This document shows, piece by piece, positions 1-64,000 of a DNA stretch of 64,000 bases (position 1 is its first letter; every line of letters starts with the position of its first letter). The notes below the pieces were generated by a model that saw only the letters and a program-made list of their open reading frames with translations, did no database searches and had not been told where the DNA came from. Location: the NCBI GenBank assembly GCA_031267575.1, contig JAIRYN010000052.1:1-64000 (forward strand). Direction: 5' to 3'. The DNA is from Synergistaceae bacterium (lineage in GTDB: Bacteria > Synergistota > Synergistia > Synergistales > Aminobacteriaceae). Position numbers and translations under genes: made by a program.

Positions 1-230
1 TACATTTTTCGAACAGTGAACATCATGGCCACCCGACAGAAAAGCCTTTGGCGCTTTTCGAGTGGTTGATCCGCGCCTACACCAACGAAGATAACTTGGT
101 TTTGGACCACTGCGTCGGAAGCGGAACCACAGCGGTCGCCGCGGAGAGATTGGGACGGCGCTGGCTGGCCGTCGAGAAAGAGTTGGAGTACTGCACCATC
201 GCGAAAAGAAGACTGGAGGAAAACGGTTGA
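1..230 (+). CDS. Site-specific DNA methyltransferase, C-terminal end (5' truncated by window)
   Basis: The frame is open from base 3 and ends at TGA 228-230, so only about 75 C-terminal residues are in the window. They read HPTEKP followed by a hydrophobic stretch and then DHCVGSGTTAVAAERLGR. The HPTEKP block and the GSGTT S-adenosylmethionine-binding motif I in this order (catalytic region first, motif I near the C-terminus) are characteristic of beta-class N4-cytosine/N6-adenine methyltransferases, such as restriction-modification or solitary enzymes. The protein would methylate an amino group on DNA in the cytoplasm. The target site and any partner endonuclease lie outside the window. A possible internal TTG at 48 is not a credible start because the conserved motif extends upstream of it. 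Confidence 0.85.
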   Translation, partial: HFSNSEHHGHPTEKPLALFEWLIRAYTNEDNLVLDHCVGSGTTAVAAERLGRRWLAVEKELEYCTIAKRRLEENG

Positions 231-237
231 TGAAAAG

Positions 238-277
238 GGGGAAGGGCGGGGGCTCTCTTCCCTGCTTTTTTTATTTT
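238..277 (+). terminator. Intrinsic terminator after the methyltransferase
   Basis: GGGGAAG at 238-244 pairs with CTTCCCT at 257-263 (one G-U), and a T-rich tract follows from 266. It begins eight bases after the methyltransferase stop codon and faces the convergent tRNA unit. Confidence 0.7.
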
Positions 278-308
278 GTTATATTTGTTATAAAGGTGTT
301 ATAACGAA

Positions 309-344
309 AGAAAAAAGGGCTTACGCTCATCTGCGTAAACCCTT
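309..344 (-). terminator. Intrinsic terminator of the tRNA transcription unit
   Basis: Read on the minus strand, AAGGGTTTACGC (344-333) pairs with GCGTAAGCCCTT (326-315) around a six-base loop, and a run of six T (314-309) follows. It lies just downstream of tRNA-Gly, the last gene of the unit. Confidence 0.85.
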
Positions 345-353
345 GGTATTACT

Positions 354-428
354 TGGAGCGGAAGACGGGATTTGGACCCGCGACCCCAACCTTGGCAAGG
401 TTGTGCTCTACCCCTGAGCTACTTCCGC
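354..428 (-). tRNA. tRNA-Gly (GCC)
   Basis: A 75-nt cloverleaf on the minus strand: acceptor GCGGAAG pairs with CTTCCGC, the D arm is GCTC..GAGC, and the anticodon loop CTTGCCAAG reads GCC (glycine). The T arm contains GGTCCAAATCC. The 3' CCA is encoded (TGG at 354-356 on the plus strand). It is the last of four tRNA genes transcribed together. Confidence 0.96.
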
Positions 429-440
429 GTTTAAATTACC

Positions 441-516
<76 letters not shown>

Positions 517-537
517 TCATCCTGCTATATTTCAAAA

Positions 538-614
538 TGGCGGGGCCGACGAGACTCGAACTCGCGACCTTCGGCGTGACAGGCCGACACTCTAACCAAC
601 TGAGCTACGACCCC
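538..614 (-). tRNA. tRNA-Asp (GTC)
   Basis: A 77-nt cloverleaf on the minus strand. Acceptor GGGGTCG pairs with CGGCCCC (one U-G pair), the anticodon loop CCTGTCACG reads GTC (aspartate), the T loop is GTTCGAGTC, the discriminator is G as usual for Asp, and CCA is encoded. Confidence 0.96.
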
Positions 615-630
615 GCATTTTTCACACAAA

Positions 631-702
631 TGGGCGAAACAGGGTTCGAACCTGTGACTCCCTGCGTGTAAGGCAGGTGTTCTACCACTGAACTATCCGC
701 CC
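631..702 (-). tRNA. tRNA-Val (TAC)
   Basis: A 72-nt cloverleaf on the minus strand: acceptor GGGCGGA with TTCGCCC, anticodon loop CTTACACG giving TAC (valine), T loop GTTCGAACC, discriminator A. Unlike the other three tRNAs in the unit the 3' CCA is not encoded (TTT follows the discriminator), so it must be added after transcription. It is the first gene after the promoter. Confidence 0.95.
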
Positions 703-716
703 TTAAACATAGTAGA

Positions 717-745
717 AGTATACCCGTCTATTCCTTTTTTGTCAA
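717..745 (-). promoter_or_regulatory. Consensus promoter of the tRNA-Val/Asp/Phe/Gly unit
   Basis: On the minus strand a perfect -35 TTGACA (745-740), a 17-base spacer and a -10 TATACT (722-717) lie 15 bases before tRNA-Val. This is an almost ideal sigma-70 type promoter, as expected for stable RNA genes. Confidence 0.9.
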
Positions 746-777
746 CATTGCAGTCACCCCCTGTAGGGCAACAGCAT

Positions 778-1462
778 TTACTTTTGAGTAAAAAGAATCT
801 TCGACAATACATCCTGCTTGAGAGCGGCTTGAAGTATCTTTTTTCTGGCCTCGAGTTGTTTGCGTCCGAGGCAGGCCTTCTTAGTCAAAAACAGCACGCT
901 TTTCCGTAAAACATTCATGTTTAGCTCATATCCACTGTGATTATATTTTCCTCTACATCAATTATGTCCAGAAGCATGTCCAGAAGTTCTGGCGCGACAG
1001 TTATTTCGTTCGTTTTCTCATCAACCTTTATCTGACCCAACGTTATCCGGTTTTCCACAACTCATGAGCTGACAACATGGTACGCTTTATGGTCGGCATT
1101 GCCGCTCCCACGTATCGTTTTACCATCGATATTTATAATGGAGCTAGATTGATGACTCTCTCCAATCCAGTTATTGAGGAACTTCGATAACTCGTCGGGT
1201 TTAGGCCTCCCAAAACGCGCTGGAATGTGTCACTGTTCGGTATTCTATTGGACAATTCGAGAAAATCACGCAGTCATTCTTTCCGTTTCTTGGCAAACTC
1301 CTCCATATCGGCAAAATCTTCTCCCAGACAAATTGTTGACGGCAAACCGAGGATTTTGCTGATTATGATGATTATGTTCTCAAGCTTGTGACGAAGATTC
1401 CCGTATGCCCAGCGAGGATCGCCAACTACTGCTAGTGCTTTTTTCAATTTTTGTATATTCAT
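778..1462 (-). pseudogene. ISAs1-family transposase relic, internally deleted
   Basis: Read on the minus strand from 1462, the translation follows the ISAs1 family transposase. The N-terminal associated domain has DPR followed by RHKLENIIIII and DMEEFAK. Then come RIPNSDTF, IINIDGKTIRGS (first DDE aspartate region) and GQIKVDEKTNEIT. After ITVDMS the sequence jumps to the family's basic C-terminus (the 46-residue frame 918-778, with LRKSVLFLTKK), so about half the protein is missing. Two in-frame TGA codons interrupt the body, both where the family normally has tryptophan. The gene is dead, and no terminal inverted repeats were identified. The identification rests on motif memory, not alignment. 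Confidence 0.75.
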
Positions 1463-1559
1463 TACCTAATTCTGACTCTTCCTCAGCCAAAAGTAAATGC
1501 TCTTGCCCTGCACCTCTAAAACCTGTTCGTGGAATGAAGTAATCAAGTGGTATCACGCG

Positions 1560-1735
1560 CTAACCATGTGAATGGCTTTTTTTTTCTTAGGCAGAATCAA
1601 AAGATTTATGAAAAGTTTCGCCATCAATAGCGATAACTCCTAAGATTTTTTCAGCTAAATCTTGTGTCCAAGCAGTAAAATACCTAAAAAAATCTGTCGG
1701 AGAAAGCACAGAACGGGAATTAGACCTGATATCTG
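1560..1735 (-). pseudogene. Second ISAs1-type transposase fragment
   Basis: Immediately upstream of the first relic, in the same orientation, the minus strand reads DFFRYFTAWTQDLAEK then ILGVIAIDGETFHKSFDS. After a frameshift it reads KKKKAIHMVSA. This is the same part of an ISAs1-type DDE transposase (the IAIDGK...HMVSAW block) as in the neighbouring relic but diverged from it, so it is a separate insertion rather than part of the same copy. Only about 60 codons remain, with at least one stop and one frameshift. It separates the tRNA block from the liv operon. Confidence 0.6.
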
Positions 1736-1810
1736 TTGTTTACCCTGGGGCCAACTCCAAAAGAGCGGCCCCTTATTGATAAGATTACAATTTCGCTACA
1801 AAATTACCGG

Positions 1811-3037
1811 CTATTTGGCGAGCAGAGCCTCAATGCTGGTGAGAGGCGCCACAACTTCCCAGCCGGATTTCCATTGATCGGAGGCAGGAACGGCCTTGGA
1901 GAGGTTCATTTCCTGGGTTCCACGACGCCTGCCGTTAGCGTAGTCGATAACACCGCCAAAGGGATTTTTAATAGGTCCGCCGTTTTCCAGAGTCTTCATG
2001 TAATTCTCCCATGTGATGTCCTGACCCGTGATGCGACGCAATCCCTCGCAGAAGAAACACCCTGCGACCCAACCGGTCTGGGCATATGTATTCATCGCGT
2101 ACTGCTCCGGTGCCCATTTGACATAGAGGTCCAGCGCGCCCTGATCATCGTAGGCCACCCACCCCAAGCCGTACACGTCGAACTTGCTCTTGATATCGTT
2201 GACAATAGCACTGCTCATAGCGATGTCCACGTTGACATAAGTGGTGACGCAATCCTTGTTGACGCTCTGAGCGGCCAGCTCTTTCACGATGGTGGGCATA
2301 GTGCCCTGAATGGACGCCACGATAATGAAGTCCACCCCCGCGTTCTTGATGGAAGTGACCGTCGCCGACACGTCCGCCGTGCCTGCCGTGACCTGCTCGG
2401 CCACGAACTCGATGCCGTCCATCTCCTTGATCTGATCCGTCGCGCCCCGATACAGGTTCATGCCCGCGTCGTCGTTGGTATAGATGATTCCCACTTTCTT
2501 GGCCCTGAAACGACCTGTGGCGTAAGCCGCCATGATGCGCCCCTCGGTGATATAGAGAGGCTGTACCGGGAAGATGTTGTAACCCTCAGCGTTGGTTTTG
2601 GCGTTGTCGGCGTAAAGTTGACCGATACCAGTGGCGAAATAAACGGCCGGAATGCCATACTCCTTCAGATCCTCTACAGTGGCTGCCACCACGGGGGTGC
2701 CAAAGTGCCCGACGATAGCGAAAACTTTTTCATCCTCCACCAGGTTTGCCAGAGCCGCTTTGCCCTTGGCTGGGTCAAATTCGTCATCGGCGATGTGGTT
2801 GAAGATGATTTGACGCCCGTCAATGCCGCCTTCCGCGTTCACCATCTTCAGGTAGGCCTCTATACCCGCCAAAAACGGCACACCAACAGGAGCATAGGGG
2901 CCGGAAGTCGCGGCGGAGTTCCCTACCACTACCTTGGAGTCATCGGCGCCCTGAGAGTAGTTCACGGCCAAAGCTTCCCCACAAAGGAGCAATCCCACAA
3001 TCGCTACTACAGAAAGCATAGTAAACAACCTTTTCAT
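1811..3037 (-). CDS. livK: Branched-chain amino-acid-type ABC transporter substrate-binding protein (LivK/LivJ family)
   Basis: Periplasmic binding protein of a HAAT-type ABC importer, type I fold. The 408-residue product starts at ATG 3037 behind GGGAGGG. The long upstream extension in the same frame lacks a ribosome site. The N-terminus MKRLFTMLSVVAIVGLLLCG ends in a typical Ala-x-Ala signal cleavage region. SATSGPYAPVGVPFLAG and GGIDGRQI are the usual ligand-domain blocks. It is the last gene of livH-M-G-F-K and supplies ligand specificity to the two permeases. The ligand could be Leu/Ile/Val, another amino acid or a small organic acid, and sequence alone does not decide. About 90 bases separate it from livF, enough for independent expression. 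Confidence 0.9.
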   Translation of the reverse strand: MKRLFTMLSVVAIVGLLLCGEALAVNYSQGADDSKVVVGNSAATSGPYAPVGVPFLAGIEAYLKMVNAEGGIDGRQIIFNHIADDEFDPAKGKAALANLVEDEKVFAIVGHFGTPVVAATVEDLKEYGIPAVYFATGIGQLYADNAKTNAEGYNIFPVQPLYITEGRIMAAYATGRFRAKKVGIIYTNDDAGMNLYRGATDQIKEMDGIEFVAEQVTAGTADVSATVTSIKNAGVDFIIVASIQGTMPTIVKELAAQSVNKDCVTTYVNVDIAMSSAIVNDIKSKFDVYGLGWVAYDDQGALDLYVKWAPEQYAMNTYAQTGWVAGCFFCEGLRRITGQDITWENYMKTLENGGPIKNPFGGVIDYANGRRRGTQEMNLSKAVPASDQWKSGWEVVAPLTSIEALLAK

Positions 3038-3130
3038 CTTATTTCCCTCCCGATCTTGAGATATGTAGATATAGTAACCATTGCCCATTTGTCGTGTTGT
3101 CGCGCAAACGACAAACACAAAGGAAAATCA

Positions 3131-3850
3131 CTAGACAGAGCCCAGGTAAGCCTCCACCAGCCGGGTGTCCCGTATCAGTTCAGAGGCAGGGCCGTGTATA
3201 TTGATCTCCCCTACCTCCATAACGTAAGCGTAGTCGGCGATCTTTAAGGTCTGCAGCGCGTTCTGCTCTACAATCAACACCGTGGCGCCCTCCTGTCTGA
3301 TCTCGCTGATAATGGCGAAAATATCTCGCACCACCAGGGGAGCAAGCCCCAAAGAAGGTTCGTCCAGCAGCAAAATCTTTGGGTTGGCCATCAAAGCTCT
3401 GGCCATGGCCAACATTTGTAGCTCGCCACCTGAAAGAGTGTAACTCATCTGCTTTTTCCGTTCTTGCAAACGTGGGAAGAATCGGTAACAGCGTTTGAAA
3501 CCCTCTTCGATCACTTTTTTGTCGCGCACTGTGAAGGCGCCCACCTTCATGTTTTCCTCCACCGTCATATCGCCAAAAATCTGGCGCCCCTCAGGGGACT
3601 GGGCGATGCCCAGGGCGGCTATCTTCTCGGCGTCCATATTCGTGATGTCTCGTCCGTAACAGGTTATCTTGCCGCTCGCCGCGGGGTTCAGACCGGAAAG
3701 CGTCCTTAACGTGGAGGTTTTGCCCGCGCCGTTAGCCCCCAGCAGCGCCACGATTTGCCCTTCCAGCAGATCAATATCTACGCCCTTCACGGCCTCGATC
3801 GCCCCGTAGCGCACTTTCAGTCCCTTCACGCTCAAAGCGATTCCGCTCAT
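3131..3850 (-). CDS. livF: Branched-chain amino-acid ABC transporter ATP-binding protein LivF
   Basis: Cytoplasmic ATPase of the liv importer, 239 residues, normal family length. Walker A is GANGAGKT at residues 38-45, the signature LSGGELQM lies near residue 140 and Walker B ILLLDEPS near residue 160, followed by the D-loop and the switch histidine equivalent in IVEQN. The Q of VEQN at the switch position is usual for LivF, which has Gln in place of the second-domain His-containing motif found in LivG (VEHD). It overlaps livG by four bases (ATGA, 3847-3850), showing translational coupling. Confidence 0.93.
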   Translation of the reverse strand: MSGIALSVKGLKVRYGAIEAVKGVDIDLLEGQIVALLGANGAGKTSTLRTLSGLNPAASGKITCYGRDITNMDAEKIAALGIAQSPEGRQIFGDMTVEENMKVGAFTVRDKKVIEEGFKRCYRFFPRLQERKKQMSYTLSGGELQMLAMARALMANPKILLLDEPSLGLAPLVVRDIFAIISEIRQEGATVLIVEQNALQTLKIADYAYVMEVGEINIHGPASELIRDTRLVEAYLGSV

Positions 3851-4725
3851 GCCTCTTCCTCCCCAAGATAAGCCTCCTGCACCAGCTTGTTACGCTGAAT
3901 TTCCCTCGGCGAGTCGCAGGCCAAAAATTTGCCGAAGGAAATGGCGCAGATTCTGTCACACACTCCCATCACCAGACGCATGTCGTGCTCCACCAAAAGA
4001 ATGGCGCAGTGATATTCATCCCGCACCTGACGAATCACCCCCGACAAGCTGTGGGTTTCGGTATCATTCAAGCCCGCCGCCGGCTCATCCAAAATAATCA
4101 ACCGGGGTTTCGCCATTAGGGTACGGGCCAGCTCGACTTTCTTCAAAACACCATAGGGCTGTCCACCCGCCGGCAGATCTTTCCGGTCCGCGATGCCCAA
4201 AAATTCCAGAGCTTCCTCCGCCTTCTTTCGGAAAAGCCGTTCTTCCCTCCGGGCCTGAGGTAACTTGAAGGCCTGTGCGAAGATCGTGCTCTTGAAGTCG
4301 ATATGCGCCCCCACAAGGACGTTATCCAACAACGAGAGTTCCTTGATGACCTCCACGTTCTGGAACGTGCGCGCCAGACCCAGCCGGATGACGTTGTGCA
4401 CAGGGTAATCGATCAGGTTCACCACTTTTTCCACTTTTTCCGCTTTTTCCGTGTTTTCGTCGCCGACGCGGAAAAACACGTTGCCCTCGTCAGGCTTGTA
4501 GAAGTGAGTGATGCAGTTGAAGACCGTGGTTTTACCCGCGCCGTTAGGACCGATGAGCCCAAAAATCTCTTTTTTACGCACGGCGAAGGTCAGATCGTTG
4601 ACAGCCTTGAGACCGCCAAAGCTGATGGACAAGCGCTCCACCCGCAATACCTCCTGGTCTGTTAGGGTGTGGGTGGTCTCCTGGGGAGCCGCGCCCAAAT
4701 TCATGAGGGGATCGTCCATACTCAT
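3847..4725 (-). CDS. livG: Branched-chain amino-acid ABC transporter ATP-binding protein LivG
   Basis: Second ATPase of the importer, 292 residues. Walker A GPNGAGKT is at 59-66, Walker B IILDEPAAGLND near 215 and the switch motif VEHDM follows. Two oddities are visible. Residues about 88-102 contain an EKAEKVEKV insertion encoded by a short tandem repeat (plus strand 4423-4460) in a region that normally is compact. The ABC signature reads QPYGVLKKVELART where LivG proteins usually have PYGQQRRLEIAR, so the conserved Gln residues are lost. The N-terminus also has about 20 extra residues. It overlaps livM by ATGA at 4722-4725. Function is inferred to be retained because the operon is intact. 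Confidence 0.92.
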   Translation of the reverse strand: MSMDDPLMNLGAAPQETTHTLTDQEVLRVERLSISFGGLKAVNDLTFAVRKKEIFGLIGPNGAGKTTVFNCITHFYKPDEGNVFFRVGDENTEKAEKVEKVVNLIDYPVHNVIRLGLARTFQNVEVIKELSLLDNVLVGAHIDFKSTIFAQAFKLPQARREERLFRKKAEEALEFLGIADRKDLPAGGQPYGVLKKVELARTLMAKPRLIILDEPAAGLNDTETHSLSGVIRQVRDEYHCAILLVEHDMRLVMGVCDRICAISFGKFLACDSPREIQRNKLVQEAYLGEEEA

Positions 4726-5774
4726 CCTACTTTCCTTTCCCTAGAGGGCGCGCGTCTGAACTTTTGCAGAAATCGCCTCGACAGGTGCCACAGCCCAGAG
4801 ATTCCCTGAGGCGCGAACATGATGACCACAATAATGAGAATGCCGTTAAAAATGTAAGGCAACCCGTTGATGCCGCCTAGAACTGGAATGTTCTTCAAGA
4901 AGATATCCGGTATCCCCCACACCACAAAGGCGCCCACCACTGTACCGTAGATGGAACGGAACCCTCCGATGACCACGGCGGCCAGCACATATAGCGAAAG
5001 GTTCAGATTCCACACGGAGGGATAGGAAAATTTGATGAAGAACACGTACAACACGCCGGAGAGCGCCGCGTAAGCCGTGGCCAGGGAGAAGGCGACGAGG
5101 CGGTACTTCAGCAAGTTGATGCCCATAGCTTGAGCCGCTACTTCGCTGCCTCTCATAGTGTGGAGCGCGCGGCCTATCTGGCCGTTCACTAGGTTGTGAG
5201 TGAGAATCATCATCAAGATGAGAAACACCACCAACAAGATGAAGGTCCCGCTGCGGGTGAACGAGTGCCCAAAGATGACGGGATAGGAGACGCTCTTGCC
5301 CTGCATACCTCCCGTTATGGCGTCCACTTGCTCAAAGCTCTTCAGCAGGATCTCCGACACGCAGAGAGTGGCGATAGCGAGATAAATACCCTCGATGCGC
5401 AACGAAATGAGCCCCACTATGACGCCTATCAGGGTAGGAATGAGAACTGCGGCCAAAAGAGCCGCCCAAAAGGACATGCCCAAATCCTTGACAATATAGG
5501 CCGCAATATAGGACCCCAACCCCATGAACCCCGCCGTCCCCAGCGAGATGAGCCCGGAGTAACCCAGCAGCAAGTTCAGCCCCAAGGCAGCCACCGCGTA
5601 GATCAGCACGTTTCCAATGTAATTTAACGTGCTGTTTCTCATCAGGCCCATGTTCGAGAGCTGCGGCAGACCGGCCAGGAGAAGCCCGAAAACAACAAAA
5701 CGCAGATAGGTGTTGCGCCAAACCGCCGCGACGAACCCGCTTTTGCCTCCAGGAGTCGAATGGATATCGTTCAT
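4722..5774 (-). CDS. livM: Branched-chain amino-acid ABC transporter permease LivM
   Basis: Inner-membrane permease of 350 residues with about 9-10 hydrophobic helices. The family signature region LNLLLGYSGLISLGTAGFMG near residues 65-85 matches LivM (NLLLGYAGQLSLGHAAF in typical members). The cytoplasmic coupling region with RGSEVAAQAMGIN lies around residue 210. The start ATG 5774 has GAGGGGG nine bases upstream. The C-terminus is basic. It pairs with LivH to form the translocation channel and is translationally coupled to livG downstream. Confidence 0.92.
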   Translation of the reverse strand: MNDIHSTPGGKSGFVAAVWRNTYLRFVVFGLLLAGLPQLSNMGLMRNSTLNYIGNVLIYAVAALGLNLLLGYSGLISLGTAGFMGLGSYIAAYIVKDLGMSFWAALLAAVLIPTLIGVIVGLISLRIEGIYLAIATLCVSEILLKSFEQVDAITGGMQGKSVSYPVIFGHSFTRSGTFILLVVFLILMMILTHNLVNGQIGRALHTMRGSEVAAQAMGINLLKYRLVAFSLATAYAALSGVLYVFFIKFSYPSVWNLNLSLYVLAAVVIGGFRSIYGTVVGAFVVWGIPDIFLKNIPVLGGINGLPYIFNGILIIVVIMFAPQGISGLWHLSRRFLQKFRRAPSRERKVG

Positions 5775-5798
5775 AGAATTTCCCCCTCAGGCCTTTTT

Positions 5799-6686
5799 CT
5801 AGACCTTTTTGATGAATTTTTGGCCGATGATTCCGTTAGGGCGAAAGATAAGGAAAATCAGAATGAGAAGGTACATAATTTGCTCGCCCCATATGGAACT
5901 GACGTAATACACAAGCAAATTGCGTCCCACTCCTATGATATAGGCACCCAAAACCGGACCATAGAAAGACTGGAACCCGCCCAGCACGCAGGCAAAAAGG
6001 GCGTTGACCTGCACGGGGTTCATCAAGACTGTGGTCACCGTGGTGGTGGGGGCGATCATTACCCCCGACAGGCAGCCCAAGATCCCCGCCAAGGCCCAGG
6101 CCGTCAGCGTTACCTGCCGGGTGGGCACGCCCATCAGGCGGGCCACAGGCTCGTTGGATGCTGTTGCACGTATGGCGAGACCCATTTTGGTTTCCTGAAG
6201 CACGTAAAACAAAATTCCCATGATGAGCAGTCCCAGGCTGATGTTCAAAATGGCGTTGTAGGAGATGGACGCTCCCCCAAAAGATAGATCTCCGCTTTGT
6301 ATGAAGCGAGGCAGCAGCAAAGGAGCCACCCCGAACATCATGGGGGCCAGTCCAAGGAACACCATAATAAGCCCCAGGGTGATGATCTGTTTACCCACCG
6401 GCGACACCTTTTTCGTCCGGCGAATGATCAGTACGTCCACCAGGAACCCGGTGAACACGGCGGAGACGACTCCGCACAGAGTGGAAAGCCACAGAGGCAG
6501 GCGCAGAGACAAAAACGCGTAGGTGACCACAAAAGTGCTGAACATGCCCATGGACCCCTGAGCGAAATGCGTGATAACGCTGGTGCGATAAATGATGATG
6601 ATGCCGAGCGCGGCGAGAGCGTATACGCTGCCCGTCTCTAGGCTGCGCGTGAAAAGCTGCAGGATGGTACCCCATTCGTTGCCCAC
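5799..6686 (-). CDS. livH: Branched-chain amino-acid ABC transporter permease LivH
   Basis: First gene of the operon, an inner-membrane permease of 295 residues with about 8 helices. The N-terminal block GSVYALAALGIIIIYRTS and ITHFAQGSMGMF correspond to the LivH hallmark (YALIALGLTLIYGV, NFAHGE). GTG at 6686 is chosen because GAGGGG stands eight bases before it. An alternative downstream ATG would remove the first helix. Upstream lies a consensus promoter (6806-6834). Confidence 0.92.
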   Translation of the reverse strand: MGNEWGTILQLFTRSLETGSVYALAALGIIIIYRTSVITHFAQGSMGMFSTFVVTYAFLSLRLPLWLSTLCGVVSAVFTGFLVDVLIIRRTKKVSPVGKQIITLGLIMVFLGLAPMMFGVAPLLLPRFIQSGDLSFGGASISYNAILNISLGLLIMGILFYVLQETKMGLAIRATASNEPVARLMGVPTRQVTLTAWALAGILGCLSGVMIAPTTTVTTVLMNPVQVNALFACVLGGFQSFYGPVLGAYIIGVGRNLLVYYVSSIWGEQIMYLLILIFLIFRPNGIIGQKFIKKV

Positions 6687-6805
6687 AATATCCGCCCCTC
6701 TCCAAAGACATAAGCCTCTGATGATGACAGCTATGTCATTAAAACCGAAAAAAATTATGCTCTGTCAATTCAAATAAACTTAGAGAAACTGGAAAGTTTG
6801 AACCC

Positions 6806-6834
6806 ATTATAATTGTAATTTCGCCGCTTGGCAA
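6806..6834 (-). promoter_or_regulatory. Promoter of the liv operon
   Basis: On the minus strand -35 TTGCCA (6834-6829), a 17-base spacer and a perfect -10 TATAAT (6811-6806), about 120 bases before livH. The distance leaves a roughly 110-base 5' untranslated leader. I see no terminator or known riboswitch in it. Confidence 0.85.
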
Positions 6835-6995
6835 GAAGTTTTCCGATCTCTTGAGATAAAGAAATTTCTTTGATATACTTATAATTGACGGGATGACATG
6901 CTTGTCATACTTGTCATATTTAATCGACATTCAAAACGTCCATAATATTGACATTTATACTTTTTTATACTTAATGTTTTTATACTTGTATTTAT

Positions 6996-7037
6996 ACTTG
7001 TTACTTGTTACTTGTTACTTGTTACTTGTTACTTGTT
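6996..7037 (+). repeat. Six tandem copies of a 7-bp unit (ACTTGTT)
   Basis: Six perfect head-to-tail copies of ACTTGTT end just before the ribosome site of the KAS III-like gene. Shorter imperfect relatives (ATACTTGT, TTATACTT) extend upstream to about 6895. It could vary in copy number by replication slippage and so alter promoter spacing. Confidence 0.95.
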
Positions 7038-7058
7038 ACAGAAAGGAGATTTTGCAGG

Positions 7059-8084
7059 GTGAAAGCTAAAAATGTTGGCATTGTGGGTCATGGTTTGTAT
7101 TTGCCTCAATCGATCATGACCGCCAAAGAAATATCGGAGGCGACTAAGGGCATTTGGAGCGAGGAGGCCGTCAGAGATAAGCTGGGGATTGTCAAAAAAA
7201 CCATCCCGGGCCCGGAGGACGGCACCCAGGAGATGGGGGCTCGCGCCGCGCAAGACGCGCTGAATCGCGCCAGTCTGGACCCGAAGGAGATCGACGTGAT
7301 TCTCTGCGTGGGCGAGGAGTGGAAAGAATACCCCCTCACCACCTCAGCGCTTTACATCCAGGACAGAATCGGCGCCGTGAACGCTTGGGGCATCGACGTG
7401 GCGAACCGCTGTTGTACCACCTGCGCGGCCATTAAAATGGCGAAGGACATGCTGATCGCCGACGACGAAATCCGAACCGTCCTAATCGCCGGCGGGTACC
7501 GCAATGGCGACTTTGTGGACTATACCGACAAAGACATGAGCATGATGTACAACCTAGCGGCTGGCGGCGGCGCGCTGATTCTGCAAAAAAACCTGGACAA
7601 AAACCTGGTGCTGGGAAGCCACGTTATGGCCGATGGCTCCCTGGCACGAGACGCGGGTGTCGAGATCGGCGGTATCGCGGTACCGTTCACACCTGACAAC
7701 GTGGAAGAAGGCTACAAATCCCTGCGCCTGCTGAACGCCCCTCATATGAAAACACGCCTGAACGAGGTCAGCGTCTCGAATTGGTACCATTGCATCGACG
7801 AGAGCCTCCGCAAAAGCGGCGGCCTCACTCGAAAGGATATTGATTACCTCGCCATCCTTCACTTCAAACGGAGCCAGCACTTGGCGATGGTCGCGGAGCT
7901 GGGTCTCACGCCGGAACAGACCTTTTACTTAGAAGACTACGGCCATATGGGACAGATCGACCAGATTCTTTCCCTGTCCCTGGGACTGGAGCACGGCAAG
8001 GTCAAGGACGGCACCCTTGTGACCATGATAGCCGCCGGCATCGGGTACGTGTGGGCCTCTACCTGCGTGCGCTGGGGCAAATAA
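7059..8084 (+). CDS. KAS III/HMG-CoA-synthase-like thiolase-fold enzyme
   Basis: Thiolase-superfamily protein of 341 residues resembling 3-oxoacyl-ACP synthase III, which condenses an acyl-CoA with a second acyl group. GTG 7059 is preferred since AAAGGAG lies ten bases upstream; the longer frame from 7005 is the translation of the tandem repeat. The putative nucleophile is Cys118 in DVANRCCTTCAA, and His268 sits in AILHFKRSQ. The Asn of the usual Cys-His-Asn triad appears replaced by His296 (YGHMGQIDQ), so the enzyme is unlikely to be a standard fatty-acid KAS III. It heads a cluster with a CoA-transferase, hydrolase and MaoC hydratase, suggesting acyl-CoA metabolism. The exact reaction is unknown. 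Confidence 0.75.
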   Translation: MKAKNVGIVGHGLYLPQSIMTAKEISEATKGIWSEEAVRDKLGIVKKTIPGPEDGTQEMGARAAQDALNRASLDPKEIDVILCVGEEWKEYPLTTSALYIQDRIGAVNAWGIDVANRCCTTCAAIKMAKDMLIADDEIRTVLIAGGYRNGDFVDYTDKDMSMMYNLAAGGGALILQKNLDKNLVLGSHVMADGSLARDAGVEIGGIAVPFTPDNVEEGYKSLRLLNAPHMKTRLNEVSVSNWYHCIDESLRKSGGLTRKDIDYLAILHFKRSQHLAMVAELGLTPEQTFYLEDYGHMGQIDQILSLSLGLEHGKVKDGTLVTMIAAGIGYVWASTCVRWGK

Positions 8085-8121
8085 GCGAGTCTAAGCGAGT
8101 CTAAAAGGAGCGATAGCGATA

Positions 8122-9438
8122 ATGATATTCGACTACAGCGCGAAGAAAATTTCTGTGGAACAGGCTCTCGCTATGGTGAAGTCGGGTGACAACATCACCG
8201 TGGGCATGGCCGCGGCCGAGCCAAAGGAGTTCCTAACCAACCTGCACCACATAGCGGATCGCGTGGAGGATGTGACCGTCACCAATTGTCTGTCCACCGT
8301 CCCGGGCGAATACCTTTCAGAAAAATATTTTGAGCGCGCCTTCAAGCTGGATAGTTGGTTCTACTCCCCACCTCTGCGCAAACTGCACAAAACCGGGCGC
8401 GTCTCCTTCATTCCCAACCATCTTCACTTCGCCGGCACCAAGCGCAACTATCACAAAAAAACAAACATTTTCATCAGTTCAGCCTCCATGCCGGAGGAGA
8501 CCGGCCGCGTCCGCTTCTCCGCCGGTAACGTGTATGAGGAGGAAATCGCCAAACATTCCGACGTGGTCATCCTGGAAATTACGCCGGGAGCGCCCCACAG
8601 CTTCGGCGAGAACTACCTGGAGTGGGATGATGTGGACTACGTGATCGAGTGTGACTACACTTTGCCCACCATTCCAGACGTTCCCCCCAACGAAAAAGAC
8701 CAAAATATCGGCAGGCATATTGTGGATCTCATCCACGACGGGGATTGTGTTCAGGTGGGGATCGGTGGTATCCCCAATGCGGTCTGCGAATTTTTGAACG
8801 AGAAAAAAGACCTGGGCATCCACACCGAAATGATGACCACCGGCATCATGAAGCTGATGAGACAAGGTGTGGTGAACGGCAGCAAAAAGCAAATGGACCT
8901 TGGGAAAGTGGTGTGCGCTTTCGCCCTGGGCAGCCAGGAGATGTACGAGTTTATGAATGATCACCCGGATATTCTGGTAAAACGGGGCAGTTGGGTCAAT
9001 GCTCCCCACGTCATAGCCCGCAATGACAACCAGGTCAGTATCAACACGTCGGTGGAAGTGGATTTGACCGGTCAGTGTTGCAGCGAAAGCGTGGGCCCCA
9101 CGCAGATTTCCGGAACCGGCGGTCAGAGCGACACGGCAGTGGGCGCTCAGGACAGCAAAAACGGGCGCAGCGTCATCGCGCTTTACAGCACGGCGCTGCT
9201 GAAGAACGAGACCACGGGCGAGAAAGAGGAGGTTTCGAAGATCGTGCCGACGCTCAGACAGGGCGCGGCCGTTTCCCTTTCTCGCAACGACGTGGACTGG
9301 GTCGTCACCGAATACGGCGCGGTAAACCTGAGGGGCTCCACCATCCGTGAGCGCGCCGAGCTTCTGATCTCCATCGCGCACCCCAAGTTTCGGGAAGAAT
9401 TGCGTGCCGCGGCGCGAAAATCGCAATATTGGCTGTAA
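8122..9438 (+). CDS. Acetyl-CoA hydrolase/CoA-transferase family protein (4-hydroxybutyrate CoA-transferase-like)
   Basis: A 438-residue cytoplasmic enzyme of the Cat1/AbfT family, which moves CoA from acetyl-CoA to another carboxylate. The N-terminal domain has SGDNITVGMAAAEPKEF. The C-terminal domain contains the GVVNGSKKQMDLGKVV and FALGSQEMYEF regions, where the catalytic Glu is expected, then ISGTGGQSDTAVGAQ and the closing HPKFREEL. The start ATG follows AAAGGAGCGATAGCGATA. It lies 37 bases after the KAS-like gene, a gap containing a duplicated GCGAGTCTAA, and 18 bases before the hydrolase, so it is almost certainly in one operon. The substrate is not deducible. Confidence 0.88.
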   Translation: MIFDYSAKKISVEQALAMVKSGDNITVGMAAAEPKEFLTNLHHIADRVEDVTVTNCLSTVPGEYLSEKYFERAFKLDSWFYSPPLRKLHKTGRVSFIPNHLHFAGTKRNYHKKTNIFISSASMPEETGRVRFSAGNVYEEEIAKHSDVVILEITPGAPHSFGENYLEWDDVDYVIECDYTLPTIPDVPPNEKDQNIGRHIVDLIHDGDCVQVGIGGIPNAVCEFLNEKKDLGIHTEMMTTGIMKLMRQGVVNGSKKQMDLGKVVCAFALGSQEMYEFMNDHPDILVKRGSWVNAPHVIARNDNQVSINTSVEVDLTGQCCSESVGPTQISGTGGQSDTAVGAQDSKNGRSVIALYSTALLKNETTGEKEEVSKIVPTLRQGAAVSLSRNDVDWVVTEYGAVNLRGSTIRERAELLISIAHPKFREELRAAARKSQYWL

Positions 9439-9456
9439 GCCTGGGAGGATCTTGTC

Positions 9457-10275
9457 ATGGCGACCTTTCGGTATGAGGAGCGGGATCTGTATTACGAAGA
9501 CATGGGCAGCGGCGAACCCTTGCTGGTCTTAAACGGGGTCTTCATGTCCTGCGAATCCTGGAAACTCTTCGAGCGCAGATTTACGGAGAAAAACCGTCTT
9601 TTGTTGCTGGACTTCCCAGATCAGGGCAAAAGCGCGAAAATGGACCGGGAGTACACTCAGGACCTTCCGGCGGGGGCGGCGGGGGCTCTCATAGAACATC
9701 TGGGATTGAGCTCCGTGAATCTGGCGGGCATCAGCTACGGCGGTGAAGTGGCCATGAAGCTGGCCTCCCTTCGCCCGGAAAAAGTAAAGCGCCTGGTTCT
9801 CGCCAACACGACCGCCTATACCTCTCCTTGGCTACGGGACATCGGGCATTCCTGGGAGTACGCCTGCAAGAGTTACGACGGCCACCAGTTTTTCAAGACC
9901 TGCATCCCGATTATCTACTCCCCTTGGTTTTACGAAAAAAATTACGAATGGTGCGCGGCCAGGGAGGAAACGTTCGTCAAGACCTTCGCTCCGGAGGTGT
10001 ACGACTCTTTCGCGCGATTGATTCGCAGCGCTGAGTTTCACGACGAGCGTGAGAATCTGCGTAAAATAACGGCTTCCACCTTGGTTATTTCCTCCGAATA
10101 CGACTATGTGACCCCGCTCTGCCAGCAGCGGGAGCTGGTGGATCTTATACCCGAAGCTGTCGGACATGTGGTCATCGAGGGGTGCGGTCATGCCTCGATG
10201 TACGAAAAGCCGTCGGAGTTCGCTTCCCTGCTTCTCGGTTTCGTCAATGGCTCGGCGGAAGTACGCGTAGCCTGA
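9457..10275 (+). CDS. Alpha/beta hydrolase
   Basis: A 272-residue serine hydrolase. The nucleophile elbow is GISYGGE with Ser93, and the other likely catalytic residues are Asp216 (SSEYDYVTP) and His245 (EGCGHASM), all with family spacing. NGVFMSCESW is the oxyanion-hole region. There is no signal peptide. Its place between a CoA-transferase and a MaoC hydratase suggests it cleaves an ester, thioester or beta-diketone intermediate of this pathway, but this is inference. Ribosome site GGGAGG lies eight bases before the ATG. Confidence 0.85.
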   Translation: MATFRYEERDLYYEDMGSGEPLLVLNGVFMSCESWKLFERRFTEKNRLLLLDFPDQGKSAKMDREYTQDLPAGAAGALIEHLGLSSVNLAGISYGGEVAMKLASLRPEKVKRLVLANTTAYTSPWLRDIGHSWEYACKSYDGHQFFKTCIPIIYSPWFYEKNYEWCAAREETFVKTFAPEVYDSFARLIRSAEFHDERENLRKITASTLVISSEYDYVTPLCQQRELVDLIPEAVGHVVIEGCGHASMYEKPSEFASLLLGFVNGSAEVRVA

Positions 10276-10326
10276 AATAGCGTCTAAAATAAAACCTGAA
10301 ATAAAGGCAAGAAAGGAGAATAAAAT

Positions 10327-10758
10327 ATGGGAGTTATTCGATACACTTTTTCCGAGCTTGCGATAGGAATGAAGGATTCGCTGGCGCACACGGTCACTCG
10401 TGAAGACGTTCAGCAATTCGCGGATTTGACGGGGGACCGTAACCCTCTCCACGTGGATGAGGAATTCGCGCGAAATTCTATATTCGGGAAGCCTATCGCC
10501 CACGGGATGTTCGGAGCCGGCTTCATCTCCGCCGTGCTGGGCCTGCGGCTTCCCGGTCCGGGCAGTCTGTACATGGATCAGTCCCTTCGATTCAAAAAGC
10601 CCGTTTTTATCGGGGACACGATCACGGCCACCGCCGAGATAACGGACCTCAACCCCGAAAAATATCAAGTGCGCCTGTCGACGATCTGTACTAACCAAGA
10701 GGGCGCGGTCGTTATCGAAGGCGAAGCGTTGTTACGTTTCAAAATTTTGGAAAAATAA
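10327..10758 (+). CDS. MaoC-like (R)-specific enoyl-CoA hydratase
   Basis: A single hot-dog domain of 143 residues, typical of short PhaJ-type hydratases that add water to trans-2-enoyl-CoA giving (R)-3-hydroxyacyl-CoA. The hydratase-2 motif is visible: FADLTGDRNPLHVDEEFA with catalytic Asp and His, followed by GKPIAHGMF. SLRFKKPVFIGDTITA is the standard beta-strand region. Ribosome site GAAAGGAG lies nine bases before the ATG. It is the last enzyme gene before the TetR regulator, and the same strand and short gaps suggest an operon. Confidence 0.9.
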   Translation: MGVIRYTFSELAIGMKDSLAHTVTREDVQQFADLTGDRNPLHVDEEFARNSIFGKPIAHGMFGAGFISAVLGLRLPGPGSLYMDQSLRFKKPVFIGDTITATAEITDLNPEKYQVRLSTICTNQEGAVVIEGEALLRFKILEK

Positions 10759-10778
10759 GATTTAGGCGGTATCGCGGG

Positions 10779-10807
10779 TTGGTATAACATGGACTTTGCG
10801 CTATACT
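10779..10807 (+). promoter_or_regulatory. Promoter of the TetR-family regulator gene
   Basis: -35 TTGGTA, exactly 17 bases, -10 TATACT; transcription would begin about 55 bases before the regulator start. A duplicated ATTGAAAAAATAA follows in the leader. The regulator can therefore be expressed separately from the upstream enzymes. Confidence 0.75.
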
Positions 10808-10872
10808 GTTTTAGATTTACTTTGAAAAAATTGAAAAAATAAATTGAAAAAATAAACGCAAAGGAGCCAGCA

Positions 10873-11523
10873 ATGCCGACTCGAACATTCCGCAACCTGG
10901 CAGTGGAAAAACAGGAAAAAATTTTACAGGCTGCCATTAGAGAATTCAAGCAGCGCAACGTACAGGAGGCGAACCTCTCCAACATCGTCAGCGCGGCCGG
11001 AATTTCTCGCGGTAGCCTGTATCAATACTTTTCAAACAGGGAAGATATGTACGTCTATATTTTCGACACTTTGCGCGCGCGGCGCGCCGAGTACGTAAAG
11101 CCCGCCTTCAATCTGTATAAGAAAGCGCCTTTCATCGAGTTTTTCGAGGCCTTTTACTTGCGCGACAGCGAGTTTTTGCTGATGCACCCGGACCATATTG
11201 AGTTGGGTAAACAACTATACAGTCATGCTCACGGCGTTTCCCGTGGACTGATCCAGCGTCAGCAAATCCAATACAAAGAATCCTTTCTCATCGCCATCGA
11301 GTTCGACAAGGAACGAAATATCATTGCGCCCGATATCGACTCCTCCGCCTTGGCCGAGTTGTGCGTGCATTTTGTCACCGACATCTTCATCTTCCATAGC
11401 GTGACGAGCCAGCTTTCCATGGAAAATATCCGCCGGCATGCGAGCAAGACCCTGTACATCATCAAAAACGGCATCACCCTGCGGAACGCGTTCCCTTTGG
11501 ACAACCAATCGAGCCGTCAATGA
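10873..11523 (+). CDS. TetR/AcrR-family transcriptional regulator
   Basis: A 216-residue DNA-binding repressor. Residues about 12-58 form the TetR helix-turn-helix: EKILQAAIREF, ANLSNIVSAAGISRGSLYQY and FSNREDMY. The rest is the variable ligand-binding domain, probably sensing an acyl-CoA or related compound. ATG follows AAAGGAG with seven-base spacing. Its own consensus promoter lies at 10779-10807. Position directly after the acyl-CoA cluster suggests it controls that cluster; I found no obvious shared operator palindrome. Confidence 0.9.
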   Translation: MPTRTFRNLAVEKQEKILQAAIREFKQRNVQEANLSNIVSAAGISRGSLYQYFSNREDMYVYIFDTLRARRAEYVKPAFNLYKKAPFIEFFEAFYLRDSEFLLMHPDHIELGKQLYSHAHGVSRGLIQRQQIQYKESFLIAIEFDKERNIIAPDIDSSALAELCVHFVTDIFIFHSVTSQLSMENIRRHASKTLYIIKNGITLRNAFPLDNQSSRQ

Positions 11524-11549
11524 ATTATCAATTAGTCATTAATGAGCCG

Positions 11550-12398
11550 TCAATACTTAGTGTCGAAGTCCCAGGGCGCGCCGCCGGCCAAACAGCCGCC
11601 GTCGATGTGGACCATCATCCCGGACATGTACGAAGACGCGTCGGATGCCAGCAGAAGGGCGGTTCCCAGTATTTCCTCCGGTGTGCCAGGGCGCTCCATC
11701 GCGATACGTTCCTTCAGGTAACGGCTCCGCGTCGGATGCTCCCAGGTCACGGTGGTCAGGGGGGTCAGGATATGGCCGGGCGCGATGGCGTTGGCACGGA
11801 TGCCGAACTTTGCCCACTCCACCGCCATTGAGCGGGTCAGCGCGGTGAGGGCGCTTTTTGTCGCGCCGTAGACGCCGCATCCCCCCAACATCCCCACGGA
11901 GTTGTGCGACGCCATGTTGATGATGTTACCCTTCCCCGCTTTCCGCATGTGTTTCGCGACCTTCTGGGAGATGAAATACAGCCCCTTCAGGTTGATCTGC
12001 ATGATGCGGTCGTAGGTGCTTTCCTCCACGTCAAGCAGGCCCTCGCGTTTGTTGATTCCCGCGCAGTTGAACAGGACGTCGATCCGCCCGTGTTTCTCCA
12101 CCACCCGTTCCACGCAATTCTGGATGTCGTCCATGCGCGTAAGATCAAGGACGAACGAAGAAACCTCCCTTCCGCTCTCTGATTCGATTTCTGATTCTGA
12201 TTTGATTTCTTTCTCCAGTTCCGCCAATTTAGCGGCGTCCATGTCACAGAGCGCCACGGACGCACCAGCGTTGGCGAAGCCTTTGCAAAGGACGCTGCCG
12301 ATTCCTCCGGTCGCGCCTGTAAAAAGAATCACTTTTCCGTCGAGAGAAAAAATCTTCTCCAGATATACCCCCACGGACGGGCGTCCTGAATCCGCCAA
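11550..12398 (-). CDS. Short-chain dehydrogenase/reductase (gluconate 5-dehydrogenase-like)
   Basis: NAD(P)-dependent oxidoreductase of about 282 residues. The cofactor motif is TGATGGIG near residue 30, the NAG-equivalent is NCAGINKREG, and the catalytic Ser and YGATK lie in SHNSVGMLGGCGVYGATK. The C-terminus GGCLAGGAPW resembles IdnO/KduD-type sugar-acid dehydrogenases. TTG 12398 is preferred because AGGAG lies eight bases before it, whereas for GTG 12407 that sequence would abut the start. An ESESEIESES stretch between beta-strand 2 and alpha 3 is encoded by a short tandem repeat (12178-12215) and is not a family feature. It closes the operon of the TTT transporter and split transketolase, consistent with sugar-acid oxidation. 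Confidence 0.85.
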   Translation of the reverse strand: MADSGRPSVGVYLEKIFSLDGKVILFTGATGGIGSVLCKGFANAGASVALCDMDAAKLAELEKEIKSESEIESESGREVSSFVLDLTRMDDIQNCVERVVEKHGRIDVLFNCAGINKREGLLDVEESTYDRIMQINLKGLYFISQKVAKHMRKAGKGNIINMASHNSVGMLGGCGVYGATKSALTALTRSMAVEWAKFGIRANAIAPGHILTPLTTVTWEHPTRSRYLKERIAMERPGTPEEILGTALLLASDASSYMSGMMVHIDGGCLAGGAPWDFDTKY

Positions 12399-12731
12399 CC
12401 CTACCACTCCTATCTTATCCTACCTATCTTTTCCTACCGTTCTACTAAACCTATGCAAACCTGAATAAATCCGATCAAATATGATCAGGAGCAAGTTTAC
12501 TGTTGGCTTCCTGCTTCACCGAGGCCAGTTTCACCATCATCTCGCGACGACGTCCAGAGCTTTCCTCTCCACAGGCTGACACCGCTGACACCGTGGAACT
12601 CACAGCGTAATGTTTTAGATGCTTCACCTATGCTTAACAATATATTCATAATTACATATATTAACATAGATTTAATCATATTTCAATCGTACTTTTCCTA
12701 CCCTATCTTATATTCATACTGATATTCACGC
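12399..12731. other. Intergenic stretch between SDR and tctA, no gene seen
   Basis: These 330 bases contain no credible reading frame with a ribosome site. The half next to tctA (12600-12720) is AT-rich, with imperfect repeats of TTATATTCATA type. The half next to the SDR is GC-richer and has a duplicated GCTGACACC (12576-12593). No clear terminator is visible. Confidence 0.6.
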
Positions 12732-14240
12732 TCAGGAGGCGGCTTCGGCTTCCAGTCTTCTATAGTAGGCCCTCGCGCGGACGATGCCGCCCCAGATCAG
12801 CCACGCGACAGCAACCAGCAGAATCAGGCCGATGGGACGCTGAAGAAGGGGCAAGAACGCCCCGCGGCTTTGCATAAGGGCCTGCCGGAAACTAACGTCG
12901 GCGAGGGGTCCTAAGATCAGTCCCAGTACCATCGGGGCCAGCGGGTAATCCATTTGCCGAAGGAAGTAGCCGATCATTCCAGCGAATAGCATCAGGTACA
13001 CGTCGAAAATTCGGACACCGCCGCTGTAAGCCCCGATGACCGTCAGAGGGACGACAAGGGGAAGGAGTAGCTCTCTCTTGATTTTGAGAACGCTCACCAT
13101 CGGTTTCGCCAGAAGCAACCCCCAGAAGAGCATCGCGACCGACGCGCACATCAGCGCGGCCCCTACCATGGGAAGGAACGCCGGGTTTTCAATGTTGAGC
13201 ATCGGTCCCGGGCGGACGCCGTGGAGGTTCATCGCGGCCAAGAACATAGCGGCGGGGGGGCTTCCCGGTACGGCCAGCGTCAGAAGAGGAATCATCGCCC
13301 CGCCGATGACGGCGTTGTTCGCGACCTCAGGGCAGAGAACGCCCTCCAGAATTCCAGTTCCGAATTTGTCGCCGTCTTTGGATCGCCTTTTGCCGATGTC
13401 GTAGGCCAGCCACGCCCCCACGTCTTCCCCGGCGCCAGGGATAATACCGATAATAACCCCGATGACCCCGGAGCGTAGAATAGAGGGAATTAGCGGTTTG
13501 AAGACATTGAAGGGCGGAATGACTCGGCCTACTTTTCCTTCGATTTTATAGGGAACACTCTCCTGCAACACGCCCAGGACCTCCGAGATGCCGAACACGC
13601 CGATCAGGGTCGCGATCAGGGGAATGCCGCCCCTGAGCTGGAAAATGCCGAATGTGAAGCGTGGATAGGCGTAGATTGCCTCCATACCCACCATCGAGAG
13701 GGCGAAGCCGAGAAATCCGACGATCCAGCCTTTGATGGGGTCTTTGTCGGTGCTGAGGGAACCGCAGATCATGATGCCGAATATCGCCAGAAGGAACATC
13801 TCCCAGTGCCCGAATTTCATGGCGATGAGATAGAGCACCGGCGTCAGGGTCAGCATGATGAGAATGCTGAAGACCGTTCCGATGAAAGACGCGATAAACC
13901 CCGTACCGATGGCCAGTCCGCCCTTGCCCTGCTTAGCCAGAGGAAAGCCGTCGAGAGTTGTCGCAGCCGCGGCGGGTGTTCCAGGGATGTTGATCATGAT
14001 GGCCGAGCACAATCCCCCCGACGTCGCCCCGACATAGACGGCCAAAAGAAAAGCCACGGCTCGCTCCAGCGGCATTCCGTAGGAGATGTTGATCAGAAGA
14101 GCCAGAGCCATCGTCGCGGTCAGGCCGGGAATGACCCCCACCAGAAGCCCCATGACGGACCCGCCGAAAATTAAAGCAATAATCCACGGGTCCCGCGTCA
14201 TAGCGACGAACATTCCCGTGATATGCTGGAAATATTCCAT
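12732..14240 (-). CDS. tctA: Tripartite tricarboxylate transporter large permease TctA
   Basis: Inner-membrane permease of 502 residues with about 11-12 helices, the usual length of TctA. Conserved family blocks are visible: GVIPGLTATMALALL near residue 35, SAIMINIPGTPAAAATTLDG near 85, GIIPGAGEDVGAWLAYDIGKR near 265 and PEVANNAVIGGAMIPLLTLAVPGSP near 315. It transports a carboxylate delivered by TctC, driven by an ion gradient. It follows tctB with a 39-base gap and belongs to the operon regulated from the GntR gene. The substrate is probably a sugar acid, given the neighbouring SDR and transketolase. Confidence 0.93.
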   Translation of the reverse strand: MEYFQHITGMFVAMTRDPWIIALIFGGSVMGLLVGVIPGLTATMALALLINISYGMPLERAVAFLLAVYVGATSGGLCSAIMINIPGTPAAAATTLDGFPLAKQGKGGLAIGTGFIASFIGTVFSILIMLTLTPVLYLIAMKFGHWEMFLLAIFGIMICGSLSTDKDPIKGWIVGFLGFALSMVGMEAIYAYPRFTFGIFQLRGGIPLIATLIGVFGISEVLGVLQESVPYKIEGKVGRVIPPFNVFKPLIPSILRSGVIGVIIGIIPGAGEDVGAWLAYDIGKRRSKDGDKFGTGILEGVLCPEVANNAVIGGAMIPLLTLAVPGSPPAAMFLAAMNLHGVRPGPMLNIENPAFLPMVGAALMCASVAMLFWGLLLAKPMVSVLKIKRELLLPLVVPLTVIGAYSGGVRIFDVYLMLFAGMIGYFLRQMDYPLAPMVLGLILGPLADVSFRQALMQSRGAFLPLLQRPIGLILLVAVAWLIWGGIVRARAYYRRLEAEAAS

Positions 14241-14279
14241 GTTTAATTTAGTCTCCTCTCTCTATCGTTCTCGGGTTCC

Positions 14280-14765
14280 TCATGGCAAGGGAATCCTGAA
14301 GAGTTGGCTGAAAACCACCTGAACGATTAGCGGTGCGGCCACGGAGATGGCGATCATCCAGTACCATTTCGTCGCCTTCAGAAAAAGGAACGTCAAAAAA
14401 AGGTACGCCATGCTCAGAACGGCGAAGTTGAATTTACCTAGAAGAGCCACGTAGCCGAGGATCAATAAGAAAACGACGCTTCCCTTTTTAAAGACGGGAG
14501 AGGTGAAGCTTCTTTTGAGGTTGCCGGCCGAGAGAATACGAAGGGCATCCACGCGTCCCCCTCTCAGCGACGAAGTATAAAGAAGAACACCTCCAAAGAA
14601 TACAAAAAGAATCCCCAGAATCATCGGAAAAAAACCAGGCGATATGAAGAACGTCTGGTATATCCTCATGTTCCGCGCGCCCATAAAAAACATTCCGCCG
14701 AATAGAATCAACAGAACCGCCGTAATGAAATCCGCTCCCGCCAATTTCTGCGCTTTATTTGACAA
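14280..14765 (-). CDS. tctB: Tripartite tricarboxylate transporter small membrane subunit TctB
   Basis: A 161-residue protein with four hydrophobic helices, the shape of TctB. GMFFMGARNMRIYQTFFISP and GFFPMILGILFVFFG match the family pattern (P-x-hydrophobic-G-x-G-x-FP-x-L). The start appears to be TTG 14765, with only a weak purine-rich site; no ATG gives a full first helix. It is separated from tctC by about 900 bases holding a transposase relic, which is unusual because tctCBA genes are normally adjacent. Confidence 0.82.
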   Translation of the reverse strand: MSNKAQKLAGADFITAVLLILFGGMFFMGARNMRIYQTFFISPGFFPMILGILFVFFGGVLLYTSSLRGGRVDALRILSAGNLKRSFTSPVFKKGSVVFLLILGYVALLGKFNFAVLSMAYLFLTFLFLKATKWYWMIAISVAAPLIVQVVFSQLFRIPLP

Positions 14766-14935
14766 GCCTTAAAACCTGCCACTGAAAACCCACATAAATG
14801 TGTAATAGTCCAGATTTTTCCTTTTTCATCCTTATTTTTCCTTCTTCATCCTTCCCTCTTTCGCCAAAGCTACTCAAGTTTGTACGGAAGTCCAAAGGCT
14901 TAAATTCCCGTGTAGCCCACCCACGGTACATAGCT

Positions 14936-15544
14936 TTACACTACAGGTTCATAGCCGCGTTTAAATCGCGGTCTATTTTCAACTTTCAACCCGCATTCTT
15001 GGCGGATATAGACACGGTCACCGAGCTTCAAATCCTTCTTTAATAGCTCCACAATTCGAGCACCTCTCGAGCGCATCTTCAATGAGGGAAAAAGATGAGG
15101 GAAAAAAGATGAGGGACAAAATCGGTCAGCGGCTCGAAGCTCTATACCGTGCCTCTTACATTTCTCTGCCAGCTTGCTTTCAAAACAGTAAAAATTCTGT
15201 TCCGCTATAGCCTTTGAGAGACGCTTGTTTTTCATCATTCCAAGAATATTAAGGTCCTCGATTGTGATATAGCCCGGCTTGGCCATCACCAGCGCACAGG
15301 CTATTTTGTTGGTATAGTTTTTTCTTACACAATCAAGTCCGTAGTAGGCTTTCTGGACTTTAATACGCTGTTTATATAGGTTCGTAAATTTTTCAGTAGC
15401 AGGTTTCACCTTCTTTCTATAATTATTTTTTCGAGAAAATTTACGTTGCTCTCGTTTAATCCCGCGTTTTAATTTCTTAACGCTGGATTTCTTAACTCTG
15501 GATGCTTTGTTTATATTGCTAAAAATCTGATGGTTATTGTTCAA
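14936..15544 (-). pseudogene. TnpB (IS200/IS605 OrfB) relic between tctB and tctC
   Basis: The frame encodes the C-terminal half of a TnpB RNA-guided nuclease. FSNINK and VKKLKRGIKREQRKFSRK are followed by YITIEDLNILGMMKNKRLSKAI (catalytic Glu of the second RuvC motif) and RHGIELRAADRFCPSS. The RuvC-I aspartate region is absent. The zinc finger (normally CSxCG) is replaced by a stretch encoded by tandem GATGAGGGAAAAA repeats (15080-15115). The last motif DRDLNAAMNL is in another frame, so a frameshift has occurred. No TnpA is present. It is a dead element, inserted in what was a tctCBA operon. Confidence 0.85.
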
Positions 15545-15610
15545 AACCTGATGGTTAGAAACCGTAGCTCCTCTCGCTCAACGCCCCAGGGTATCGGCTG
15601 CTAATGGGGC

Positions 15611-15631
15611 GCAGGGGCCTTAGGCCCCTGC
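15611..15631. terminator. GC-rich palindrome after tctC
   Basis: GCAGGGGCCT and AGGCCCCTGC form a nearly perfect 21-base inverted repeat 24 bases after the tctC stop. No U-tract follows on the minus strand, so it may be a mRNA-stabilising or REP-like hairpin rather than an intrinsic terminator. Confidence 0.5.
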
Positions 15632-15654
15632 CGGGTTTGAGTGGAGCCTAAGCG

Positions 15655-16734
15655 TCACTGATATCCGTACTTCGCCTTTTCCTTGTTCCAGTCCCATTCC
15701 TCCGCGCGTGGAATACCAAAGGCCGCCGGCGATTTGTCGGTTTCGGCCAAACCGGCGTCGTACACCACCCAAGCGTAGGCCGCGTACTGATAATCCAATA
15801 CCTTGTCGGCTTCCTCGCCATAACGGGAGATAACCTGATAGCCCATTCTTTCAGCGAACTCTTTCATTTCGGGCTGTTCGCACGCCCAGAGAAAGGCCTC
15901 CTGTAATTTGTCGACGATGGGCTTGGGGGTGTCGCGCGGAACCATGACGGGCCACGTTTCCGCCAGGTCGGGGACGCTCGCGTACTGCGGTCCGAAATCG
16001 GTGATTGGGGGGATAGTGAGGCCGTTGCCTAGTTCAAGAGCTTCCCGCCTGTTTAGGAAGAGAACTTTCAAGCTGTTGGAACGAGCGTAATCGACGCCCG
16101 CCGAAAAGGAGATGGAGCCGATCTCGATCTCGCCGGCCATGACGGCGACGCAGGTTTGGCCGTCCCCGCCGGAGGTGACGTAGTTAATCCTCGTCTCGAT
16201 GCCTGCCGCCTTAGCGAACGCTTCAACGAAGGCATGAATGCCCGCTCCGAGAGAAGAAACCCCCACGTTGGCCTTGCCCTCTTTCAGAACCGTGATCGCG
16301 TCCTCGACCGTGTTGATTCCCGATTTTTCGGGATTGACGACGAGAGCTGCCGGTCCCTGAATGTGGTGGAATCCCCACCAGTTCCAGGGCACGCCGTTGG
16401 GCGAGGTGTTGTTGATGGTGTAGCCTCCGAAACAGCCTGACCCCGTGGCGAAGAGGCTGTAGCCGTCATGCGGTTTCCCCTGAACATCTTCCGCCGCTAG
16501 AGCGCCTGCCGCTCCAGGCATGTTGGCGACGTTGATAGTCTCGCCGAGATGTTTCTCCATCAGCGCGACCAATGGACGAACCGCCGTATCCGTGCCGCCG
16601 CCGGCACCAAAACCCACGTATACCGTCGGGGTTCCTCTGTCCCAGACCTTATCCGCCGCTTCCGCTCCCACAAAAACCCCTCCCGCGAGAATCGACACAA
16701 CGAGCGCCACCGCAAAGAACCTGCACTTCCTCAT
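15655..16734 (-). CDS. tctC: Tripartite tricarboxylate transporter substrate-binding protein TctC
   Basis: Periplasmic binding protein of 359 residues. The signal peptide has RKCRFFAVALVVSILAGGVF and then an Ala-rich cleavage region. Family blocks are PTVYVGFGAGGGTDTAVRPL near residue 36, NMPGAAGALAA near 76 and the loop GDGQTCVAVMAGEIEIGS near 190. The protein is somewhat longer than typical TctC (about 320), mainly from a C-terminal extension ending EEWDWNKEKAKYGYQ. ATG 16734 has GGAGGAAGCGACT before it. It should capture the carboxylate for TctAB. Confidence 0.9.
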   Translation of the reverse strand: MRKCRFFAVALVVSILAGGVFVGAEAADKVWDRGTPTVYVGFGAGGGTDTAVRPLVALMEKHLGETINVANMPGAAGALAAEDVQGKPHDGYSLFATGSGCFGGYTINNTSPNGVPWNWWGFHHIQGPAALVVNPEKSGINTVEDAITVLKEGKANVGVSSLGAGIHAFVEAFAKAAGIETRINYVTSGGDGQTCVAVMAGEIEIGSISFSAGVDYARSNSLKVLFLNRREALELGNGLTIPPITDFGPQYASVPDLAETWPVMVPRDTPKPIVDKLQEAFLWACEQPEMKEFAERMGYQVISRYGEEADKVLDYQYAAYAWVVYDAGLAETDKSPAAFGIPRAEEWDWNKEKAKYGYQ

Positions 16735-16781
16735 AGTCGCTTCCTCCTTCTGTTTTTTAGTATCGACAAGCTGCTTCAGAT

Positions 16782-16885
16782 TATTTTCAATATCATTTTC
16801 AATATCAATATCATTTTCAATATCATTAGATCATTTCCAATCCACTTTCAATTCATTTTCAATTCATTTTCAATTCCTTTTCAAT
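16782..16885. repeat. Degenerate tandem repeats of about 9-12 bp (ATTTTCAATATC/ATTTTCAATTC)
   Basis: Roughly nine imperfect copies of ATTTTCAAT with variable tails fill the tctC-transketolase gap and run into the last codons of the transketolase C-subunit gene (16870-16885). They therefore also encode its C-terminal residues ILKRN. Confidence 0.85.
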
Positions 16886-17835
16886 ATTTTCTTCGCGGCC
16901 TGCTCGATGGCCTCCGCCGTCAGTTCGTAATGTTCAAGAAGTTGTTCGTAAGTGCGCGCGGACTGACCATAACGGTCAGCGATTCCAACGCGCTCCATTG
17001 GCAAGGGCGAGTCGGAAAGACATTCGGCGATGGCGGCACCTAACCCGCCGATAACGCTGTGTTCCTCGGCCGTGACCAACGCGCGAACCCCATTCAGAGC
17101 CGCGCGAACGGCTTCCCTGTCCAAGGGTTTTATTGTACTGAAGTTCACCAAGCGGGCATCAACATCCTGCTCTTTCAGAAGCGCGCGCGCGACGATCCCC
17201 ATACCCGCCGTGACGGCATTGACACAGATCGCTACGTCCTTGCCCTCGACCAGCACCAGGGGCTTTCCAACCTTGAAAGGCGTCGATTCGTCGGTCAACA
17301 CGGGAAGGTCGTTGCGGTTGAGCCGGATATACACGGGTCCTTCAATCGCCGCCGCGGCGTGAACGGCCTTGCCCACTTCGACGGCGTCGAGAGGCGCCAG
17401 AACGGTCATGTTGGGCAAAGTGCTCATGAGGGCCAGGTCTTCAAAAGATTGGTGAGTGGCGCCGTCCCCAAAGTCGGAAAGTCCCGCGCTGGAACCAACG
17501 ATTTTTACGTTCAGGTTCGGCAGGCAGACGCTTTGCCGGATTTGGTCAAAAGGACGCCCCGTTGCGAACACCGCGAAAGAGTGCGCGAAGGGAATTTTGC
17601 CACATAGCGCTAGCCCCGCCGCGACGGAGATCATATTGGCCTCTCCGATGCCCATTTCGATATACTGGTCGGGCAGGTTTTTTTCGATTTGGATGGACTG
17701 GGTGGAGGCGCAAAGGTCCGCATCCAGAGCCACGATATTCCTGTTAGCCCTGGCCAGCTCCAAAAGCGCCAATCCGTAAGCGACACGGGGGTTGTATTCC
17801 TGTTGTTCTATTTTTTCTTTTTCTGCTTTTTCCAT
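16870..17835 (-). CDS. Transketolase, C-terminal subunit
   Basis: A 321-residue protein covering the pyrimidine-binding and C-terminal domains of transketolase (DXS/Tkt type). RVAYGLALLELARANRNIVALDADL begins the Pyr domain, EANMISVAAGLALCGKIPFAHSFAVF carries the catalytic-site glutamate region, and the C-domain includes ALVTAEEHSVIGGLG. It pairs with the N-terminal subunit encoded just upstream (13-base gap) to form the split two-carbon ketol transferase common in anaerobes. The transporter and SDR context suggests use in an imported sugar-acid pathway rather than only in the pentose phosphate route. Confidence 0.92.
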   Translation of the reverse strand: MEKAEKEKIEQQEYNPRVAYGLALLELARANRNIVALDADLCASTQSIQIEKNLPDQYIEMGIGEANMISVAAGLALCGKIPFAHSFAVFATGRPFDQIRQSVCLPNLNVKIVGSSAGLSDFGDGATHQSFEDLALMSTLPNMTVLAPLDAVEVGKAVHAAAAIEGPVYIRLNRNDLPVLTDESTPFKVGKPLVLVEGKDVAICVNAVTAGMGIVARALLKEQDVDARLVNFSTIKPLDREAVRAALNGVRALVTAEEHSVIGGLGAAIAECLSDSPLPMERVGIADRYGQSARTYEQLLEHYELTAEAIEQAAKKILKRN

Positions 17836-17848
17836 GTCAATCTTCCCT

Positions 17849-18670
17849 TCACATTACCATGACAGACGCGATAGCCTTTTCTTGATCTTCGACCGTGAGA
17901 AGGTTGTTGTGGTAGATGTGCGTGTTTTCCGCGAAGTAGACGCCCTTTCCTTTGACCGTGCGGGCAACGATGGCCGTTGGACAGCCTCTTACGTTCGTTG
18001 CGTTGTCTAGAGCCCTGGCAATATCCGCTACGTCGTGCCCGTCGATCTCAAACGTTTTCCAGCCGAAAGCGGCGAACCGTCCGGGAATGTTGCCTATAGC
18101 GTAGCGGTCGCGGGTTCTACCCATAGCCTGAACACCGTTCATATCCACGATCACCGTGAGATTCGACAGCGCGTAATGACTGGCTGCCATCGCGGCTTCC
18201 CAGATTTGTCCCTCCGCGAGTTCCCCGTCTCCGACGAGGACGTAGACGTGATAGTCGAGGTCATCCATCTTGCCAGCCAGAGCCATACCGACGCCCACAG
18301 ACAGGCCCTGACCCAGAGAACCGGTGTTGGCCTCGATGCCTGGAGCGCGTCTTTCGGGGTGACCCTGTAGAAGACTGCCCAGGCTCTTGGTCGTGGCGAG
18401 AAGCTCTTTTTTGAAGTACCCGGCCTCGGCTAAAGCGGCGTACTGCGCCAGTACGGAGTGCCCTTTGCTCATGATGAAACGGTCGCGGTTCGGGTCGTTC
18501 CGTTCGTCGGCGGATTGGCGCATTTTGTAGAAATACAGCACCGCCACGATGTCCGCGCACGACATCGATCCTCCAAGATGTCCCCTGTTACCGATACCAA
18601 GGGTGTCGATAATCCCCAGACGAACCTTACGCGCTTTCTCCCTGAGAAAATTTTGTAGGTCTTTGTCCAC
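17849..18670 (-). CDS. Transketolase, N-terminal (thiamine diphosphate-binding) subunit
   Basis: A 273-residue protein corresponding to the diphosphate-binding half of transketolase. GHLGGSMSCADIVAVLYF is the N-terminal conserved His region. GNRDRF-like content appears as DRFIMSKGHSVLAQYAALAE. The thiamine diphosphate motif is GDGELAEGQIWEA with downstream NLTVIVDMN. GTG 18670 is used, with GAGGAGG eleven bases upstream. It lies between the GntR regulator (35 bases) and the C-terminal subunit. Confidence 0.92.
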   Translation of the reverse strand: MDKDLQNFLREKARKVRLGIIDTLGIGNRGHLGGSMSCADIVAVLYFYKMRQSADERNDPNRDRFIMSKGHSVLAQYAALAEAGYFKKELLATTKSLGSLLQGHPERRAPGIEANTGSLGQGLSVGVGMALAGKMDDLDYHVYVLVGDGELAEGQIWEAAMAASHYALSNLTVIVDMNGVQAMGRTRDRYAIGNIPGRFAAFGWKTFEIDGHDVADIARALDNATNVRGCPTAIVARTVKGKGVYFAENTHIYHNNLLTVEDQEKAIASVMVM

Positions 18671-18705
18671 TTTTCAAACAACCTCCTCAATGTTTCAGCT
18701 TTCTT

Positions 18706-19440
18706 TCAGTTTTCTTTTTCTTTCAGCAACGACGAAATGGAACCTTTTGTTTCACTGACATGTTCGTACATGACCAACTGAGCTTGCGTTTTTTCCCGTC
18801 TCTCAAAAGCCTGAATGATCTGTTTGTGATATTGCAGCGCTTTCTTTCGCCTTTCGGAGTAGGAAGCGGAGATAATCTGCTGTTTTAGAAGAGATTCACG
18901 AATCAAATCGAAGGAATGGGAAAAGAGGACATTTCGAGTCGCCCGCGCGATTAGGCCATGAAACAAAACATCCATCTCGGCGAACTCAGGGCATTTTCCC
19001 TCGGACGACATACCCGACGCCTGACGTTCGATGCAGGAAATCAGTTCCTCGATCTCCTCGCGAGAGATTCGTTCTGCGGCCAACGCCGCGCAGTAGGGTT
19101 CGTAGCCAACCCTGAATTCCATAACATGAAGAACGTCCCGGAGGTTCATGGCGTCTAGAAAAAGAATTTTTCGTTCCGCGTCAGGAGCGTCACTCACGAA
19201 CGTTCCCAATCCGGGGACGGTGTAGATCAGGTTTTTAGCCTTTAAGAGGTTGAGAGCCTCCCGCACTGTCGAACGGCTGACGTTGAACGCGGCGGACAGC
19301 TCGGCCTCCGTATAAATACGATCTCCCGGTTTCCAGAAACCGGATTGAACCTTTTCTTGTAACGCCTCGAAAACGACAACGCTCCTGCTCTTTCGCTCCA
19401 AGGGGCTGAAAACCGCTTTCACAAACATCACCCAATTCAA
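18706..19440 (-). CDS. GntR-family (FadR/FCD-type) transcriptional regulator
   Basis: About 240 residues. The N-terminal winged helix-turn-helix has GDRIYTEAELSAAFNVSRST followed by VREALNLLKAKNLIYTVPGLGTFV. The C-terminal all-helical FCD domain has metal/ligand-binding Asp, Arg and His candidates (EFRVGYEPYCAALA, DVLFHGLIARATRN). The start is uncertain: TTG 19440 or ATG 19428; neither has a strong ribosome site. It is the first gene of the minus-strand operon, with a 13-base operator-like palindrome just upstream, so autoregulation and control of the sugar-acid operon are likely. Confidence 0.9.
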   Translation of the reverse strand: MNWVMFVKAVFSPLERKSRSVVVFEALQEKVQSGFWKPGDRIYTEAELSAAFNVSRSTVREALNLLKAKNLIYTVPGLGTFVSDAPDAERKILFLDAMNLRDVLHVMEFRVGYEPYCAALAAERISREEIEELISCIERQASGMSSEGKCPEFAEMDVLFHGLIARATRNVLFSHSFDLIRESLLKQQIISASYSERRKKALQYHKQIIQAFERREKTQAQLVMYEHVSETKGSISSLLKEKEN

Positions 19441-19453
19441 AACATTATTATCG

Positions 19454-19466
19454 GATGTCTGACATC
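19454..19466. promoter_or_regulatory. Putative FadR-type GntR operator
   Basis: GATGTCTGACATC is a perfect 13-base palindrome around a central base. It contains the TGTCTGACA core seen in operators of many FadR-subfamily regulators (T-n-GT-n3-AC-n-A pattern). It stands 14 bases upstream of the earliest start of the GntR gene. Confidence 0.7.
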
Positions 19467-19634
19467 ATACATTATAAAGAATAAATTTGTCAATAGGGTT
19501 CGGAACTCCCCAAACCGTAAGTTGTAAGGATATCGATTGCAAAAGTAAAGCAACCTGGACGGCGAGCGAGGGTTGCGATCAATCTTGCAAAAGTGCAGAT
19601 AAAAGTTTGTTGCAATAAGTAGTGCAATATTCTC

Positions 19635-19694
19635 CATATGAAAAAACGTCCTTCTATATAAAAAAATGTCCTTCCATATGAAAAAATGTTCTTC
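19635..19694. repeat. Three tandem 20-bp units
   Basis: Three imperfect head-to-tail copies of CATATGAAAAAACGTCCTTC lie in the divergent spacer between the GntR gene and the AT-rich methyltransferase. No gene is visible in 19441-19895 apart from this repeat, a palindrome and promoter elements. Confidence 0.9.
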
Positions 19695-19758
19695 TATAGC
19701 AACACAGGAAGACGATTTTGAGCGCCAAGAAATCATCACCTCCTGTGAAAAGTGAACA

Positions 19759-19775
19759 CAGACAGTGACTGTCTG
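19759..19775. promoter_or_regulatory. 17-bp perfect palindrome
   Basis: CAGACAGTGACTGTCTG, 8-base arms around one central base, about 70 bases upstream of the -10 of the methyltransferase gene. It looks like a dimeric repressor site, but the regulator is unknown. Confidence 0.5.
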
Positions 19776-19840
19776 CTTGGCATCAAAATAAGTTGTGTCT
19801 TTGCAAAGATAAGTTTACGTGCTCTGTTGGCCATATTTAT

Positions 19841-19849
19841 TGCTATAAT
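19841..19849 (+). promoter_or_regulatory. Extended -10 promoter of the AT-rich methyltransferase
   Basis: TGCTATAAT fits the TGnTATAAT extended -10 pattern, with no good -35 at the usual distance. The gene starts about 47 bases downstream. Confidence 0.6.
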
Positions 19850-19895
19850 GTGTATACTACGTTGTTTGAATATTTCACTTTAAGGAGTTTTTTTA

Positions 19896-20819
19896 ATGTT
19901 ACTAAAAGATATAAATTGTTCTATAGAACAATATGCCACTTCTTATGTAGATGAAATATATACGGACATTAAGGAATTTTCGGAGATGACGTACCAAGAA
20001 AGTTGTTTTCTTAACGGCTTTGTGCGATATTTCAAACCTAAGAAAATATTAGAAGTTGGTGTTGCAGCAGGTGCTAGTACTTGTGTTTTATTGAATGCTC
20101 TTAAAGATAACTCTGAAGCAATCCTTCATTCGGTAGATTGGTCAAAAAAATATTATAAAAATTTTTCTAAAACTTCTGGCTGGAAGGCCCAAGAACTTTT
20201 CCACGGTAAGTCTCAATGGAAATTACATCTAGGAGTTGACGTTGCGGAAATAATAGAAGATCAAATAAAGGGAAATATTGACTTTTTGTTATTGGATACT
20301 GTTCACAAACATCCAGCCGAAACTTTGAATTTTCTTTCAGTGTTTCCTTATCTTAATAGGAATGCTATCGTCGTGTTACATGACGTTAATCTCTTTTTTA
20401 AGCCACATCACCCAACAGCTTATGCCACAAAAATATTATTCGACACTGTTGTAGCGGATAAAGTTACTTTAAGTATTTTTGAAAACGACTACATCCACCC
20501 TAATATTGCGGCTTTTCAAATTAATGAAGATACAAATAAATATATTGGAGATGTTGTACGCAGTTTATTTTTCTCTTGGGGTACAAAAGAACCTGCAAGG
20601 ATTTTGCAAGCGACTGGGGTCATTCTCAAAGCAAAGTATTGCAATGATATATATAAGTTATATGAAAGAAGCGTAAAACAAAACCAAATTCATTCACAAC
20701 TCACTTTTAAGAAAATATTCTTGAGAATAAATAGCGCGTTACGTGAAATATTAAAGATGTTTTTACCATCTTCCGTTATCATATGGCTCAGAACAATACA
20801 ACAAAAACTCAAAATATAA
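19896..20819 (+). CDS. Class I SAM-dependent methyltransferase (Methyltransf_24 type), AT-rich
   Basis: A 307-residue cytoplasmic protein. KKILEVGVAAGASTCVLLNA near residue 50 is the AdoMet-binding motif I; LHSVDWSK supplies the acidic residue after beta-2, and NIDFLLLDTVHKHPAETLNF is motif IV. ALHDVN-like VVLHDVN resembles methyltransferases acting on sugars or small molecules in surface-polysaccharide and O-antigen loci. About 100 C-terminal residues are unassigned and basic. Base composition is far more AT-rich than the flanks, with AAA/ATA/TTA-rich codons, and a mini-IS lies directly downstream, so lateral acquisition is likely. The acceptor substrate is unknown. Start: AAGGAG eight bases before the ATG. 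Confidence 0.78.
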   Translation: MLLKDINCSIEQYATSYVDEIYTDIKEFSEMTYQESCFLNGFVRYFKPKKILEVGVAAGASTCVLLNALKDNSEAILHSVDWSKKYYKNFSKTSGWKAQELFHGKSQWKLHLGVDVAEIIEDQIKGNIDFLLLDTVHKHPAETLNFLSVFPYLNRNAIVVLHDVNLFFKPHHPTAYATKILFDTVVADKVTLSIFENDYIHPNIAAFQINEDTNKYIGDVVRSLFFSWGTKEPARILQATGVILKAKYCNDIYKLYERSVKQNQIHSQLTFKKIFLRINSALREILKMFLPSSVIIWLRTIQQKLKI

Positions 20820-20924
20820 ATTTATAATTGTAAATCCCCCAATATATTTATAAGTATATGCGTAATATCGAAGTGACTGACATTACTGTGTTTTTATACA
20901 TCTATAAATTTTACGGGGATTTAC

Positions 20925-21224
20925 TTGACATACTCCCACGACTAAAGCCATGGGATTCTAAGATCGACAAAGACAGCCGACTGAAACCGGTCTTACGTCT
21001 TCTCCTTTAATTTAAGAGTGGATGCCCCCACTCTGAGAAGATTTACAGCTACATTGATATCCCGGTCGTGTTCCGCCCCGCATCTTACGTTGATAAACCG
21101 TTAAAGAAGTTTAACATGAAAGTAGAGATATGACAAGAAACCAAATACAAAACAAACGCCGCTGTTGGCGGCGTTGCGATTCTCATCCAACGGCTTCAGC
21201 CGTTGGCTTTCTCATCGCTTTATC
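20925..21224 (-). mobile_element. IS608-type mini-element, copy A (300 bp)
   Basis: Minus-strand element inserted 3' of TTAC (GTAA 21225-21228 on the plus strand) and ending in TCAA (TTGA 20925-20928). It has AAAG in GATAAAGCGATGAG at the left end and GAAT before the right hairpin, as in ISHp608 ends. The left hairpin is AACGGCTGAAGCCGTT. Inside, only a degraded TnpB tail remains (INVRCGAEHDRDINVAVNLL-like reading with a changed frame) plus the right-end region. No transposase gene is present. Confidence 0.88.
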
Positions 21225-21259
21225 GTAAAGATTCATCTAATATAATATCGAAACCGCTT

Positions 21260-21763
21260 TCAAGATCTGTCGGCTAAGGTGATTTCGATGATTTTTAGAT
21301 GACGCACGCCTTTTGGGATTTTCACGTAGACCTCTTCGCCTACGGTTTTGCCCAGAATAGCTTGGCCTACGGGGCTTTTTTGAGAGATGCTGTGAGTTTT
21401 CGGGTCGGCCTCTTCCGAGCCGACGATCGTATAAGTGAATTGTTTCGATGGGGGAGTCATTTCCTCTAGGGTAACTGTGAGACCTAATGAGACTTTTTTT
21501 GTGTCCAGCGTTTCCTCGTCCAAAATTCGCGCCTTGCTCAATTGTATTTCCAGCTGAAGGATCCGCGCTTCGATCTTGGATTGCTCTTCTTTGGCCGCCG
21601 CGTATTCTGCGTTCTCGCTGAGGTCGCCGAAAGACCGCGCCTCTTCCAACTGTCGCGCGATTTCCGCCCTGCGCTCCGTCCTCAGTTCAACCAATTCAGC
21701 ACTCAGGCGTTCGTAGCCGCTTCGGGTCATTGTTGCGTTGTTGTCGATCGTCTTTATCGCCAT
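21260..21763 (-). CDS. greA: Transcription elongation factor GreA
   Basis: A 167-residue RNA polymerase secondary-channel factor that rescues backtracked complexes by stimulating transcript cleavage. The N-terminal coiled coil carries the catalytic acidic tip in ARSFGDLSENAEYAAAKEEQ. The C-terminal FKBP-like domain has TVTLEEM, YTIVGSEEADP and SPVGQAILGKTVGEEV. It is slightly longer than E. coli GreA (158) because of an N-terminal MAIKTIDNNATMTRSG. The start ATG 21763 has GGAGG seven bases upstream, and a good promoter lies at 21796-21824. It is monocistronic. Confidence 0.96.
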   Translation of the reverse strand: MAIKTIDNNATMTRSGYERLSAELVELRTERRAEIARQLEEARSFGDLSENAEYAAAKEEQSKIEARILQLEIQLSKARILDEETLDTKKVSLGLTVTLEEMTPPSKQFTYTIVGSEEADPKTHSISQKSPVGQAILGKTVGEEVYVKIPKGVRHLKIIEITLADRS

Positions 21764-21795
21764 TACTCTGCCTCCAAAACTTAGAATCGGGGCGT

Positions 21796-21824
21796 ATTTT
21801 AACAGCTATTAACGGGATACACAA
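21796..21824 (-). promoter_or_regulatory. greA promoter
   Basis: On the minus strand -35 TTGTGT (21824-21819), 17 bases, -10 TAAAAT (21801-21796), about 33 bases before the start codon. Confidence 0.75.
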
Positions 21825-21940
21825 TAGCATTAGCGAGGAGCGTATAGTCGAGAAAACACGATAAACTATGATAAAATTAAAATAACTGGGTATTGTTCGA
21901 CAATATTAGAATAGTATATATCAGGAAGGTGAGAAAATTT

Positions 21941-23191
21941 ATGGGCTTGTTTGGAAGTGGAACGTTGATTGCCGCGGACGACACGTGGTTTTTGTGGACG
22001 ATTATCATCGTCTTCGCTTCGGCGTCTATCTACATTGAGCAAAACTACAAGTGGGGAGAAAGACTGTCGGGGCCGGTTGTTGGCCTGATTCTGGCTGTCA
22101 TTGCCGTTAACTTGGGAGTCATTCCATCGAGCGCCGAGGTTTACGACGCGATATGGACCTACTGCATTCCTTTGTCCGTGGCGATGCTCCTGTTCCGAGC
22201 AAATATCAAATCCATCATCAAAGACACGGGCAAAATGTTTTTTTGCTTCAACATCAGCGCCATTGGGACTTTGCTGGGAGTGATCGTGGCCTTTTTCACG
22301 CTGAAAAATTTTATTCCCGAACTGGATAAAATGGCGGGAGTCCTGACCGGTTCCTACATTGGCGGTGGGGTGAATCTCTTTGCCGTCGCTAACTCGGTTC
22401 ACGTTTCCGAAACACTGCTCAGCGCCGAGGTCATTGCCGATAACTTCGTTATGGCGCTAGTCATTTTCGTTCTGCTGTGGATCCCCAGCAGCGATTACTT
22501 CAAAGCGCGCTACAGACATCCGTTCCAAGCCAAAATCCAAGCCAAAATTGAAGAAAAGGGCATTGTTGGAGAGGCTAAAACGATGTCGGCGGCCTTTTGG
22601 GGCAAAAAAGAAATGTCCCTGTTGGATATCGCTTTGACCATCGCTGTGGCCTTTGTAATCGTGACATTTTCCACGAAGCTCTCGGATTGGCTCAAGGTGG
22701 CCCTGGCGGGACCGGAGGGTGGAGACTTGTGGAGCGGGCTTCCCTCCATGATTTTTGGCAACCAGTTCGTCATGTTGACTTTGGTGTCAGTGATTCTCAC
22801 CTCCATTTTTCCCAAATTCTTCAATAACCTCAAGGGCGCGCAGGAACTGGGTACGTTTTTGATCTACACGTTCTTCGTGGTGATCGGTTGTCCCGCGGCC
22901 CTAAAAGATGTCATTGTCACCGCGCCGCTTCTTTTTGTATTCTGCGGTCTCATCGCTTTCATCAACATCGGATGGACGCTCTTCTGGGGTAAATTGTTCC
23001 GCCAGAACATCGAGGAGCTGACCATCGCGTCCAACGCCAACATCGGCGGACCCTCCACGGCGGCGGCCATGGCGGTAGCCAAGGGATATGGAGACCTGGT
23101 TGTCCCCGGTATCCTGGTGGGGTTGTGGGGATATATCATCGGGACTCCTTTGGGGTTGTTTATGGTACAGTGGTTGAGTACTTTTATGTAG
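21941..23191 (+). CDS. DUF819-family membrane permease
   Basis: An integral membrane protein of 416 residues with about 10-11 helices. The characteristic DUF819 (YjcL-like) blocks are present: IPLSVAMLLFRANIKSI, GSYIGGGVNLFAVAN, ADNFVMALVIFVLLW and ASNANIGGPSTAAAMAVAKG. ATG 21941 is chosen because AGGAAGGTGAG lies before it, and the 16 upstream codons lack a site. Residues QAKIQAKIEEKG in the central loop derive from a short duplication (22527-22550). It ends 10 bases before a VanX-like dipeptidase and is probably co-transcribed, suggesting transport of a peptide, amino-acid or carboxylate product. The substrate is not established for the family. Confidence 0.85.
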   Translation: MGLFGSGTLIAADDTWFLWTIIIVFASASIYIEQNYKWGERLSGPVVGLILAVIAVNLGVIPSSAEVYDAIWTYCIPLSVAMLLFRANIKSIIKDTGKMFFCFNISAIGTLLGVIVAFFTLKNFIPELDKMAGVLTGSYIGGGVNLFAVANSVHVSETLLSAEVIADNFVMALVIFVLLWIPSSDYFKARYRHPFQAKIQAKIEEKGIVGEAKTMSAAFWGKKEMSLLDIALTIAVAFVIVTFSTKLSDWLKVALAGPEGGDLWSGLPSMIFGNQFVMLTLVSVILTSIFPKFFNNLKGAQELGTFLIYTFFVVIGCPAALKDVIVTAPLLFVFCGLIAFINIGWTLFWGKLFRQNIEELTIASNANIGGPSTAAAMAVAKGYGDLVVPGILVGLWGYIIGTPLGLFMVQWLSTFM

Positions 23192-23201
23192 CTGGACGCC
23201 C

Positions 23202-23846
23202 ATGAACGTCAGCACGATAGGGGTTCACAAAGACGGGCTTCCTGAGGGTTTCGTTTATATCGACGAGCTGATCGAAGACTGCGTCGTTGACGCAAAGTAC
23301 TGGGGAACGGACAATTTTATAGGCCGAGGGGTCGACGGCTACGAAACCCCCCTGGTGGTTATGACTCACGAGGCCGCTGAGGCTTGTGTCAGAGCAGCGG
23401 ATATTCTACGAAAACGAGGCTATTGGATCAAGTTTTACGACGCCTATCGGCCCCAAAAAGCCGTTGATGATTTTGTCCGCTGGGTCGCGGACGTGGACGA
23501 TCTCCGCCGAAAACCGATACATTACCCCCATGTGAACAAAAAAGACTTTATCGTCCTGGGCTACGTTGCCGAAAGGTCGGGGCACACCCGAGGCAGCGCC
23601 GTGGACTTGACCCTCGTGGATATGGAAACCTGTCAAGAACTCGACATGGGTTCCATCTTCGACTTCATGGACCCTCGCTCTCACATCGTGGCACTGGGCC
23701 TGGCCGACTACCAGGAGGCTAACCGCGCTCTTCTCCGCGACGCAATGATGGTCAGCGGTTTCGAGGTGTACCCCTACGAATGGTGGCACTTCTTTTTGCG
23801 ACACGAACCCTACCCCGAAACTTATTTCGATTTTCCTGTTAGATAA
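23202..23846 (+). CDS. D-alanyl-D-alanine dipeptidase (VanX/DdpX family)
   Basis: A zinc metallopeptidase of 214 residues hydrolysing D-Ala-D-Ala dipeptide. The zinc-site motif SGHTRGSAVDL gives His128 and Asp135, and EWWHF gives the catalytic Glu193 and zinc ligand His196. Arg83 in AYRPQKA matches the substrate-stabilising Arg of VanX. No signal peptide is visible, so it acts in the cytoplasm. There are no vanH, vanA or vanRS neighbours, so a role in recycling cell-wall dipeptide as nutrient is more likely than glycopeptide resistance. The upstream DUF819 permease 10 bases away may import the substrate or be functionally linked. Confidence 0.9.
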   Translation: MNVSTIGVHKDGLPEGFVYIDELIEDCVVDAKYWGTDNFIGRGVDGYETPLVVMTHEAAEACVRAADILRKRGYWIKFYDAYRPQKAVDDFVRWVADVDDLRRKPIHYPHVNKKDFIVLGYVAERSGHTRGSAVDLTLVDMETCQELDMGSIFDFMDPRSHIVALGLADYQEANRALLRDAMMVSGFEVYPYEWWHFFLRHEPYPETYFDFPVR

Positions 23847-23899
23847 AAAATGATTTCGCATACTGATTTTACATACTACTGAGGAGAGGTGAAGTCACT

Positions 23900-25081
23900 G
23901 TGAGCAAAGAAATCATACTAGCCGGTGCCTGTCGGACGGCGATAGGAAAAATGGGAGGTACCCTTGCAGGTGTGCCCGTGGCTAACTTAGGCGCCATAGT
24001 TATCAGGGAGGCCATGAGCCGCGCCGGCGTAAAGTCGGATCAGGTAGACGAGGTCTTTATGGGCTGCATTCTACAGAGTTCCCAGGGGCAAAACGTGGCA
24101 CGTCAGTCCTCCATTAAGGCGGGGCTCCCCGTGGAGGTTCCCGCTCAGACGTTGAATATCGTCTGCGGTTCGGGCCTGAAAAGCGTCAACCTGGCGGCGG
24201 CCATGATTCAAGCGGGAGAGGCGGATGTCATTATCGCGGGCGGGATGGAAAACATGTCCGCAGCGGTTTACGCCCTGGATAAAGCACGCACGGGCTATCG
24301 CATGAACAATGGAACACTGATCGACACCATGGTCAAGGATGCCTTGTGGGATGTCTTTAACGACTATCACATGGGCGTCACGGCGGAGAACGTCGCCGAA
24401 AAATACGGGGTAACTCGCGCCATGCAAGACGCTTTCGCCGCGGGAAGTCAGCAGAAATACGAGGCCGCCCAAAAAGAGGGCAAGTTTAAAGACGAGATCG
24501 TGCCCGTGCCGATCAAGATAAAAAAGGAAACGCTCCCCTTCGACAAGGATGAATACCCTCGGGCGGGTGTAACGGCGGAGTCTATCGCCAGTTTGCCTCC
24601 CGCATTCAAGAAAGACGGTACGGTCACGGCCGCCAATGCATCAGGAATCAACGATGGCGCGGCTGCCGTGGTTGTTTTGAGCGCGGAGAAAGCCAAGGAA
24701 CTGGGCGTGAAACCGATGGCCAAGTGGATTGCTGGCGCCACGGCGGGAGTGGATCCGTCGGTGATGGGCATCGCTCCGGCCATGTCCACGCAAAAGCTGT
24801 TGAAAAAGACGGGACTTACCGTTGCCGATATCGATTTGATCGAGGCCAATGAGGCCTTTGCAGCTCAGGCCGTGGCGGTAGGGCAATTGCTTCAGTGGGA
24901 CGCAGCTAAAGTCAACGTCAATGGCGGCGCTATTGCGCTGGGGCACCCGGTAGGCGCTTCGGGCTGTCGCATCCTCGTCACGCTGTTGCATGAAATGGGC
25001 AAACGTAAAGTTCAGAAAGGCTTGGCGACGTTGTGCATTGGTGGCGGCATGGGCGTGTCCACCCTCGTGGAGCGGATATAA
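23900..25081 (+). CDS. Acetyl-CoA C-acetyltransferase (thiolase)
   Basis: A 393-residue thiolase II, condensing two acetyl-CoA to acetoacetyl-CoA or the reverse. The three catalytic residues are in place: Cys89 in [11 protein letters not shown], His349 in GHPVGASG and Cys379 in CIGGGMG. The GTG start at 23900 follows GAGAGGTGAAGTCACT. It is followed after 14 bases by 3-hydroxybutyryl-CoA dehydrogenase, forming the first half of a C4 acyl-CoA pathway whose later genes (acd, etfB, etfA) follow beyond insertion-sequence debris. Confidence 0.96.
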
Positions 25082-25095
25082 GGGAGGTCCTGACA

Positions 25096-25938
25096 ATGAA
25101 AGTTGGAGTAATCGGAGCGGGAACGATGGGAAGCGGCATCGCTCAAGTCTTCGCGTCCAAAGAGGGTTATGAGGTGACCCTGTGCGATGTCAACATTGAG
25201 CTGGCCGAGAAGGGAAAGAAAAAGATCGCCGACGGCCTGGAAAAGCTGGCCATTAAGGGCAAGATGACCCAGGAGACCGTTGCGGCCATCGTGGGCAGAA
25301 TCAAGACCGGAGTCGTCGAAAACGTCGCGGGCTACGATTTGGTGGTGGAGGCCGCGCTGGAGAACCTGACCGTGAAAAAGGAACTTTTTATCCAGCTTCA
25401 GAATATCTGCGGAAAGGACACCATTTTCGCCTCGAACACGTCTTCTCTGTCGTTAAGCGAGCTGTCGCGCGGTCTGGACCGGGAAGTGGTGGGGATGCAT
25501 TTTTTCAACCCCGCACCGGTCATGAAGCTAGTAGAGGTGATCTCCGGCGTCAACACGCCTCAGGAGCTGGTGGACAAAGTTACGAAGATCGCCTCCGACG
25601 TGGGGAAAACACCGGTTCCAGTCAAGGAGGCGCCGGGGTTTGTGGTGAACCGCATGTTGATCCCTCTGATCAACGAGGGCGTTGCTCTCTACGCAGAGGG
25701 AGTAGCCTCCGCCGAGGGCATCGACACCGCCATGAAGCTGGGCGCCTCTCACCCTATGGGGCCGCTGGAGTTGGGCGACCTGATCGGGCTCGACGTTTGC
25801 CTCGCGATAATGGAAATTCTCTATGAGGAGTTTGGAGATACGAAATATCGTCCTCATCCTCTTTTGAGAAAAATGGTGCGCGGCGGTTTGTTCGGAAGAA
25901 AAACCGGAAAGGGCTTTTACGACTACGGACGCAAATAA
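25096..25938 (+). CDS. hbd: 3-hydroxybutyryl-CoA dehydrogenase
   Basis: A 280-residue NAD(P)-dependent (S)-3-hydroxyacyl-CoA dehydrogenase. The Rossmann motif [10 protein letters not shown] starts at residue 7, [13 protein letters not shown] contains the catalytic-region Ser/Asn, and [17 protein letters not shown] carries the catalytic His; the Glu partner is in [22 protein letters not shown] and GKGFYDYG complete the family. ATG 25096 follows GGGAGG; the longer frame overlaps thiolase and has no site. It converts acetoacetyl-CoA to 3-hydroxybutyryl-CoA. No crotonase gene follows. Confidence 0.96.
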
Positions 25939-26026
25939 GCACGAATACGTATTGAGGGTTATACATAGTATCTGAATAAGCCATAATACGCTAATATTTA
26001 TATCTGATAAGATATTATAAAGTGTT

Positions 26027-26128
26027 ACTATATGTTACAGTAAATTATATACGGTATATTAAGCGGCATAGTTAACAAGATTGTGCGTTTCGACAATAAG
26101 GAGGTGGGCCGATAAAGGCAGAATTTAC
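26027..26128 (+). pseudogene. IS607-type relic F, left part (TnpA HTH fragment)
   Basis: Reading TVY-stop-AA-stop-LTRLCVSTIRRWADKG then RIYDKA gives the MerR-like helix-turn-helix of the IS607 serine recombinase TnpA, with two stop codons where Gln or Lys are expected. The bases AAATTATATACGGTATAT are shared with relic G at 28764-28781 (AAATTATACACGGTGTAT). The relic is cut at 26128 by mini-IS copy B, so the insertions are nested. Together with 26541-26743 it forms one old element. Confidence 0.6.
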
Positions 26129-26405
26129 GATAAAGCGATGAGAAAGCCGACGACTTCAGCCGTTGAGCCGTTAGATGAAAATCGCAACGCCGCCAACGAA
26201 CCGCCAACGAGCGGTGTTCGTTTTTGTTTTTTGTTGTGTCTCTAAATTCATGTTAGACTTCTTTCATGATTGCGATATCAATGCGGCGCTGAAGATCCGC
26301 AGAGTCGGGGCATCGACTCTTAAGGGAGAAGACGTAAGACCCACTTCGGTTGGCTGTTTTTGTCGATCTTAGAATCACACGACTTTAGTCGTGGAAGTAT
26401 GTCAA
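26129..26405 (+). mobile_element. IS608-type mini-element, copy B (277 bp)
   Basis: Inserted after TTAC 26125-26128 and ending TCAA at 26402-26405. AAAG at the left, GAAT and hairpin CACGACTTTAGTCGTG at the right. It retains the TnpB tail (DINAALKIRRVGASTLKGED) and the right-end region. It is the shortest copy and its left hairpin is imperfect. It sits inside the IS607-type relic, and a 16-bp tandem repeat begins two bases beyond its right end. Confidence 0.88.
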
Positions 26406-26407
26406 AA

Positions 26408-26487
26408 TTGGTTCTGGAGTCTGTTGGTTTTGGAGTCTGTTGGTTCTGGAATCTGTTGGTTTTGGAGTCTGTTGGTTTTGAAGTCTA
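26408..26487. repeat. Five tandem 16-bp units next to copy B
   Basis: Five head-to-tail copies of TTGGTTCTGGAGTCTG, differing at one or two positions, start two bases after the TCAA end of mini-IS copy B. There are no spacers, so it is a minisatellite and not a CRISPR array. Confidence 0.95.
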
Positions 26488-26540
26488 ATAGATGGTACGT
26501 ACGCGTTCCGATAGCCGCTGACGTTGTAGCCGAAAATTAA

Positions 26541-26743
26541 GGCCGCGCAGTGGCTATTGACTTAGGTGTCCGAACGGTTGTGACCTTCTACTTTCCAAAG
26601 TTCTACGGAATATTTCCACGAGCTTTGCGAGATTCAGCTTTTCCTTTGACTTCATAATCTGACTTCATAATCAAAGGAATATTATGCGAAATGTATCTGC
26701 TATTTATCAGTAGGTATTAGTACGCTGAAAGGATCGGATTAGC
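26541..26743 (+). pseudogene. IS607-type relic F, right part (TnpB fragments)
   Basis: From 26541 the frame reads GRAVAIDLGVRTVVTFYFP, the RuvC-I block of TnpB. It is then joined directly to IFPRALRDSAF, matching the C-terminal DRDYNGARGIFLRAL block of relic G, so the middle of the gene is deleted. From about 26615 to 26743 the DNA is roughly 80 percent identical by eye to 29055-29170, ending in TATTAGTACGC and AAAGGATCGG. This tail lies immediately before the acyl-CoA dehydrogenase start codon. Confidence 0.65.
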
Positions 26744-26747
26744 GAGG

Positions 26748-27887
26748 ATGAATTTTGATCTGTCTAAAGAACAACAGATGGCCAGAGGGCTTTTCGAGGA
26801 GTTTGCCGAAAAGGAAGTTCGTCCTCTGGCTCAGGAGATCGACGAGGAAGAGCGTTTTCCGGCGGAGACTGTAGAGAAGTTGCAGCGTTATGGTTTTATG
26901 GGAATCCCTATCTCGAAGGAGTACGGTGGTCAGGGTTGTGACGTGTTGACCTATATCCTGTGCGTTGAGGAGCTTTCCAAAGTCTGCGGAACGACAGGAG
27001 TGATCGTGGCGGCCCATACTTCCCTGATCTGTGAACCTCTGGCAAAATACGGAACGGAAGAGCAAAAAAAGAAATATCTCGTGCCTCTGGCGTCCGGGAA
27101 GGCCATCGGAGCCTTTGGACTGACGGAACCCAACGCCGGCACCGACGCCTCCGGACAGCAAAGCAAGGCCGTTCGAGAAGGCGACCACTACGTGCTGAAC
27201 GGCAGCAAGATTTTTATCACCAGCGGCGGCAAGGCCGATACTTACATTATTTTTGCCATGACCGACAAGTCCAAGGGCACCCGGGGAATCTCCGCGTTTA
27301 TCGTGGAAAAAGGCTTCCCGGGCTTCAGCATCGGCAAGAGAGAGCTGAAAATGGGCATTCGTGGGTCCTCCACCACGGAACTGGTGTTCCAGAACTGCGT
27401 CATTCCGGCGGAAAATATGCTGGGCGCCGACGGGAAGGGATTCAATATCGCGATGGGCACCCTGGACGGCGGACGCATCAGCATTGCGGCTCAGGCCCTA
27501 GGTATAGCGGAGGGAGCTTATAACGAGACGGTGAAATACGTCAAGGAACGCAAACAGTTCGGATCCTCTTTGGCGAAATTTCAGAATACCCAGTTCAAGA
27601 TCGCCGACATGTATGCCAGAATTGAGGCTACGCGTTATCTGGTTTACCGCGCAGCGGAGGCCAAGCAGGCTGGGAGCAATTTCTCGGTACACGCGGCCAC
27701 GGCGAAACTTTTTGCCTCGGAGACGGCGATGGACGTCACGACCCAGTGCGTCCAGTTGCACGGCGGTTATGGATACACGCGGGATTATCCCGTGGAGCGC
27801 ATGATGCGGGACGCGAAGATCACGGAGATCTACGAGGGCACCAGCGAGGTGCAGCGTATGGTTATTTCCGGCACCGCCCTGCGTTAG
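26748..27887 (+). CDS. Short-chain acyl-CoA dehydrogenase (butyryl-CoA dehydrogenase type)
   Basis: A FAD flavoprotein of 379 residues, normal family length. LTEPNAGTDASGQQ and the KIFITSGGKAD region bind substrate and flavin, and the catalytic base is Glu363 in IYEGTSEVQ. It reduces crotonyl-CoA to butyryl-CoA or oxidises short acyl-CoA, with electrons exchanged through the EtfAB encoded downstream. The gene begins five bases after an IS607-type relic. Its only ribosome-site candidates (AAAGGA 14 bases upstream, or GCGAGG abutting the ATG) belong to or border the relic. etfB follows after 13 bases. Confidence 0.95.
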   Translation: MNFDLSKEQQMARGLFEEFAEKEVRPLAQEIDEEERFPAETVEKLQRYGFMGIPISKEYGGQGCDVLTYILCVEELSKVCGTTGVIVAAHTSLICEPLAKYGTEEQKKKYLVPLASGKAIGAFGLTEPNAGTDASGQQSKAVREGDHYVLNGSKIFITSGGKADTYIIFAMTDKSKGTRGISAFIVEKGFPGFSIGKRELKMGIRGSSTTELVFQNCVIPAENMLGADGKGFNIAMGTLDGGRISIAAQALGIAEGAYNETVKYVKERKQFGSSLAKFQNTQFKIADMYARIEATRYLVYRAAEAKQAGSNFSVHAATAKLFASETAMDVTTQCVQLHGGYGYTRDYPVERMMRDAKITEIYEGTSEVQRMVISGTALR

Positions 27888-27900
27888 AGGAGGGCTCGTA

Positions 27901-28680
27901 ATGGAGATCATCGTTTGCATCAAACAGGTTCCCAATACCAACGAAGTCAAGCTGAACCAGGAGACCGGGACGCTTATCCGCGAGGGTGTGCCGAGTATCA
28001 TCAACCCTGATGACAAAGCGGGCATCGAGGCCGCCTTGAAGCTGAAGGATCAGATGGGGGCTCACGTGACGGTTTTGTCCATGGGGCCGCCACAAGCGGA
28101 CGTGGCGCTTCGTGAGGCTCTCGCGATGGGCGTAGACGATGTGGTCTTAATATCGGACCGGGCCTTTGGAGGAGCGGACACCTGGGCGACTTCGTCCACT
28201 CTGGCTGCCGCCATCAAAAAGCTGGAGTTTGACCTGATTATTACGGGAAGACAGGCCATTGACGGGGATACGGCGCAAGTAGGGCCGCAGATCTCCGAAC
28301 ACTTGGGGATTCCCGTTATCAGTTACGCCGAGGAGATCAAGGTGGAGGGTGGAACCATCATCGTAAAGCGCCAGTACGAAGACCGCTATCACATGATCCG
28401 CGCGAAGCTGCCCTGCCTCGTCACCGCTTTGAGTGAGCTGGGGGAACCCCGATACATGACGCCCAGCGGCATTTTTGACGCGTGGAAAAGAGAGATTCCG
28501 GTGTGGACCCGCGGCGACCTAATGATCGACGACGAAAACATCGGTTTGAAGGGCTCCCCCACCAGGGTAAAAAAATCTTTCACCAAAACGGCGAAGGGCA
28601 AGGGCACCGTGGTGACGCTGGACACTGATGAATCGGCGCACTGGCTCATTGATCGATTGAGTGAAAAATTTATCATATAG
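27901..28680 (+). CDS. etfB: Electron transfer flavoprotein beta subunit
   Basis: A 259-residue EtfB. It starts MEIIVCIKQVPNTNEVKL, contains NPDDKAGIEAALKLKDQMG and ITGRQAIDGDTAQVGPQISEHLG, the EtfB signature region binding AMP or, in bifurcating forms, FAD. Ribosome site GAGGAGG precedes the ATG with six-base spacing. It should pair with EtfA at 29177 and accept or donate electrons for the adjacent acyl-CoA dehydrogenase. An IS607-type relic separates it from etfA. Whether the complex bifurcates electrons cannot be settled by eye, but the acd-etfB-etfA order is that of bifurcating systems. Confidence 0.95.
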   Translation: MEIIVCIKQVPNTNEVKLNQETGTLIREGVPSIINPDDKAGIEAALKLKDQMGAHVTVLSMGPPQADVALREALAMGVDDVVLISDRAFGGADTWATSSTLAAAIKKLEFDLIITGRQAIDGDTAQVGPQISEHLGIPVISYAEEIKVEGGTIIVKRQYEDRYHMIRAKLPCLVTALSELGEPRYMTPSGIFDAWKREIPVWTRGDLMIDDENIGLKGSPTRVKKSFTKTAKGKGTVVTLDTDESAHWLIDRLSEKFII

Positions 28681-28743
28681 CGCATAATTAAATATTAATT
28701 TCTATATATACTTATACTTAGCAAAGTATATATATGCCATAAT

Positions 28744-29170
28744 ATGGCCACTATAGCGAAATTATACACGGTGTATCAGGTAGCAAATGGGCAAAGCTAG
28801 CTGCAAGCAAAGGCACAAGATAAAGCAAGCGGATAAGCGTTTGCACTGGAAGATTAGATACCTAATTGACGAGCTTCATCACAAGATTGCCTTGTTTTTC
28901 GTTAAGAAATTTGATGTCGTTCTTATTTCAAAGTTCGAGACTAGCGATATGAGTAAAAAGTCAAAACGTAAAATCAGAACTACATCAGTAAGATCTATGC
29001 TCACCTTTGCTCATTTGTTGTAGATCGGGACTACAACGGCGCTCGTGGAATCTTTCTGCGAGCTTTGCGAGATTCAGCTTTTTCTTTGGCTTTATAGCTT
29101 TATAGTTGAAGAGATACTATGCGAAATATATCTATTCGTTATAAGTAGGTATTAGTACGCTTAAAGGATC
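28744..29170 (+). pseudogene. IS607-type relic G between etfB and etfA
   Basis: ATG 28744 opens a short frame MATIAKLYTVYQVANG, the N-terminus of an IS607 TnpA. Overlapping it at 28787-29023 another frame encodes the middle of its TnpB: GKASCKQRHKIKQADKRL, LIDELHHKIALFFVKK, VVLISKFETSDM, KSKRKIRTTSVRSMLTFAH. After a stop it continues RDYNGARGIFLRALRDSAF, the RuvC-III tail. Large parts of both genes are deleted. The tail AAAGGATCGG (29163-29172) matches relic F and supplies the etfA ribosome site. Confidence 0.75.
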
Positions 29171-29176
29171 GGTGGC

Positions 29177-30202
29177 ATGCAGATGCAGATGCAGATTGAA
29201 GAATATAAGGGCGTATTCGTGTTTGCCCAGCAAGTGGATAACAAGTTGGCCGGGGTCTCCTACGAGCTTCTTGGTAAGGGCAAGGAGCTGGCAAAAGATT
29301 TGCGGTGTGAAGTGACGGCGGTTCTGCTCGGCAGCAAGGTGAAAGATTTGGCGGTAAAGTTGGCACAGTACGGAGCGGATCGGGTCATTTTGGCGGACGA
29401 TCCAGCTTTGGAAGTCTATATGACTGAACCTTATGCTTACGTTCTATCCGAGGTGGCGCGGCGATACAAGCCGGAGGTTTTGCTGTACGGGGCCACGACC
29501 ATCGGGCGAGATTTGGCGCCGCGGGTTTCCGCCCGGATTCACACGGGCCTCACGGCGGACTGCACGGGACTGGAGATTGAGCCGGAGACCCACCATATGC
29601 TGATGACGCGGCCCGCGTTCGGGGGTAATATCATGGCGACAATAGTCTGCGCGGAGTTTCGACCTCAGATGGCCACCGTGCGTCCAGGGGTTATGCAGCG
29701 CCTGGAACCCAACGATAGTGCTCGTTGCCCGGTGGAGCATGTGGAATTAAAAGACATCGCCAGCCACGTCAACGTGGAAATCTTGGATGTGGTAAAAAAG
29801 GTGAGTGGAAAAATGGACATTCAGGACGCGAAAGTGCTGGTATCGGGAGGGCGCGGCATGGGAAATCCAGAGAATTTCGCGATTCTGGAGGAGTTGGCGA
29901 ACGTTTTGGGAGGAACCGTTTCCTCGTCTCGCGCCGCGGTGGACTCCGGCTGGATGGAGAAAGACCGCCAGGTCGGTCAGACGGGCAAGACGGTACGACC
30001 TAACCTGTACATCGCCTGCGGTATCTCCGGCGCGATCCAGCATTTGGCCGGAATGGAGGAGTCCGACATCATCGTGGCGATCAACAAAGACCCCACCGCT
30101 CCGATATTCGAGGTGGCGGATTACAGAGTTGTGGGTGACGCTCTGAAGATCGTACCTCTCTTTACGGAGGAAATCAAGCACGCCAAGGAAAAGAAAGCGT
30201 AA
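29177..30202 (+). CDS. etfA: Electron transfer flavoprotein alpha subunit
   Basis: A 341-residue EtfA. The C-terminal FAD domain shows [50 protein letters not shown] and [21 protein letters not shown], all diagnostic. The N-terminus is unusual: the coding sequence opens with three copies of ATGCAG, giving MQMQMQ and three in-phase possible starts (29177, 29183, 29189). The first is best placed relative to AAAGGA (eight bases), a site belonging to the upstream IS607-type relic. A strong terminator follows at 30239. Confidence 0.96.
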
Positions 30203-30238
30203 CCGTTCGTTACATTGCGCGCCCGGCGTCAGACAGCC

Positions 30239-30275
30239 CGCTCACGAGCATCTAGCTGTTCGTGAGCGTTTTTTT
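30239..30275 (+). terminator. Intrinsic terminator of the thl-etfA gene series
   Basis: CGCTCACGA (30239-30247) pairs with TCGTGAGCG (30260-30268), followed by seven T. It lies 36 bases after the etfA stop. Confidence 0.92.
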
Positions 30276-30389
30276 GTCTTGATTTGCCTGACCAACGTTA
30301 TTTTGTGAAGGTATTAGAATGGCGAGCCTGGTCTTGTCGATTGCGATCAGCGCGATTTTGAGAAAGCAACGCGAATATAACGCTTTTAC

Positions 30390-30730
30390 GATAAAGCGAT
30401 GAGAAAGCCAACGGCTTCAGCCGTCATTGGATGAGATTAGATAAGAATCGCAACGCCGTCAACGGTGGCGTTTGTTTTGTATTTGATTGCTTGCCATATG
30501 TCTACTTTTATGTTAAACTTCTTTCATGGCTTATCAACGCGAGATGCGGGGCGGAACACGATGGGGATATTAATGCAATCGTAAATATTCTCAGAGTGGG
30601 AGGCATTCGCTCTTAGGCATTCGCTCTTAAAGGAAAAGATGTATCTTAAAGGAGAAGACGTAAGACCGGTTTTAGTCGGCTGTCTTTGTCGATCTTAGAA
30701 TCTTATACTTTAGTCGTGGGAGTATGTCAA
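30390..30730 (+). mobile_element. IS608-type mini-element, copy C (341 bp)
   Basis: Inserted after TTAC 30386-30389, ending TCAA 30727-30730. AAAG and GAAT guide tetranucleotides are present. The internal frame keeps KLLSWLINARCGAEHDGDIN and IVNILRVGG, the end of TnpB, then a locally duplicated GGCATTCGCTCTTA segment and the right-end region. The right hairpin has decayed on its 5' arm (TTATACTTTAGTCGTGGG). Confidence 0.9.
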
Positions 30731-30850
30731 GGTAGCATCCATGACGTTGGATGAATTGATATTGGATGAATTGATAAATGATTCTCAAAAGTGGATCGTG
30801 TCTGGGAAGTAATTTTGATTAAGGTAATTTTGATTAAGGAGGATGCGTAA

Positions 30851-30946
30851 ATGTTCAAGTACACTATTTTCACGCAAGCTCAATTTGCGATGAGCATGAT
30901 GATGTGCATGGACTACGGATCCTCGCCTGGAGCGATCGCCGTCTAG
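30851..30946 (+). CDS. Methionine-rich leader peptide upstream of metY-metX
   Basis: A 31-codon frame with a full ribosome site AAGGAGG (30836-30842) eight bases before its ATG, ending at TAG 30944-30946. Codons 14-20 read M-S-M-M-M-C-M, five Met codons in seven, in addition to the start Met; the rest (MFKYTIFTQAQFA before, DYGSSPGAIAV after) has no recognisable domain. It precedes a U-tailed terminator and the methionine-biosynthesis genes metY and metX. This is the arrangement of amino-acid leader peptides such as TrpL, HisL and ThrL, in which scarcity of the product amino acid stalls the ribosome in a run of its codons. Function as a Met sensor is inference; the Cys codon in the cluster could add cysteine sensitivity. 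Confidence 0.8.
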   Translation: MFKYTIFTQAQFAMSMMMCMDYGSSPGAIAV

Positions 30947-31000
30947 TCGATCATGTGCTCAAGCGACGGGGATCCCCAAAGTGGGGTCCTCGTTTTTTTT
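30918..31000 (+). promoter_or_regulatory. Attenuator (terminator with overlapping antiterminator) for metY-metX
   Basis: Terminator: ACGGGGA-bulge-CCCC (30966-30977) pairs with GGGGTCCTCGT (30983-30993), followed by a run of T to 31000. Alternative pairing: GGATCCTCGC (30918-30927, inside the leader ORF just after the Met cluster) can pair with GCGA (30963-30966) plus GGATCC (30970-30975), occupying the 5' arm of the terminator. A ribosome held at Met codons 14-18 would leave 30918-30927 free, allowing the antiterminator; one reaching the stop codon would cover it. A small hairpin GATCG/CGATC (30932-30950) may act as a pause site. The structures were derived by hand without energy calculation. 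Confidence 0.75.
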
Positions 31001-31038
31001 GTTCTAGTAACATATATCAAGTCAGGAGGAGTATCGTA

Positions 31039-32331
31039 ATGAGCAAAAACTGGCACTTTGAAACACTGGCTATCCACGGAGGGCAGATTCCCGACCCGGC
31101 AACGTTGTCCCGGGGCGTGCCCATCACCCGGACGAGTTCCTTCGTCTTCAAAAGCGTGCAACACGGCGCAGACCTTTTTGCCCTGAGGGAGCTGGGAAAC
31201 ATCTATAGCCGGTTGACCAACCCCACGGTGGAGATTTTGGAGCAGCGGGTCACTCTTCTGGAAGGGGGAGCGGCCTCTGTGGCCACATCCTCCGGCACCA
31301 GCGCGATTCACTACGCCATCGCGACCCTGGCTCAAGTGGGCGACGAAATCGTATCGGGAACAAACCTCTACGGTGGAACCTACACCATGTTCGATTCCAT
31401 ATTCCCCCAGTTTGGCCTCAAGGTCAACTTCGTGGACGCCCGTGACCCGAAAAACTTCAAAAAAGCGATTACCGCTAAAACCAAAGCGCTTTATATCGAG
31501 ACCATCGGTAACCCTGCCCTGGACGTGACGGATGTGGCCGAGGTCGCGCGCATCGCCCACGAAGCGGAGATCCCCCTGATCGTTGACGCGACCTTCACCA
31601 CGCCCTACCTGTTGCGAAGCATCGAGTACGGCGCCGACATCGTGGTCAACTCCCTGACGAAGTGGATGGGCGGCCACGGAACCGCTATCGGCGGCATCGT
31701 CACCGATTCCGGTAAATTCGCCTGGAAAGGCAACAAAAAATTTCCCTTGCTCAACGAACCGGATTCCAATTACCACGGACTCCGCTGGGCTCATGACCTC
31801 CCAGAGGCTCTGGCCCCCATCGCTTACGCGCTGCGGGTACGCACCGTTCCTCTCCGCAACCTAGGCGCGTGTCTTTCGCCGGATAATGCGTGGATTTTCC
31901 TTCAGGGTTTGGAAACGCTGCCCTTCAGAATGGAGCGCCACGTGGAGAACGCGGCTAAAGTCGCCGAATACCTCGCTTCCCATCCCAAAGTAGAATGGGT
32001 CCGCTTCCCAGGGCTCAAGAAAGATCCCACCTACGACACGGCATCAAAGTACCTCAAGAAGGGCTTCGGGGGCATGGTGGTCTTCGGAGTCAAGGGAGGT
32101 GTCAAAGCGGGCGCGCGCTTCATCGAGGCACTGGAACTTTTCAGCCATCTGGCGAACGTGGGCGACGCGAAATCTCTAGCGCTCCACCCGGCGAGTACGT
32201 CCCATAGCCAATTGACGGAGGAGCAGCAGAGGGCTGGCGGCCTTCCTCCCGAGTTGGTCCGGCTTTCTATCGGTATCGAGCACATCGACGACATCTTGGC
32301 CGATATCGAAAACGCCCTGGCGAAAGCCTGA
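31039..32331 (+). CDS. metY: O-acetylhomoserine sulfhydrylase/aminocarboxypropyltransferase
   Basis: A 430-residue PLP enzyme of the Cys/Met metabolism family that converts O-acetyl-L-homoserine and sulfide to homocysteine. Lys208 in NSLTKWMGGHG binds PLP, Asp183 in IVDATFTTP contacts the pyridine nitrogen, and SRLTNPT with Tyr57 region plus SSGTSA are cofactor-phosphate contacts. The C-terminus GIEHIDDILADIENAL is typical. ATG 31039 with AGGAGG nine bases upstream is chosen; an open stretch upstream in the same frame runs through the attenuator and is not coding. The gene forms an operon with metX 37 bases downstream. Confidence 0.96.
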   Translation: MSKNWHFETLAIHGGQIPDPATLSRGVPITRTSSFVFKSVQHGADLFALRELGNIYSRLTNPTVEILEQRVTLLEGGAASVATSSGTSAIHYAIATLAQVGDEIVSGTNLYGGTYTMFDSIFPQFGLKVNFVDARDPKNFKKAITAKTKALYIETIGNPALDVTDVAEVARIAHEAEIPLIVDATFTTPYLLRSIEYGADIVVNSLTKWMGGHGTAIGGIVTDSGKFAWKGNKKFPLLNEPDSNYHGLRWAHDLPEALAPIAYALRVRTVPLRNLGACLSPDNAWIFLQGLETLPFRMERHVENAAKVAEYLASHPKVEWVRFPGLKKDPTYDTASKYLKKGFGGMVVFGVKGGVKAGARFIEALELFSHLANVGDAKSLALHPASTSHSQLTEEQQRAGGLPPELVRLSIGIEHIDDILADIENALAKA

Positions 32332-32368
32332 GTTCGCTTTTCGAGCGATTTCGAGAGAATACTGAATT

Positions 32369-33460
32369 ATGTCCGAACGATTCGGCTCGGTCGTGCTTCC
32401 AGAACTGACGCTTCACTCCGGGAAAGTTCTGAAGCAGGCCCGGGTGGCCTATTCTGTCAACGGTACTCCGCGCCCCGACGGCTCCAACGTCGTGGTGGTC
32501 TGCCACGCGTTGACGGGCAGCCATCACATGGCGGGGGAATCCGTTTCCGATTTGCCCGACGCGTGGTGGGATCCGCTGGTGCGGCCGGGCGGAGTCCTGG
32601 ACACGGGCAAGTTGTGTATCGTCTGTTGCAACAACTTGTGTAGTCCTTACGGAAGTTCCTCCCCCACCGACATTGAGCCCGGCACGCGACGCCCTTGGGG
32701 AATGCGTTTTCCCCTGATCGATCCCCACGACATCGCTCTCTCGCAGAAAATGACCCTGGAGGCCCTAGGTATCCCACGGGTAGCCGGGGTCATTGGCGGA
32801 TCCCTGGGCGGCATGATCGCGCTGGAGTGGATGTCCCAATTTGCCGCTTCTATGCACTTCGGAATCTCCATCGCGGCGCCCTTACGTCTTTACCCCCAGG
32901 CCATCGCCTTCAACGGAGTCCAGCGTCACGCGATCACCTCGGACCCTGAATGGTTGGGAGGTGACTACTGTCCCGGCAAAGGACCCATCAACGGTCTCTT
33001 CAACGCGCGTATGCTGGCAATGATCACCTACCGCAGCGAGGAATCCTTTGTCCGGCGTCACATGAGATCATCCCGCAACATTGACAATTGGGCGGGGCAC
33101 TTCGACGTCGAAAGCTATTTAATGCATCACGGAAAGCTCTTGACCAGGCGTTTCGACGCGAATTGTTATCTTTACCTCACGAAGATGATGGACCTGCACG
33201 ACCTGGCCAGAGACCACGCCGATGCGGAGGCGGCTCTGGAACCTCTGCGCAAAAAACATTTCTTGGGAGTCGGAATCAACAGCGACATCCTCTTCCCCAC
33301 CTGGCAAGTGCGGGAGGTAGTGGAAGCGGCCAAGGACGTGGGAGCAAACGCTGTCTATCGAGAGCTTCACAGCGACGTGGGACACGATGCCTTTCTAATA
33401 GAGACCGATCAAATGAGCGCGATTTTCGGGGAATTTTTCGACTCCATCGGCCTCTATTGA
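32369..33460 (+). CDS. metX: Homoserine O-acetyltransferase
   Basis: A 363-residue alpha/beta-hydrolase-fold acyltransferase making O-acetylhomoserine (or possibly O-succinylhomoserine), the substrate of MetY. Catalytic Ser145 lies in GGSLGGMIALEW, Asp306 in GINSDILFP and His339 in DVGHDAFLIE. VCHALTGSHHMAG and RRPWGMRFPLI are the oxyanion and substrate blocks. The elbow is GGSLGG where many MetX have GGSMGG. The ribosome site is weak, suggesting translation coupled to metY. A 15-bp-stem hairpin follows the stop. Confidence 0.94.
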   Translation: MSERFGSVVLPELTLHSGKVLKQARVAYSVNGTPRPDGSNVVVVCHALTGSHHMAGESVSDLPDAWWDPLVRPGGVLDTGKLCIVCCNNLCSPYGSSSPTDIEPGTRRPWGMRFPLIDPHDIALSQKMTLEALGIPRVAGVIGGSLGGMIALEWMSQFAASMHFGISIAAPLRLYPQAIAFNGVQRHAITSDPEWLGGDYCPGKGPINGLFNARMLAMITYRSEESFVRRHMRSSRNIDNWAGHFDVESYLMHHGKLLTRRFDANCYLYLTKMMDLHDLARDHADAEAALEPLRKKHFLGVGINSDILFPTWQVREVVEAAKDVGANAVYRELHSDVGHDAFLIETDQMSAIFGEFFDSIGLY

Positions 33461-33481
33461 TCGGGTAATTTGTGAATACCG

Positions 33482-33521
33482 TCAACGTTCAAGCTCCATC
33501 TTCCCTGAGCTTGAACGTTGA
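33482..33521. terminator. Long perfect hairpin between metX and the convergent PH-domain gene
   Basis: TCAACGTTCAAGCTC (33482-33496) and GAGCTTGAACGTTGA (33507-33521) form a 15-bp perfect stem with a ten-base loop. A second partial copy of the 3' arm (GAGCTGAACGTTGATTTTT) follows at 33525-33543, giving a T-tract on the plus strand. Confidence 0.85.
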
Positions 33522-33541
33522 TTTGAGCTGAACGTTGATTT

Positions 33542-34054
33542 TTACTTTTTTTCTCCTGTCTCCTCGGCGCTGGCGGTCTTTGCCTCGGGGGCGCGCTCGT
33601 AGGTTTGCATCACATCTCGAATGGCGTAGGGGTTAGGCATATCGGAAACGGAGATCTCCTCATTGTCCCCCGATGAGGTCACGATGATGCTGCCCGTCTT
33701 TAAAATACGTTGCATGACGCGCTGGCGCACCTGAATCGATCGAATGCTTTTCGTACTGATCTCAATAGAACGACGCCCGATAAGTCCCTCTTCCATCGCG
33801 ATTTCATCGGGTTTTACGACCAATACCACGCGGAAACGGCGGCGCACCATATCCAAAGAAACATAAAGCACGAATACCAAGAAGAAGATCCACAGCCATT
33901 TTTGGTAAGTCCACGCTAAACTCAACTTCGAGGACAAAACCGTCACCACTACCAGGCAAGCAATCATTGCGGCCATGTGCTTATAAAAACTTCTCCATGC
34001 CGGTCTGTATTTTTGTTCGGTCAAGTTTTGTTCTTCCACGTTTTGCTCCTCCAT
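33542..34054 (-). CDS. Bacterial PH-domain (YdbT/DUF304-type) membrane protein
   Basis: About 170 residues. Two hydrophobic helices (HMAAMIACLVVVTVLSS and WLWIFFLVFVLYVSLDMV) are followed by a bPH_2-type domain with VVKPDEIAMEEGLIGRRSIE and IRSIQVRQRVMQRILKTGSI, the pattern of DUF304 proteins. ATG 34054 is preferred because GGGAG lies nine bases before it; the longer start at 34096 has none. The N-terminus repeats EEQNVEEQNLTEQK, from a short duplication. Its role, probably membrane-associated scaffolding or stress-related, is unknown. It is convergent with metX. Confidence 0.78.
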   Translation of the reverse strand: MEEQNVEEQNLTEQKYRPAWRSFYKHMAAMIACLVVVTVLSSKLSLAWTYQKWLWIFFLVFVLYVSLDMVRRRFRVVLVVKPDEIAMEEGLIGRRSIEISTKSIRSIQVRQRVMQRILKTGSIIVTSSGDNEEISVSDMPNPYAIRDVMQTYERAPEAKTASAEETGEKK

Positions 34055-34227
34055 ATGCTCTGTCTCCCATCGCAATCGGCATTCGTCTCGGTTCATGCTT
34101 ATTTATTATATAGTGAATTGGAGTAAAAAACCTAAAAATCTCGCGAAGATCGCGTTTTTGCCTTTCATATCATTATGGTAAACTTCACGTTCGGCATTTA
34201 AAAATTATGTACCGAGGTATAGAGAAC

Positions 34228-35604
34228 ATGCACAAACCCGAACGTATGGCGACCGAGCCTATCCCAAAGCTGATTCTCCTCTTCGCCCTGCCCTCCATCA
34301 TCGGAATGCTAGCCAACGCCCTCTACAACATCGTGGACCGCATGTTCGTCGGATTGTACGTCGGTCCGGGCGGGCTGGCCGCCATCAGCCTCTGTTTTCC
34401 CTTCATGATTTTCAACATTGCCATCTGCCTGTTGCTGGGGGTCGGGGCCGGACCTCTGATGTCTATTGCCCTGGGGGAGAAGGACGAGAAGAGAGCCGAG
34501 CGCATCCTGGGCACCGCGGCGGCGGGGGCCTTTATCGGCGCCTGTGTCGTTTCGCTTCTGGGCTCCTGGAAAATCGACGCCATTCTAAAACTCGTCGGGA
34601 CCAGCGAGACGCTGTTCTCCCAGGCGCGAGAGTATATGAAGATCATCCTGTGGGGGATTCCCTTCGCTAATGTAGCTTTCACCTTGAATTTCTGCATCCG
34701 CGCTGAAGGCCGGCCGACTTTCGCCATGGGAACACAAATGGTCGGGGCGTTTTCCAACATCGTCTTGGACGCCCTCCTCATCGTGGGTATGGATATGGGG
34801 GTGGCCGGCGCGGCCTGGGGGACGATCATCTCGCAAGGAATCTCCGCGGCCTGGGCCCTCTCCTTTTACCTGCGCCGCCTGGGCGTGCTGCGCTTAAACT
34901 GGAAGCACTTCTCCCCTTCCCTGCTGACGCAGATGTTGCCCTTGGGTTTTTCTTCCTTTTTAACGGAGGCCTCGTTTACCCTCTTCTCTCTTCTCTTCAA
35001 CAGGGCGCTGGTCACCCATGGAGGCGACCTGGCGGTTTCGGCTATGGGGGCCTTTATGGGGTGGGACTCCCTTTTATTCTTGCCGGTCATAGGTATAGGA
35101 GAAGCGGCAGGGACGCTTCTCGCCTACAACTACGGCGCGCGTTTTATGGGGCGCATTTTGGAGATTTTAAAGTGGGCGCTGGGCCTGGGGTCGGCCTACT
35201 TCCTCTGTAGCGCGGGAAGTGTCTACCTATGGGCCGAGAAAATGCTGCGACTTTTCACCACCGACGCTGAACTTCTGGAGATGGCCTCCGAGGGCGCTCG
35301 AATATCCTACGCTGGGGTTCTTTTCGTGGGAATCACTCTGATCTCGCTCAGCTTCTTTCAAGGACTGGGGAAAGCCAAGATATGCCTTTTCCTGAACTTG
35401 ACGCGCCAATTTATTTTTTTGATCCCGGCTATTTGGTTTCTACCCAAAATCTGGGGGCTGTCAGGAATCTGGTACTGCTTCCCCACCATGGACGTGGGGG
35501 GCGGCCTCGTGGCCCTCTGCTTTCTTTTGCGGGCTTACAGGCGCCTGGGCCTGAGTAGATTGGAACCCGGTCGAAAACAGAAAAACTCGCACGAATCGCC
35601 ATAA
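34228..35604 (+). CDS. MATE-family efflux transporter
   Basis: A multidrug/oligosaccharidyl-lipid/polysaccharide superfamily protein of 458 residues with 12 predicted helices in two homologous halves. ALPSIIGMLANALYNIVDRMFVG in helix 1 and ISQGISAAWALSFYLRR near the middle are typical of DinF/NorM-like members. It would export cationic or other compounds using Na+ or H+. ATG 34228 has GAGG ten bases upstream. It is unrelated in position to the second MATE gene at 43940, which is in a different cluster. The substrate is unknown. Confidence 0.9.
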   Translation: MHKPERMATEPIPKLILLFALPSIIGMLANALYNIVDRMFVGLYVGPGGLAAISLCFPFMIFNIAICLLLGVGAGPLMSIALGEKDEKRAERILGTAAAGAFIGACVVSLLGSWKIDAILKLVGTSETLFSQAREYMKIILWGIPFANVAFTLNFCIRAEGRPTFAMGTQMVGAFSNIVLDALLIVGMDMGVAGAAWGTIISQGISAAWALSFYLRRLGVLRLNWKHFSPSLLTQMLPLGFSSFLTEASFTLFSLLFNRALVTHGGDLAVSAMGAFMGWDSLLFLPVIGIGEAAGTLLAYNYGARFMGRILEILKWALGLGSAYFLCSAGSVYLWAEKMLRLFTTDAELLEMASEGARISYAGVLFVGITLISLSFFQGLGKAKICLFLNLTRQFIFLIPAIWFLPKIWGLSGIWYCFPTMDVGGGLVALCFLLRAYRRLGLSRLEPGRKQKNSHESP

Positions 35605-35709
35605 TGAGGAATCTCTCTGTATAATAGTGCCAACACGTCGAAACATTGTAATGAAATACCTAGAATGAAATCCCTAAATTATTTCGACTGTGCTTAGGAG
35701 GTGTCAGGT

Positions 35710-36888
35710 TTGAAGAACTTTACATGGTGGAACCCTACAATTGTGATTTTTGGTCGAGACACGATCCCTCAGATCGCCGATCAACTAGCTGCCATAGACG
35801 CAAAGAGTGCGCTTTTGGTTTACGGCGGTAAGGCGATTTTCAAAAATGGCGTCTATTCGCGGGTGACGGAAGCGTTGGCCCAAAAAAATATCGCCTTCCC
35901 AGAGCTTGGCGGAGTGAAGCCCAACCCTACCATCGACAAGGTCCGCGAGGGCGTGGCTCGGATCAAAGCGTCTGCAGTGGATGCCGTGGTGCCTGTGGGG
36001 GGAGGCAGCGTTTTTGACACGGCCAAGGCCATCGCGGCGGGGGTCCTGTACGATGAGGATCCTTGGGATTTTTTTGAGGGAAAGGCGGCGGAACCGCAAG
36101 GCGCATTGCCGATTTTCGGCGTTTTGACGGCCTCGGCCACGGCTAGCGAAGTTAACAACATCTCGGTGGTCTCTAACCCCGAAAAAGAGTCGAAAACCTC
36201 GTGCAGCAGCCCCTTTTTGTTTCCCCGCGTCTCTATCATCGACCCATCGGTACAGTGTTCTCTGCCGGAGTCCCAGACGGTCAACGGTGGCATCGATATC
36301 ATCGCCCACACCCTGGAGCGCCTTTTCGACGGAGCGACCGGCGTCGACCTGATGGACGAACAGGGATACGCCATCATCAAGAGCATGATGAAGCTGATCC
36401 CTCAGTTACGCTCCGACCCCGATGACTACGAGGCTCGCGCGCAGTACGCCTGGGCGGCGTCTCTGGGTCACAATGGATCTCTTTCCTGCGGGCGCGGCGA
36501 GAGAGGGGACTTTTCCTCTCATAAACTTGGACATTCCCTCAGCCTCCTTTTCGGAGTAGCGCACGGGGCGTCTTTGGCGGTGATGATGCCCGCGTGGGCT
36601 CGCTATCTCTACAGGGACAACCCCGCGCCCTTCGCCCGCTTCGCGGAAGCGGTGTTCGGCATTGAGCAAGACGCAGGGCGAGATGAGGAAGAGACGGCTC
36701 TCGAAGGTATCGAGCGACTGGAGAGCTTTTATCGTTCAATAGGGGCGTCGACCACTTTGCGCGAGCTGAATATCGGCGAGGCGGATATTGAACGAGTCGC
36801 CCAGAACGCTGCCGCGTTCGCGCCCTTCGGTGTCTTGAAGTCCCTTTCCGCCGAGGATATTTTGGAAATTTACAAGTTGGCTTATTGA
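35710..36888 (+). CDS. Iron-containing alcohol dehydrogenase (butanol dehydrogenase type)
   Basis: A 392-residue group III alcohol dehydrogenase, NAD(P)H-dependent. NPTIVIFGRDTI opens the domain, PVGGGSVFDTAKAIAAG binds the dinucleotide, and the iron ligands lie in the region NGGIDIIAHTLERLF and the C-terminal HSLSLLFGVAHGASLAVMMPAW, where both His motifs are present. TTG 35710 is chosen because AGGAGG (35696-35701) is eight bases upstream, while it would overlap the GTG at 35701. It may reduce an aldehyde to alcohol in fermentation. It appears monocistronic. Confidence 0.9.
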   Translation: MKNFTWWNPTIVIFGRDTIPQIADQLAAIDAKSALLVYGGKAIFKNGVYSRVTEALAQKNIAFPELGGVKPNPTIDKVREGVARIKASAVDAVVPVGGGSVFDTAKAIAAGVLYDEDPWDFFEGKAAEPQGALPIFGVLTASATASEVNNISVVSNPEKESKTSCSSPFLFPRVSIIDPSVQCSLPESQTVNGGIDIIAHTLERLFDGATGVDLMDEQGYAIIKSMMKLIPQLRSDPDDYEARAQYAWAASLGHNGSLSCGRGERGDFSSHKLGHSLSLLFGVAHGASLAVMMPAWARYLYRDNPAPFARFAEAVFGIEQDAGRDEEETALEGIERLESFYRSIGASTTLRELNIGEADIERVAQNAAAFAPFGVLKSLSAEDILEIYKLAY

Positions 36889-36945
36889 TTTCAAATTTAG
36901 CTGCGTTTGGTCACATATTCGATCATTTGAATCGGGGGGTTTTGT

Positions 36946-38073
36946 ATGGAGCTTTTCAATGGTATTTTTATGTTGACGTGGCAACAGGCGGTTATGCTCG
37001 TGGTCGGTTTAACGATGGTCTACTTGGCTATCGCCAAGGAGTACGAACCGACGCTGCTGCTTCCTATGGGCTTTGGCACAATATTGGTGAACATTCCTTT
37101 GTCCTCCGCCCTGACCCAAATCAGCGGCGGGCATATCGAAATCGGCGCAATCACCCGCCTTTTCGATATGGGAATCGCAACGGAGCTTTTTCCTCTTCTA
37201 ATTTTCATCGCCATCGGGGCGATGATCGACTTCAAGCCCCTTTTCTTGACGCCCGTGGCGATGGTGTTTGGTCTGATGGCCCAAGGAGGTATCTTCCTCA
37301 CAATGGGTATTGCCTGGTACTTCTTCGGTTTTTCCATCCGGGAAGCAGCCTCCATCGGCATCATCGGCGCGGCGGACGGGCCAACTTCTATTTACGTCGC
37401 TAACCGCTTCGCCCCCCACTTGCTGGGTTCCATATCGGTGGCCGCGTATTCCTACATGTCGCTGGTTCCTATTATTCAGCCGCCTGTGATTCGTTTACTG
37501 ACGACAAAAGCGGAGCGCCGTATCCCCATGACGTTCCATGAAAGGGAAGTCTCGCAAAGGGCCAAGATCCTGTTTCCCATCGTGGTTACGTTGATATCGG
37601 GAATTCTAGTGCCGGCCTCGGCCTCCCTCATCGGTTTCCTGATGTTTGGCAACCTACTGCGGGAGTGCGGCGTCGTGAATCGCTTGGCCCAAGGCGCTCA
37701 GAATGAGCTGGCGAATATCGTGACGATCCTTCTGGGACTCGCGATCTCCAACAAGATGACTGGCGAGGAGTTTTTGCAGGCCAGAACGCTGGGTATTATG
37801 GCGCTAGGGTTGGTGGCTTTCATACTGGACACGGCTGTGGGAGTGGTCACGGCTAAGATCTTGAACCTCTTCTTGACTCACAAGATCAACCCCATGATCG
37901 GAGCGGCGGGAATCTCCGCTTTTCCCATGTCTTCCCGGGTGATCCAGAGAATGGCGGCGAAGGAGGACAAGCATAACTTCATCTTAATGCAGGCCGTGGG
38001 GGCCAATGTCTCTGGTCAAATTGGATCGGTTTTGGCGGGTGGCTTACTGCTGGCTTACCTGGCTGGTTTGTAA
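36946..38073 (+). CDS. Sodium ion-translocating decarboxylase beta subunit (OadB/GcdB/MmdB)
   Basis: An integral membrane protein of 375 residues with about 10-11 helices. It is the subunit that couples biotin-carboxyl decarboxylation to Na+ export. The functional Asp lies in GIIGAADGPTSIYVAN and the Na+ site helix is GANVSGQIGSVLAGG; FIAIGAMIDFKPL and GIMALGLVAFILDTAVGV are family blocks. GGGGGG stands eight bases before the ATG. No carboxyltransferase alpha, biotin carrier or gamma subunit is adjacent, so its partners must be encoded elsewhere. A strong terminator follows. Confidence 0.93.
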   Translation: MELFNGIFMLTWQQAVMLVVGLTMVYLAIAKEYEPTLLLPMGFGTILVNIPLSSALTQISGGHIEIGAITRLFDMGIATELFPLLIFIAIGAMIDFKPLFLTPVAMVFGLMAQGGIFLTMGIAWYFFGFSIREAASIGIIGAADGPTSIYVANRFAPHLLGSISVAAYSYMSLVPIIQPPVIRLLTTKAERRIPMTFHEREVSQRAKILFPIVVTLISGILVPASASLIGFLMFGNLLRECGVVNRLAQGAQNELANIVTILLGLAISNKMTGEEFLQARTLGIMALGLVAFILDTAVGVVTAKILNLFLTHKINPMIGAAGISAFPMSSRVIQRMAAKEDKHNFILMQAVGANVSGQIGSVLAGGLLLAYLAGL

Positions 38074-38156
38074 GAAGCACACCATCAGAAAATCACGACC
38101 AGAAAATCACGTTTATTGCTTGCTCTAATTCATTGCTTGCTCTAAAGTAGCGTAAT

Positions 38157-38197
38157 AAAAATCCCCTCTCCGCAATCACGATGGAGAGGGGATTTTA
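38157..38197. terminator. Bidirectional intrinsic terminator
   Basis: AAAATCCCCTCTCC pairs with GGAGAGGGGATTTT around an 11-base loop, giving T-runs on either strand. It serves the plus-strand decarboxylase gene and the minus-strand binding-protein gene that converge here. Confidence 0.95.
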
Positions 38198-38217
38198 TAT
38201 CTGTTCGGTGTTTTTGG

Positions 38218-39363
38218 TTATTCCGGTCTGACCTTCTTGAAGAACAGCGCTTTTTTCTGGGCGGTGTCACAAACCAGCATAACACCGTCCTTGTCCTTGG
38301 GGTTATGAAATTCGTCCATCGTCAAAACGGCGTGCAGTAGCTTCAGATCTTTCGTGGCCTCTAGGGCGTCTCTCACCTTTACGGGATCGTCCGTGCCCGC
38401 ACGCTCAATGGCGTCCTTAAGCCAGTACATGCAATCATAAGCCATGACGGCATTCATGAACTCCTGACATTCGGTGCCCGTCTTTTCCTTATATTTGTCG
38501 AAGAACGGCTGTAAGGTGGGGTCGTAACGATCTACGTGGCTAACCCAATAGGTATTGCCCAAAGCATCCCCGGCCACCTCCCACATGAAGTCGCCGTAAC
38601 CGTCGCCGCCGATAATCGTTTGTTGAATGCCCAATTCACGCGCCTGTTTTACGGCCAAGGGCAGAGATTTGCCCATAAAAGGGAAGATCAGAACGTCCAC
38701 GTCGCTGTCTTTGATGTTGGTGAGCTGAGAGCGAAAGTCCACGTCATCGCCGCGGAACCCTTCGTCAACCAGGATCTTTCCTCCGTATTCCTGGAAACTG
38801 GAGACGAAGAACTCTCTTTGGCCCTGGGAGTAGTCGCTCGACACATCGTAGAGAATCGCCGCCTTACTGAGGTTCAAGTCCTTGGCCGCGAAATAGGCCA
38901 TCATACGGCCCTGGTAGGGATCCAGGAAACAGATACGGAAGTTGTAGGGACGAACCTTTCCTTCCTCATCTATGGTGACCAGGGGATTCGTGGGCAGCGT
39001 GCCGAGGTGGGAAACTCGAGCCCTGTTGAAAATAGGCGCGGCAGAGATGCAGAGTCCGCTTCCGCTGGGTCCGAGAACCGCTATTACCTTGTCCGATTCG
39101 ACCAAGCGTCGAGCCGCGTTGACCATGTCCTCCTGTCGCGTGCGGCAATCGTACATAATGAGTTCAATGGGTTTGCCGAGAATGCCGCCCGCCGCGTTGA
39201 TTTCCTCGACCGCGATCTTAACCGACTCGACCTCCGCCACACCGTAGGCTGCAAAGTCACCTGTCACAGTGGCGATCTCGCCGATCTTGATCGTGTTCGC
39301 TCCCCACGCGGGAAAGCTCCACAGTAACGACAACATGATACTAAACATCATAACTCTTTTCAT
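38218..39363 (-). CDS. Stand-alone LivK-type substrate-binding protein
   Basis: A 381-residue periplasmic binding protein, type I fold. The signal peptide MKRVMMFSIMLSLLWSFPAW ends Gly-Ala-Asn. TIKIGEIATVTGDFAAYGVAE and AAGGILGKPIELIMYDCRT are typical HAAT blocks, and AVLGPSGSGLCISAAP contacts ligand. AGGAGG lies seven bases before the ATG. No permease or ATPase genes adjoin it, so it may feed the LivHMGF system encoded at 3-6.7 kb or a distant one. It differs clearly from the LivK at 1811-3037 (different spacing and length). Ligand unknown. Confidence 0.9.
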   Translation of the reverse strand: MKRVMMFSIMLSLLWSFPAWGANTIKIGEIATVTGDFAAYGVAEVESVKIAVEEINAAGGILGKPIELIMYDCRTRQEDMVNAARRLVESDKVIAVLGPSGSGLCISAAPIFNRARVSHLGTLPTNPLVTIDEEGKVRPYNFRICFLDPYQGRMMAYFAAKDLNLSKAAILYDVSSDYSQGQREFFVSSFQEYGGKILVDEGFRGDDVDFRSQLTNIKDSDVDVLIFPFMGKSLPLAVKQARELGIQQTIIGGDGYGDFMWEVAGDALGNTYWVSHVDRYDPTLQPFFDKYKEKTGTECQEFMNAVMAYDCMYWLKDAIERAGTDDPVKVRDALEATKDLKLLHAVLTMDEFHNPKDKDGVMLVCDTAQKKALFFKKVRPE

Positions 39364-39395
39364 TCTAAAACCTCCTTCATCGAATTTTTGGCGCT

Positions 39396-39427
39396 ATAAG
39401 AGCATAAGAGCATAAGAGCATAAGAGA
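39396..39427. repeat. Four tandem 8-bp units (ATAAGAGC)
   Basis: Four head-to-tail copies, the last with one change, lie in the upstream region of the stand-alone binding-protein gene. Confidence 0.95.
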
Positions 39428-39484
39428 GAGATTGCTTTGAACTTTCTATATTATTTTATTTTTTTGGAATCGTTTTGCGTATCC

Positions 39485-39827
39485 TTGACATACTTCCACG
39501 ACTAAAGTCATGGTATTCTAAGATCGACAAAGACAGCCGACAAACCGGTCTTACGTCTTCTCTTTTAATTCTCTTTTAAGAGTGAATGCCCCCACTCTGA
39601 GAATATTTACGAGAATATTTACAGCCGCATTGCTATCCCGATTGATATCCTGATTAATATTCTGGTCGTGTTCCACCCCGCATCCGCATCTCACATTGAT
39701 AAGCCATAAAAGGAGTTTAACATGAAAGTAGACATATGACAAGAAACCAAATACAGAATCAACACCGCCAACGGCGGTGTTGATTCTCATCCAATGGCTT
39801 CAGCCGTTGGATGAGAATCGCTTTATC
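39485..39827 (-). mobile_element. IS608-type mini-element, copy D (343 bp)
   Basis: Minus-strand copy: GTAA 39828-39831 (TTAC) precedes it and it ends at TTGA 39485-39488 (TCAA). AAAG and GAAT guides are kept. The internal TnpB tail has local expansions (NINQDINRDSNAAVNILVNI), that is, duplicated short segments. Its left hairpin differs from the other copies, forming a longer stem GATTCTCATCCAACGGCT with AGCCATTGGATGAGAATC. Confidence 0.88.
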
Positions 39828-39901
39828 GTAAGCTATGAAAAAATACTGTTTTAGGCTCTCTGTGTTATGATAAAAAAAATAGAAACAAGGATGGGACAAA
39901 A

Positions 39902-40747
39902 ATGCGTCAATACAAACTGGCATACAAACTGGCGGCTTTCGACATGGATGAGACCCTTTTGGCTCCCGATGCCTCCCTTTCTGAATACGCGGTGGGTGTT
40001 CTTCGCGCAATCGAAAAAACGGGGGCAAAGATCGTTCCTTGCACGGGACGCCCTTATGGGGGAACTTTGCCCCACCTGCGGCGTATTGGCCTGGAGACCT
40101 GGGGGGTATTCTGCAACGGCGCTCAGATCCGCGGCGCTCTGAGCGGAGACATTCTGAGCGAGTATCCCATGCTCCTGGAAGATGCCCTGGCGGCGACGCG
40201 CATGGGTGAGGAGGCGGGAGGACACACGCGGTTATATATGGGAGACCGCGTTTATGTTGCCCATATTGTCGAGGACGACAGGCGCTACATCCAGCGGACG
40301 GGTTCCGCCGTGGAGGAAGTGGGAAACCTCTACGCCTTTCTAGAAAAAAATCTGGAAGCAAACTCGAACCACAGCCTTTTGAAATTAATGAATGTGATGC
40401 CTGACCCCGAATCCGTTCCAGCGCTTTTCGAGAAAAGCAGGCGTTTTTTCGAGGGACGGCTTTACGTCACCCAAAGTCTTTTGACTTTCGTCGAATACAT
40501 GCGGGCCGACGCATCTAAGGGCATAGGGTTGAAAATTCTAGCCGACCGTTGGGGTATCGCTAAAGAAGACATTGTCGTCGCAGGAGATCACCTCAACGAC
40601 TTAACTTTGTTCGCGGAGGCGGGGTTCTCCATCGCGCCTCAAAACGCCCGACCCGCCGTGCGCGAAGCCGCGTCCTGCGTCTGTCGGAGCAACGCCGAGG
40701 ACGGCGTGGCCAGAAAACTCGCGGAGATCTTCGAGATCTCCCTATAA
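39902..40747 (+). CDS. HAD-superfamily (Cof-type, IIB) hydrolase
   Basis: A 281-residue phosphatase of the Cof/YbiV type. The nucleophile motif is AAFDMDETLL with Asp14 and Asp16, motif II is PCTGRPYGG, motif III Lys is in ASKGIGLKIL, and motif IV is VVAGDHLNDLTLF. A large alpha/beta cap (residues about 85-190) marks subclass IIB. These enzymes dephosphorylate sugar phosphates or flavin intermediates; the specific substrate is unknown. AAGGA lies nine bases before the ATG. The N-terminus QYKLAYKLAAF contains a duplicated YKLA from a 12-base tandem duplication. Confidence 0.9.
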   Translation: MRQYKLAYKLAAFDMDETLLAPDASLSEYAVGVLRAIEKTGAKIVPCTGRPYGGTLPHLRRIGLETWGVFCNGAQIRGALSGDILSEYPMLLEDALAATRMGEEAGGHTRLYMGDRVYVAHIVEDDRRYIQRTGSAVEEVGNLYAFLEKNLEANSNHSLLKLMNVMPDPESVPALFEKSRRFFEGRLYVTQSLLTFVEYMRADASKGIGLKILADRWGIAKEDIVVAGDHLNDLTLFAEAGFSIAPQNARPAVREAASCVCRSNAEDGVARKLAEIFEISL

Positions 40748-40800
40748 AGTCTGGAGTCGACTGGAGAACCTTAAATTCTTATACGGAAGGAGGTTTTTTT

Positions 40801-42054
40801 ATGAAGTGGGAAATGGTCGATGGGGTGTTCAATCTTATTTTTGACCCACTTTTCACGACGGCGGTGGCGGCGATTTTCTTTATTGTTGGGGTGACGTTGC
40901 GGCGTCACATTGTGTTTTTGACGCGTTTTTGTATCCCCCCTGCGGTTATCGGTGGACTGATCATAGCCCTGATGGTGTTGGGGATACACCATCAGGGAGG
41001 AGCTTCGGTGTCCTTTAACACGGTAATGCAAACCCCAATGATGCTGGCCTTTTTCACAACCATAGGGATTGGAGGTAGCTTATCGCTTTTGAGCCGTGGA
41101 GGTAAGGCTTTGCTCGTTTACCTGGTTGTCTGTTGGGGACTGGCGGTTTTTCAAAACGCGTTCGGAGCTGGTTTAGCTACACTGTTCAATATACACGCGG
41201 TGCTTGGGATTATGGCTGGGGCCGTCTCTCTAGAGGGTGGTCATGGAGCCGCGGCAGCCTTCGGGCCAACGGCGGAGAGCCTGGGTGTTGTGGGAGCTCA
41301 AGCGGTAGCCATTGCCTCCGCGACCTACGGCCTCATTGCGGGTGGTCTTCTAGGCGGTCCTGTTGCTAGTTGGTTGATCAGTAAGAACAACTTGGAGTTG
41401 ACCGCATCCCAGGAACGCATTTTTCAAGAACACCGAGACGCCGGCAAGAAGACAGAACTAAGCGACAGCTTCGATCTTTTCCGCATGTTGGCACTGGTTC
41501 TCGTCATCATGGCAATCGGCAGCATGGTTTCAAATTGGTTCAACAACCAAGCCAAAAATGTTTGGCAATGGGAAAACTTCTCCCTGCCTGACTACGTGGG
41601 CGCCATGTTTGTCGCGGTGGTTTTTCGCAACCTGAACGACGTGCTGAAAGTGATCAAGATTTATAACAAGGCTATAGACCTGATCGCGGAAACTTCGATC
41701 GGACTTTTCCTCACGATGGCGATGATGAGCCTCCGTATCTGGGACCTCTACGACCTGGCGATTCCGTTGATCGCGATTTTGCTCCTTCAGACGGCAGCAA
41801 TCGCGGTTGTGGGCATATTTGTCCTTTTTCCGATTTTGGGCAAGGACTACGACGCGGCAGTCATGTGTTCGGGGTTCCTTGGACACGGATTGGGGGCCAC
41901 GCCAAACGCCGTCTCAAACATGAATACAGTGTGCGAGCGTTATCGGGTGATGTCTTACAAGGCATTTCTGATCGTTCCCCTCTGCGGGGCGGTGCTAATT
42001 GATCTTGTTGGCATTCCCAATATCGTCTGGTTCATCAATTATTTCACACATTGA
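40801..42054 (+). CDS. gltS: Sodium/glutamate symporter GltS
   Basis: An inner-membrane Na+:glutamate symporter of 417 residues with about 10-12 helices and two inverted halves. The re-entrant-loop motifs SLEGGHGAAAAFGPT and GFLGHGLGATPNAVSNM are the GltS signature pair. A cytoplasmic loop rich in charged residues (SKNNLELTASQERIFQEH) lies in the centre. GGAGG is eight bases before the ATG. It stands immediately before ftcD, consistent with glutamate/histidine utilisation, although the gap contains a tandem repeat. Confidence 0.94.
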   Translation: MKWEMVDGVFNLIFDPLFTTAVAAIFFIVGVTLRRHIVFLTRFCIPPAVIGGLIIALMVLGIHHQGGASVSFNTVMQTPMMLAFFTTIGIGGSLSLLSRGGKALLVYLVVCWGLAVFQNAFGAGLATLFNIHAVLGIMAGAVSLEGGHGAAAAFGPTAESLGVVGAQAVAIASATYGLIAGGLLGGPVASWLISKNNLELTASQERIFQEHRDAGKKTELSDSFDLFRMLALVLVIMAIGSMVSNWFNNQAKNVWQWENFSLPDYVGAMFVAVVFRNLNDVLKVIKIYNKAIDLIAETSIGLFLTMAMMSLRIWDLYDLAIPLIAILLLQTAAIAVVGIFVLFPILGKDYDAAVMCSGFLGHGLGATPNAVSNMNTVCERYRVMSYKAFLIVPLCGAVLIDLVGIPNIVWFINYFTH

Positions 42055-42126
42055 GAAGTAATTGAGAAGTAATTGAGAAGTAATTGCAAAGTAATTGAAA
42101 AATAATTGAAAAATAATTGAAAAGTC
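42050..42126. repeat. Seven tandem 11-bp units (ATTGAGAAGTA)
   Basis: Seven head-to-tail 11-base units, the first three identical and the rest with one to three changes. The array starts within the last codon of gltS and ends 22 bases before ftcD. Confidence 0.95.
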
Positions 42127-42148
42127 GTCAGGGAAAGGATGGAAAACC

Positions 42149-43048
42149 ATGAGTCAATTGGTGGAATGCGTTCCGAATTTTAGCGAGGGGCGGCGGGCAG
42201 AGGTCATTGACGCCATCGTGGACGCGGCGCGTATCGTGCCGGGAGTGAAGGTACTGGATCACTCCTCCGACGTCGATCATAACCGGACGGTTTTGACGTT
42301 TGTTGGTGAACCTCAGGCGGCCAAAAAAGCGGCGTTTGCCTGTTGCGCCAAGGCCGCTGAGCTGATCGACATGGAAAAACACAAGGGCGGACATCCCCGC
42401 ATCGGCGCCACGGACGTGATCCCCTTTGTTCCCATTTCCGGAGTCACGATGGAAGAGTGCGTCGCTTTGGCTCACGAGCTGGGCAAGGAAATTGCGGAAA
42501 AGCTCTTGATTCCTGTGTACTTCTACGAGGCCGCGGCCAAGCGGGCAAGCATGAAAGCCCTTCCCGACGTGCGCAAAGGGGAATACGAGGGACTGAAGAT
42601 GGCCATCAAGACTCCTGAACGGGCGCCGGACGAAGGACCCCAGGCGACGCACCCGACGGCAGGCGCGACGGTGGTGGGGGCACGGCCGTTTTTGGTGGCC
42701 TTCAACATCAACCTGAACACCCCGGATATCGCGATCGCCAAGCGAATCGCCCAAACCATCCGCGCGGCCAAGGGCGGTTACGTGAACTGCCGCGCCATTG
42801 GCTTGCTTTTAGATGACCGAAAAATCGCGCAGGTCTCCATCAACATGACGGACTATACCTCCACACCTCTTCATCGCGTTTTCGAGACGGTAAAGTCTGA
42901 GGCCGCCCGTTACGGCGTCAACGTCGTGGGCAGCGAAGTCATTGGTCTAACCCCCATGCAGGCGCTGGTAGACGCTGCGGTTTTCTACCTCCGCGTAGAG
43001 GATTTCAAACGCGAACAGGTTTTGGAGGCTCGTCTTCTCGAAGAATAA
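42149..43048 (+). CDS. ftcD: Glutamate formimidoyltransferase
   Basis: A 299-residue enzyme transferring the formimino group from N-formimino-L-glutamate (from histidine) to tetrahydrofolate. LVECVPNFSEGRR opens the protein and HKGGHPRIGATDVIPFVP holds the catalytic His near residue 82. The C-terminal half includes VVGARPFLVAFNINLNT and SINMTDYTSTPLHRVFE. Only the transferase is present; the cyclodeaminase domain found in fused FtcD is not. AAGGA lies nine bases before the ATG. Linked to gltS upstream and to a HutD/Ves protein downstream (convergent). Confidence 0.95.
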   Translation: MSQLVECVPNFSEGRRAEVIDAIVDAARIVPGVKVLDHSSDVDHNRTVLTFVGEPQAAKKAAFACCAKAAELIDMEKHKGGHPRIGATDVIPFVPISGVTMEECVALAHELGKEIAEKLLIPVYFYEAAAKRASMKALPDVRKGEYEGLKMAIKTPERAPDEGPQATHPTAGATVVGARPFLVAFNINLNTPDIAIAKRIAQTIRAAKGGYVNCRAIGLLLDDRKIAQVSINMTDYTSTPLHRVFETVKSEAARYGVNVVGSEVIGLTPMQALVDAAVFYLRVEDFKREQVLEARLLEE

Positions 43049-43079
43049 TAAGCTGAAGAATAATAAGCTAAAGAATAAG

Positions 43080-43676
43080 CTAGCGTCCTTCGAGGCGAGA
43101 CACCGCGGCAACCACCGGCGGTATAGCGCATTCCAAAACACGGAACCGCGGGAGTTCTTTCGGTCCGGTCTCGACGACGAGCAAGTCACCACAGTCGAGT
43201 CTCACCTCGAAGGATTCTCCGGTTTCACTCTTCAGCTCGACTCTTGTGTTTTCATCTTGCGCGTAAACGCAAGTGAACCCATCAGCGGCACAGGAAAAGA
43301 GTAGAGGAGAATCCGCGAAAAATATCTCTCCCTTCCAATTCGGCCTGTGAATCAAATTGAAATCCACACACCTGCCATAGGACCGCGTTGTCCATTTCCC
43401 CTCGAAGGTATCAATCCGCGAAGGAGCCAGCAGAACCTCCCCATGCCCCTCGTGAATCAGGCGTATTTCTCCCGTCAGGGGTGTGATGTGCCTGATATAT
43501 CCCGCGAAAGAAGAAAAAACGGACTCCTCAACCTCCACTGTCGCTGAAGATACCCGCAACTCGAAGTTTCTCTTTGCTAAATCAGTGTCGCCAGGAAATA
43601 TGAACAACTCTACCGTGGAACCGCCTGACCAAGCGGCAATCCGCAAAGAGAGTCTCTTTTTGACGTCGTATCTCAT
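43080..43676 (-). CDS. HutD/Ves-family cupin-like protein
   Basis: A 198-residue protein matching the HutD/Ves family. AAWSGGSTVELFIFPGDTD and NFELRVSSATVEVEES are the family N-terminal block (W-GG-T-E ... F-x-R-S-A-V), followed by FSSFAGYIRHITPLTGEIRL. The family forms a double cupin-like barrel and is often linked with histidine utilisation, where it may limit or modulate the pathway; its biochemical role is unsettled. Position next to ftcD supports this link. The start ATG has no obvious Shine-Dalgarno sequence. It is convergent with ftcD, 32 bases apart. Confidence 0.8.
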   Translation of the reverse strand: MRYDVKKRLSLRIAAWSGGSTVELFIFPGDTDLAKRNFELRVSSATVEVEESVFSSFAGYIRHITPLTGEIRLIHEGHGEVLLAPSRIDTFEGKWTTRSYGRCVDFNLIHRPNWKGEIFFADSPLLFSCAADGFTCVYAQDENTRVELKSETGESFEVRLDCGDLLVVETGPKELPRFRVLECAIPPVVAAVSRLEGR

Positions 43677-43939
43677 GTTCGTATCGAATGTGGGCTTCTC
43701 GAATATGGGCTTCGTGGATTCCCACAGTCTCCGCGTCCAATACTGCTTTTTTTCATGTTTTTCATATTTTTTATATTTTTCATATAGTCTCTCTCTTTTC
43801 GCGGAGGATTTTTATGAAATTTTATCGTTATATTGTGCTATATGGCATAGAAAATCAAGTATAGAAAATCAAGTATCGAATCCATGGCGGATGTTCCTTA
43901 TATCTCCGTCCTAATATCTTCACCCTAAAGGATGGGGTT
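43677..43939. other. AT-rich intergenic stretch with short repeats
   Basis: Repeated TTTTTCAT/TTTTTTATA segments at 43745-43790 and a duplicated GAAAATCAAGTAT at 43849-43876. I see no gene or convincing terminator. Confidence 0.6.
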
Positions 43940-45325
43940 TTACGAAACATGGGATAAGGATTGGGATTCGAGTTTTTTGACGGCTCGCATCTCATTGAAG
44001 ATCAAAAGCACTGATACGACGATGGCAGCCAGGTCTGCTATGGGACCGGCATACATAACGCCGTCTATTCCCCATCGCATGGGGAATAGGATGATCATGG
44101 GCAGTAAAAACAGAATTTGTCTTGTCAGAGAAATGAAGAGCCCTTTTGTCGCCTTGCCGATTGATGTCAGGAAACTCGACGTGATCGGTTGTATTCCAAT
44201 GGCGAACGTCATGAAAAGGTAGATTCTGAAGTACCGCTCGACAAAACGGTAATACTCCTCTGTTCCTTTGCCGAAGAGGCTGATGATTTCCCGCGGAAAA
44301 AACTGAAAAACGACGAAGGCGGTCAGAGATAAGAATAAAGCGAGGTTGGCGATGAGGCGAAACGTCTGCCGCACCCGAGCGAAGTTTCCGGCACCGTAGT
44401 TGAAGCCGATAATCGGCTGCCCTCCTTGAGCCAGTCCGACAAGCACCGAGATAAAGATCATGTTGACCTTCGTGATCACCCCGGCCGCGGCCAAGGGGGC
44501 GTTGCTACCGTAAACGGACAGGGCGCCGTAGTGGGTCAAGGTGTTGTTTAAGGCGATTTGCACGATCATCATCGACAACTGATTGAAGCTGATGGCGGCG
44601 CCCAGGGCGGCGATTGAGCGCAAAACAGACAGACGAGGACGAAAGTCGGCTCGCGTTAGGCACACGCTTTTGTAACGCAGAAAATACCGCGCCACTAAGA
44701 GCCAGCCCATGAATTGAGATATGGAGGTGGCCCACGCGGCTCCGGCGATGCCCATGTCGAAGGTAAAAATAAAGAGGGGATCGAGAATTGTGTTGAGCAG
44801 CGCCCCGGTCAAGTTGCAGACCATGGAATACCGGGGACTGCCGTCCGCCCGTATCAAATGACTCCCGCAGGTGGTCATCACCATAAACGGGATTCCCCAC
44901 GATGTGATGCCCGTGTAGGATATGGCATAGGGCAAAACGTCTTTCGTTGCTCCGAGCTTGAGAAGCAAGGGGACGAGAGTCAGGCGTACCGCCAGACACA
45001 GCGCCGTCCCTGTGAGCACAGCGAAAACAGCTGCGTTTGCCGCGAAGCGTGCCGCCTTGTCTCGGTTGCCCCTGCCGAGTTCGAGGTTGAAGTTCGAGGC
45101 GCCGCCTATACCCAAAAGCGCGGATACGGAGATACAAATCGTGACGATGGGGAAGGCTACATTTGTGGCCGCGTTGCCAAGCATCCCCACCTTCCATCCG
45201 ATAAAAATCTGATCGACGATGTTGTAAAGCGCCCCTACCAACATAGCGATGATGCTGGGGGTCGCGAACCTCAACAGCAGCTTTTTTATGTCTTCGGTTG
45301 CCAAAGGGTGCATGGTATTTGTCAT
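43940..45325 (-). CDS. MATE-family efflux transporter
   Basis: About 461 residues with 12 helices. RFATPSIIAMLVGALYNIVDQIFIGW is the first helix of the DinF/MepA type, and IGGASNFNLELGRGNRDKAARFA and GQPIIGFNYGAGNF are conserved loops. ATG 45325 is chosen, four bases after the TGA of the upstream gene, because the longer frame would overlap that gene by more than 130 bases; no start here has a strong ribosome site, so coupling is likely. It is transcribed after the pilus cluster. Substrate unknown. Confidence 0.85.
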   Translation of the reverse strand: MTNTMHPLATEDIKKLLLRFATPSIIAMLVGALYNIVDQIFIGWKVGMLGNAATNVAFPIVTICISVSALLGIGGASNFNLELGRGNRDKAARFAANAAVFAVLTGTALCLAVRLTLVPLLLKLGATKDVLPYAISYTGITSWGIPFMVMTTCGSHLIRADGSPRYSMVCNLTGALLNTILDPLFIFTFDMGIAGAAWATSISQFMGWLLVARYFLRYKSVCLTRADFRPRLSVLRSIAALGAAISFNQLSMMIVQIALNNTLTHYGALSVYGSNAPLAAAGVITKVNMIFISVLVGLAQGGQPIIGFNYGAGNFARVRQTFRLIANLALFLSLTAFVVFQFFPREIISLFGKGTEEYYRFVERYFRIYLFMTFAIGIQPITSSFLTSIGKATKGLFISLTRQILFLLPMIILFPMRWGIDGVMYAGPIADLAAIVVSVLLIFNEMRAVKKLESQSLSHVS

Positions 45326-45329
45326 CGCG

Positions 45330-45677
45330 TCAGTCCACTGTATTGGAAACCCCCACATCACGATTCCCCGTTCTCCGAGGAAACACCACAATCTTTGGAA
45401 GATCGTCGAGGAAGGACATATCCTTCGGTACATGAACGCGAAGCTCGCCAGTTTCGACCACATCGTAGTTTTCTGGCCCCTCTGGTATTCCGTTTCTCAC
45501 CATTGCGAAGGCGTTGCCTTGTCCACACGAGTAAAAAACGTTGGCAATCCATACGTCTTTCGCTTCGTTACCCCTGTCTAGCAACATCTTCGTCGCCTCC
45601 GGCGATATGTCCACACTGACAATCGTGGCATAAACGGCAATGATCCCTAAAACGTTTTTCAAGAACCTGGCCGGCAT
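45330..45677 (-). CDS. Small protein resembling HesB-like CC/Se-motif family
   Basis: A 115-residue protein. VDISPEATKMLLDRG, a central YSCGQGNAFAM, NGIPEGPENYDVVETGELRVHVPKDM and a closing beta segment KIVVFPRR follow the layout of small HesB-like proteins with a Cys-Cys or Sec-Cys motif, here reduced to a single Cys. The first 20 residues are hydrophobic. ATG 45677 has GGAGG eight bases upstream and overlaps the end of the preceding gene by 19 bases. The family assignment is from memory and tentative. It sits between the pilus genes and a MATE exporter. Confidence 0.5.
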   Translation of the reverse strand: MPARFLKNVLGIIAVYATIVSVDISPEATKMLLDRGNEAKDVWIANVFYSCGQGNAFAMVRNGIPEGPENYDVVETGELRVHVPKDMSFLDDLPKIVVFPRRTGNRDVGVSNTVD

Positions 45678-45991
45678 GAAATGACCTCCCCTGTGTCTTC
45701 GATAATTCCAACGGTAATGACGCGTTTGAGATAATTTTTCACGAAGGTTTCCTGATCGAGTTGCCGTCCTCTTTGGTCAAAAAACTGGCAACGGGAATGC
45801 AATGGCCCCGCCGCGTCCTCTTCACCGATCCGTAAAGTGATCTCGTTGGGGGTGAGGGTTGTGTCGATTGACTCAAAGACGCCCGTCGCCTCCAAGATCA
45901 CGATTTCCATTTTTGCCTGGGTCACTGAGGGAAAAAGAAGAAACGCGGCCAAGAGAAGGGCGTATATCATTACGGCGGCTAATTTTTTCAT
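45659..45991 (-). CDS. Small secreted protein of unknown function after pilY1
   Basis: A 110-residue product. It starts MKKLAAVMIYALLLAAFLLF followed by PSVTQAK, a clear signal peptide. The mature part, about 85 residues, contains MEIVILEATGVFESIDTT, one Cys in SRCQFFDQRGRQ and one near the end, so a disulphide is possible. ATG 45991 has GGAG eight bases upstream; the stop codon of pilY1 (45991-45993) overlaps this start codon (45989-45991) by one base, showing coupling. The FFDQRGRQ piece recalls FFDRRGRP in the unrelated-looking protein at 60114-60539. No family recognised. Confidence 0.75.
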   Translation of the reverse strand: MKKLAAVMIYALLLAAFLLFPSVTQAKMEIVILEATGVFESIDTTLTPNEITLRIGEEDAAGPLHSRCQFFDQRGRQLDQETFVKNYLKRVITVGIIEDTGEVISCRPGS

Positions 45992-48900
45992 CAATACGTC
46001 TCCTTCCAATATTGAATATAGGGAATATCTGGAGAGACTGTCAGCGTGATAACATCCGGCTGATTGAGAGATGGCATCTGCATGAGGTTCGGCGCTAACT
46101 GTTTGCCTTTCAGTAGGGCAGGAAGGTTTTCGAGAGCCCCCGCTTTTAATGGCTTTACTCCAAGATAAAGTTTTCCATTATAAGATGACATGCCGGCAAC
46201 TTTGATGTCTTTGAGTACCAACGCCTGAAGGTGCCCCGGCCACATCCCGCTTCCCGTAAAAGGTTCGAACGCGTACAGCTTCCCATCCCCAAGCTCAGGA
46301 CATAGAGTCAGATCAGCCTGGTCCTTGGGAATAGGTTTGGGCACGAACGTGGACACATAAAGCACGCCGTAATAAAGATAAGGCGCGGTCGTGACGTATT
46401 CGGCCTTCGTTTCCAGCGTAGGAGGACGCAGTTTTAGCGCCCAGCCTTTATAGTCAGGATCCAGCGGGTTTGCTCCGACAAAAACATTCGGCTCGACCCC
46501 ATAGTTCGTTCCTCCAATGGGAGGGTTGTCCTGCATATAAGGCAATGAATAAAAGTCGGCGGTCGTTACGTTGCCGGAAGCGCGTGTTAAATCATGACCC
46601 CAGATATATTGCTCCGGGTTTTCCAACTTTCTTGCTTCGCTGAAATCTGGCACCATCAGGTCGGATGTGCCGCCAAAAATCATCTCATCTTCGATCTCTC
46701 CCCTGCCCTTGGCGTACACGAGGGCTTTGGGGATGGCGATGGGTTTGTTTCCCGACGCTCCAGAACTGAGCAACTGAAAAATGCTTTCGAGCTTCCAATC
46801 CTGCACGGGGAGACTCGTATCGCAATAAAGCACATTGCCCTGACTATCCGCCGTGTAAAAACTTTTCGTCGTCTGATCGTCAGACACGACATAAATAATC
46901 GGTGAGATCATCATTCCCAAGTCGCGCTGACCGACGGTCGGATCCACAAAATCGCCGGTATACTCCCCTATAGGCTTGATGATCGTGCCCGAAAGGGGAT
47001 CGAAAGCGTAAAGCACTTTTCCATGATCGTCCATCCCCAATCGATATCCCAATCCTCCAGGCAGTAGGCCCACGTCTCCTCGCCTACCCGCGTCTTTTTG
47101 GTCTACGGAGACGATGACGGGATTCACGATGGTAAGCCCCAAGTTGCTGTAATCCCATTTCACGTTGGGCAGCAACATTGTCGCCAGGTTTCCCCAACGC
47201 CTGACTCCGTTGATCAAGAGATCCGCCTCTTCCCCATCTCCGTAACGGGCGTTGTCTATGGCCCACAAAAACTTGGGGGAGTCTGAGGGTGTCGTGACGT
47301 CCATAGCGTAAAAGCCGTTGCCTCCCCATCCCATATTGCCGATGAGAACCGTTCTATAGCTCTCCGAATCGTCGCGCACGTCCCGCGCGCTCATCCCGCC
47401 GTCCAGCAAAACACCCGCTATGGAGTTATTGTGCGTTATCCCATCTCCCTCGATCCACTGCCCGGTAAGAGTCTCGAACTTGAGAGATTTCAAGCGACTC
47501 TGAAAAATGTTGGGAGGGATGAATGCCCATTCTTCTTTGCCGGTTTCGTCGTTGACCGAATGAAGGACTCCGCGGTTGGTCTGGAGGTAGACCCGGGATG
47601 GTCTGAAAGGAAGATTCGTATAGGGGGCGGTGTCGCCTACCATCATGAACCCCGAATGCTCCATATCCCCCAAAACGCTATTAGATGACATTTGATCCAA
47701 TTTTTTGTAAGAATGGAGCCATTTTGTGAATCGAGAGACGTCGGACGCGGGAATGCCCGCTTTCGTGGCTACATCGATGTTTTCGATAAGATCCACAGCC
47801 GTTAGATTATCATTAGTTTCGTTGGTCGTAAAAACACGCCGGGCATCCGCTCCGGACAATAGCTTCTCGTTGAGTTCCCATACCTCCTCTAGGTGGTCGT
47901 CATCGACCAGTCTATACTTAGAGAACCAAGCGTCCCACTGATCGTAGGCATTGACCTTGTAAGACGGTGAGTAAACGGCGTTACCGGTCCCCTGGGGAAA
48001 GATCACCGGAGCGCTGGACGCAAATCTATCGGCATTGATACGCATCAACACCGATTTCAAATTTGAGATCAAGCTGGTGACGTCGTTGGCGAAATAAGGC
48101 GTGGAAGCGAGATTGGGGGATCCGTCGGGATAGGGGTTACCGTAGTTTGCCATCGATGTCAGGTCGGTCCGCAGGTTCACGGAAACTTCGTCATTAGCCT
48201 CTGGGTCCACAAAGCCTACCACCAGGGTGCGCACTCCGCTGTCCATGGTGAAATTCGCGGATTCCCATTTTCCCGTCGTTTTGTTCCACTTGCGGCCTCT
48301 CATAGTTTTCGTGTTGTCGTAAAGTTTTTTGACGGCTTCATGGGCCTTAAGAGTGTCGGGATCGCTGTCGTTACCTGCCGTGAAGACGACCAGCCAGTTG
48401 CTCTGGCACGAACCGATGACGGGAAAATAACCTCGGGTATCGCCGGTTCCTCCGTCCACAAACGGCAGGTTGTCCGCGCGCGGGGAAAAGAAATCGACCA
48501 CGCTTCCGACTCCTAGCCCTGCCCGCAGGGTTTGCCCACTGGTTTTGTCGTCGATCCGATAATCCTGAAACTGGAGATAAGCCTGTGTGCCATTGTAATA
48601 CTGTTTTTTCAATCCAGTTCCCTTTTCAAAATAAATGGCATCGTAACTATAGCCATTTGCGCCGGCGTGTTGTATGGTATTGCCGTTCAGATGATAGTCT
48701 CGCCCGTAGATGGAGGTGGAAAGAGGCGTTTTACCGTCGGCGATGAGCTCTGGCTCCAGAAAGTTCGTTTCATCCCCTCCATGTATACCGTTGATGTAGC
48801 GCCGGAACTCCGCCAAGTTGGGCGTCGAGTGAAAACCGCTCTCGTCGGACCTGTAGAGATAGTCGAAAGGCAGTCTCAAAACGGATCTGTTCGCCGCGAT

Positions 48901-49857
48901 CCACTCATTGGACGTCTTGGACATGCCATAATATTCCCTGTCTACCCCGGCCATGGCACGAGAACTGTCTGTGTAACCAGTACTGCCTGAAAGCCCCGTT
49001 GACCAGTCTGGACCGGTTCCGTAGTCGAAGGAAATGTTATTCGCTCGTTTTACGGGATTTGCGTTGGGGTCTCCGCTCACCACGTTATCGTAAAGCCCAG
49101 CTCCAAAAGGAAAAGATTTGTAAAAATCAGCCAAATAACCTGTATAGGGATAATTAAATTCCTGATAGCTATTGGCCATGGCAAGTTTCATGCGGGATAG
49201 TAAAGCCCTGTTTTCATCGCTCAACAAACGCCACAACACCAGTTTCATTTGGTACATACGGCTATCGTTAGGCACCAGGTACTTATCCGCCAAGAGTTTC
49301 GGCACGGGCTCTCCCCCATACACTCTTCCCGGCAAATAGTTGGTCACGGCGGAGGTCGGCCCAGGAATGTTACCTATTCCGTTCCAGTTGGCAGCGTCTG
49401 GATCTTTAAAGGTCAAATAATAGGGTTTGTTGGGGTAAGGAGAGTAATAGCAAAAGGGATTTCCGATAATGTTATTGGTAATATCAAGATCCCTGCCGAA
49501 GACGTAATAATTCACACTTGTCATTTCTGATATAACATTCCCGTCGGTGTTTGTGATAACGAGAGGCCGCATTCCAGTGCCATAGGTGTTCTGCTCCAGA
49601 AGCTTGGCCCGTTCGTGAGGGTCCCAGATGACGTCGACCATGGGCAAACGTCCCTTGGGCGTCATGGTCATGGGAGAGCCCGTGTCCAGTAAGAACAGGA
49701 CGTTGGGGTCGATACCCACCGCGTAACTGTCGTCCATGGGGTAGTCCGTGGTTTTCATAAAAAAGCGCGGCAAGGGGGGGGCCGCGGCTTCCACAGCCGC
49801 GTTCACCGCGCAAAAAGTCAATACGATAAACATAAAAATCACTATACGCTTGTTCAT
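45991..49857 (-). CDS. PilY1-like type IV pilus-associated protein
   Basis: A 1288-residue secreted protein. The signal peptide is MNKRIVIFMFIVLTFCAVNA. Residues about 50-650 form a von Willebrand-A-like region, including NVLFLLDTGSPMTM and later LVVFTAGNDSD and VRTLVVGFVDPEAND. From about 770 a PilC/PilY1 beta-propeller follows: RVYLQTNRGVLHSVNDETGKEEWAF, VLIGNMGWGGNGFYAMDVT and the repeated blade phrases KSFYTADSQGNVLYCD. The metal site is altered: LLDTGSPM instead of the usual LLDxSGSM. It would sit at the pilus tip as adhesin or mechanosensor. It follows three prepilin-like genes. Confidence 0.85.
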   Translation of the reverse strand: MNKRIVIFMFIVLTFCAVNAAVEAAAPPLPRFFMKTTDYPMDDSYAVGIDPNVLFLLDTGSPMTMTPKGRLPMVDVIWDPHERAKLLEQNTYGTGMRPLVITNTDGNVISEMTSVNYYVFGRDLDITNNIIGNPFCYYSPYPNKPYYLTFKDPDAANWNGIGNIPGPTSAVTNYLPGRVYGGEPVPKLLADKYLVPNDSRMYQMKLVLWRLLSDENRALLSRMKLAMANSYQEFNYPYTGYLADFYKSFPFGAGLYDNVVSGDPNANPVKRANNISFDYGTGPDWSTGLSGSTGYTDSSRAMAGVDREYYGMSKTSNEWIAANRSVLRLPFDYLYRSDESGFHSTPNLAEFRRYINGIHGGDETNFLEPELIADGKTPLSTSIYGRDYHLNGNTIQHAGANGYSYDAIYFEKGTGLKKQYYNGTQAYLQFQDYRIDDKTSGQTLRAGLGVGSVVDFFSPRADNLPFVDGGTGDTRGYFPVIGSCQSNWLVVFTAGNDSDPDTLKAHEAVKKLYDNTKTMRGRKWNKTTGKWESANFTMDSGVRTLVVGFVDPEANDEVSVNLRTDLTSMANYGNPYPDGSPNLASTPYFANDVTSLISNLKSVLMRINADRFASSAPVIFPQGTGNAVYSPSYKVNAYDQWDAWFSKYRLVDDDHLEEVWELNEKLLSGADARRVFTTNETNDNLTAVDLIENIDVATKAGIPASDVSRFTKWLHSYKKLDQMSSNSVLGDMEHSGFMMVGDTAPYTNLPFRPSRVYLQTNRGVLHSVNDETGKEEWAFIPPNIFQSRLKSLKFETLTGQWIEGDGITHNNSIAGVLLDGGMSARDVRDDSESYRTVLIGNMGWGGNGFYAMDVTTPSDSPKFLWAIDNARYGDGEEADLLINGVRRWGNLATMLLPNVKWDYSNLGLTIVNPVIVSVDQKDAGRRGDVGLLPGGLGYRLGMDDHGKVLYAFDPLSGTIIKPIGEYTGDFVDPTVGQRDLGMMISPIIYVVSDDQTTKSFYTADSQGNVLYCDTSLPVQDWKLESIFQLLSSGASGNKPIAIPKALVYAKGRGEIEDEMIFGGTSDLMVPDFSEARKLENPEQYIWGHDLTRASGNVTTADFYSLPYMQDNPPIGGTNYGVEPNVFVGANPLDPDYKGWALKLRPPTLETKAEYVTTAPYLYYGVLYVSTFVPKPIPKDQADLTLCPELGDGKLYAFEPFTGSGMWPGHLQALVLKDIKVAGMSSYNGKLYLGVKPLKAGALENLPALLKGKQLAPNLMQMPSLNQPDVITLTVSPDIPYIQYWKETY

Positions 49858-49934
49858 CCTTGGCCTCCAAATACGAATAAAAATTTAAAATCGTGCAAAC
49901 AATTTATTATATCTAACTCCTGTTTTTTTATTTT

Positions 49935-50720
49935 TCAACTGTCGGGGCTGGAAATTTGAAAAAAAGCTTCCTCCACAAGATGTTTTCTCCTTCTTCCCCC
50001 TCCGTCCACGTCGAAGAGTTCTACCTTTACCAAATACGATCCCAATTGTTTCAAACTCAATCTTCGAGTGATCTCGCTATCTTGGCCCTCAAAAGTATTC
50101 CCCGATCCTCCAGCCCCGGCGAAAAAATAAGCGTCTCCGCTGACTTCTTTGGACCCGTCGTTGCCCTGATTAACCATCGGTATATCGGCATCTAGGCTGG
50201 ATTTTCTGAAAACCAGCATGGGAGCCGGTATCTCAGCGAGTATCGCGGGTGGAATAGAGCTATCTAGTTTCTTCGCCGAGTAGGCCACGTCGTAGACACG
50301 CAAGGTCACAGCCTGGCGCTTTTCAGGAAGCGTCACGTCCAGACTCAGGCTTCCTGACGCGTCTCCGGGGATCCCGGTAATTTGCAGATCCTGGGGTGTA
50401 TGAATTTTTATGGCGTCGTTATCGATATTTGGCACATGAAGCGCTTCGTTTGTGTGGGCATTGTAGTCCGAGATCTTTCCCTTCGCCTCTTCCACGTAGT
50501 CGGTCACCCTTGTGTGCTCCATGTAGACTTCTTGTTGCCGCTCGGTATTCCTGCGAAACTGGACCGTCGCGTGGAAGGCAAACGCGATCAGCGTGCTTCC
50601 CACCAGAACGATGACCAACGCCAGGGGAAGAGCCATTCCACGCCGTCTTTTTCCTTTTAAAAAAGGTAAATAGGGTAAATAAAGTAAATAAAAGATTCTC
50701 CTGTTCACGTTCACGTTCAA
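49935..50720 (-). CDS. PilX-like pilus assembly protein
   Basis: About 261 residues with a single N-terminal membrane helix GMALPLALVIVLVGSTLIAF preceded by KGKRRR, as in PilX N-terminal domains (RGxALxxxLxxLxxLT). The rest is extracytoplasmic. TTG 50720 is proposed since GGAGG lies eight bases before it and it overlaps the upstream stop as TTGA. The alternative ATG 50735 lacks such a site. Three short GTGAAC/NVNV repeats occur at the start. It belongs to the minor-pilin set preceding pilY1 (77 bases). Confidence 0.75.
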   Translation of the reverse strand: MNVNVNRRIFYLLYLPYLPFLKGKRRRGMALPLALVIVLVGSTLIAFAFHATVQFRRNTERQQEVYMEHTRVTDYVEEAKGKISDYNAHTNEALHVPNIDNDAIKIHTPQDLQITGIPGDASGSLSLDVTLPEKRQAVTLRVYDVAYSAKKLDSSIPPAILAEIPAPMLVFRKSSLDADIPMVNQGNDGSKEVSGDAYFFAGAGGSGNTFEGQDSEITRRLSLKQLGSYLVKVELFDVDGGGRRRKHLVEEAFFQISSPDS

Positions 50721-51838
50721 TTTCGTATCCTCCATGTTATGCTTTGCGCCTCGACACGGCGCCTTGACGCTTCCGGCGGCAGCGGAGACGCGAAAGGCGG
50801 CCACGCCGCCGCGCCCCCTACATCCGCTGGGACGACTTCTTCCCCCATGATGGCCAAGTACATGGTCAAAAGCCGGTTTTCTTGGTCAAAGCGGAAAAAC
50901 ATCCCCGCCACGTTATGGGTCAAGATATTGACTGTATTGGCTGTCTCCGCGGAACTCATATAATTCGCGCCGAAAATCTCCTGCACCAGCTCGCGGCGTT
51001 CATTGACGTAAAGACGGCAAGCCTGCACCGTGTAGAGTTCTTCATACCCTCCTAAAATTCCCTGCAAGGAGCTCGTGCAGTAGGGCGCCAATTGTAGATC
51101 GATCGTGTTATCCACCACATTGATGTCCCTGACCAACATGGGAATCCGAAGTGTGGGAAATGTAACCCACGAACGCATGTCTTTTGTGCCTTCATCTGAC
51201 ATTGCCGCCACCAACCCCATGCTTCGCCCATCATTGAGCGTAAAATTCTGCGCCTTGGCGGCGCTGTTCGGGAAGGCGAATCGGAACCTCTTTACCTCGC
51301 CTTTTTCGAAATCGATGTTTCCGTCTTCAGGAGGCAGCACTTTCAGGGGAAAGCGAACACCTCCTTCCTGTCCGACAATGAGCTCCGCCCAAGCGTAATA
51401 GACTTGGGGACCCACGTAAATGAGTGAACCCGGGGACACGGGATCAGTGACCATCTTGCCGAAATTCCTCAATTCCGAGACGGGGTCGAAGGACGCCACG
51501 GTAACGGGTCCACCCCAAGACGCGCCCGACGTGCCCATATGCCCCATCACGGGATGATGTTGAGGCAACGAGCTCCTGAACGAGTCCGCGAAAGTCCCTA
51601 TGCGGAGTCTGTTGTTCGGCATACCCAAGGAGACGTTGGTTATTTCCTTTCCAATTTTTTGGAAAACATATTCTATTTCTCCTCGGGCGGTGACGCGGTC
51701 TTGGTTTTGAAAATACCCCCCAAACAAAACCCATAAAGTGGTGAGTACCACCGCTCCTAAAATCCCCATAATGACCAACGATATCAATATTTCGACAAAT
51801 GTAAAGGCCCGTGAACGTCGCAACTTTCTACCCTCCAA
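50717..51838 (-). CDS. PilW-like type IV prepilin
   Basis: A 373-residue protein with the prepilin signature near its N-terminus: a short basic leader RKLRRSRA, then FTFVEILISLVIMGILGAVV, with Glu at position 5 of the mature N-terminus. PilD-type peptidase would cleave before FTFVE (replacing Gly by Ala in the last leader position is unusual but tolerated in some). The large C-terminal globular part resembles PilW-like minor pilins. It lies 40 bases after the PilV-like gene and overlaps the PilX-like gene. Confidence 0.82.
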   Translation of the reverse strand: MEGRKLRRSRAFTFVEILISLVIMGILGAVVLTTLWVLFGGYFQNQDRVTARGEIEYVFQKIGKEITNVSLGMPNNRLRIGTFADSFRSSLPQHHPVMGHMGTSGASWGGPVTVASFDPVSELRNFGKMVTDPVSPGSLIYVGPQVYYAWAELIVGQEGGVRFPLKVLPPEDGNIDFEKGEVKRFRFAFPNSAAKAQNFTLNDGRSMGLVAAMSDEGTKDMRSWVTFPTLRIPMLVRDINVVDNTIDLQLAPYCTSSLQGILGGYEELYTVQACRLYVNERRELVQEIFGANYMSSAETANTVNILTHNVAGMFFRFDQENRLLTMYLAIMGEEVVPADVGGAAAWPPFASPLPPEASRRRVEAQSITWRIRN

Positions 51839-51878
51839 GCAACTTTCTATCCTTCAATAAGCAACAATAAGCAACTTT

Positions 51879-52391
51879 CTATCTTCCAACCCTATCGTCC
51901 GAAACCGTCTCGCTGGATTTTGCGTTAATTCTCCTTACGAGAACGAAGGGGGTTACTCTCTTTGATGCGGAGCTCCACCTCAGCGTCAGGCGAACGGTGC
52001 GCACTCCGCCAAGTTCGGTGACTTCTTCGGCCAGCACTCGGTAACCCTGAATCATAAACCCAGTGATGGGGTTTCCCGATATTTTGGAATCTAAAAAATG
52101 GGCAACGTAAGTGGCCGCCGTGTCCATGTTGAAAGCAAGAGGCGGCGTCGGTTCGGGGTTGACCGACTCGAACACTTCGAACCAACTGGAAGCCAAGATG
52201 CGCGCGTTGATCTCTTCTTTGGCGAAAACGCGCAGCTCCGTCACCCAGACGGCCGTCGCTAAAAGAGACCACAGCGTTATTCCCAGGACGATCATGAGAA
52301 TCACACATTCCACTATGCTAATGCCCTTCCGTTGCCTAAATCTCATTCTTTTTGTACTCTTCGTGCTTTTTGTACTCTTCGTATGAAGCAT
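51879..52391 (-). CDS. PilV-like type IV prepilin
   Basis: About 170 residues with the prepilin motif KGISIVECVILMIVLGITLW preceded by a basic leader, with Glu5 conserved and cleavage predicted after Gly. It is the first gene of the minor-pilin cluster. The leader region contains KSTKSTKSTKR, encoded by tandem AGTACAAAA/CGAAGAGTACAAAAAG repeats (52346-52385). The start is uncertain: ATG 52391 has GAGAGGG eleven bases away, TTG 52445 and ATG 52346 are alternatives; the last would exclude the repeat. Confidence 0.78.
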   Translation of the reverse strand: MLHTKSTKSTKSTKRMRFRQRKGISIVECVILMIVLGITLWSLLATAVWVTELRVFAKEEINARILASSWFEVFESVNPEPTPPLAFNMDTAATYVAHFLDSKISGNPITGFMIQGYRVLAEEVTELGGVRTVRLTLRWSSASKRVTPFVLVRRINAKSSETVSDDRVGR

Positions 52392-52445
52392 AAAAAGAAA
52401 ATCCCTCTCTTTCTTCTTCTCCCGCCACTTCTCCCGCCAGCTCAA

Positions 52446-52868
52446 AGGTTTTTCTCATTCAGCTCCGCGTCGAATCCAATACAATATTGAGCCTTGTGTA
52501 TATTCTGTGATACTTTTGAAGCTATTGAAATTATGTAATATTGGATTAGGTTATGCATGACAAGTCATTCGGTCAATGGGTCTATAGGCACAGACTAGCT
52601 AAGTAATATGACGCTGAAAGGCGCGCGATAATTCTTTAAAATTTCTGTACTCATCCCCAACCCCGTCCACAGTAAAGCGCTTGATGGCATTTTAATCTGT
52701 TGACGCGCAATATCGAGATTCGCCTCGATCAAATATATTTGCATTGGTCACGAATGAGAGGATGGTGACTTTTGAGAATGATTTCTCTAAATATTGTTTG
52801 AGAAAAAAGAGTTATGCGGTTTCACGGCGGTTTCACGTGGGTCAGAAAGATCTCCCACATCTCATCTA
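52446..52868. other. Intergenic stretch upstream of the pilus genes
   Basis: An inverted repeat AATCCAATA (52473-52481) and TATTGGATT (52539-52547) lies about 80 bases before the PilV-like gene. On the minus strand a 49-codon frame at 52744-52595 (MQIYLIEANLDIARQQIKMP...) has no ribosome site and no recognised relative. I see nothing else convincing. Confidence 0.5.
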
Positions 52869-52901
52869 GCAAAAAAGGAGGCTCGAAGCCTCCTTTTTTG
52901 C
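52869..52901. terminator. Bidirectional terminator
   Basis: GCAAAAAAGGAGGC and GCCTCCTTTTTTGC form a perfect 14-bp stem with loop TCGAA, 38 bases after the stop of the minus-strand SYNERG-CTERM gene. Confidence 0.95.
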
Positions 52902-52938
52902 GTACAGGGTTAATAGGGTTAAACGGTTAGTCGCTCTC

Positions 52939-53997
52939 TTAGGATCTTTTGCGGATGAATAGCGGCGGTATCGCCAAAACCGCAACCCCCAACCCCAAGA
53001 CGTCGCACGTCCCGCCGCCACCCGCGTCGTCGTCCGCGGTGACCGTGACGCTCACATGCGGCGTTTCAACCGAGATGCCATTCAAAGTGGCCCCGTTCCC
53101 CAGTTTCCCAGTAAACGTAAGTCGATAAACAAATTCCGTAAAGACAGGGTCATAATTACTGCTTTGGGTTCCGCCCGGATTTGAGGCTGAGACTTTGAGC
53201 ATTGTGATAGTGCGCGGAGGTACTGTCATGGTAGGCACAGGGGTCAATCCCAACAAGTTAGGCAACGCGGAGGCCACCTCAATGCCACTTTTTTTCTCTA
53301 TCACACGTTCCAGCTTGGACTCATTTACCGCGAATACACGATAGTCGTTGCTAGGGTCGTCATCGTTGCCGTAATCATCCACTTCCACATAAAGCTCTCT
53401 CGTTGAACCGGCCGTCATGCGGAGACTCGTCACCTCATTGCCATTACCGTCTCGCACATTCATGCCATGGGGAATGAAAAAGTAGTTCATATTCATAGTA
53501 GGAAGAACTCGAACACGAAGAGAGAAAACTTCGGTATTCCATTCACCTCTTGGTCCATCCGCATCTACTACTGTAGATTTGAGCTGAATCTTCAGAACTC
53601 CATCCACAACATTTTGAGTATTTATTTGAAGAGTCCTCGTTATTGTCCCATAATCAAGAGTGACAGTTCCGCCCCCTATAGTCTGGTTTCCTTCGATTAC
53701 CCCTACAGTAACGGAGACATATGAGTAGGTGTGATCACCCGAAGTCGCCACTTGTATTGGACGAAGGTACCCAGGAATTACGTCTAAACTAACCGGTACA
53801 TTGGGTTGAAGGTCAATGATCCCTCCATTAGGTATCTTCTCCCCATTCCGTTCCAGGCTAAACGTCCCCAAGACAGAAACTGTCCCATCGCGAGGCAACG
53901 CCACGGCTTCTTTCGCGCCTGTCAACAACATCGCCGTTACCATTAACAACACCAGAATGCCCATTGCCTTTTTCACACCAATTTTCTTCACTTCCAT
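52939..53997 (-). CDS. Secreted/surface protein with SYNERG-CTERM-like sorting signal
   Basis: A 352-residue protein. A signal peptide (MGILVLLMVTAMLLTG after basic residues) is followed by beta-rich sequence without a recognised domain. The C-terminus reads DDDAGGGGTCDVLGLGVAVL and then AIPPLFIRKRS: Gly run, single Cys, hydrophobic helix and basic end, as in the SYNERG-CTERM signal known from Synergistota, processed by a rhomboid-type protease. ATG 53997 follows GGAGGGGACA; the frame's GTG 54009 does not fit. It is monocistronic with its own terminator. A surface-anchored or secreted role is likely; function unknown. Confidence 0.75.
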   Translation of the reverse strand: MEVKKIGVKKAMGILVLLMVTAMLLTGAKEAVALPRDGTVSVLGTFSLERNGEKIPNGGIIDLQPNVPVSLDVIPGYLRPIQVATSGDHTYSYVSVTVGVIEGNQTIGGGTVTLDYGTITRTLQINTQNVVDGVLKIQLKSTVVDADGPRGEWNTEVFSLRVRVLPTMNMNYFFIPHGMNVRDGNGNEVTSLRMTAGSTRELYVEVDDYGNDDDPSNDYRVFAVNESKLERVIEKKSGIEVASALPNLLGLTPVPTMTVPPRTITMLKVSASNPGGTQSSNYDPVFTEFVYRLTFTGKLGNGATLNGISVETPHVSVTVTADDDAGGGGTCDVLGLGVAVLAIPPLFIRKRS

Positions 53998-54184
53998 TGT
54001 CCCCTCCACAAAAAAATTCTAGTCTTTTCCAGCTCACTTATGCGGAAAATTATACTCTACTTTTGCATGGGAAACACGTCAGTACTTCTACAGGGCAAAC
54101 GCGTCAGTATGTAAGTAATTGACATAAGCAATTTTATATTTTACGTATAAATATCTAAGCAAAAAACGCAAATCTAGAATTTAC

Positions 54185-54512
54185 GATAAAGCGATGAGAA
54201 AACCAATGACTTCAGCCGTTGGATGAGAATCGCAACGCCGCCGTTGGCGGCGTTTGTTTGGTATTTGGTTTTTTGCCATATGTCTACTTTCATGTTAAAC
54301 TCCTTTTATGGCTTATCAACGCGAGATGCGGGGCGGAACACGACCGGGATATCAATCGGGATATCAAGGCGGCTGTAAATATTCTCAGAGTGGGGGCATC
54401 CACTCTTGCGGGGGCATTCACTCTTATTAAAGGAAAAGACGTAAGACCGGTTTAAGTCGGCTGTCTTTGTCGATCTTAGAATCCTACAACTTTAGTCGTG
54501 GGAGTATGTCAA
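54185..54512 (+). mobile_element. IS608-type mini-element, copy E (328 bp)
   Basis: Inserted after TTAC 54181-54184 and ending TCAA 54509-54512, with AAAG and GAAT guides. It has the clearest inner reading: YVYFHVKLLLWLINARCGAE followed by HDRDINRDIKAAVNILRVG, the C-terminal RuvC-III part of TnpB, then KGKDVRPV and the right-end region. A short duplication (GGGGCATTCACTC) is present. No transposase. Confidence 0.92.
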
Positions 54513-54594
54513 AAGTGTCTTAGCGATCCTGATGCGTTTGCCCTGTCTACTTCTGGCGCTTCGCTTTAACCTAAGGCAGGTTCTTCCTCAAAAT

Positions 54595-55902
54595 TCACCC
54601 CACGCGCCGCGGCATGTAGTCGCCCCGGAGCAAGTCGTCGTGGGTTTGGCGCTCGATGATCACCTCCGCGTCGCCGTCCTTCACCAGAACCACCGCCGGG
54701 CGCGGAAGACGATTATAGTTGCTCGCCATCGAAAAATTATAAGCCCCCGTGTTGAAAACCGCTAGAACATCGCCGCGTTCCACGGAGGGCAAAGCGATGG
54801 ACTCGATCAAAACGTCCCCCGTCTCGCAACATTTGCCGACGACCGCCACTTCCCCAACCGCGGGGTCCCCGAACTTGTTCGCCAGGGCGCCTCGATACTT
54901 CGCCTGGTAGAGCGATGGTCGTGGATTGTCGGCCATGCCTCCGTCTACGGCAACGTAAATGACACTTGGTAGACGTTTGACCGTCTCCACGGAGTAAAGA
55001 GTGATGCCGGATTCTCCTACTACCCATCGGCCGGGTTCGATGGTGATAAAAGGGCGCTTCAGGCAACGCACCTGGCACTCCCGGACCAGAGTCTCCATCA
55101 TGGCGTCCGTGAAGAGGCGTAGGGGAACATGGGAGGTACCGCCAAGCCCGGATCCGCCGTCTCCCAAATCGGGTAAAGTTCCGATCCCGAAACCTCCGCC
55201 GAAATTCAGTTCCTCCACCTCGATCCCCTTGTCGATCTTCAACTTTTCGGCCAGGGTTACGACACGCTCCACCGCCTCCAGGTGAGAGGTATTTTCAAAG
55301 ATCTGAGATCCCACATGAAAGTGAAAACCCTTAAAGCTCAAGCTCGGTGAGGCCACAGCGAAACAGAGGGCGTCACGGAGAAGTTCGCCGTCGATGGGAA
55401 AGCCGAATTTGCTTCCCTCTTGGCCCGTGACGATGTGGGAGTGAGTGTGGGGGGTCACTCCTGGCGCGACACGGAGAAGAATACCGGGGCATTGCCCAGT
55501 TTCAGCCGCTAGCTCGGATAAAAGCTCCAGCTCCATAATTCCGTCCACGACAATGCGCCCCACCCCGGCGATTAGTGCCCCCCGAAGCTCTTTTTCCGAC
55601 TTGGCGTTGCCGTGCATCTCCACCCGAGATGAAGGAAAATTCGCCGCCAACGCCACCCGCAGCTCTCCCTCGGAAACAACATCGAGCCCCAGGCCCTCCT
55701 GCTCCACGATACGAGCCATGGCTTTCGTCAAAAAGGCCTTGCTGGCGTAACAGGCCGCCGTGTTGGGCCATTTGTTCAAAAAAGTCTCCCGAATCTCCAC
55801 GCAACGGGTCCGAATGAGGGACTCGTCCATTACATAAAGGGGTGTTCCGAACTCGCGCGCCAACTCCACACAGTCCGCTCCACCCCACAAAAGACGCGAC
55901 AA
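54595..55902 (-). CDS. lysA: Diaminopimelate decarboxylase
   Basis: A 435-residue fold-III PLP enzyme making L-lysine from meso-diaminopimelate. The Lys Schiff base is in ACYASKAFLTKAM, the Gly-rich phosphate loop LNFGGGFGIG, HFHVGSQI near the middle, EPGRWVVGESG for PLP phosphate/substrate binding, and the C-terminal Cys of KCCETGDVL from the partner subunit. TTG 55902 is chosen because AAGGAGG lies exactly eight bases upstream and gives the usual family length; the extended frame to 56034 overlaps the slt end. It lies downstream of slt in the same direction. Confidence 0.95.
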   Translation of the reverse strand: MSRLLWGGADCVELAREFGTPLYVMDESLIRTRCVEIRETFLNKWPNTAACYASKAFLTKAMARIVEQEGLGLDVVSEGELRVALAANFPSSRVEMHGNAKSEKELRGALIAGVGRIVVDGIMELELLSELAAETGQCPGILLRVAPGVTPHTHSHIVTGQEGSKFGFPIDGELLRDALCFAVASPSLSFKGFHFHVGSQIFENTSHLEAVERVVTLAEKLKIDKGIEVEELNFGGGFGIGTLPDLGDGGSGLGGTSHVPLRLFTDAMMETLVRECQVRCLKRPFITIEPGRWVVGESGITLYSVETVKRLPSVIYVAVDGGMADNPRPSLYQAKYRGALANKFGDPAVGEVAVVGKCCETGDVLIESIALPSVERGDVLAVFNTGAYNFSMASNYNRLPRPAVVLVKDGDAEVIIERQTHDDLLRGDYMPRRVG

Positions 55903-56050
55903 AATACAGGCCTCCTTGTGTTTTACTTTTGTTTTATTATGAAACTTCCCAAAGCTGTCGGACACGTTCACCCACATGGCCAAAAGCGCCTGTCCGAGTT
56001 CGCAAAACCTCCCGGACAGGATATCGGACCACAACGTTTCTTACGCGCTT

Positions 56051-58060
56051 TCAATTCGCGCTTGCGGTGTTCCCTCCATAAAGCAGCCGATAGATCTCCA
56101 AGTTGCCCAGAACCTTCTGAACATAATCGCAGGTCTCATCGAAACGGATCTGCTCGATCCAATAATCGGCGGCCAGGTTCTCCCCTCCGTTCGCTAGCCA
56201 TTTTCGCGCGTTTCCAGATCCAGCGTTGTAAGCGGCCATGATCAATTCCGGACGGCCGAAAGATTTGCGTAAACGCGCCAAATGGGCCGTTCCCATAGTG
56301 ACATTGTCCGTGACGTCGTAAATGTCGTATTTTTGAAGCCCGATCTGCTTCGCCTCATCCTTGGCCGTCCCAGGCATCAACTGCATCAAACCCGACGCTC
56401 CGGCCCAACTGGTCGCCTTGGGCTTGAAGGCACTCTCCTGTCTCATCACGGCCCACACGAAACTCGACTCCACGCCATACTTCGTGCAGGCCACCTCTAC
56501 CTGCTTCCTGAAAGGCCGCGGATAAAGACGCTCCAGTCCATTACGGTAAACCTCTCCCGAAGAGAAAAAATAACGAGACAAAAGCCGGGCCTGGGCATAG
56601 GCTCCTTCCTCTTCCCCTAGCCACTCGGAAAGGGCGATGGAGCGATACAGTTCTTTGGAAGACGTTTTGAGACGCTGCATCTTGAGCCTGGCATAATAGA
56701 CGAAGCCCCATTCCTCCAGTAGCGTCGGTTTGGAGGCCAAAGCGGGGGGATCTCCCTCTCTCAGTTTTATGGATCCAGGCTTAGCCAAAAACGCGTAACA
56801 GGATAGGGGATAGTTGCGGAGCAGGTCCGAATAGGTTTTTTCGGATTCTTTCGTCTGCCCCAAAGACACCTGAGCCGCCCCGATCCAGTAAAGAACTCGG
56901 GGTCGCCAAGAAGCGTCCAGTCCGGGTGCATAAAGGCGCTTCCAATAACTCAGGGCGTCCGCCGTCTTATTGGCGTTCCAGGATTCCCAGCCCCTCCGCC
57001 AAAGGAGCTTGACGGTATTGACGGAATCGGGATAGGCTCGTATCAAGTCGTCTTCGAGTTTTTTCACCTCGGCGGCGTTCAGTAGACCGCCGTTGCTCGT
57101 TATCAGGGAGTACATGGCCCGTGCTTGGACTTTCCCCTTGCGTTCCTTGACCACCCGGCGCAATATCTCTACGGCTTTCGTCGCGACGGAGTTCGCCTTC
57201 CCCTTCCCCACCATAGAGGAGACGCGCCGAACGGAACTCTCGGCGTAGCCGTTTCCCGAAAGCGCTAGAGTCCCCCACAAATTCAAAGCGTCGGCGCGAC
57301 GTTTTAACTTATCCAGGGAATAAGCGCGATAATAGGTTGCCTTCCTCCAGCCCTGCGACTTTTGCGGGACCGTCGCGAGAAGATCAATGGCGGTCTTGTA
57401 ATCGTTTTTCAGGTAGGCGTATTCCCCCATCGCCAAGACGGCGGCCGTAGGCCAGGGCTTCGGACGCGCGGCCAGAACCTCGTAGGCGTTTTTGTTAGTG
57501 GGTTGCTGTTCCAGGAGCTTCAGGGCGTTAGTGCTCTGGTCCCCCGGCAGTTTTACCAGACGGGTGAGAGCCAAAATTTTTTGGTCTTTGGTCTCGGCTG
57601 TTTCCAACATTTTGCTCAACGCCTGTTTTGTTGCTTCGGGATTTACGTCGCCCAAAAGGCGAAACTGCGCGTAAGCGATGTAATAGCGAAGCTCTTCCGG
57701 GGCATTCTTCTCCATTTCGCCGGTCAGCTTCCACGCCTTCTGTTTTTTCCCCTGCTTTTCGTACCCCAACAGCAAGGTCATGTTGGCGTAAGGCCGGACC
57801 TCCGCGGGAAAGGAACTCGCGTGTTTTTCCAGAATAGTCACCACCTCGTCCCACTTGTTGCGGATCCGCAGAGAATTGGCCATGAGAGCGTGCTCCACCG
57901 GTGTGGGGGGTTTCCTGGAGGAGTAAAACTCGTCCAGCGCCTCCCAGGCCTGCTTCTGGAAAAGCGAATACGACGAGATATCCGCGCCTTCAGCAGCGGA
58001 GAAGGCGAAAAATGTCACTAATACACACCACAAGCCCCATCGATATTTGTACTGACGCAA
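56051..58060 (-). CDS. slt: Soluble lytic murein transglycosylase (Slt70-like)
   Basis: A 669-residue periplasmic enzyme cleaving peptidoglycan glycan strands with 1,6-anhydro product. A signal sequence (RWGLWCVLVTFFAFSAAEG) is followed by a long alpha-helical superhelix and the C-terminal SLT domain: YGVESSFVWAVMRQESAFKP with catalytic Glu about 130 residues from the end, then SGLMQLMPGTAKDEA and MAAYNAGSGNARKW. TTG 58060 with GAGG eight bases upstream is preferred over the longer frame that runs through two hairpins. It lies downstream of ispE. Confidence 0.9.
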   Translation of the reverse strand: MRQYKYRWGLWCVLVTFFAFSAAEGADISSYSLFQKQAWEALDEFYSSRKPPTPVEHALMANSLRIRNKWDEVVTILEKHASSFPAEVRPYANMTLLLGYEKQGKKQKAWKLTGEMEKNAPEELRYYIAYAQFRLLGDVNPEATKQALSKMLETAETKDQKILALTRLVKLPGDQSTNALKLLEQQPTNKNAYEVLAARPKPWPTAAVLAMGEYAYLKNDYKTAIDLLATVPQKSQGWRKATYYRAYSLDKLKRRADALNLWGTLALSGNGYAESSVRRVSSMVGKGKANSVATKAVEILRRVVKERKGKVQARAMYSLITSNGGLLNAAEVKKLEDDLIRAYPDSVNTVKLLWRRGWESWNANKTADALSYWKRLYAPGLDASWRPRVLYWIGAAQVSLGQTKESEKTYSDLLRNYPLSCYAFLAKPGSIKLREGDPPALASKPTLLEEWGFVYYARLKMQRLKTSSKELYRSIALSEWLGEEEGAYAQARLLSRYFFSSGEVYRNGLERLYPRPFRKQVEVACTKYGVESSFVWAVMRQESAFKPKATSWAGASGLMQLMPGTAKDEAKQIGLQKYDIYDVTDNVTMGTAHLARLRKSFGRPELIMAAYNAGSGNARKWLANGGENLAADYWIEQIRFDETCDYVQKVLGNLEIYRLLYGGNTASAN

Positions 58061-58096
58061 CCTTAAAACCTCTTTTCTGTAGTTTTTTAGCAGAGT

Positions 58097-58139
58097 CAGG
58101 GGACGAGTCCCCTGTGGGATGCGGGGCGGACCCCGCATC
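58097..58139. repeat. Pair of adjacent GC-rich hairpins (REP-like) between ispE and slt
   Basis: CAGGGGAC (58097-58104) pairs with GTCCCCTG (58107-58114), and GATGCGGGG (58118-58126) with CCCCGCATC (58131-58139). No U-tract follows. They begin one base after the ispE stop on the minus strand and may stabilise or process the shared mRNA. Confidence 0.8.
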
Positions 58140-59009
58140 TTAAACGTCTAAAGACAACACCTGTTTTGTCCCCAAGGGCCACTCCACAGCGAAAACAGAA
58201 GGCGATTCACGCAAGATCGCAAAGGCCGCCCCTCCGCTGCCGGTGATGCCCCAAGCGTAAGCGCCGATTTTCTCGAGTACTCCGAAAAGAGTACCATAAT
58301 CGGGAAATTTATCCATTAGCTCCGCCGCGAAGTCGTTGGGCAAAAGTCCCACACGTTCCCCATTCCGCAGCTTTGCGCAAAGCTCCTCCGCTTCGGATCG
58401 GGCCGCGGTCTCGCTCAAAGGATAATCTCCCCTGTACCAGTGGTCCAATCGTTCATAGGCGCTCCCCGTCTTCACGCTCCAAGCGGGAAAAACGACCACA
58501 GCGTGTAGTCTCATCGGGTCCAAGGGCTCCAGGATCTCTCCCACCCCCGAAACTAATGCCAAGGGTAAACCGGAAAACAAAAACGGAACGTCGGCCCCCG
58601 TCTTCAGCGCCACGTTTCGCCAGAGATGGGTCGCCTCTTTTTCAGGGACTTTTTCGACTTCTCCAGCCAGCCAGCGCAAGATGGCTGCCCCGTTGCCGCT
58701 ACCAGCGCCCAAGCCCGACCCTGGGTAAAGGTTTTTTACGATCTCCACATCAAGAAACGGAACCCGGCATCCCGCGTCCCTGGCGTAACGCAAAGCCCTG
58801 GAGACAATGTTTTCCCCCTCTACCTCCGCGCCCTGGACACGCACCGAATCCCCTTCCTCATTCCCTTTCTCGGCCTTGGAGATCGACAGCGTCTCCACAC
58901 CAGGGAGGCGCAAGAACAGCGACACGATATGATGATAACCATCTTCTCGCCTCCTCGTCACCCGGAAAGACAAATTCAATTTTGCCGCGCTATACTGCAC
59001 GAAACGCAC
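58140..59009 (-). CDS. ispE: 4-diphosphocytidyl-2-C-methyl-D-erythritol kinase
   Basis: A 289-residue GHMP-fold kinase of the non-mevalonate isoprenoid pathway. SAAKLNLSFRVTRRREDGYH is the N-terminal substrate block (catalytic Lys and the DGYH motif), PGSGLGAGSGNGAAIL the ATP loop, ALKTGADVPFLFSGLPL includes the conserved Asp, and WGITGSGGAAFAI the third motif. GTG 59009 follows AAAGGGG at seven bases and gives normal length; the longer frame to 59066 runs into the veg terminator. Confidence 0.93.
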   Translation of the reverse strand: MRFVQYSAAKLNLSFRVTRRREDGYHHIVSLFLRLPGVETLSISKAEKGNEEGDSVRVQGAEVEGENIVSRALRYARDAGCRVPFLDVEIVKNLYPGSGLGAGSGNGAAILRWLAGEVEKVPEKEATHLWRNVALKTGADVPFLFSGLPLALVSGVGEILEPLDPMRLHAVVVFPAWSVKTGSAYERLDHWYRGDYPLSETAARSEAEELCAKLRNGERVGLLPNDFAAELMDKFPDYGTLFGVLEKIGAYAWGITGSGGAAFAILRESPSVFAVEWPLGTKQVLSLDV

Positions 59010-59062
59010 CTGAAAACCCCTTTCATAGAAAACGATAAAAAGAAAACAACAAAAAGAAAACG

Positions 59063-59094
59063 ACAAAAACGCCCCCGACTTTTGCCGGGGGCGT
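59063..59094 (-). terminator. Intrinsic terminator of veg
   Basis: On the minus strand ACGCCCCCG (59094-59086) pairs with CGGGGGCGT (59077-59069), followed by TTTTGTCG. It begins about six bases after the veg stop. Confidence 0.92.
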
Positions 59095-59099
59095 ATTAG

Positions 59100-59333
59100 T
59101 TAAACCGAAGGAACAATTTCAAGCTCTACTTCCTTGGTCAATATCTCAGCGTAACTGAAAGAAACCGTACTCGCCTTGGACTCCACATACATGGTAAACA
59201 ACTTCGGATACACATTCAACAAAATCCCCTGCGTCACCTCTATTTTGTTACGCCCCTTCGACGTGCGGCACTTGACCAACTGACCTTTATAAGAGACAAT
59301 TTCGTCTTTTATCGAGGTGAGCGTTCTTTGCAT
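59100..59333 (-). CDS. veg: Veg family protein
   Basis: A 77-residue protein matching the Veg family (formerly DUF1021), known from Bacillus subtilis where it is highly expressed and influences biofilm formation. SIKDEIVSYKGQLVKCRTSKGRNKIEVTQG has the family's conserved K-C-x-x-GR-x-K core, and GILLNVYPKLFTMYV continues it. A GGGAG site lies nine bases upstream of ATG 59333. A strong promoter with an overlapping palindrome is immediately upstream. Confidence 0.92.
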   Translation of the reverse strand: MQRTLTSIKDEIVSYKGQLVKCRTSKGRNKIEVTQGILLNVYPKLFTMYVESKASTVSFSYAEILTKEVELEIVPSV

Positions 59334-59355
59334 AAACCATCACTCCCTCATTCAT

Positions 59356-59393
59356 GCTACATTTATAATAGCATAAATGTAGCAAAAATACAA
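59356..59393 (-). promoter_or_regulatory. veg promoter with overlapping 11+11 bp palindrome
   Basis: On the minus strand -35 TTGTAT (59393-59388), 17 bases, -10 TATTAT (59370-59365). The arms GCTACATTTAT (59356-59366) and ATAAATGTAGC (59373-59383) are perfectly complementary with a six-base centre, covering the -10 and spacer. This is an operator-like arrangement; the regulator is unknown. Confidence 0.8.
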
Positions 59394-59464
59394 ATTCAAA
59401 AAACAACAAATTACTATTCCTAGTCTTTCTTTTGTCCATTCCATTTATTCCATTTTTTAAAATG

Positions 59465-60085
59465 TCATTTATCCCATTTCGAATAGCTATAGCTGAGGTG
59501 AATGGGATAGTCTCCAGGAGATTCGCCGGGAAAACGGTTAGCAATTTCAGGATTGAAGGAAAGGGCGATGAGGGTGTCTTTATCAGGTCTCCAAGCGCTG
59601 TTCAACATAATGCGCCCCTTGACGCGGGGATTGGGGACGACTCGTTCCTTTGTCACACCAAAACGAATACCGTAGGCTTGGCGAATGCCGTCATACAGGG
59701 CGCGGTCCGATTGGGTATCTCCCGAACTCGCAATGTAAGCCGTCTTATGTTTCAATCCCTTCTTGGCGTGGAAGCTGAAAATGAATATAGCTGAACGGTA
59801 TTCAAAGGTTCCTTTCATCGTAAGCTGTCCGTTGCGGACAAAATCGGCCGCCACGGCGCCACTCTGTTCCATGCGCTTTTGGGTGCGCGTAGAGGAAAGA
59901 CCAAAGGTTACTGACATGAAAGGCTCCGCGCTGTCGTTGGCCCATGCGGGACCTACGAAAAATGCGGGACCTACGAAAAAAGCGAACAATAGCGCCGCAG
60001 TGATGACGACCCAAAGCCATCGTTTTTCGGCGAAAACGCTCCTGCCGGAATCGGACAAGTCGAACAAAGATCTCATGTCATTCAT
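59465..60085 (-). CDS. Exported protein of unknown function
   Basis: A 206-residue protein with a signal/anchor helix (WLWVVITAALLFAFFVG), an Ala-Asn cleavage-like end at AWAND, and a mature part rich in beta-type sequence. The segment FFVGPAFFVGPAW is a tandem in-frame duplication of five residues. SVTFGLSSTRTQKRMEQS and YPIHLSYSYSKWDK are visible but I recognise no family. The start is uncertain (ATG 60085 or 60076), with no strong ribosome site. It lies 28 bases after the next gene on the same strand and probably belongs with it. Confidence 0.65.
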   Translation of the reverse strand: MNDMRSLFDLSDSGRSVFAEKRWLWVVITAALLFAFFVGPAFFVGPAWANDSAEPFMSVTFGLSSTRTQKRMEQSGAVAADFVRNGQLTMKGTFEYRSAIFIFSFHAKKGLKHKTAYIASSGDTQSDRALYDGIRQAYGIRFGVTKERVVPNPRVKGRIMLNSAWRPDKDTLIALSFNPEIANRFPGESPGDYPIHLSYSYSKWDK

Positions 60086-60113
60086 GCATGGTTACGACCA
60101 TTTCTCCGGCTCG

Positions 60114-60539
60114 TTAGCGAGGCCCGAACTCCCACAAAATCCGCGAAGCTCGGCGTGCCGTCTCTCCCGTGCCCTCCACGAAATACCCTCTGTAGCGCTC
60201 CACGCTGTCATGAATGATCTTCTTGGGTAACAGGCGAGCGCTGGCCACGGGCCTACCCCGGCGGTCAAAAAACGTCAAAGTTCCGCCAAACATCATGTTT
60301 TGGTTCGTCATGTTCACCACGTCAATGGCAAGACTGTCCCAGGCATAAAGCATATTCTCGAACCGGACACCAGGAACGTCTTCGACTCTGCCGTCCATGA
60401 CGACGCCGGCCACAGCGAAAGAAACCCCGGACGGCACCAACGACAGAGCCAAGGCCAAGATCAGGAGAACGGTCCACCTCATCCGCCTTCGCGCGAAAAT
60501 CGAACCTTTACGAGAATCTTTTTCTCCGCTTTGTTTCAT
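60114..60539 (-). CDS. Exported protein of unknown function
   Basis: A 141-residue protein with a strong signal peptide (RRRMRWTVLLILALALSLVP) and a mature region of about 100 residues: VRFENMLYAWDSLAIDVVNMT, NMMFGGTLTFFDRRGRPVAS, DSVERYRGYFVEGTG. The pattern suggests a small beta-sandwich, similar in flavour to FxLYD-like domains, but this is only an impression. ATG 60539 has AAAGGGGG about ten bases upstream; the upstream 25 codons have none. Divergent from speE. Confidence 0.7.
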   Translation of the reverse strand: MKQSGEKDSRKGSIFARRRMRWTVLLILALALSLVPSGVSFAVAGVVMDGRVEDVPGVRFENMLYAWDSLAIDVVNMTNQNMMFGGTLTFFDRRGRPVASARLLPKKIIHDSVERYRGYFVEGTGETARRASRILWEFGPR

Positions 60540-60579
60540 GTCAATTAAGCCCCCTTTTTCGCTTTTACCTTGTATCGTA

Positions 60580-60585
60580 TATAAT
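60580..60585 (+). promoter_or_regulatory. -10 element of the speE promoter
   Basis: TATAAT, 52 bases before the speE start; the -35 region (TTCGCT or TTTACC) is poor. Confidence 0.5.
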
Positions 60586-60637
60586 ATTTTATCATCGGCG
60601 TCTCGCGCGTACAAAGGTAATCTAGGAGGTAATCTGA

Positions 60638-61516
60638 ATGAATGACAGGACTCAGACGGAGCCCGTGGCGCGCGCGAAGCGCGTGAATGATCTGTGGCTG
60701 ACGGAGGAGCAAACCGGAGACACGCGCCTTTCTCTCCGTGTGGAACGAACGGTTTACCAGGAAAAGACCCCCTATCAGGACCTCTTGATTGTGGATACCC
60801 GCGAATACGGGCGCGCGTTGATCCTGGATGGAGCCATTCAATTGACGGAACGGGACGAGTTTTGTTACTCAGAGATGATGGCCCACGTGCCCCTCTGCGC
60901 TCACCCCAACCCCCGGCGCGTGTTGATTGTGGGCGGCGGAGACGGAGCGATCCTGCGGGAGGTTCTCCGGCACGCGGAAGTGGAAACGTGCGTTTTAATC
61001 GACATTGATCAAGGGGTGATCGACGCCTCGAAGCAATACCTTCCCATGATGAGTTACGCTCTGGAAGATCCCCGGGCAGATGTGCGTTGCATGGACGCGC
61101 TTCAGTATATCAACACCACTGACGACCGCTTCGACGTGGCCATCGTGGACAGCACCGACCCCGTGGAGTTTGCGGCGAATCTTTTTCAGGCTCCATTCTA
61201 CATGAACATCGAAAAAATATTGACTCCTCAAGGCATCCTGACGGAGTTGACGGAGTCCCCCTTTGCTGATACGGCACTGATGCGTCAGTCTATCAAGGAA
61301 ATGCGGAAGGTTTTTCCTATCGTGCGGATGTATTGGGGAGCTGTGCCCACTTACCCCACAGGAATGTGGACTTACGGCGCGGCTTCCAAGGCTCCGGACC
61401 CCACCATACCCCTGCGAGGGATGGCGGGGACCCGGTATTACACCTCTGAAATCCACAAGGCTGCCTTCGTCTTGCCTCCGTTTTTACAAGAACTGATTGC
61501 TCTGGAGACCGCCTAA
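60638..61516 (+). CDS. speE: Spermidine synthase (polyamine aminopropyltransferase)
   Basis: A 292-residue enzyme transferring the aminopropyl group of decarboxylated AdoMet to putrescine. KTPYQDLLIVDTREYGRALI, DGAIQLTERDEFCYSEMMAH and VLIVGGGDGAILREVLRH are classical, the last being the dcAdoMet-binding loop. FDVAIVDSTDPVEFAANLF contains the catalytic Asp (DSTDP); the usual Gly-Pro after V is replaced by EFAA. AGGAGG lies eight bases before the ATG; GGTAATCT is duplicated around it. No speD or speA is adjacent. Confidence 0.94.
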   Translation: MNDRTQTEPVARAKRVNDLWLTEEQTGDTRLSLRVERTVYQEKTPYQDLLIVDTREYGRALILDGAIQLTERDEFCYSEMMAHVPLCAHPNPRRVLIVGGGDGAILREVLRHAEVETCVLIDIDQGVIDASKQYLPMMSYALEDPRADVRCMDALQYINTTDDRFDVAIVDSTDPVEFAANLFQAPFYMNIEKILTPQGILTELTESPFADTALMRQSIKEMRKVFPIVRMYWGAVPTYPTGMWTYGAASKAPDPTIPLRGMAGTRYYTSEIHKAAFVLPPFLQELIALETA

Positions 61517-61551
61517 ACTAAACTTCTTCAAGTTTTCAAGTTCCGGCCATC

Positions 61552-62283
61552 CTAAACGTGACCGGAACCTTTTGCCTTTTGCGAAATGCGCTGAATCTCC
61601 TGGATCAGGGGAAGAATGCGTTTGTCCGTCGCGGGCGTTTTCAAGGCGTCGGCAGCGGCCATGTCCTTCTTCCAATATTCTTTATTCCTTTTGACGCTGA
61701 TGCTCAAGGCGGCGCCGTCTAAAGAAACTCCTGCAAACAACCCCTTCGTCATAGAGTAGCTATAAATAGAGGCTTCCAATCGCCCATCCGTGGCGGCGTC
61801 CCCGCGCCTCCCGACAGGCCCGGCGGCCACGGCCACGTCCGCTCCCAGTTTCGCCCTGCTACGCAGAAACGCCTCCACGCCTTTTTCGTTGTTCACGATC
61901 AGCACAAAGGCCGTCTTCTGCACTCCGATCTGAAGTCCCAACGACCCGCCTCCCATGTTGTAAAAGCTGGGTCCGAACCATTTATTGCCCTCTTTGCGGA
62001 GGATAAACCCCTCTCCATACTCGCCACCGATGATCAAGCCCGCCTTCACCATAGCCGGAATGAAGGCCACCGCGTGGGCGTCTTTGATGACGTCTGCCAT
62101 GCTCTCCACGTCGGACTGTTCCCCCATAGCCTTGATCACGTTGATGGAGTCCTGGATCAGACTATTTGCGTCTGCGGCCCAGACCGGCTCAGCCGCAAGC
62201 GTCACTCCCCATAACATCAATATCAACACCGACACCACGATGCGCCATTTTCCGCCCAACTCTTTCGTCCATAAATTCCGCAT
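61552..62283 (-). CDS. SYLF-domain (Ysc84-like) lipid-binding protein
   Basis: A 243-residue exported protein. A signal peptide (GKWRIVVSVLILMLWGVTLA with AEPVWAAD cleavage) is followed by a SYLF domain: AHAVAFIPAMVKAGLIIGGE, GEGFILRKEGNKWFGPSFYN, GGGSLGLQIGVQKTAFVLIV, LGADVAVAAGPVGR, and SYSMTKGLFAGVSLDGAAL. Such domains bind phospholipids; bacterial members are periplasmic and of unclear role. ATG 62283 is chosen with GAGGAGG nine bases upstream. Monocistronic, convergent with speE. Confidence 0.9.
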   Translation of the reverse strand: MRNLWTKELGGKWRIVVSVLILMLWGVTLAAEPVWAADANSLIQDSINVIKAMGEQSDVESMADVIKDAHAVAFIPAMVKAGLIIGGEYGEGFILRKEGNKWFGPSFYNMGGGSLGLQIGVQKTAFVLIVNNEKGVEAFLRSRAKLGADVAVAAGPVGRRGDAATDGRLEASIYSYSMTKGLFAGVSLDGAALSISVKRNKEYWKKDMAAADALKTPATDKRILPLIQEIQRISQKAKGSGHV

Positions 62284-62408
62284 TCTTAATTTCCTCCTCA
62301 TTAATTTCCACATTATCACAGCACCTCCATTTCCAGGACAGAAAAATTTCCCTTGCGGTCTCTGGCTTCAAACAGAGACGCTCAGTCCAACACATGCTCT
62401 TCTCTGCT

Positions 62409-63515
62409 TTAACGCCCGCCTTTTCGGCCTCCGAACATTTCAATCAGCAGTCCGTGACGGAGGCCGTTGATGCTGACTCGAAAAGACTCCGCTTTCAAAA
62501 CTTCTAGCGCGCATTGCACAATGCACGCGCTGGCGAGAATAATATCCGCCCGCTTGGGAGGCAAGCCCACGATTTTCATACGCTCCTCTAGGCTGGAACG
62601 CGCGTAAAGTTCCAGCTGACCGTCAATATCCTTCCGCGTTAAAAAGGTTCCGTTAATCTGGTCGGGGACGAGAGACGTCAGTCCCAGTTTGACGGACGCC
62701 ATAGACACCACTCCTCCGCCCAAACCAATGACGAAGGGCGCGGAATCGCAAGGAAACGAAAACTCCTCGGCGAAGCGTTCCCGAACAAGACATTCCTGAA
62801 TGTATTGCCGCGCCGAGTCCACGGCCTCCGGCTTTATAGGAGTCTCTGACCCCACGGGTCCAATAGACCCCGCGCTAAAAAACTTTTCGGTCAGAAACAC
62901 CGCTCCCACGGCAATGCTTTTGGATTTCTTTATTTTGTTTCCCGTGCCAAGAATGAACTCTGTGCTACCCCCCCCGGTGTCGAAAACCACCGTGGATCTT
63001 TCTGTAGAGCCCTCTTTGGATCCTTCTTTAGATCTTTCTTTGGGTCCCTCTTTGGATCCTTCTTTAGATCCCTCTTTGGGTCCCTCTTTGGATCCTTCTT
63101 TGACGTCCAAGGTGTGGATGGCCCCCAGCCAAGCCAGCCGGGCCTCCTCTTCCCCTGAAAGGACCTCCACCGAAATGCCCGCGCGATCCCGTACCTGGCG
63201 GACAAAATCCCCCGCGTTCCGAGCTGCGCGCAGCGCCATTGTCCCCACCAGACGGGGCCTGGCCCCCAATGCGCCGGCCAACCGGACCAATCTGCGTACC
63301 ACGTCGACCCCGTGTCGTATGGTTTCTTCGTCGAGAACACCCTTCTCCAGACCCGCGCCCAATCGCACGACCTCGGTGGTGTCCAGCAAGGTGCGCAGCA
63401 AAAGACCCTGTTTGCGCACAACGCGCATCTTGATGGAATTACTGCCGATATCAATGACGGCTTTGGTCTCTTGAAAACGGCCCGCCCGCCAGTTTTTTTG
63501 GGGGTGCCGCCTCAT
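62409..63515 (-). CDS. ppx: Ppx/GppA-family exopolyphosphatase with a repeat-encoded insertion
   Basis: A 368-residue ASKHA-fold phosphatase hydrolysing polyphosphate and/or pppGpp. VIDIGSNSIKMRV is phosphate loop 1, VLSGEEEARLAWLGA the catalytic-Glu region, FDTGGGSTEFIL phosphate loop 2, and VIGLGGGVVSMASVK a third Gly-rich block. Between GA and FDTGGGST there is an extra 30-40 residue segment made of KEGS/KEGP units, absent from normal family members and encoded by eight 12-bp repeats. It is in frame, so the enzyme may tolerate it as a surface loop. GAGGAG lies eight bases before ATG 63515, which overlaps the upstream stop (ATGA). Confidence 0.9.
   Translation of the reverse strand: MRRHPQKNWRAGRFQETKAVIDIGSNSIKMRVVRKQGLLLRTLLDTTEVVRLGAGLEKGVLDEETIRHGVDVVRRLVRLAGALGARPRLVGTMALRAARNAGDFVRQVRDRAGISVEVLSGEEEARLAWLGAIHTLDVKEGSKEGPKEGSKEGSKEGPKERSKEGSKEGSTERSTVVFDTGGGSTEFILGTGNKIKKSKSIAVGAVFLTEKFFSAGSIGPVGSETPIKPEAVDSARQYIQECLVRERFAEEFSFPCDSAPFVIGLGGGVVSMASVKLGLTSLVPDQINGTFLTRKDIDGQLELYARSSLEERMKIVGLPPKRADIILASACIVQCALEVLKAESFRVSINGLRHGLLIEMFGGRKGGR
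63007..63102. repeat. Eight tandem 12-bp units inside ppx
   Basis: Eight head-to-tail units of GATCCCTCTTTG type (plus strand) with up to three changes each, encoding the Lys-Glu-Gly-Ser/Pro insertion of the phosphatase. Unit length is a multiple of three, so copy-number change keeps the frame. Confidence 0.97.
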
Positions 63516-64000
63516 GGAATTTTCTCCTCTTCCGCGTCCGAATGGGTTTCGAGTGAGAGTTCGAGTGAGAGTTCAGGTGAGAGTTCAGGTGAGAGTTCAG
63601 ATGAGAGTTCAGATGAGAGTTCAGATGAAGATTTTTCCTCCGACACATTTCTTCCCAGGATTGTCTCCCGCAAAACGAAGAACGTGGCCGTGATGGGAAT
63701 GGTCAACAACAGCCCTGAGGTACCGGCAAGGCTCTGGACGATCTCCTGCCCCACATAGGGGTCGTTCATTAAGCCCCAGAAATCAGCTCCCGCGTTGCTG
63801 ATCAAGATAGCCAGAGGTAAAGATGTCCCCAAGTAGGCCAAAATCAGCGTGTTGATCATGCTACCTAGAACCTCCGACCCCACGCGGATCCCGGCGGTCC
63901 AGAGGCGAAGCGGGGGGATCTGAGGGTCGTACTCCACGAGTTCCGACATGGCGGCCGTTATGGAAATACCCACATCCAACACCGCGCCGATGGCGCTGAT
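63512..64000 (-). CDS. YibE/F-family membrane protein, C-terminal part (5' truncated by window)
   Basis: The frame is open to the window edge (reading ISAIGAVLDVGISITAAMSE at the border), so the N-terminus lies beyond. Remaining helices include VGSEVLGSMINTLILAYLGT and GTSGLLLTIPITATFFVLRE, typical of the YibE/F family of 7-8 helix membrane proteins of unknown function, sometimes linked to nucleotide or metal transport. The cytoplasmic tail SEEKSSSELSSELSSELSPE and onward consists of Glu-Leu-Ser repeats encoded by 12-bp units. It overlaps ppx by ATGA, so both are co-translated. Confidence 0.85.
   Translation of the reverse strand: MSAIGAVLDVGISITAAMSELVEYDPQIPPLRLWTAGIRVGSEVLGSMINTLILAYLGTSLPLAILISNAGADFWGLMNDPYVGQEIVQSLAGTSGLLLTIPITATFFVLRETILGRNVSEEKSSSELSSELSSELSPELSPELSLELSLETHSDAEEEKIP
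63551..63622. repeat. Six tandem 12-bp units in the yibE/F tail
   Basis: Six units of (GAG/AGG/AGA)TGAGAGTTC form, encoding (S/P/L)-E-L-S repeats in the C-terminal tail. They are different in sequence from the 12-bp units in the adjacent ppx gene. Confidence 0.97.

Follow-up and report, generated by a model that had tools for sequence, protein, structure and literature searches.

A probable tRNA-Met-sensing attenuator ahead of metY-metX in a Synergistaceae bacterium, and related leaders across the order

The metY-metX locus and its leader

The window, that is, the whole 64,000-nucleotide stretch of DNA analysed here, carries the genes for O-acetylhomoserine sulfhydrylase (metY) and homoserine O-acetyltransferase (metX), preceded by a short methionine-rich open reading frame, a set of mutually exclusive RNA pairings and an intrinsic terminator. 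That metY and metX are the downstream genes had been proposed in a first-pass annotation made from the sequence, and matches to TIGR01326 and PRK00175 confirm both identities. The features of the locus, with their coordinates in the window, are the following:

30733-30738, + strand: -10-like box TAGCAT, also present, downstream of TTGACA, in relatives L006 and L008
30836-30842, + strand: Shine-Dalgarno sequence AAGGAGG of the leader ORF, read directly and rated a good site
30836-30847, + strand: Shine-Dalgarno sequence and region 1 taken together (direct reading, folds)
30839-30847, + strand: region 1 (GAGGATGCG), which pairs with region 2; native duplexes of the Shine-Dalgarno region with region 2 are better than cross-class swaps
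30851-30946, + strand: Met-rich leader ORF of 31 codons, ATG to TAG (MFKYTIFTQAQFAMSMMMCMDYGSSPGAIAV), with its TAG stop at 30944-30946
30890-30910, + strand: Met run, codons 14-20 (ATG AGC ATG ATG ATG TGC ATG), the proposed stall site; ATGATGATG in 14/14 metY leaders of the family
30916-30925, + strand: region 2 (CGGATCCTCG), 5' arm of the antiterminator, which also pairs with region 1
30930-30960, + strand: intermediate hairpin between regions 2 and 3, holding the leader stop codon (folds; covariation in helices 4 and 6 among 49 attenuators)
30963-30977, + strand: region 3 (GCGACGGGGATCCCC), 3' arm of the antiterminator and 5' arm of the terminator
30965-31000, + strand: intrinsic terminator, with stem 30965-30994, U-tract 30993-31000 and region 4 at about 30982-30993
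31021-31029, + strand: metY ribosome site (GTCAGGAGG)
31039-32331, + strand: metY (NCBIfam TIGR01326, 606 bits)
32369-33460, + strand: metX (PRK00175, 363 bits, above the cut-off)

The leader ORF has Met at codons 14, 16, 17, 18 and 20 by direct reading, and a Cys codon at 30905-30907 lies within the region of the run. The ribosome site, the 31 codons, the five Met codons and the stop at 30944 are thus all found where the first-pass annotation had placed them, and its terminator, a stem with a U-tract that ends at 31000, 38 bases ahead of metY, is borne out as well. The stem begins at 30965 or 30966 by direct reading and was scored as a 12-pair hairpin with a T-run; shuffled regions average 0.5 terminator-like sites each. 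The antiterminator arm that the annotation had put at 30918-30927 is present in sequence (GGATCCTCGC), although one base further upstream, at 30917-30926. In addition to region 3, region 2 has the ribosome site of the leader itself as a partner, and this site stands in for the classical protector stem.

No good -35 box was found ahead of TAGCAT at the window locus, and a promoter scan there was without result. A dispersed repeat stops at 30730, abutting the leader, at the place where relatives have the -35 box; the repeat seems to have displaced that box from the window copy, the expression of which is putative. The stretch concerned, 30400-30730, is one of about 40 dispersed copies in the genome of a repeat of about 330 bases (74-85% identity), most of which share the same right edge. 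By eye, the repeat looks like the 3' end of tnpB with an IS605-type right end (omega-RNA-like), and the tnpB-like ORF at 30431-30616 had no Pfam match. Elsewhere in the window, positions 14838-14898 of the - strand match the RAGATH-18 RNA with 60.8 bits.

Methionine genes are usually under the control of SAM riboswitches, T-boxes or MetJ. The annotation had seen neither a SAM riboswitch nor a T-box, in agreement with the Rfam scan, which at its thresholds found no riboswitch or T-box in the window, SAM-I (RF00162) and T-box (RF00230) both being absent at the locus. The single SAM-I riboswitch of the genome precedes metK (TIGR01034, 571 bits).

Conservation, folding and the proposed switch

Orthologues of metY occur in 13 further genomes of the family, with 84-94% identity, and the Met run, region 2 and the terminator are found ahead of all 14 of these close orthologues. 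Every one of the 14 leaders has a ribosome site and an ORF of 28-37 codons whose reading frame includes the Met run. Toward the N-terminus the codons are free to vary, the Met run and what follows it are nearly invariant, and differences in length inside the ORFs amount to whole codons. Such a pattern is expected of a leader that is translated and whose end overlaps an RNA element.

Across the order, the regions upstream of metY fall into three groups, with a SAM-I riboswitch, with a Met-run leader and terminator, or with neither. A Met-run leader, an antiterminator and a terminator also precede metY in family f4 (loci L029, L117, L123, L129, L131-L137, L139 and L141) and in one genome of family f10. 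The f4 leaders mostly have other arms (GCAGAGCC with GGCTCTGC, or TCTGCCTC with GAGGCAG), and their region 2 nonetheless pairs with region 3 and with the ribosome-site region of the leader. A Met cluster or an alternative pairing that is not conserved among relatives had been named at the outset as evidence that would count against the proposal. The proposal withstood this test: the Met cluster, region 2 and the terminator stand ahead of 14/14 family orthologues, and the pairings are kept with different sequences in the second family. At one of the f4 loci, L129, positions 10-178 of the - strand, opposite to metY, give a T-box-like match of 75.7 bits, against a gathering score of 93.

Native region 2:3 duplexes have a median of -25.1 kcal/mol, against -14.9 kcal/mol for cross-class swaps (p = 1e-13), and native duplexes of the Shine-Dalgarno region with region 2 reach -22.8 against -16.2 kcal/mol (p = 2e-11), p-values of rank tests that are indicative only and overstate independence, since the loci are related. 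A safer version takes one representative per sequence class; in it, the native matching of regions 2 and 3 is the single best of 720 permutations, and that of the Shine-Dalgarno region with region 2 lies within the best 5. Inside the family, the latter pairing is only partly independent evidence, because region 2 contains CCUC, which would pair with any Shine-Dalgarno sequence.

It is scarcely conceivable that an ordinary terminator merely follows a Met-rich ORF arisen by chance, with no regulation. Short ORFs are common, but at a Met frequency of 2.4% a 31-codon ORF would hold five Met within seven codons by chance with a probability of about 1e-5, the arrangement is conserved in 28 metY leaders of several families, covariation is present, and a Met-run leader with a terminator precedes 0 of 79 metY relatives from other phyla. 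Control independent of translation, by an unrecognised riboswitch (for SAM or methionine, for example) or by a protein-binding RNA to which the ORF is incidental, is likewise very improbable. The start codon, the ribosome site and the frame are kept in 28/28 metY leaders while the N-terminal codons vary, the f4 leaders resemble the window type in Met codons and layout but hardly in RNA sequence, and one RNA frame carries different codon runs for different regulated pathways (see below). Moreover, no Rfam 15 family matched at the attenuator in the 18 loci scanned, where the matches were to neighbouring SAM-I aptamers or were sub-threshold. Such control would nevertheless fit a leader that folds more stably than its shuffles as a whole (z = -3.3), as well as the SAM-I riboswitches that replace or accompany the element in relatives.

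The starting point of region 2, 8-14 nt after the Met run in most loci, would place it immediately beyond the stretch that a ribosome stalled at the run covers. Pairing was modelled for the RNA made before region 4, with the ribosome stalled at the Met run or at the stop codon. The expected region 2:3 pairs number 11.8 in the first state vs 1.7 in the second, and are higher with the ribosome stalled at Met in 27/28 loci; for the window locus the values are 13.7 and 0.0, with 9.9 pairs of the Shine-Dalgarno region with region 2 expected when the ribosome is at the stop. With no ribosome, 1.4 region 2:3 pairs are expected at the window locus, but in many other loci region 2 still pairs with region 3 (mean 7.7), and a clear contrast between stalled and absent ribosome is seen in only 18 of the 28 loci. 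In the full-length RNA at equilibrium, the terminator is favoured in nearly all modelled states, which are not separated, and the switch must therefore be kinetic, as in known attenuators.

The window locus thus has a translatable short leader ORF with a ribosome site ahead of the operon, a conserved run of codons (five Met in seven) for the amino acid that the operon makes, and an intrinsic terminator between the ORF and the first gene; an antiterminator that excludes the terminator and is freed by a stall at the run, not at the stop, is seen in the thermodynamic model only. By default, region 2 (30916-30925) would be paired with the leader's own ribosome site, leaving region 3 free to form the terminator with region 4, and metY-metX would be off. 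When methionine is short and the leader is translated, the ribosome would stall on codons 14-18 and clear region 1, and region 2, just beyond the ribosome, would pair with region 3 as the latter is made. This pairing would cause the terminator to fail, and metY-metX would be transcribed. With ample methionine, the ribosome would move on to the stop codon, which lies in the intermediate hairpin; regions 2 and 3 would then not pair with each other, and transcription would end.

The first-pass annotation had proposed that charged tRNA-Met gates metY-metX through stalling on the leader peptide. The conserved Met run, the exclusive pairings and the terminator support this proposal, and from them we infer the response to methionine itself. 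In our estimate, the element is a ribosome-mediated transcription attenuator sensing charged tRNA-Met, possibly with Cys as a second input, with a probability of nearly nine in ten.

The possible second input is suggested by a Cys codon, present immediately after the Met run in 58 of 72 Met-run leaders (Arg takes this position in 8 of 72). This codon is kept in families with different RNA arms, and in the genome of the window, leaders with Cys codons lie ahead of cysE. Conceivably, Met and Cys codons both stall the ribosome and the leader responds to Cys-tRNA together with Met-tRNA, which would refine, not contradict, the sensing of charged tRNA-Met. We regard such joint sensing of the sulfur amino acids as a tentative suggestion and rather doubtful, because a lone Cys codon is a weak stall site and L009 and other loci have Arg (CGC) in its place.

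Related leaders across the order

A first covariance model, built from the metY leaders and expected to be specific for metY, matched 31 of 83 genomes of the family, and it also matched attenuators that keep this layout but differ in codon run and downstream gene. Met runs stand ahead of MetQ, MetN, MetX and a cystathionine gamma-synthase-type enzyme, and of homoserine dehydrogenase and aspartokinase (with Thr), whereas Cys-bearing runs stand ahead of CysE and Ile/Leu/Val runs ahead of IlvN and LeuA. A broader model, made from 49 attenuators and used with a cut-off of E<=1e-5, matched 110 of the 183 genomes of the order, in 50 of 59 genera. In 12 unrelated genomes it found nothing above 28.7 bits, and scores of 20-29 bits were taken as background because those genomes reach that value. 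Forty more matches outside the family mostly fit the same scheme (MetQ, MetN or MetX with Met, PaaK with Phe/Tyr, IlvN with Val/Leu/Ile), so the codon run usually matches the downstream gene. An exception is L075 (G008:C113:483-602), where a PaaK-like CoA ligase lies behind a Met-run leader.

In the alignment of the 49 attenuators, 98% of terminator helix 9 is paired, and both partners vary at each of its 10 pairs. The stop-codon hairpin covaries too, in an alignment that was fitted to the same structure and leans that way. The region 2:3 pairing, which is absent from the model, is formed in 84% of cells, more often than in any slid register.

The genome of the window itself has attenuators ahead of metY, a solute-binding protein, cysE (with Cys), a membrane protein (with a Leu/Val/Ile run) and ilvN (Val/Ile/Leu); the last has a weaker score, 23.3 bits, yet a clear codon run. 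The one ahead of the membrane protein, L249 (G000:C56:22228-22339, - strand), has the run SLLLVIIISLI and precedes a membrane-like protein of 388 aa, which had no NCBIfam match and is possibly a branched-chain amino acid transporter. Loci L099 and L096 have FFAMMMCSDPPGA-type leaders. The 418-aa protein next to the L099 leader had no NCBIfam or Pfam match, and its gene is possibly an uncharacterised methionine-related one.

The exchange of codon runs also bears on a further explanation, in which the leader encodes an arrest peptide, MMMC...G(S/D)(S/P)PG, that senses a metabolite (Met, SAM or sulfide) in the ribosome tunnel, not tRNA charging, with the downstream pairings unchanged. The GSSPGA-type C-terminal peptide is indeed strongly conserved among leaders, and the frequent Cys after the Met run fits such a peptide. 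The GSSPG codons, however, are region 2, conserved for pairing, and they recur in Cys and Ile/Leu/Val leaders; f4 metY leaders do without the motif (-GRASLRQ, -GSFLMR) and keep the pairing; and it is the codon run, not the C-terminus, that tracks the downstream gene. An arrest peptide is therefore improbable, and sensing of tRNA charging is the reading we retain.

SAM-I riboswitches occur in 113 of the 183 genomes of the order, and in several of its members ahead of metY. In eight loci checked (L081, L092, L239, L240, L238, L267, L283 and L287, ahead of metY, metX or metQ in families f1, f3, f6 and f10), a SAM-I aptamer is followed by its own terminator-like hairpin and then by the Met attenuator, the SAM-I part ending 107-146 bases upstream of the attenuator core. 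The terminator-like hairpin of SAM-I is weaker in the tandem of genome G031. Such a tandem arrangement predicts a two-input gate that would open only if SAM and charged tRNA-Met were low at the same time.

Taken together, it is likely that the order has modular attenuators on one chassis with swapped codon runs, and that some Met loci, behind SAM-I, form a two-input gate. The chassis would consist of the leader ribosome site as region 1, a region 2 encoded as GSSPG or GSPPG, the stop-codon hairpin and the terminator, and the runs swapped in it would be those for Met, Cys, Ile/Leu/Val and Phe/Tyr.

Comparison with known systems

In the trp, his, thr, ilv, leu and pheA operons of enterobacteria, the leader ORF contains a run of end-product codons, and an antiterminator and a terminator exclude each other. 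Methionine has been a notable gap in leader-peptide attenuation. The element described here shares with the enterobacterial attenuators the codon run, the exclusive antiterminator and intrinsic terminator, and a region 2 just past the run. It differs from them in its methionine specificity, in its protector, which is the leader's own ribosome site and not a stem over the codon run, and in the second hairpin, with the stop codon, between regions 2 and 3. The SAM-I riboswitch (RF00162), the Met T-box and MetJ govern the same genes in other bacteria; unlike the window element, SAM-I and the T-box need no translation to sense SAM or uncharged tRNA.

With a conserved Met-tRNA attenuator, one can test whether charging of elongator tRNA-Met serves as a signal even though every ORF starts with Met. 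In the genome of the window, a division of work suggests itself in which SAM would act on metK through the riboswitch and tRNA-Met on metY-metX through attenuation. The tandems of SAM-I and Met attenuator offer a directly testable two-signal gate, and the exchange of runs within the order-wide family amounts to a natural experiment in changing attenuator specificity. The sequence model also allows amino acid regulation to be annotated in a group that has received little study.

The met 5' UTR of Xanthomonas was considered as a precedent and rejected, being described as SAM-I-like and without a leader peptide (PMC6230763). Cysteine attenuators, namely actinobacterial leaders (PMC1262725) and the uORFC-8-2 cysS motif (PMC8632094), also have sulfur amino acid codons in a leader ORF, but they are specific for cysteine and belong to other genes and other bacterial groups. 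In the open-licence literature, outside which an earlier report is possible, one weak candidate for an earlier methionine-specific leader attenuator was found, Streptomyces metL. This leader, ahead of metNIQ in S. lividans, is a proposed attenuator; it is leaderless, its Met codons are scattered (..RCMCRRMCAF) and a typical Rho-independent terminator is missing (PMC8079986). Like the window leader, it is a short ORF that contains Met (and Cys) codons and precedes methionine genes, whereas the compact run, the terminator, the antiterminator and the conservation across genera set the present element apart. Leader-peptide attenuation is old; going by the open literature, its methionine version is apparently new apart from the metL candidate.
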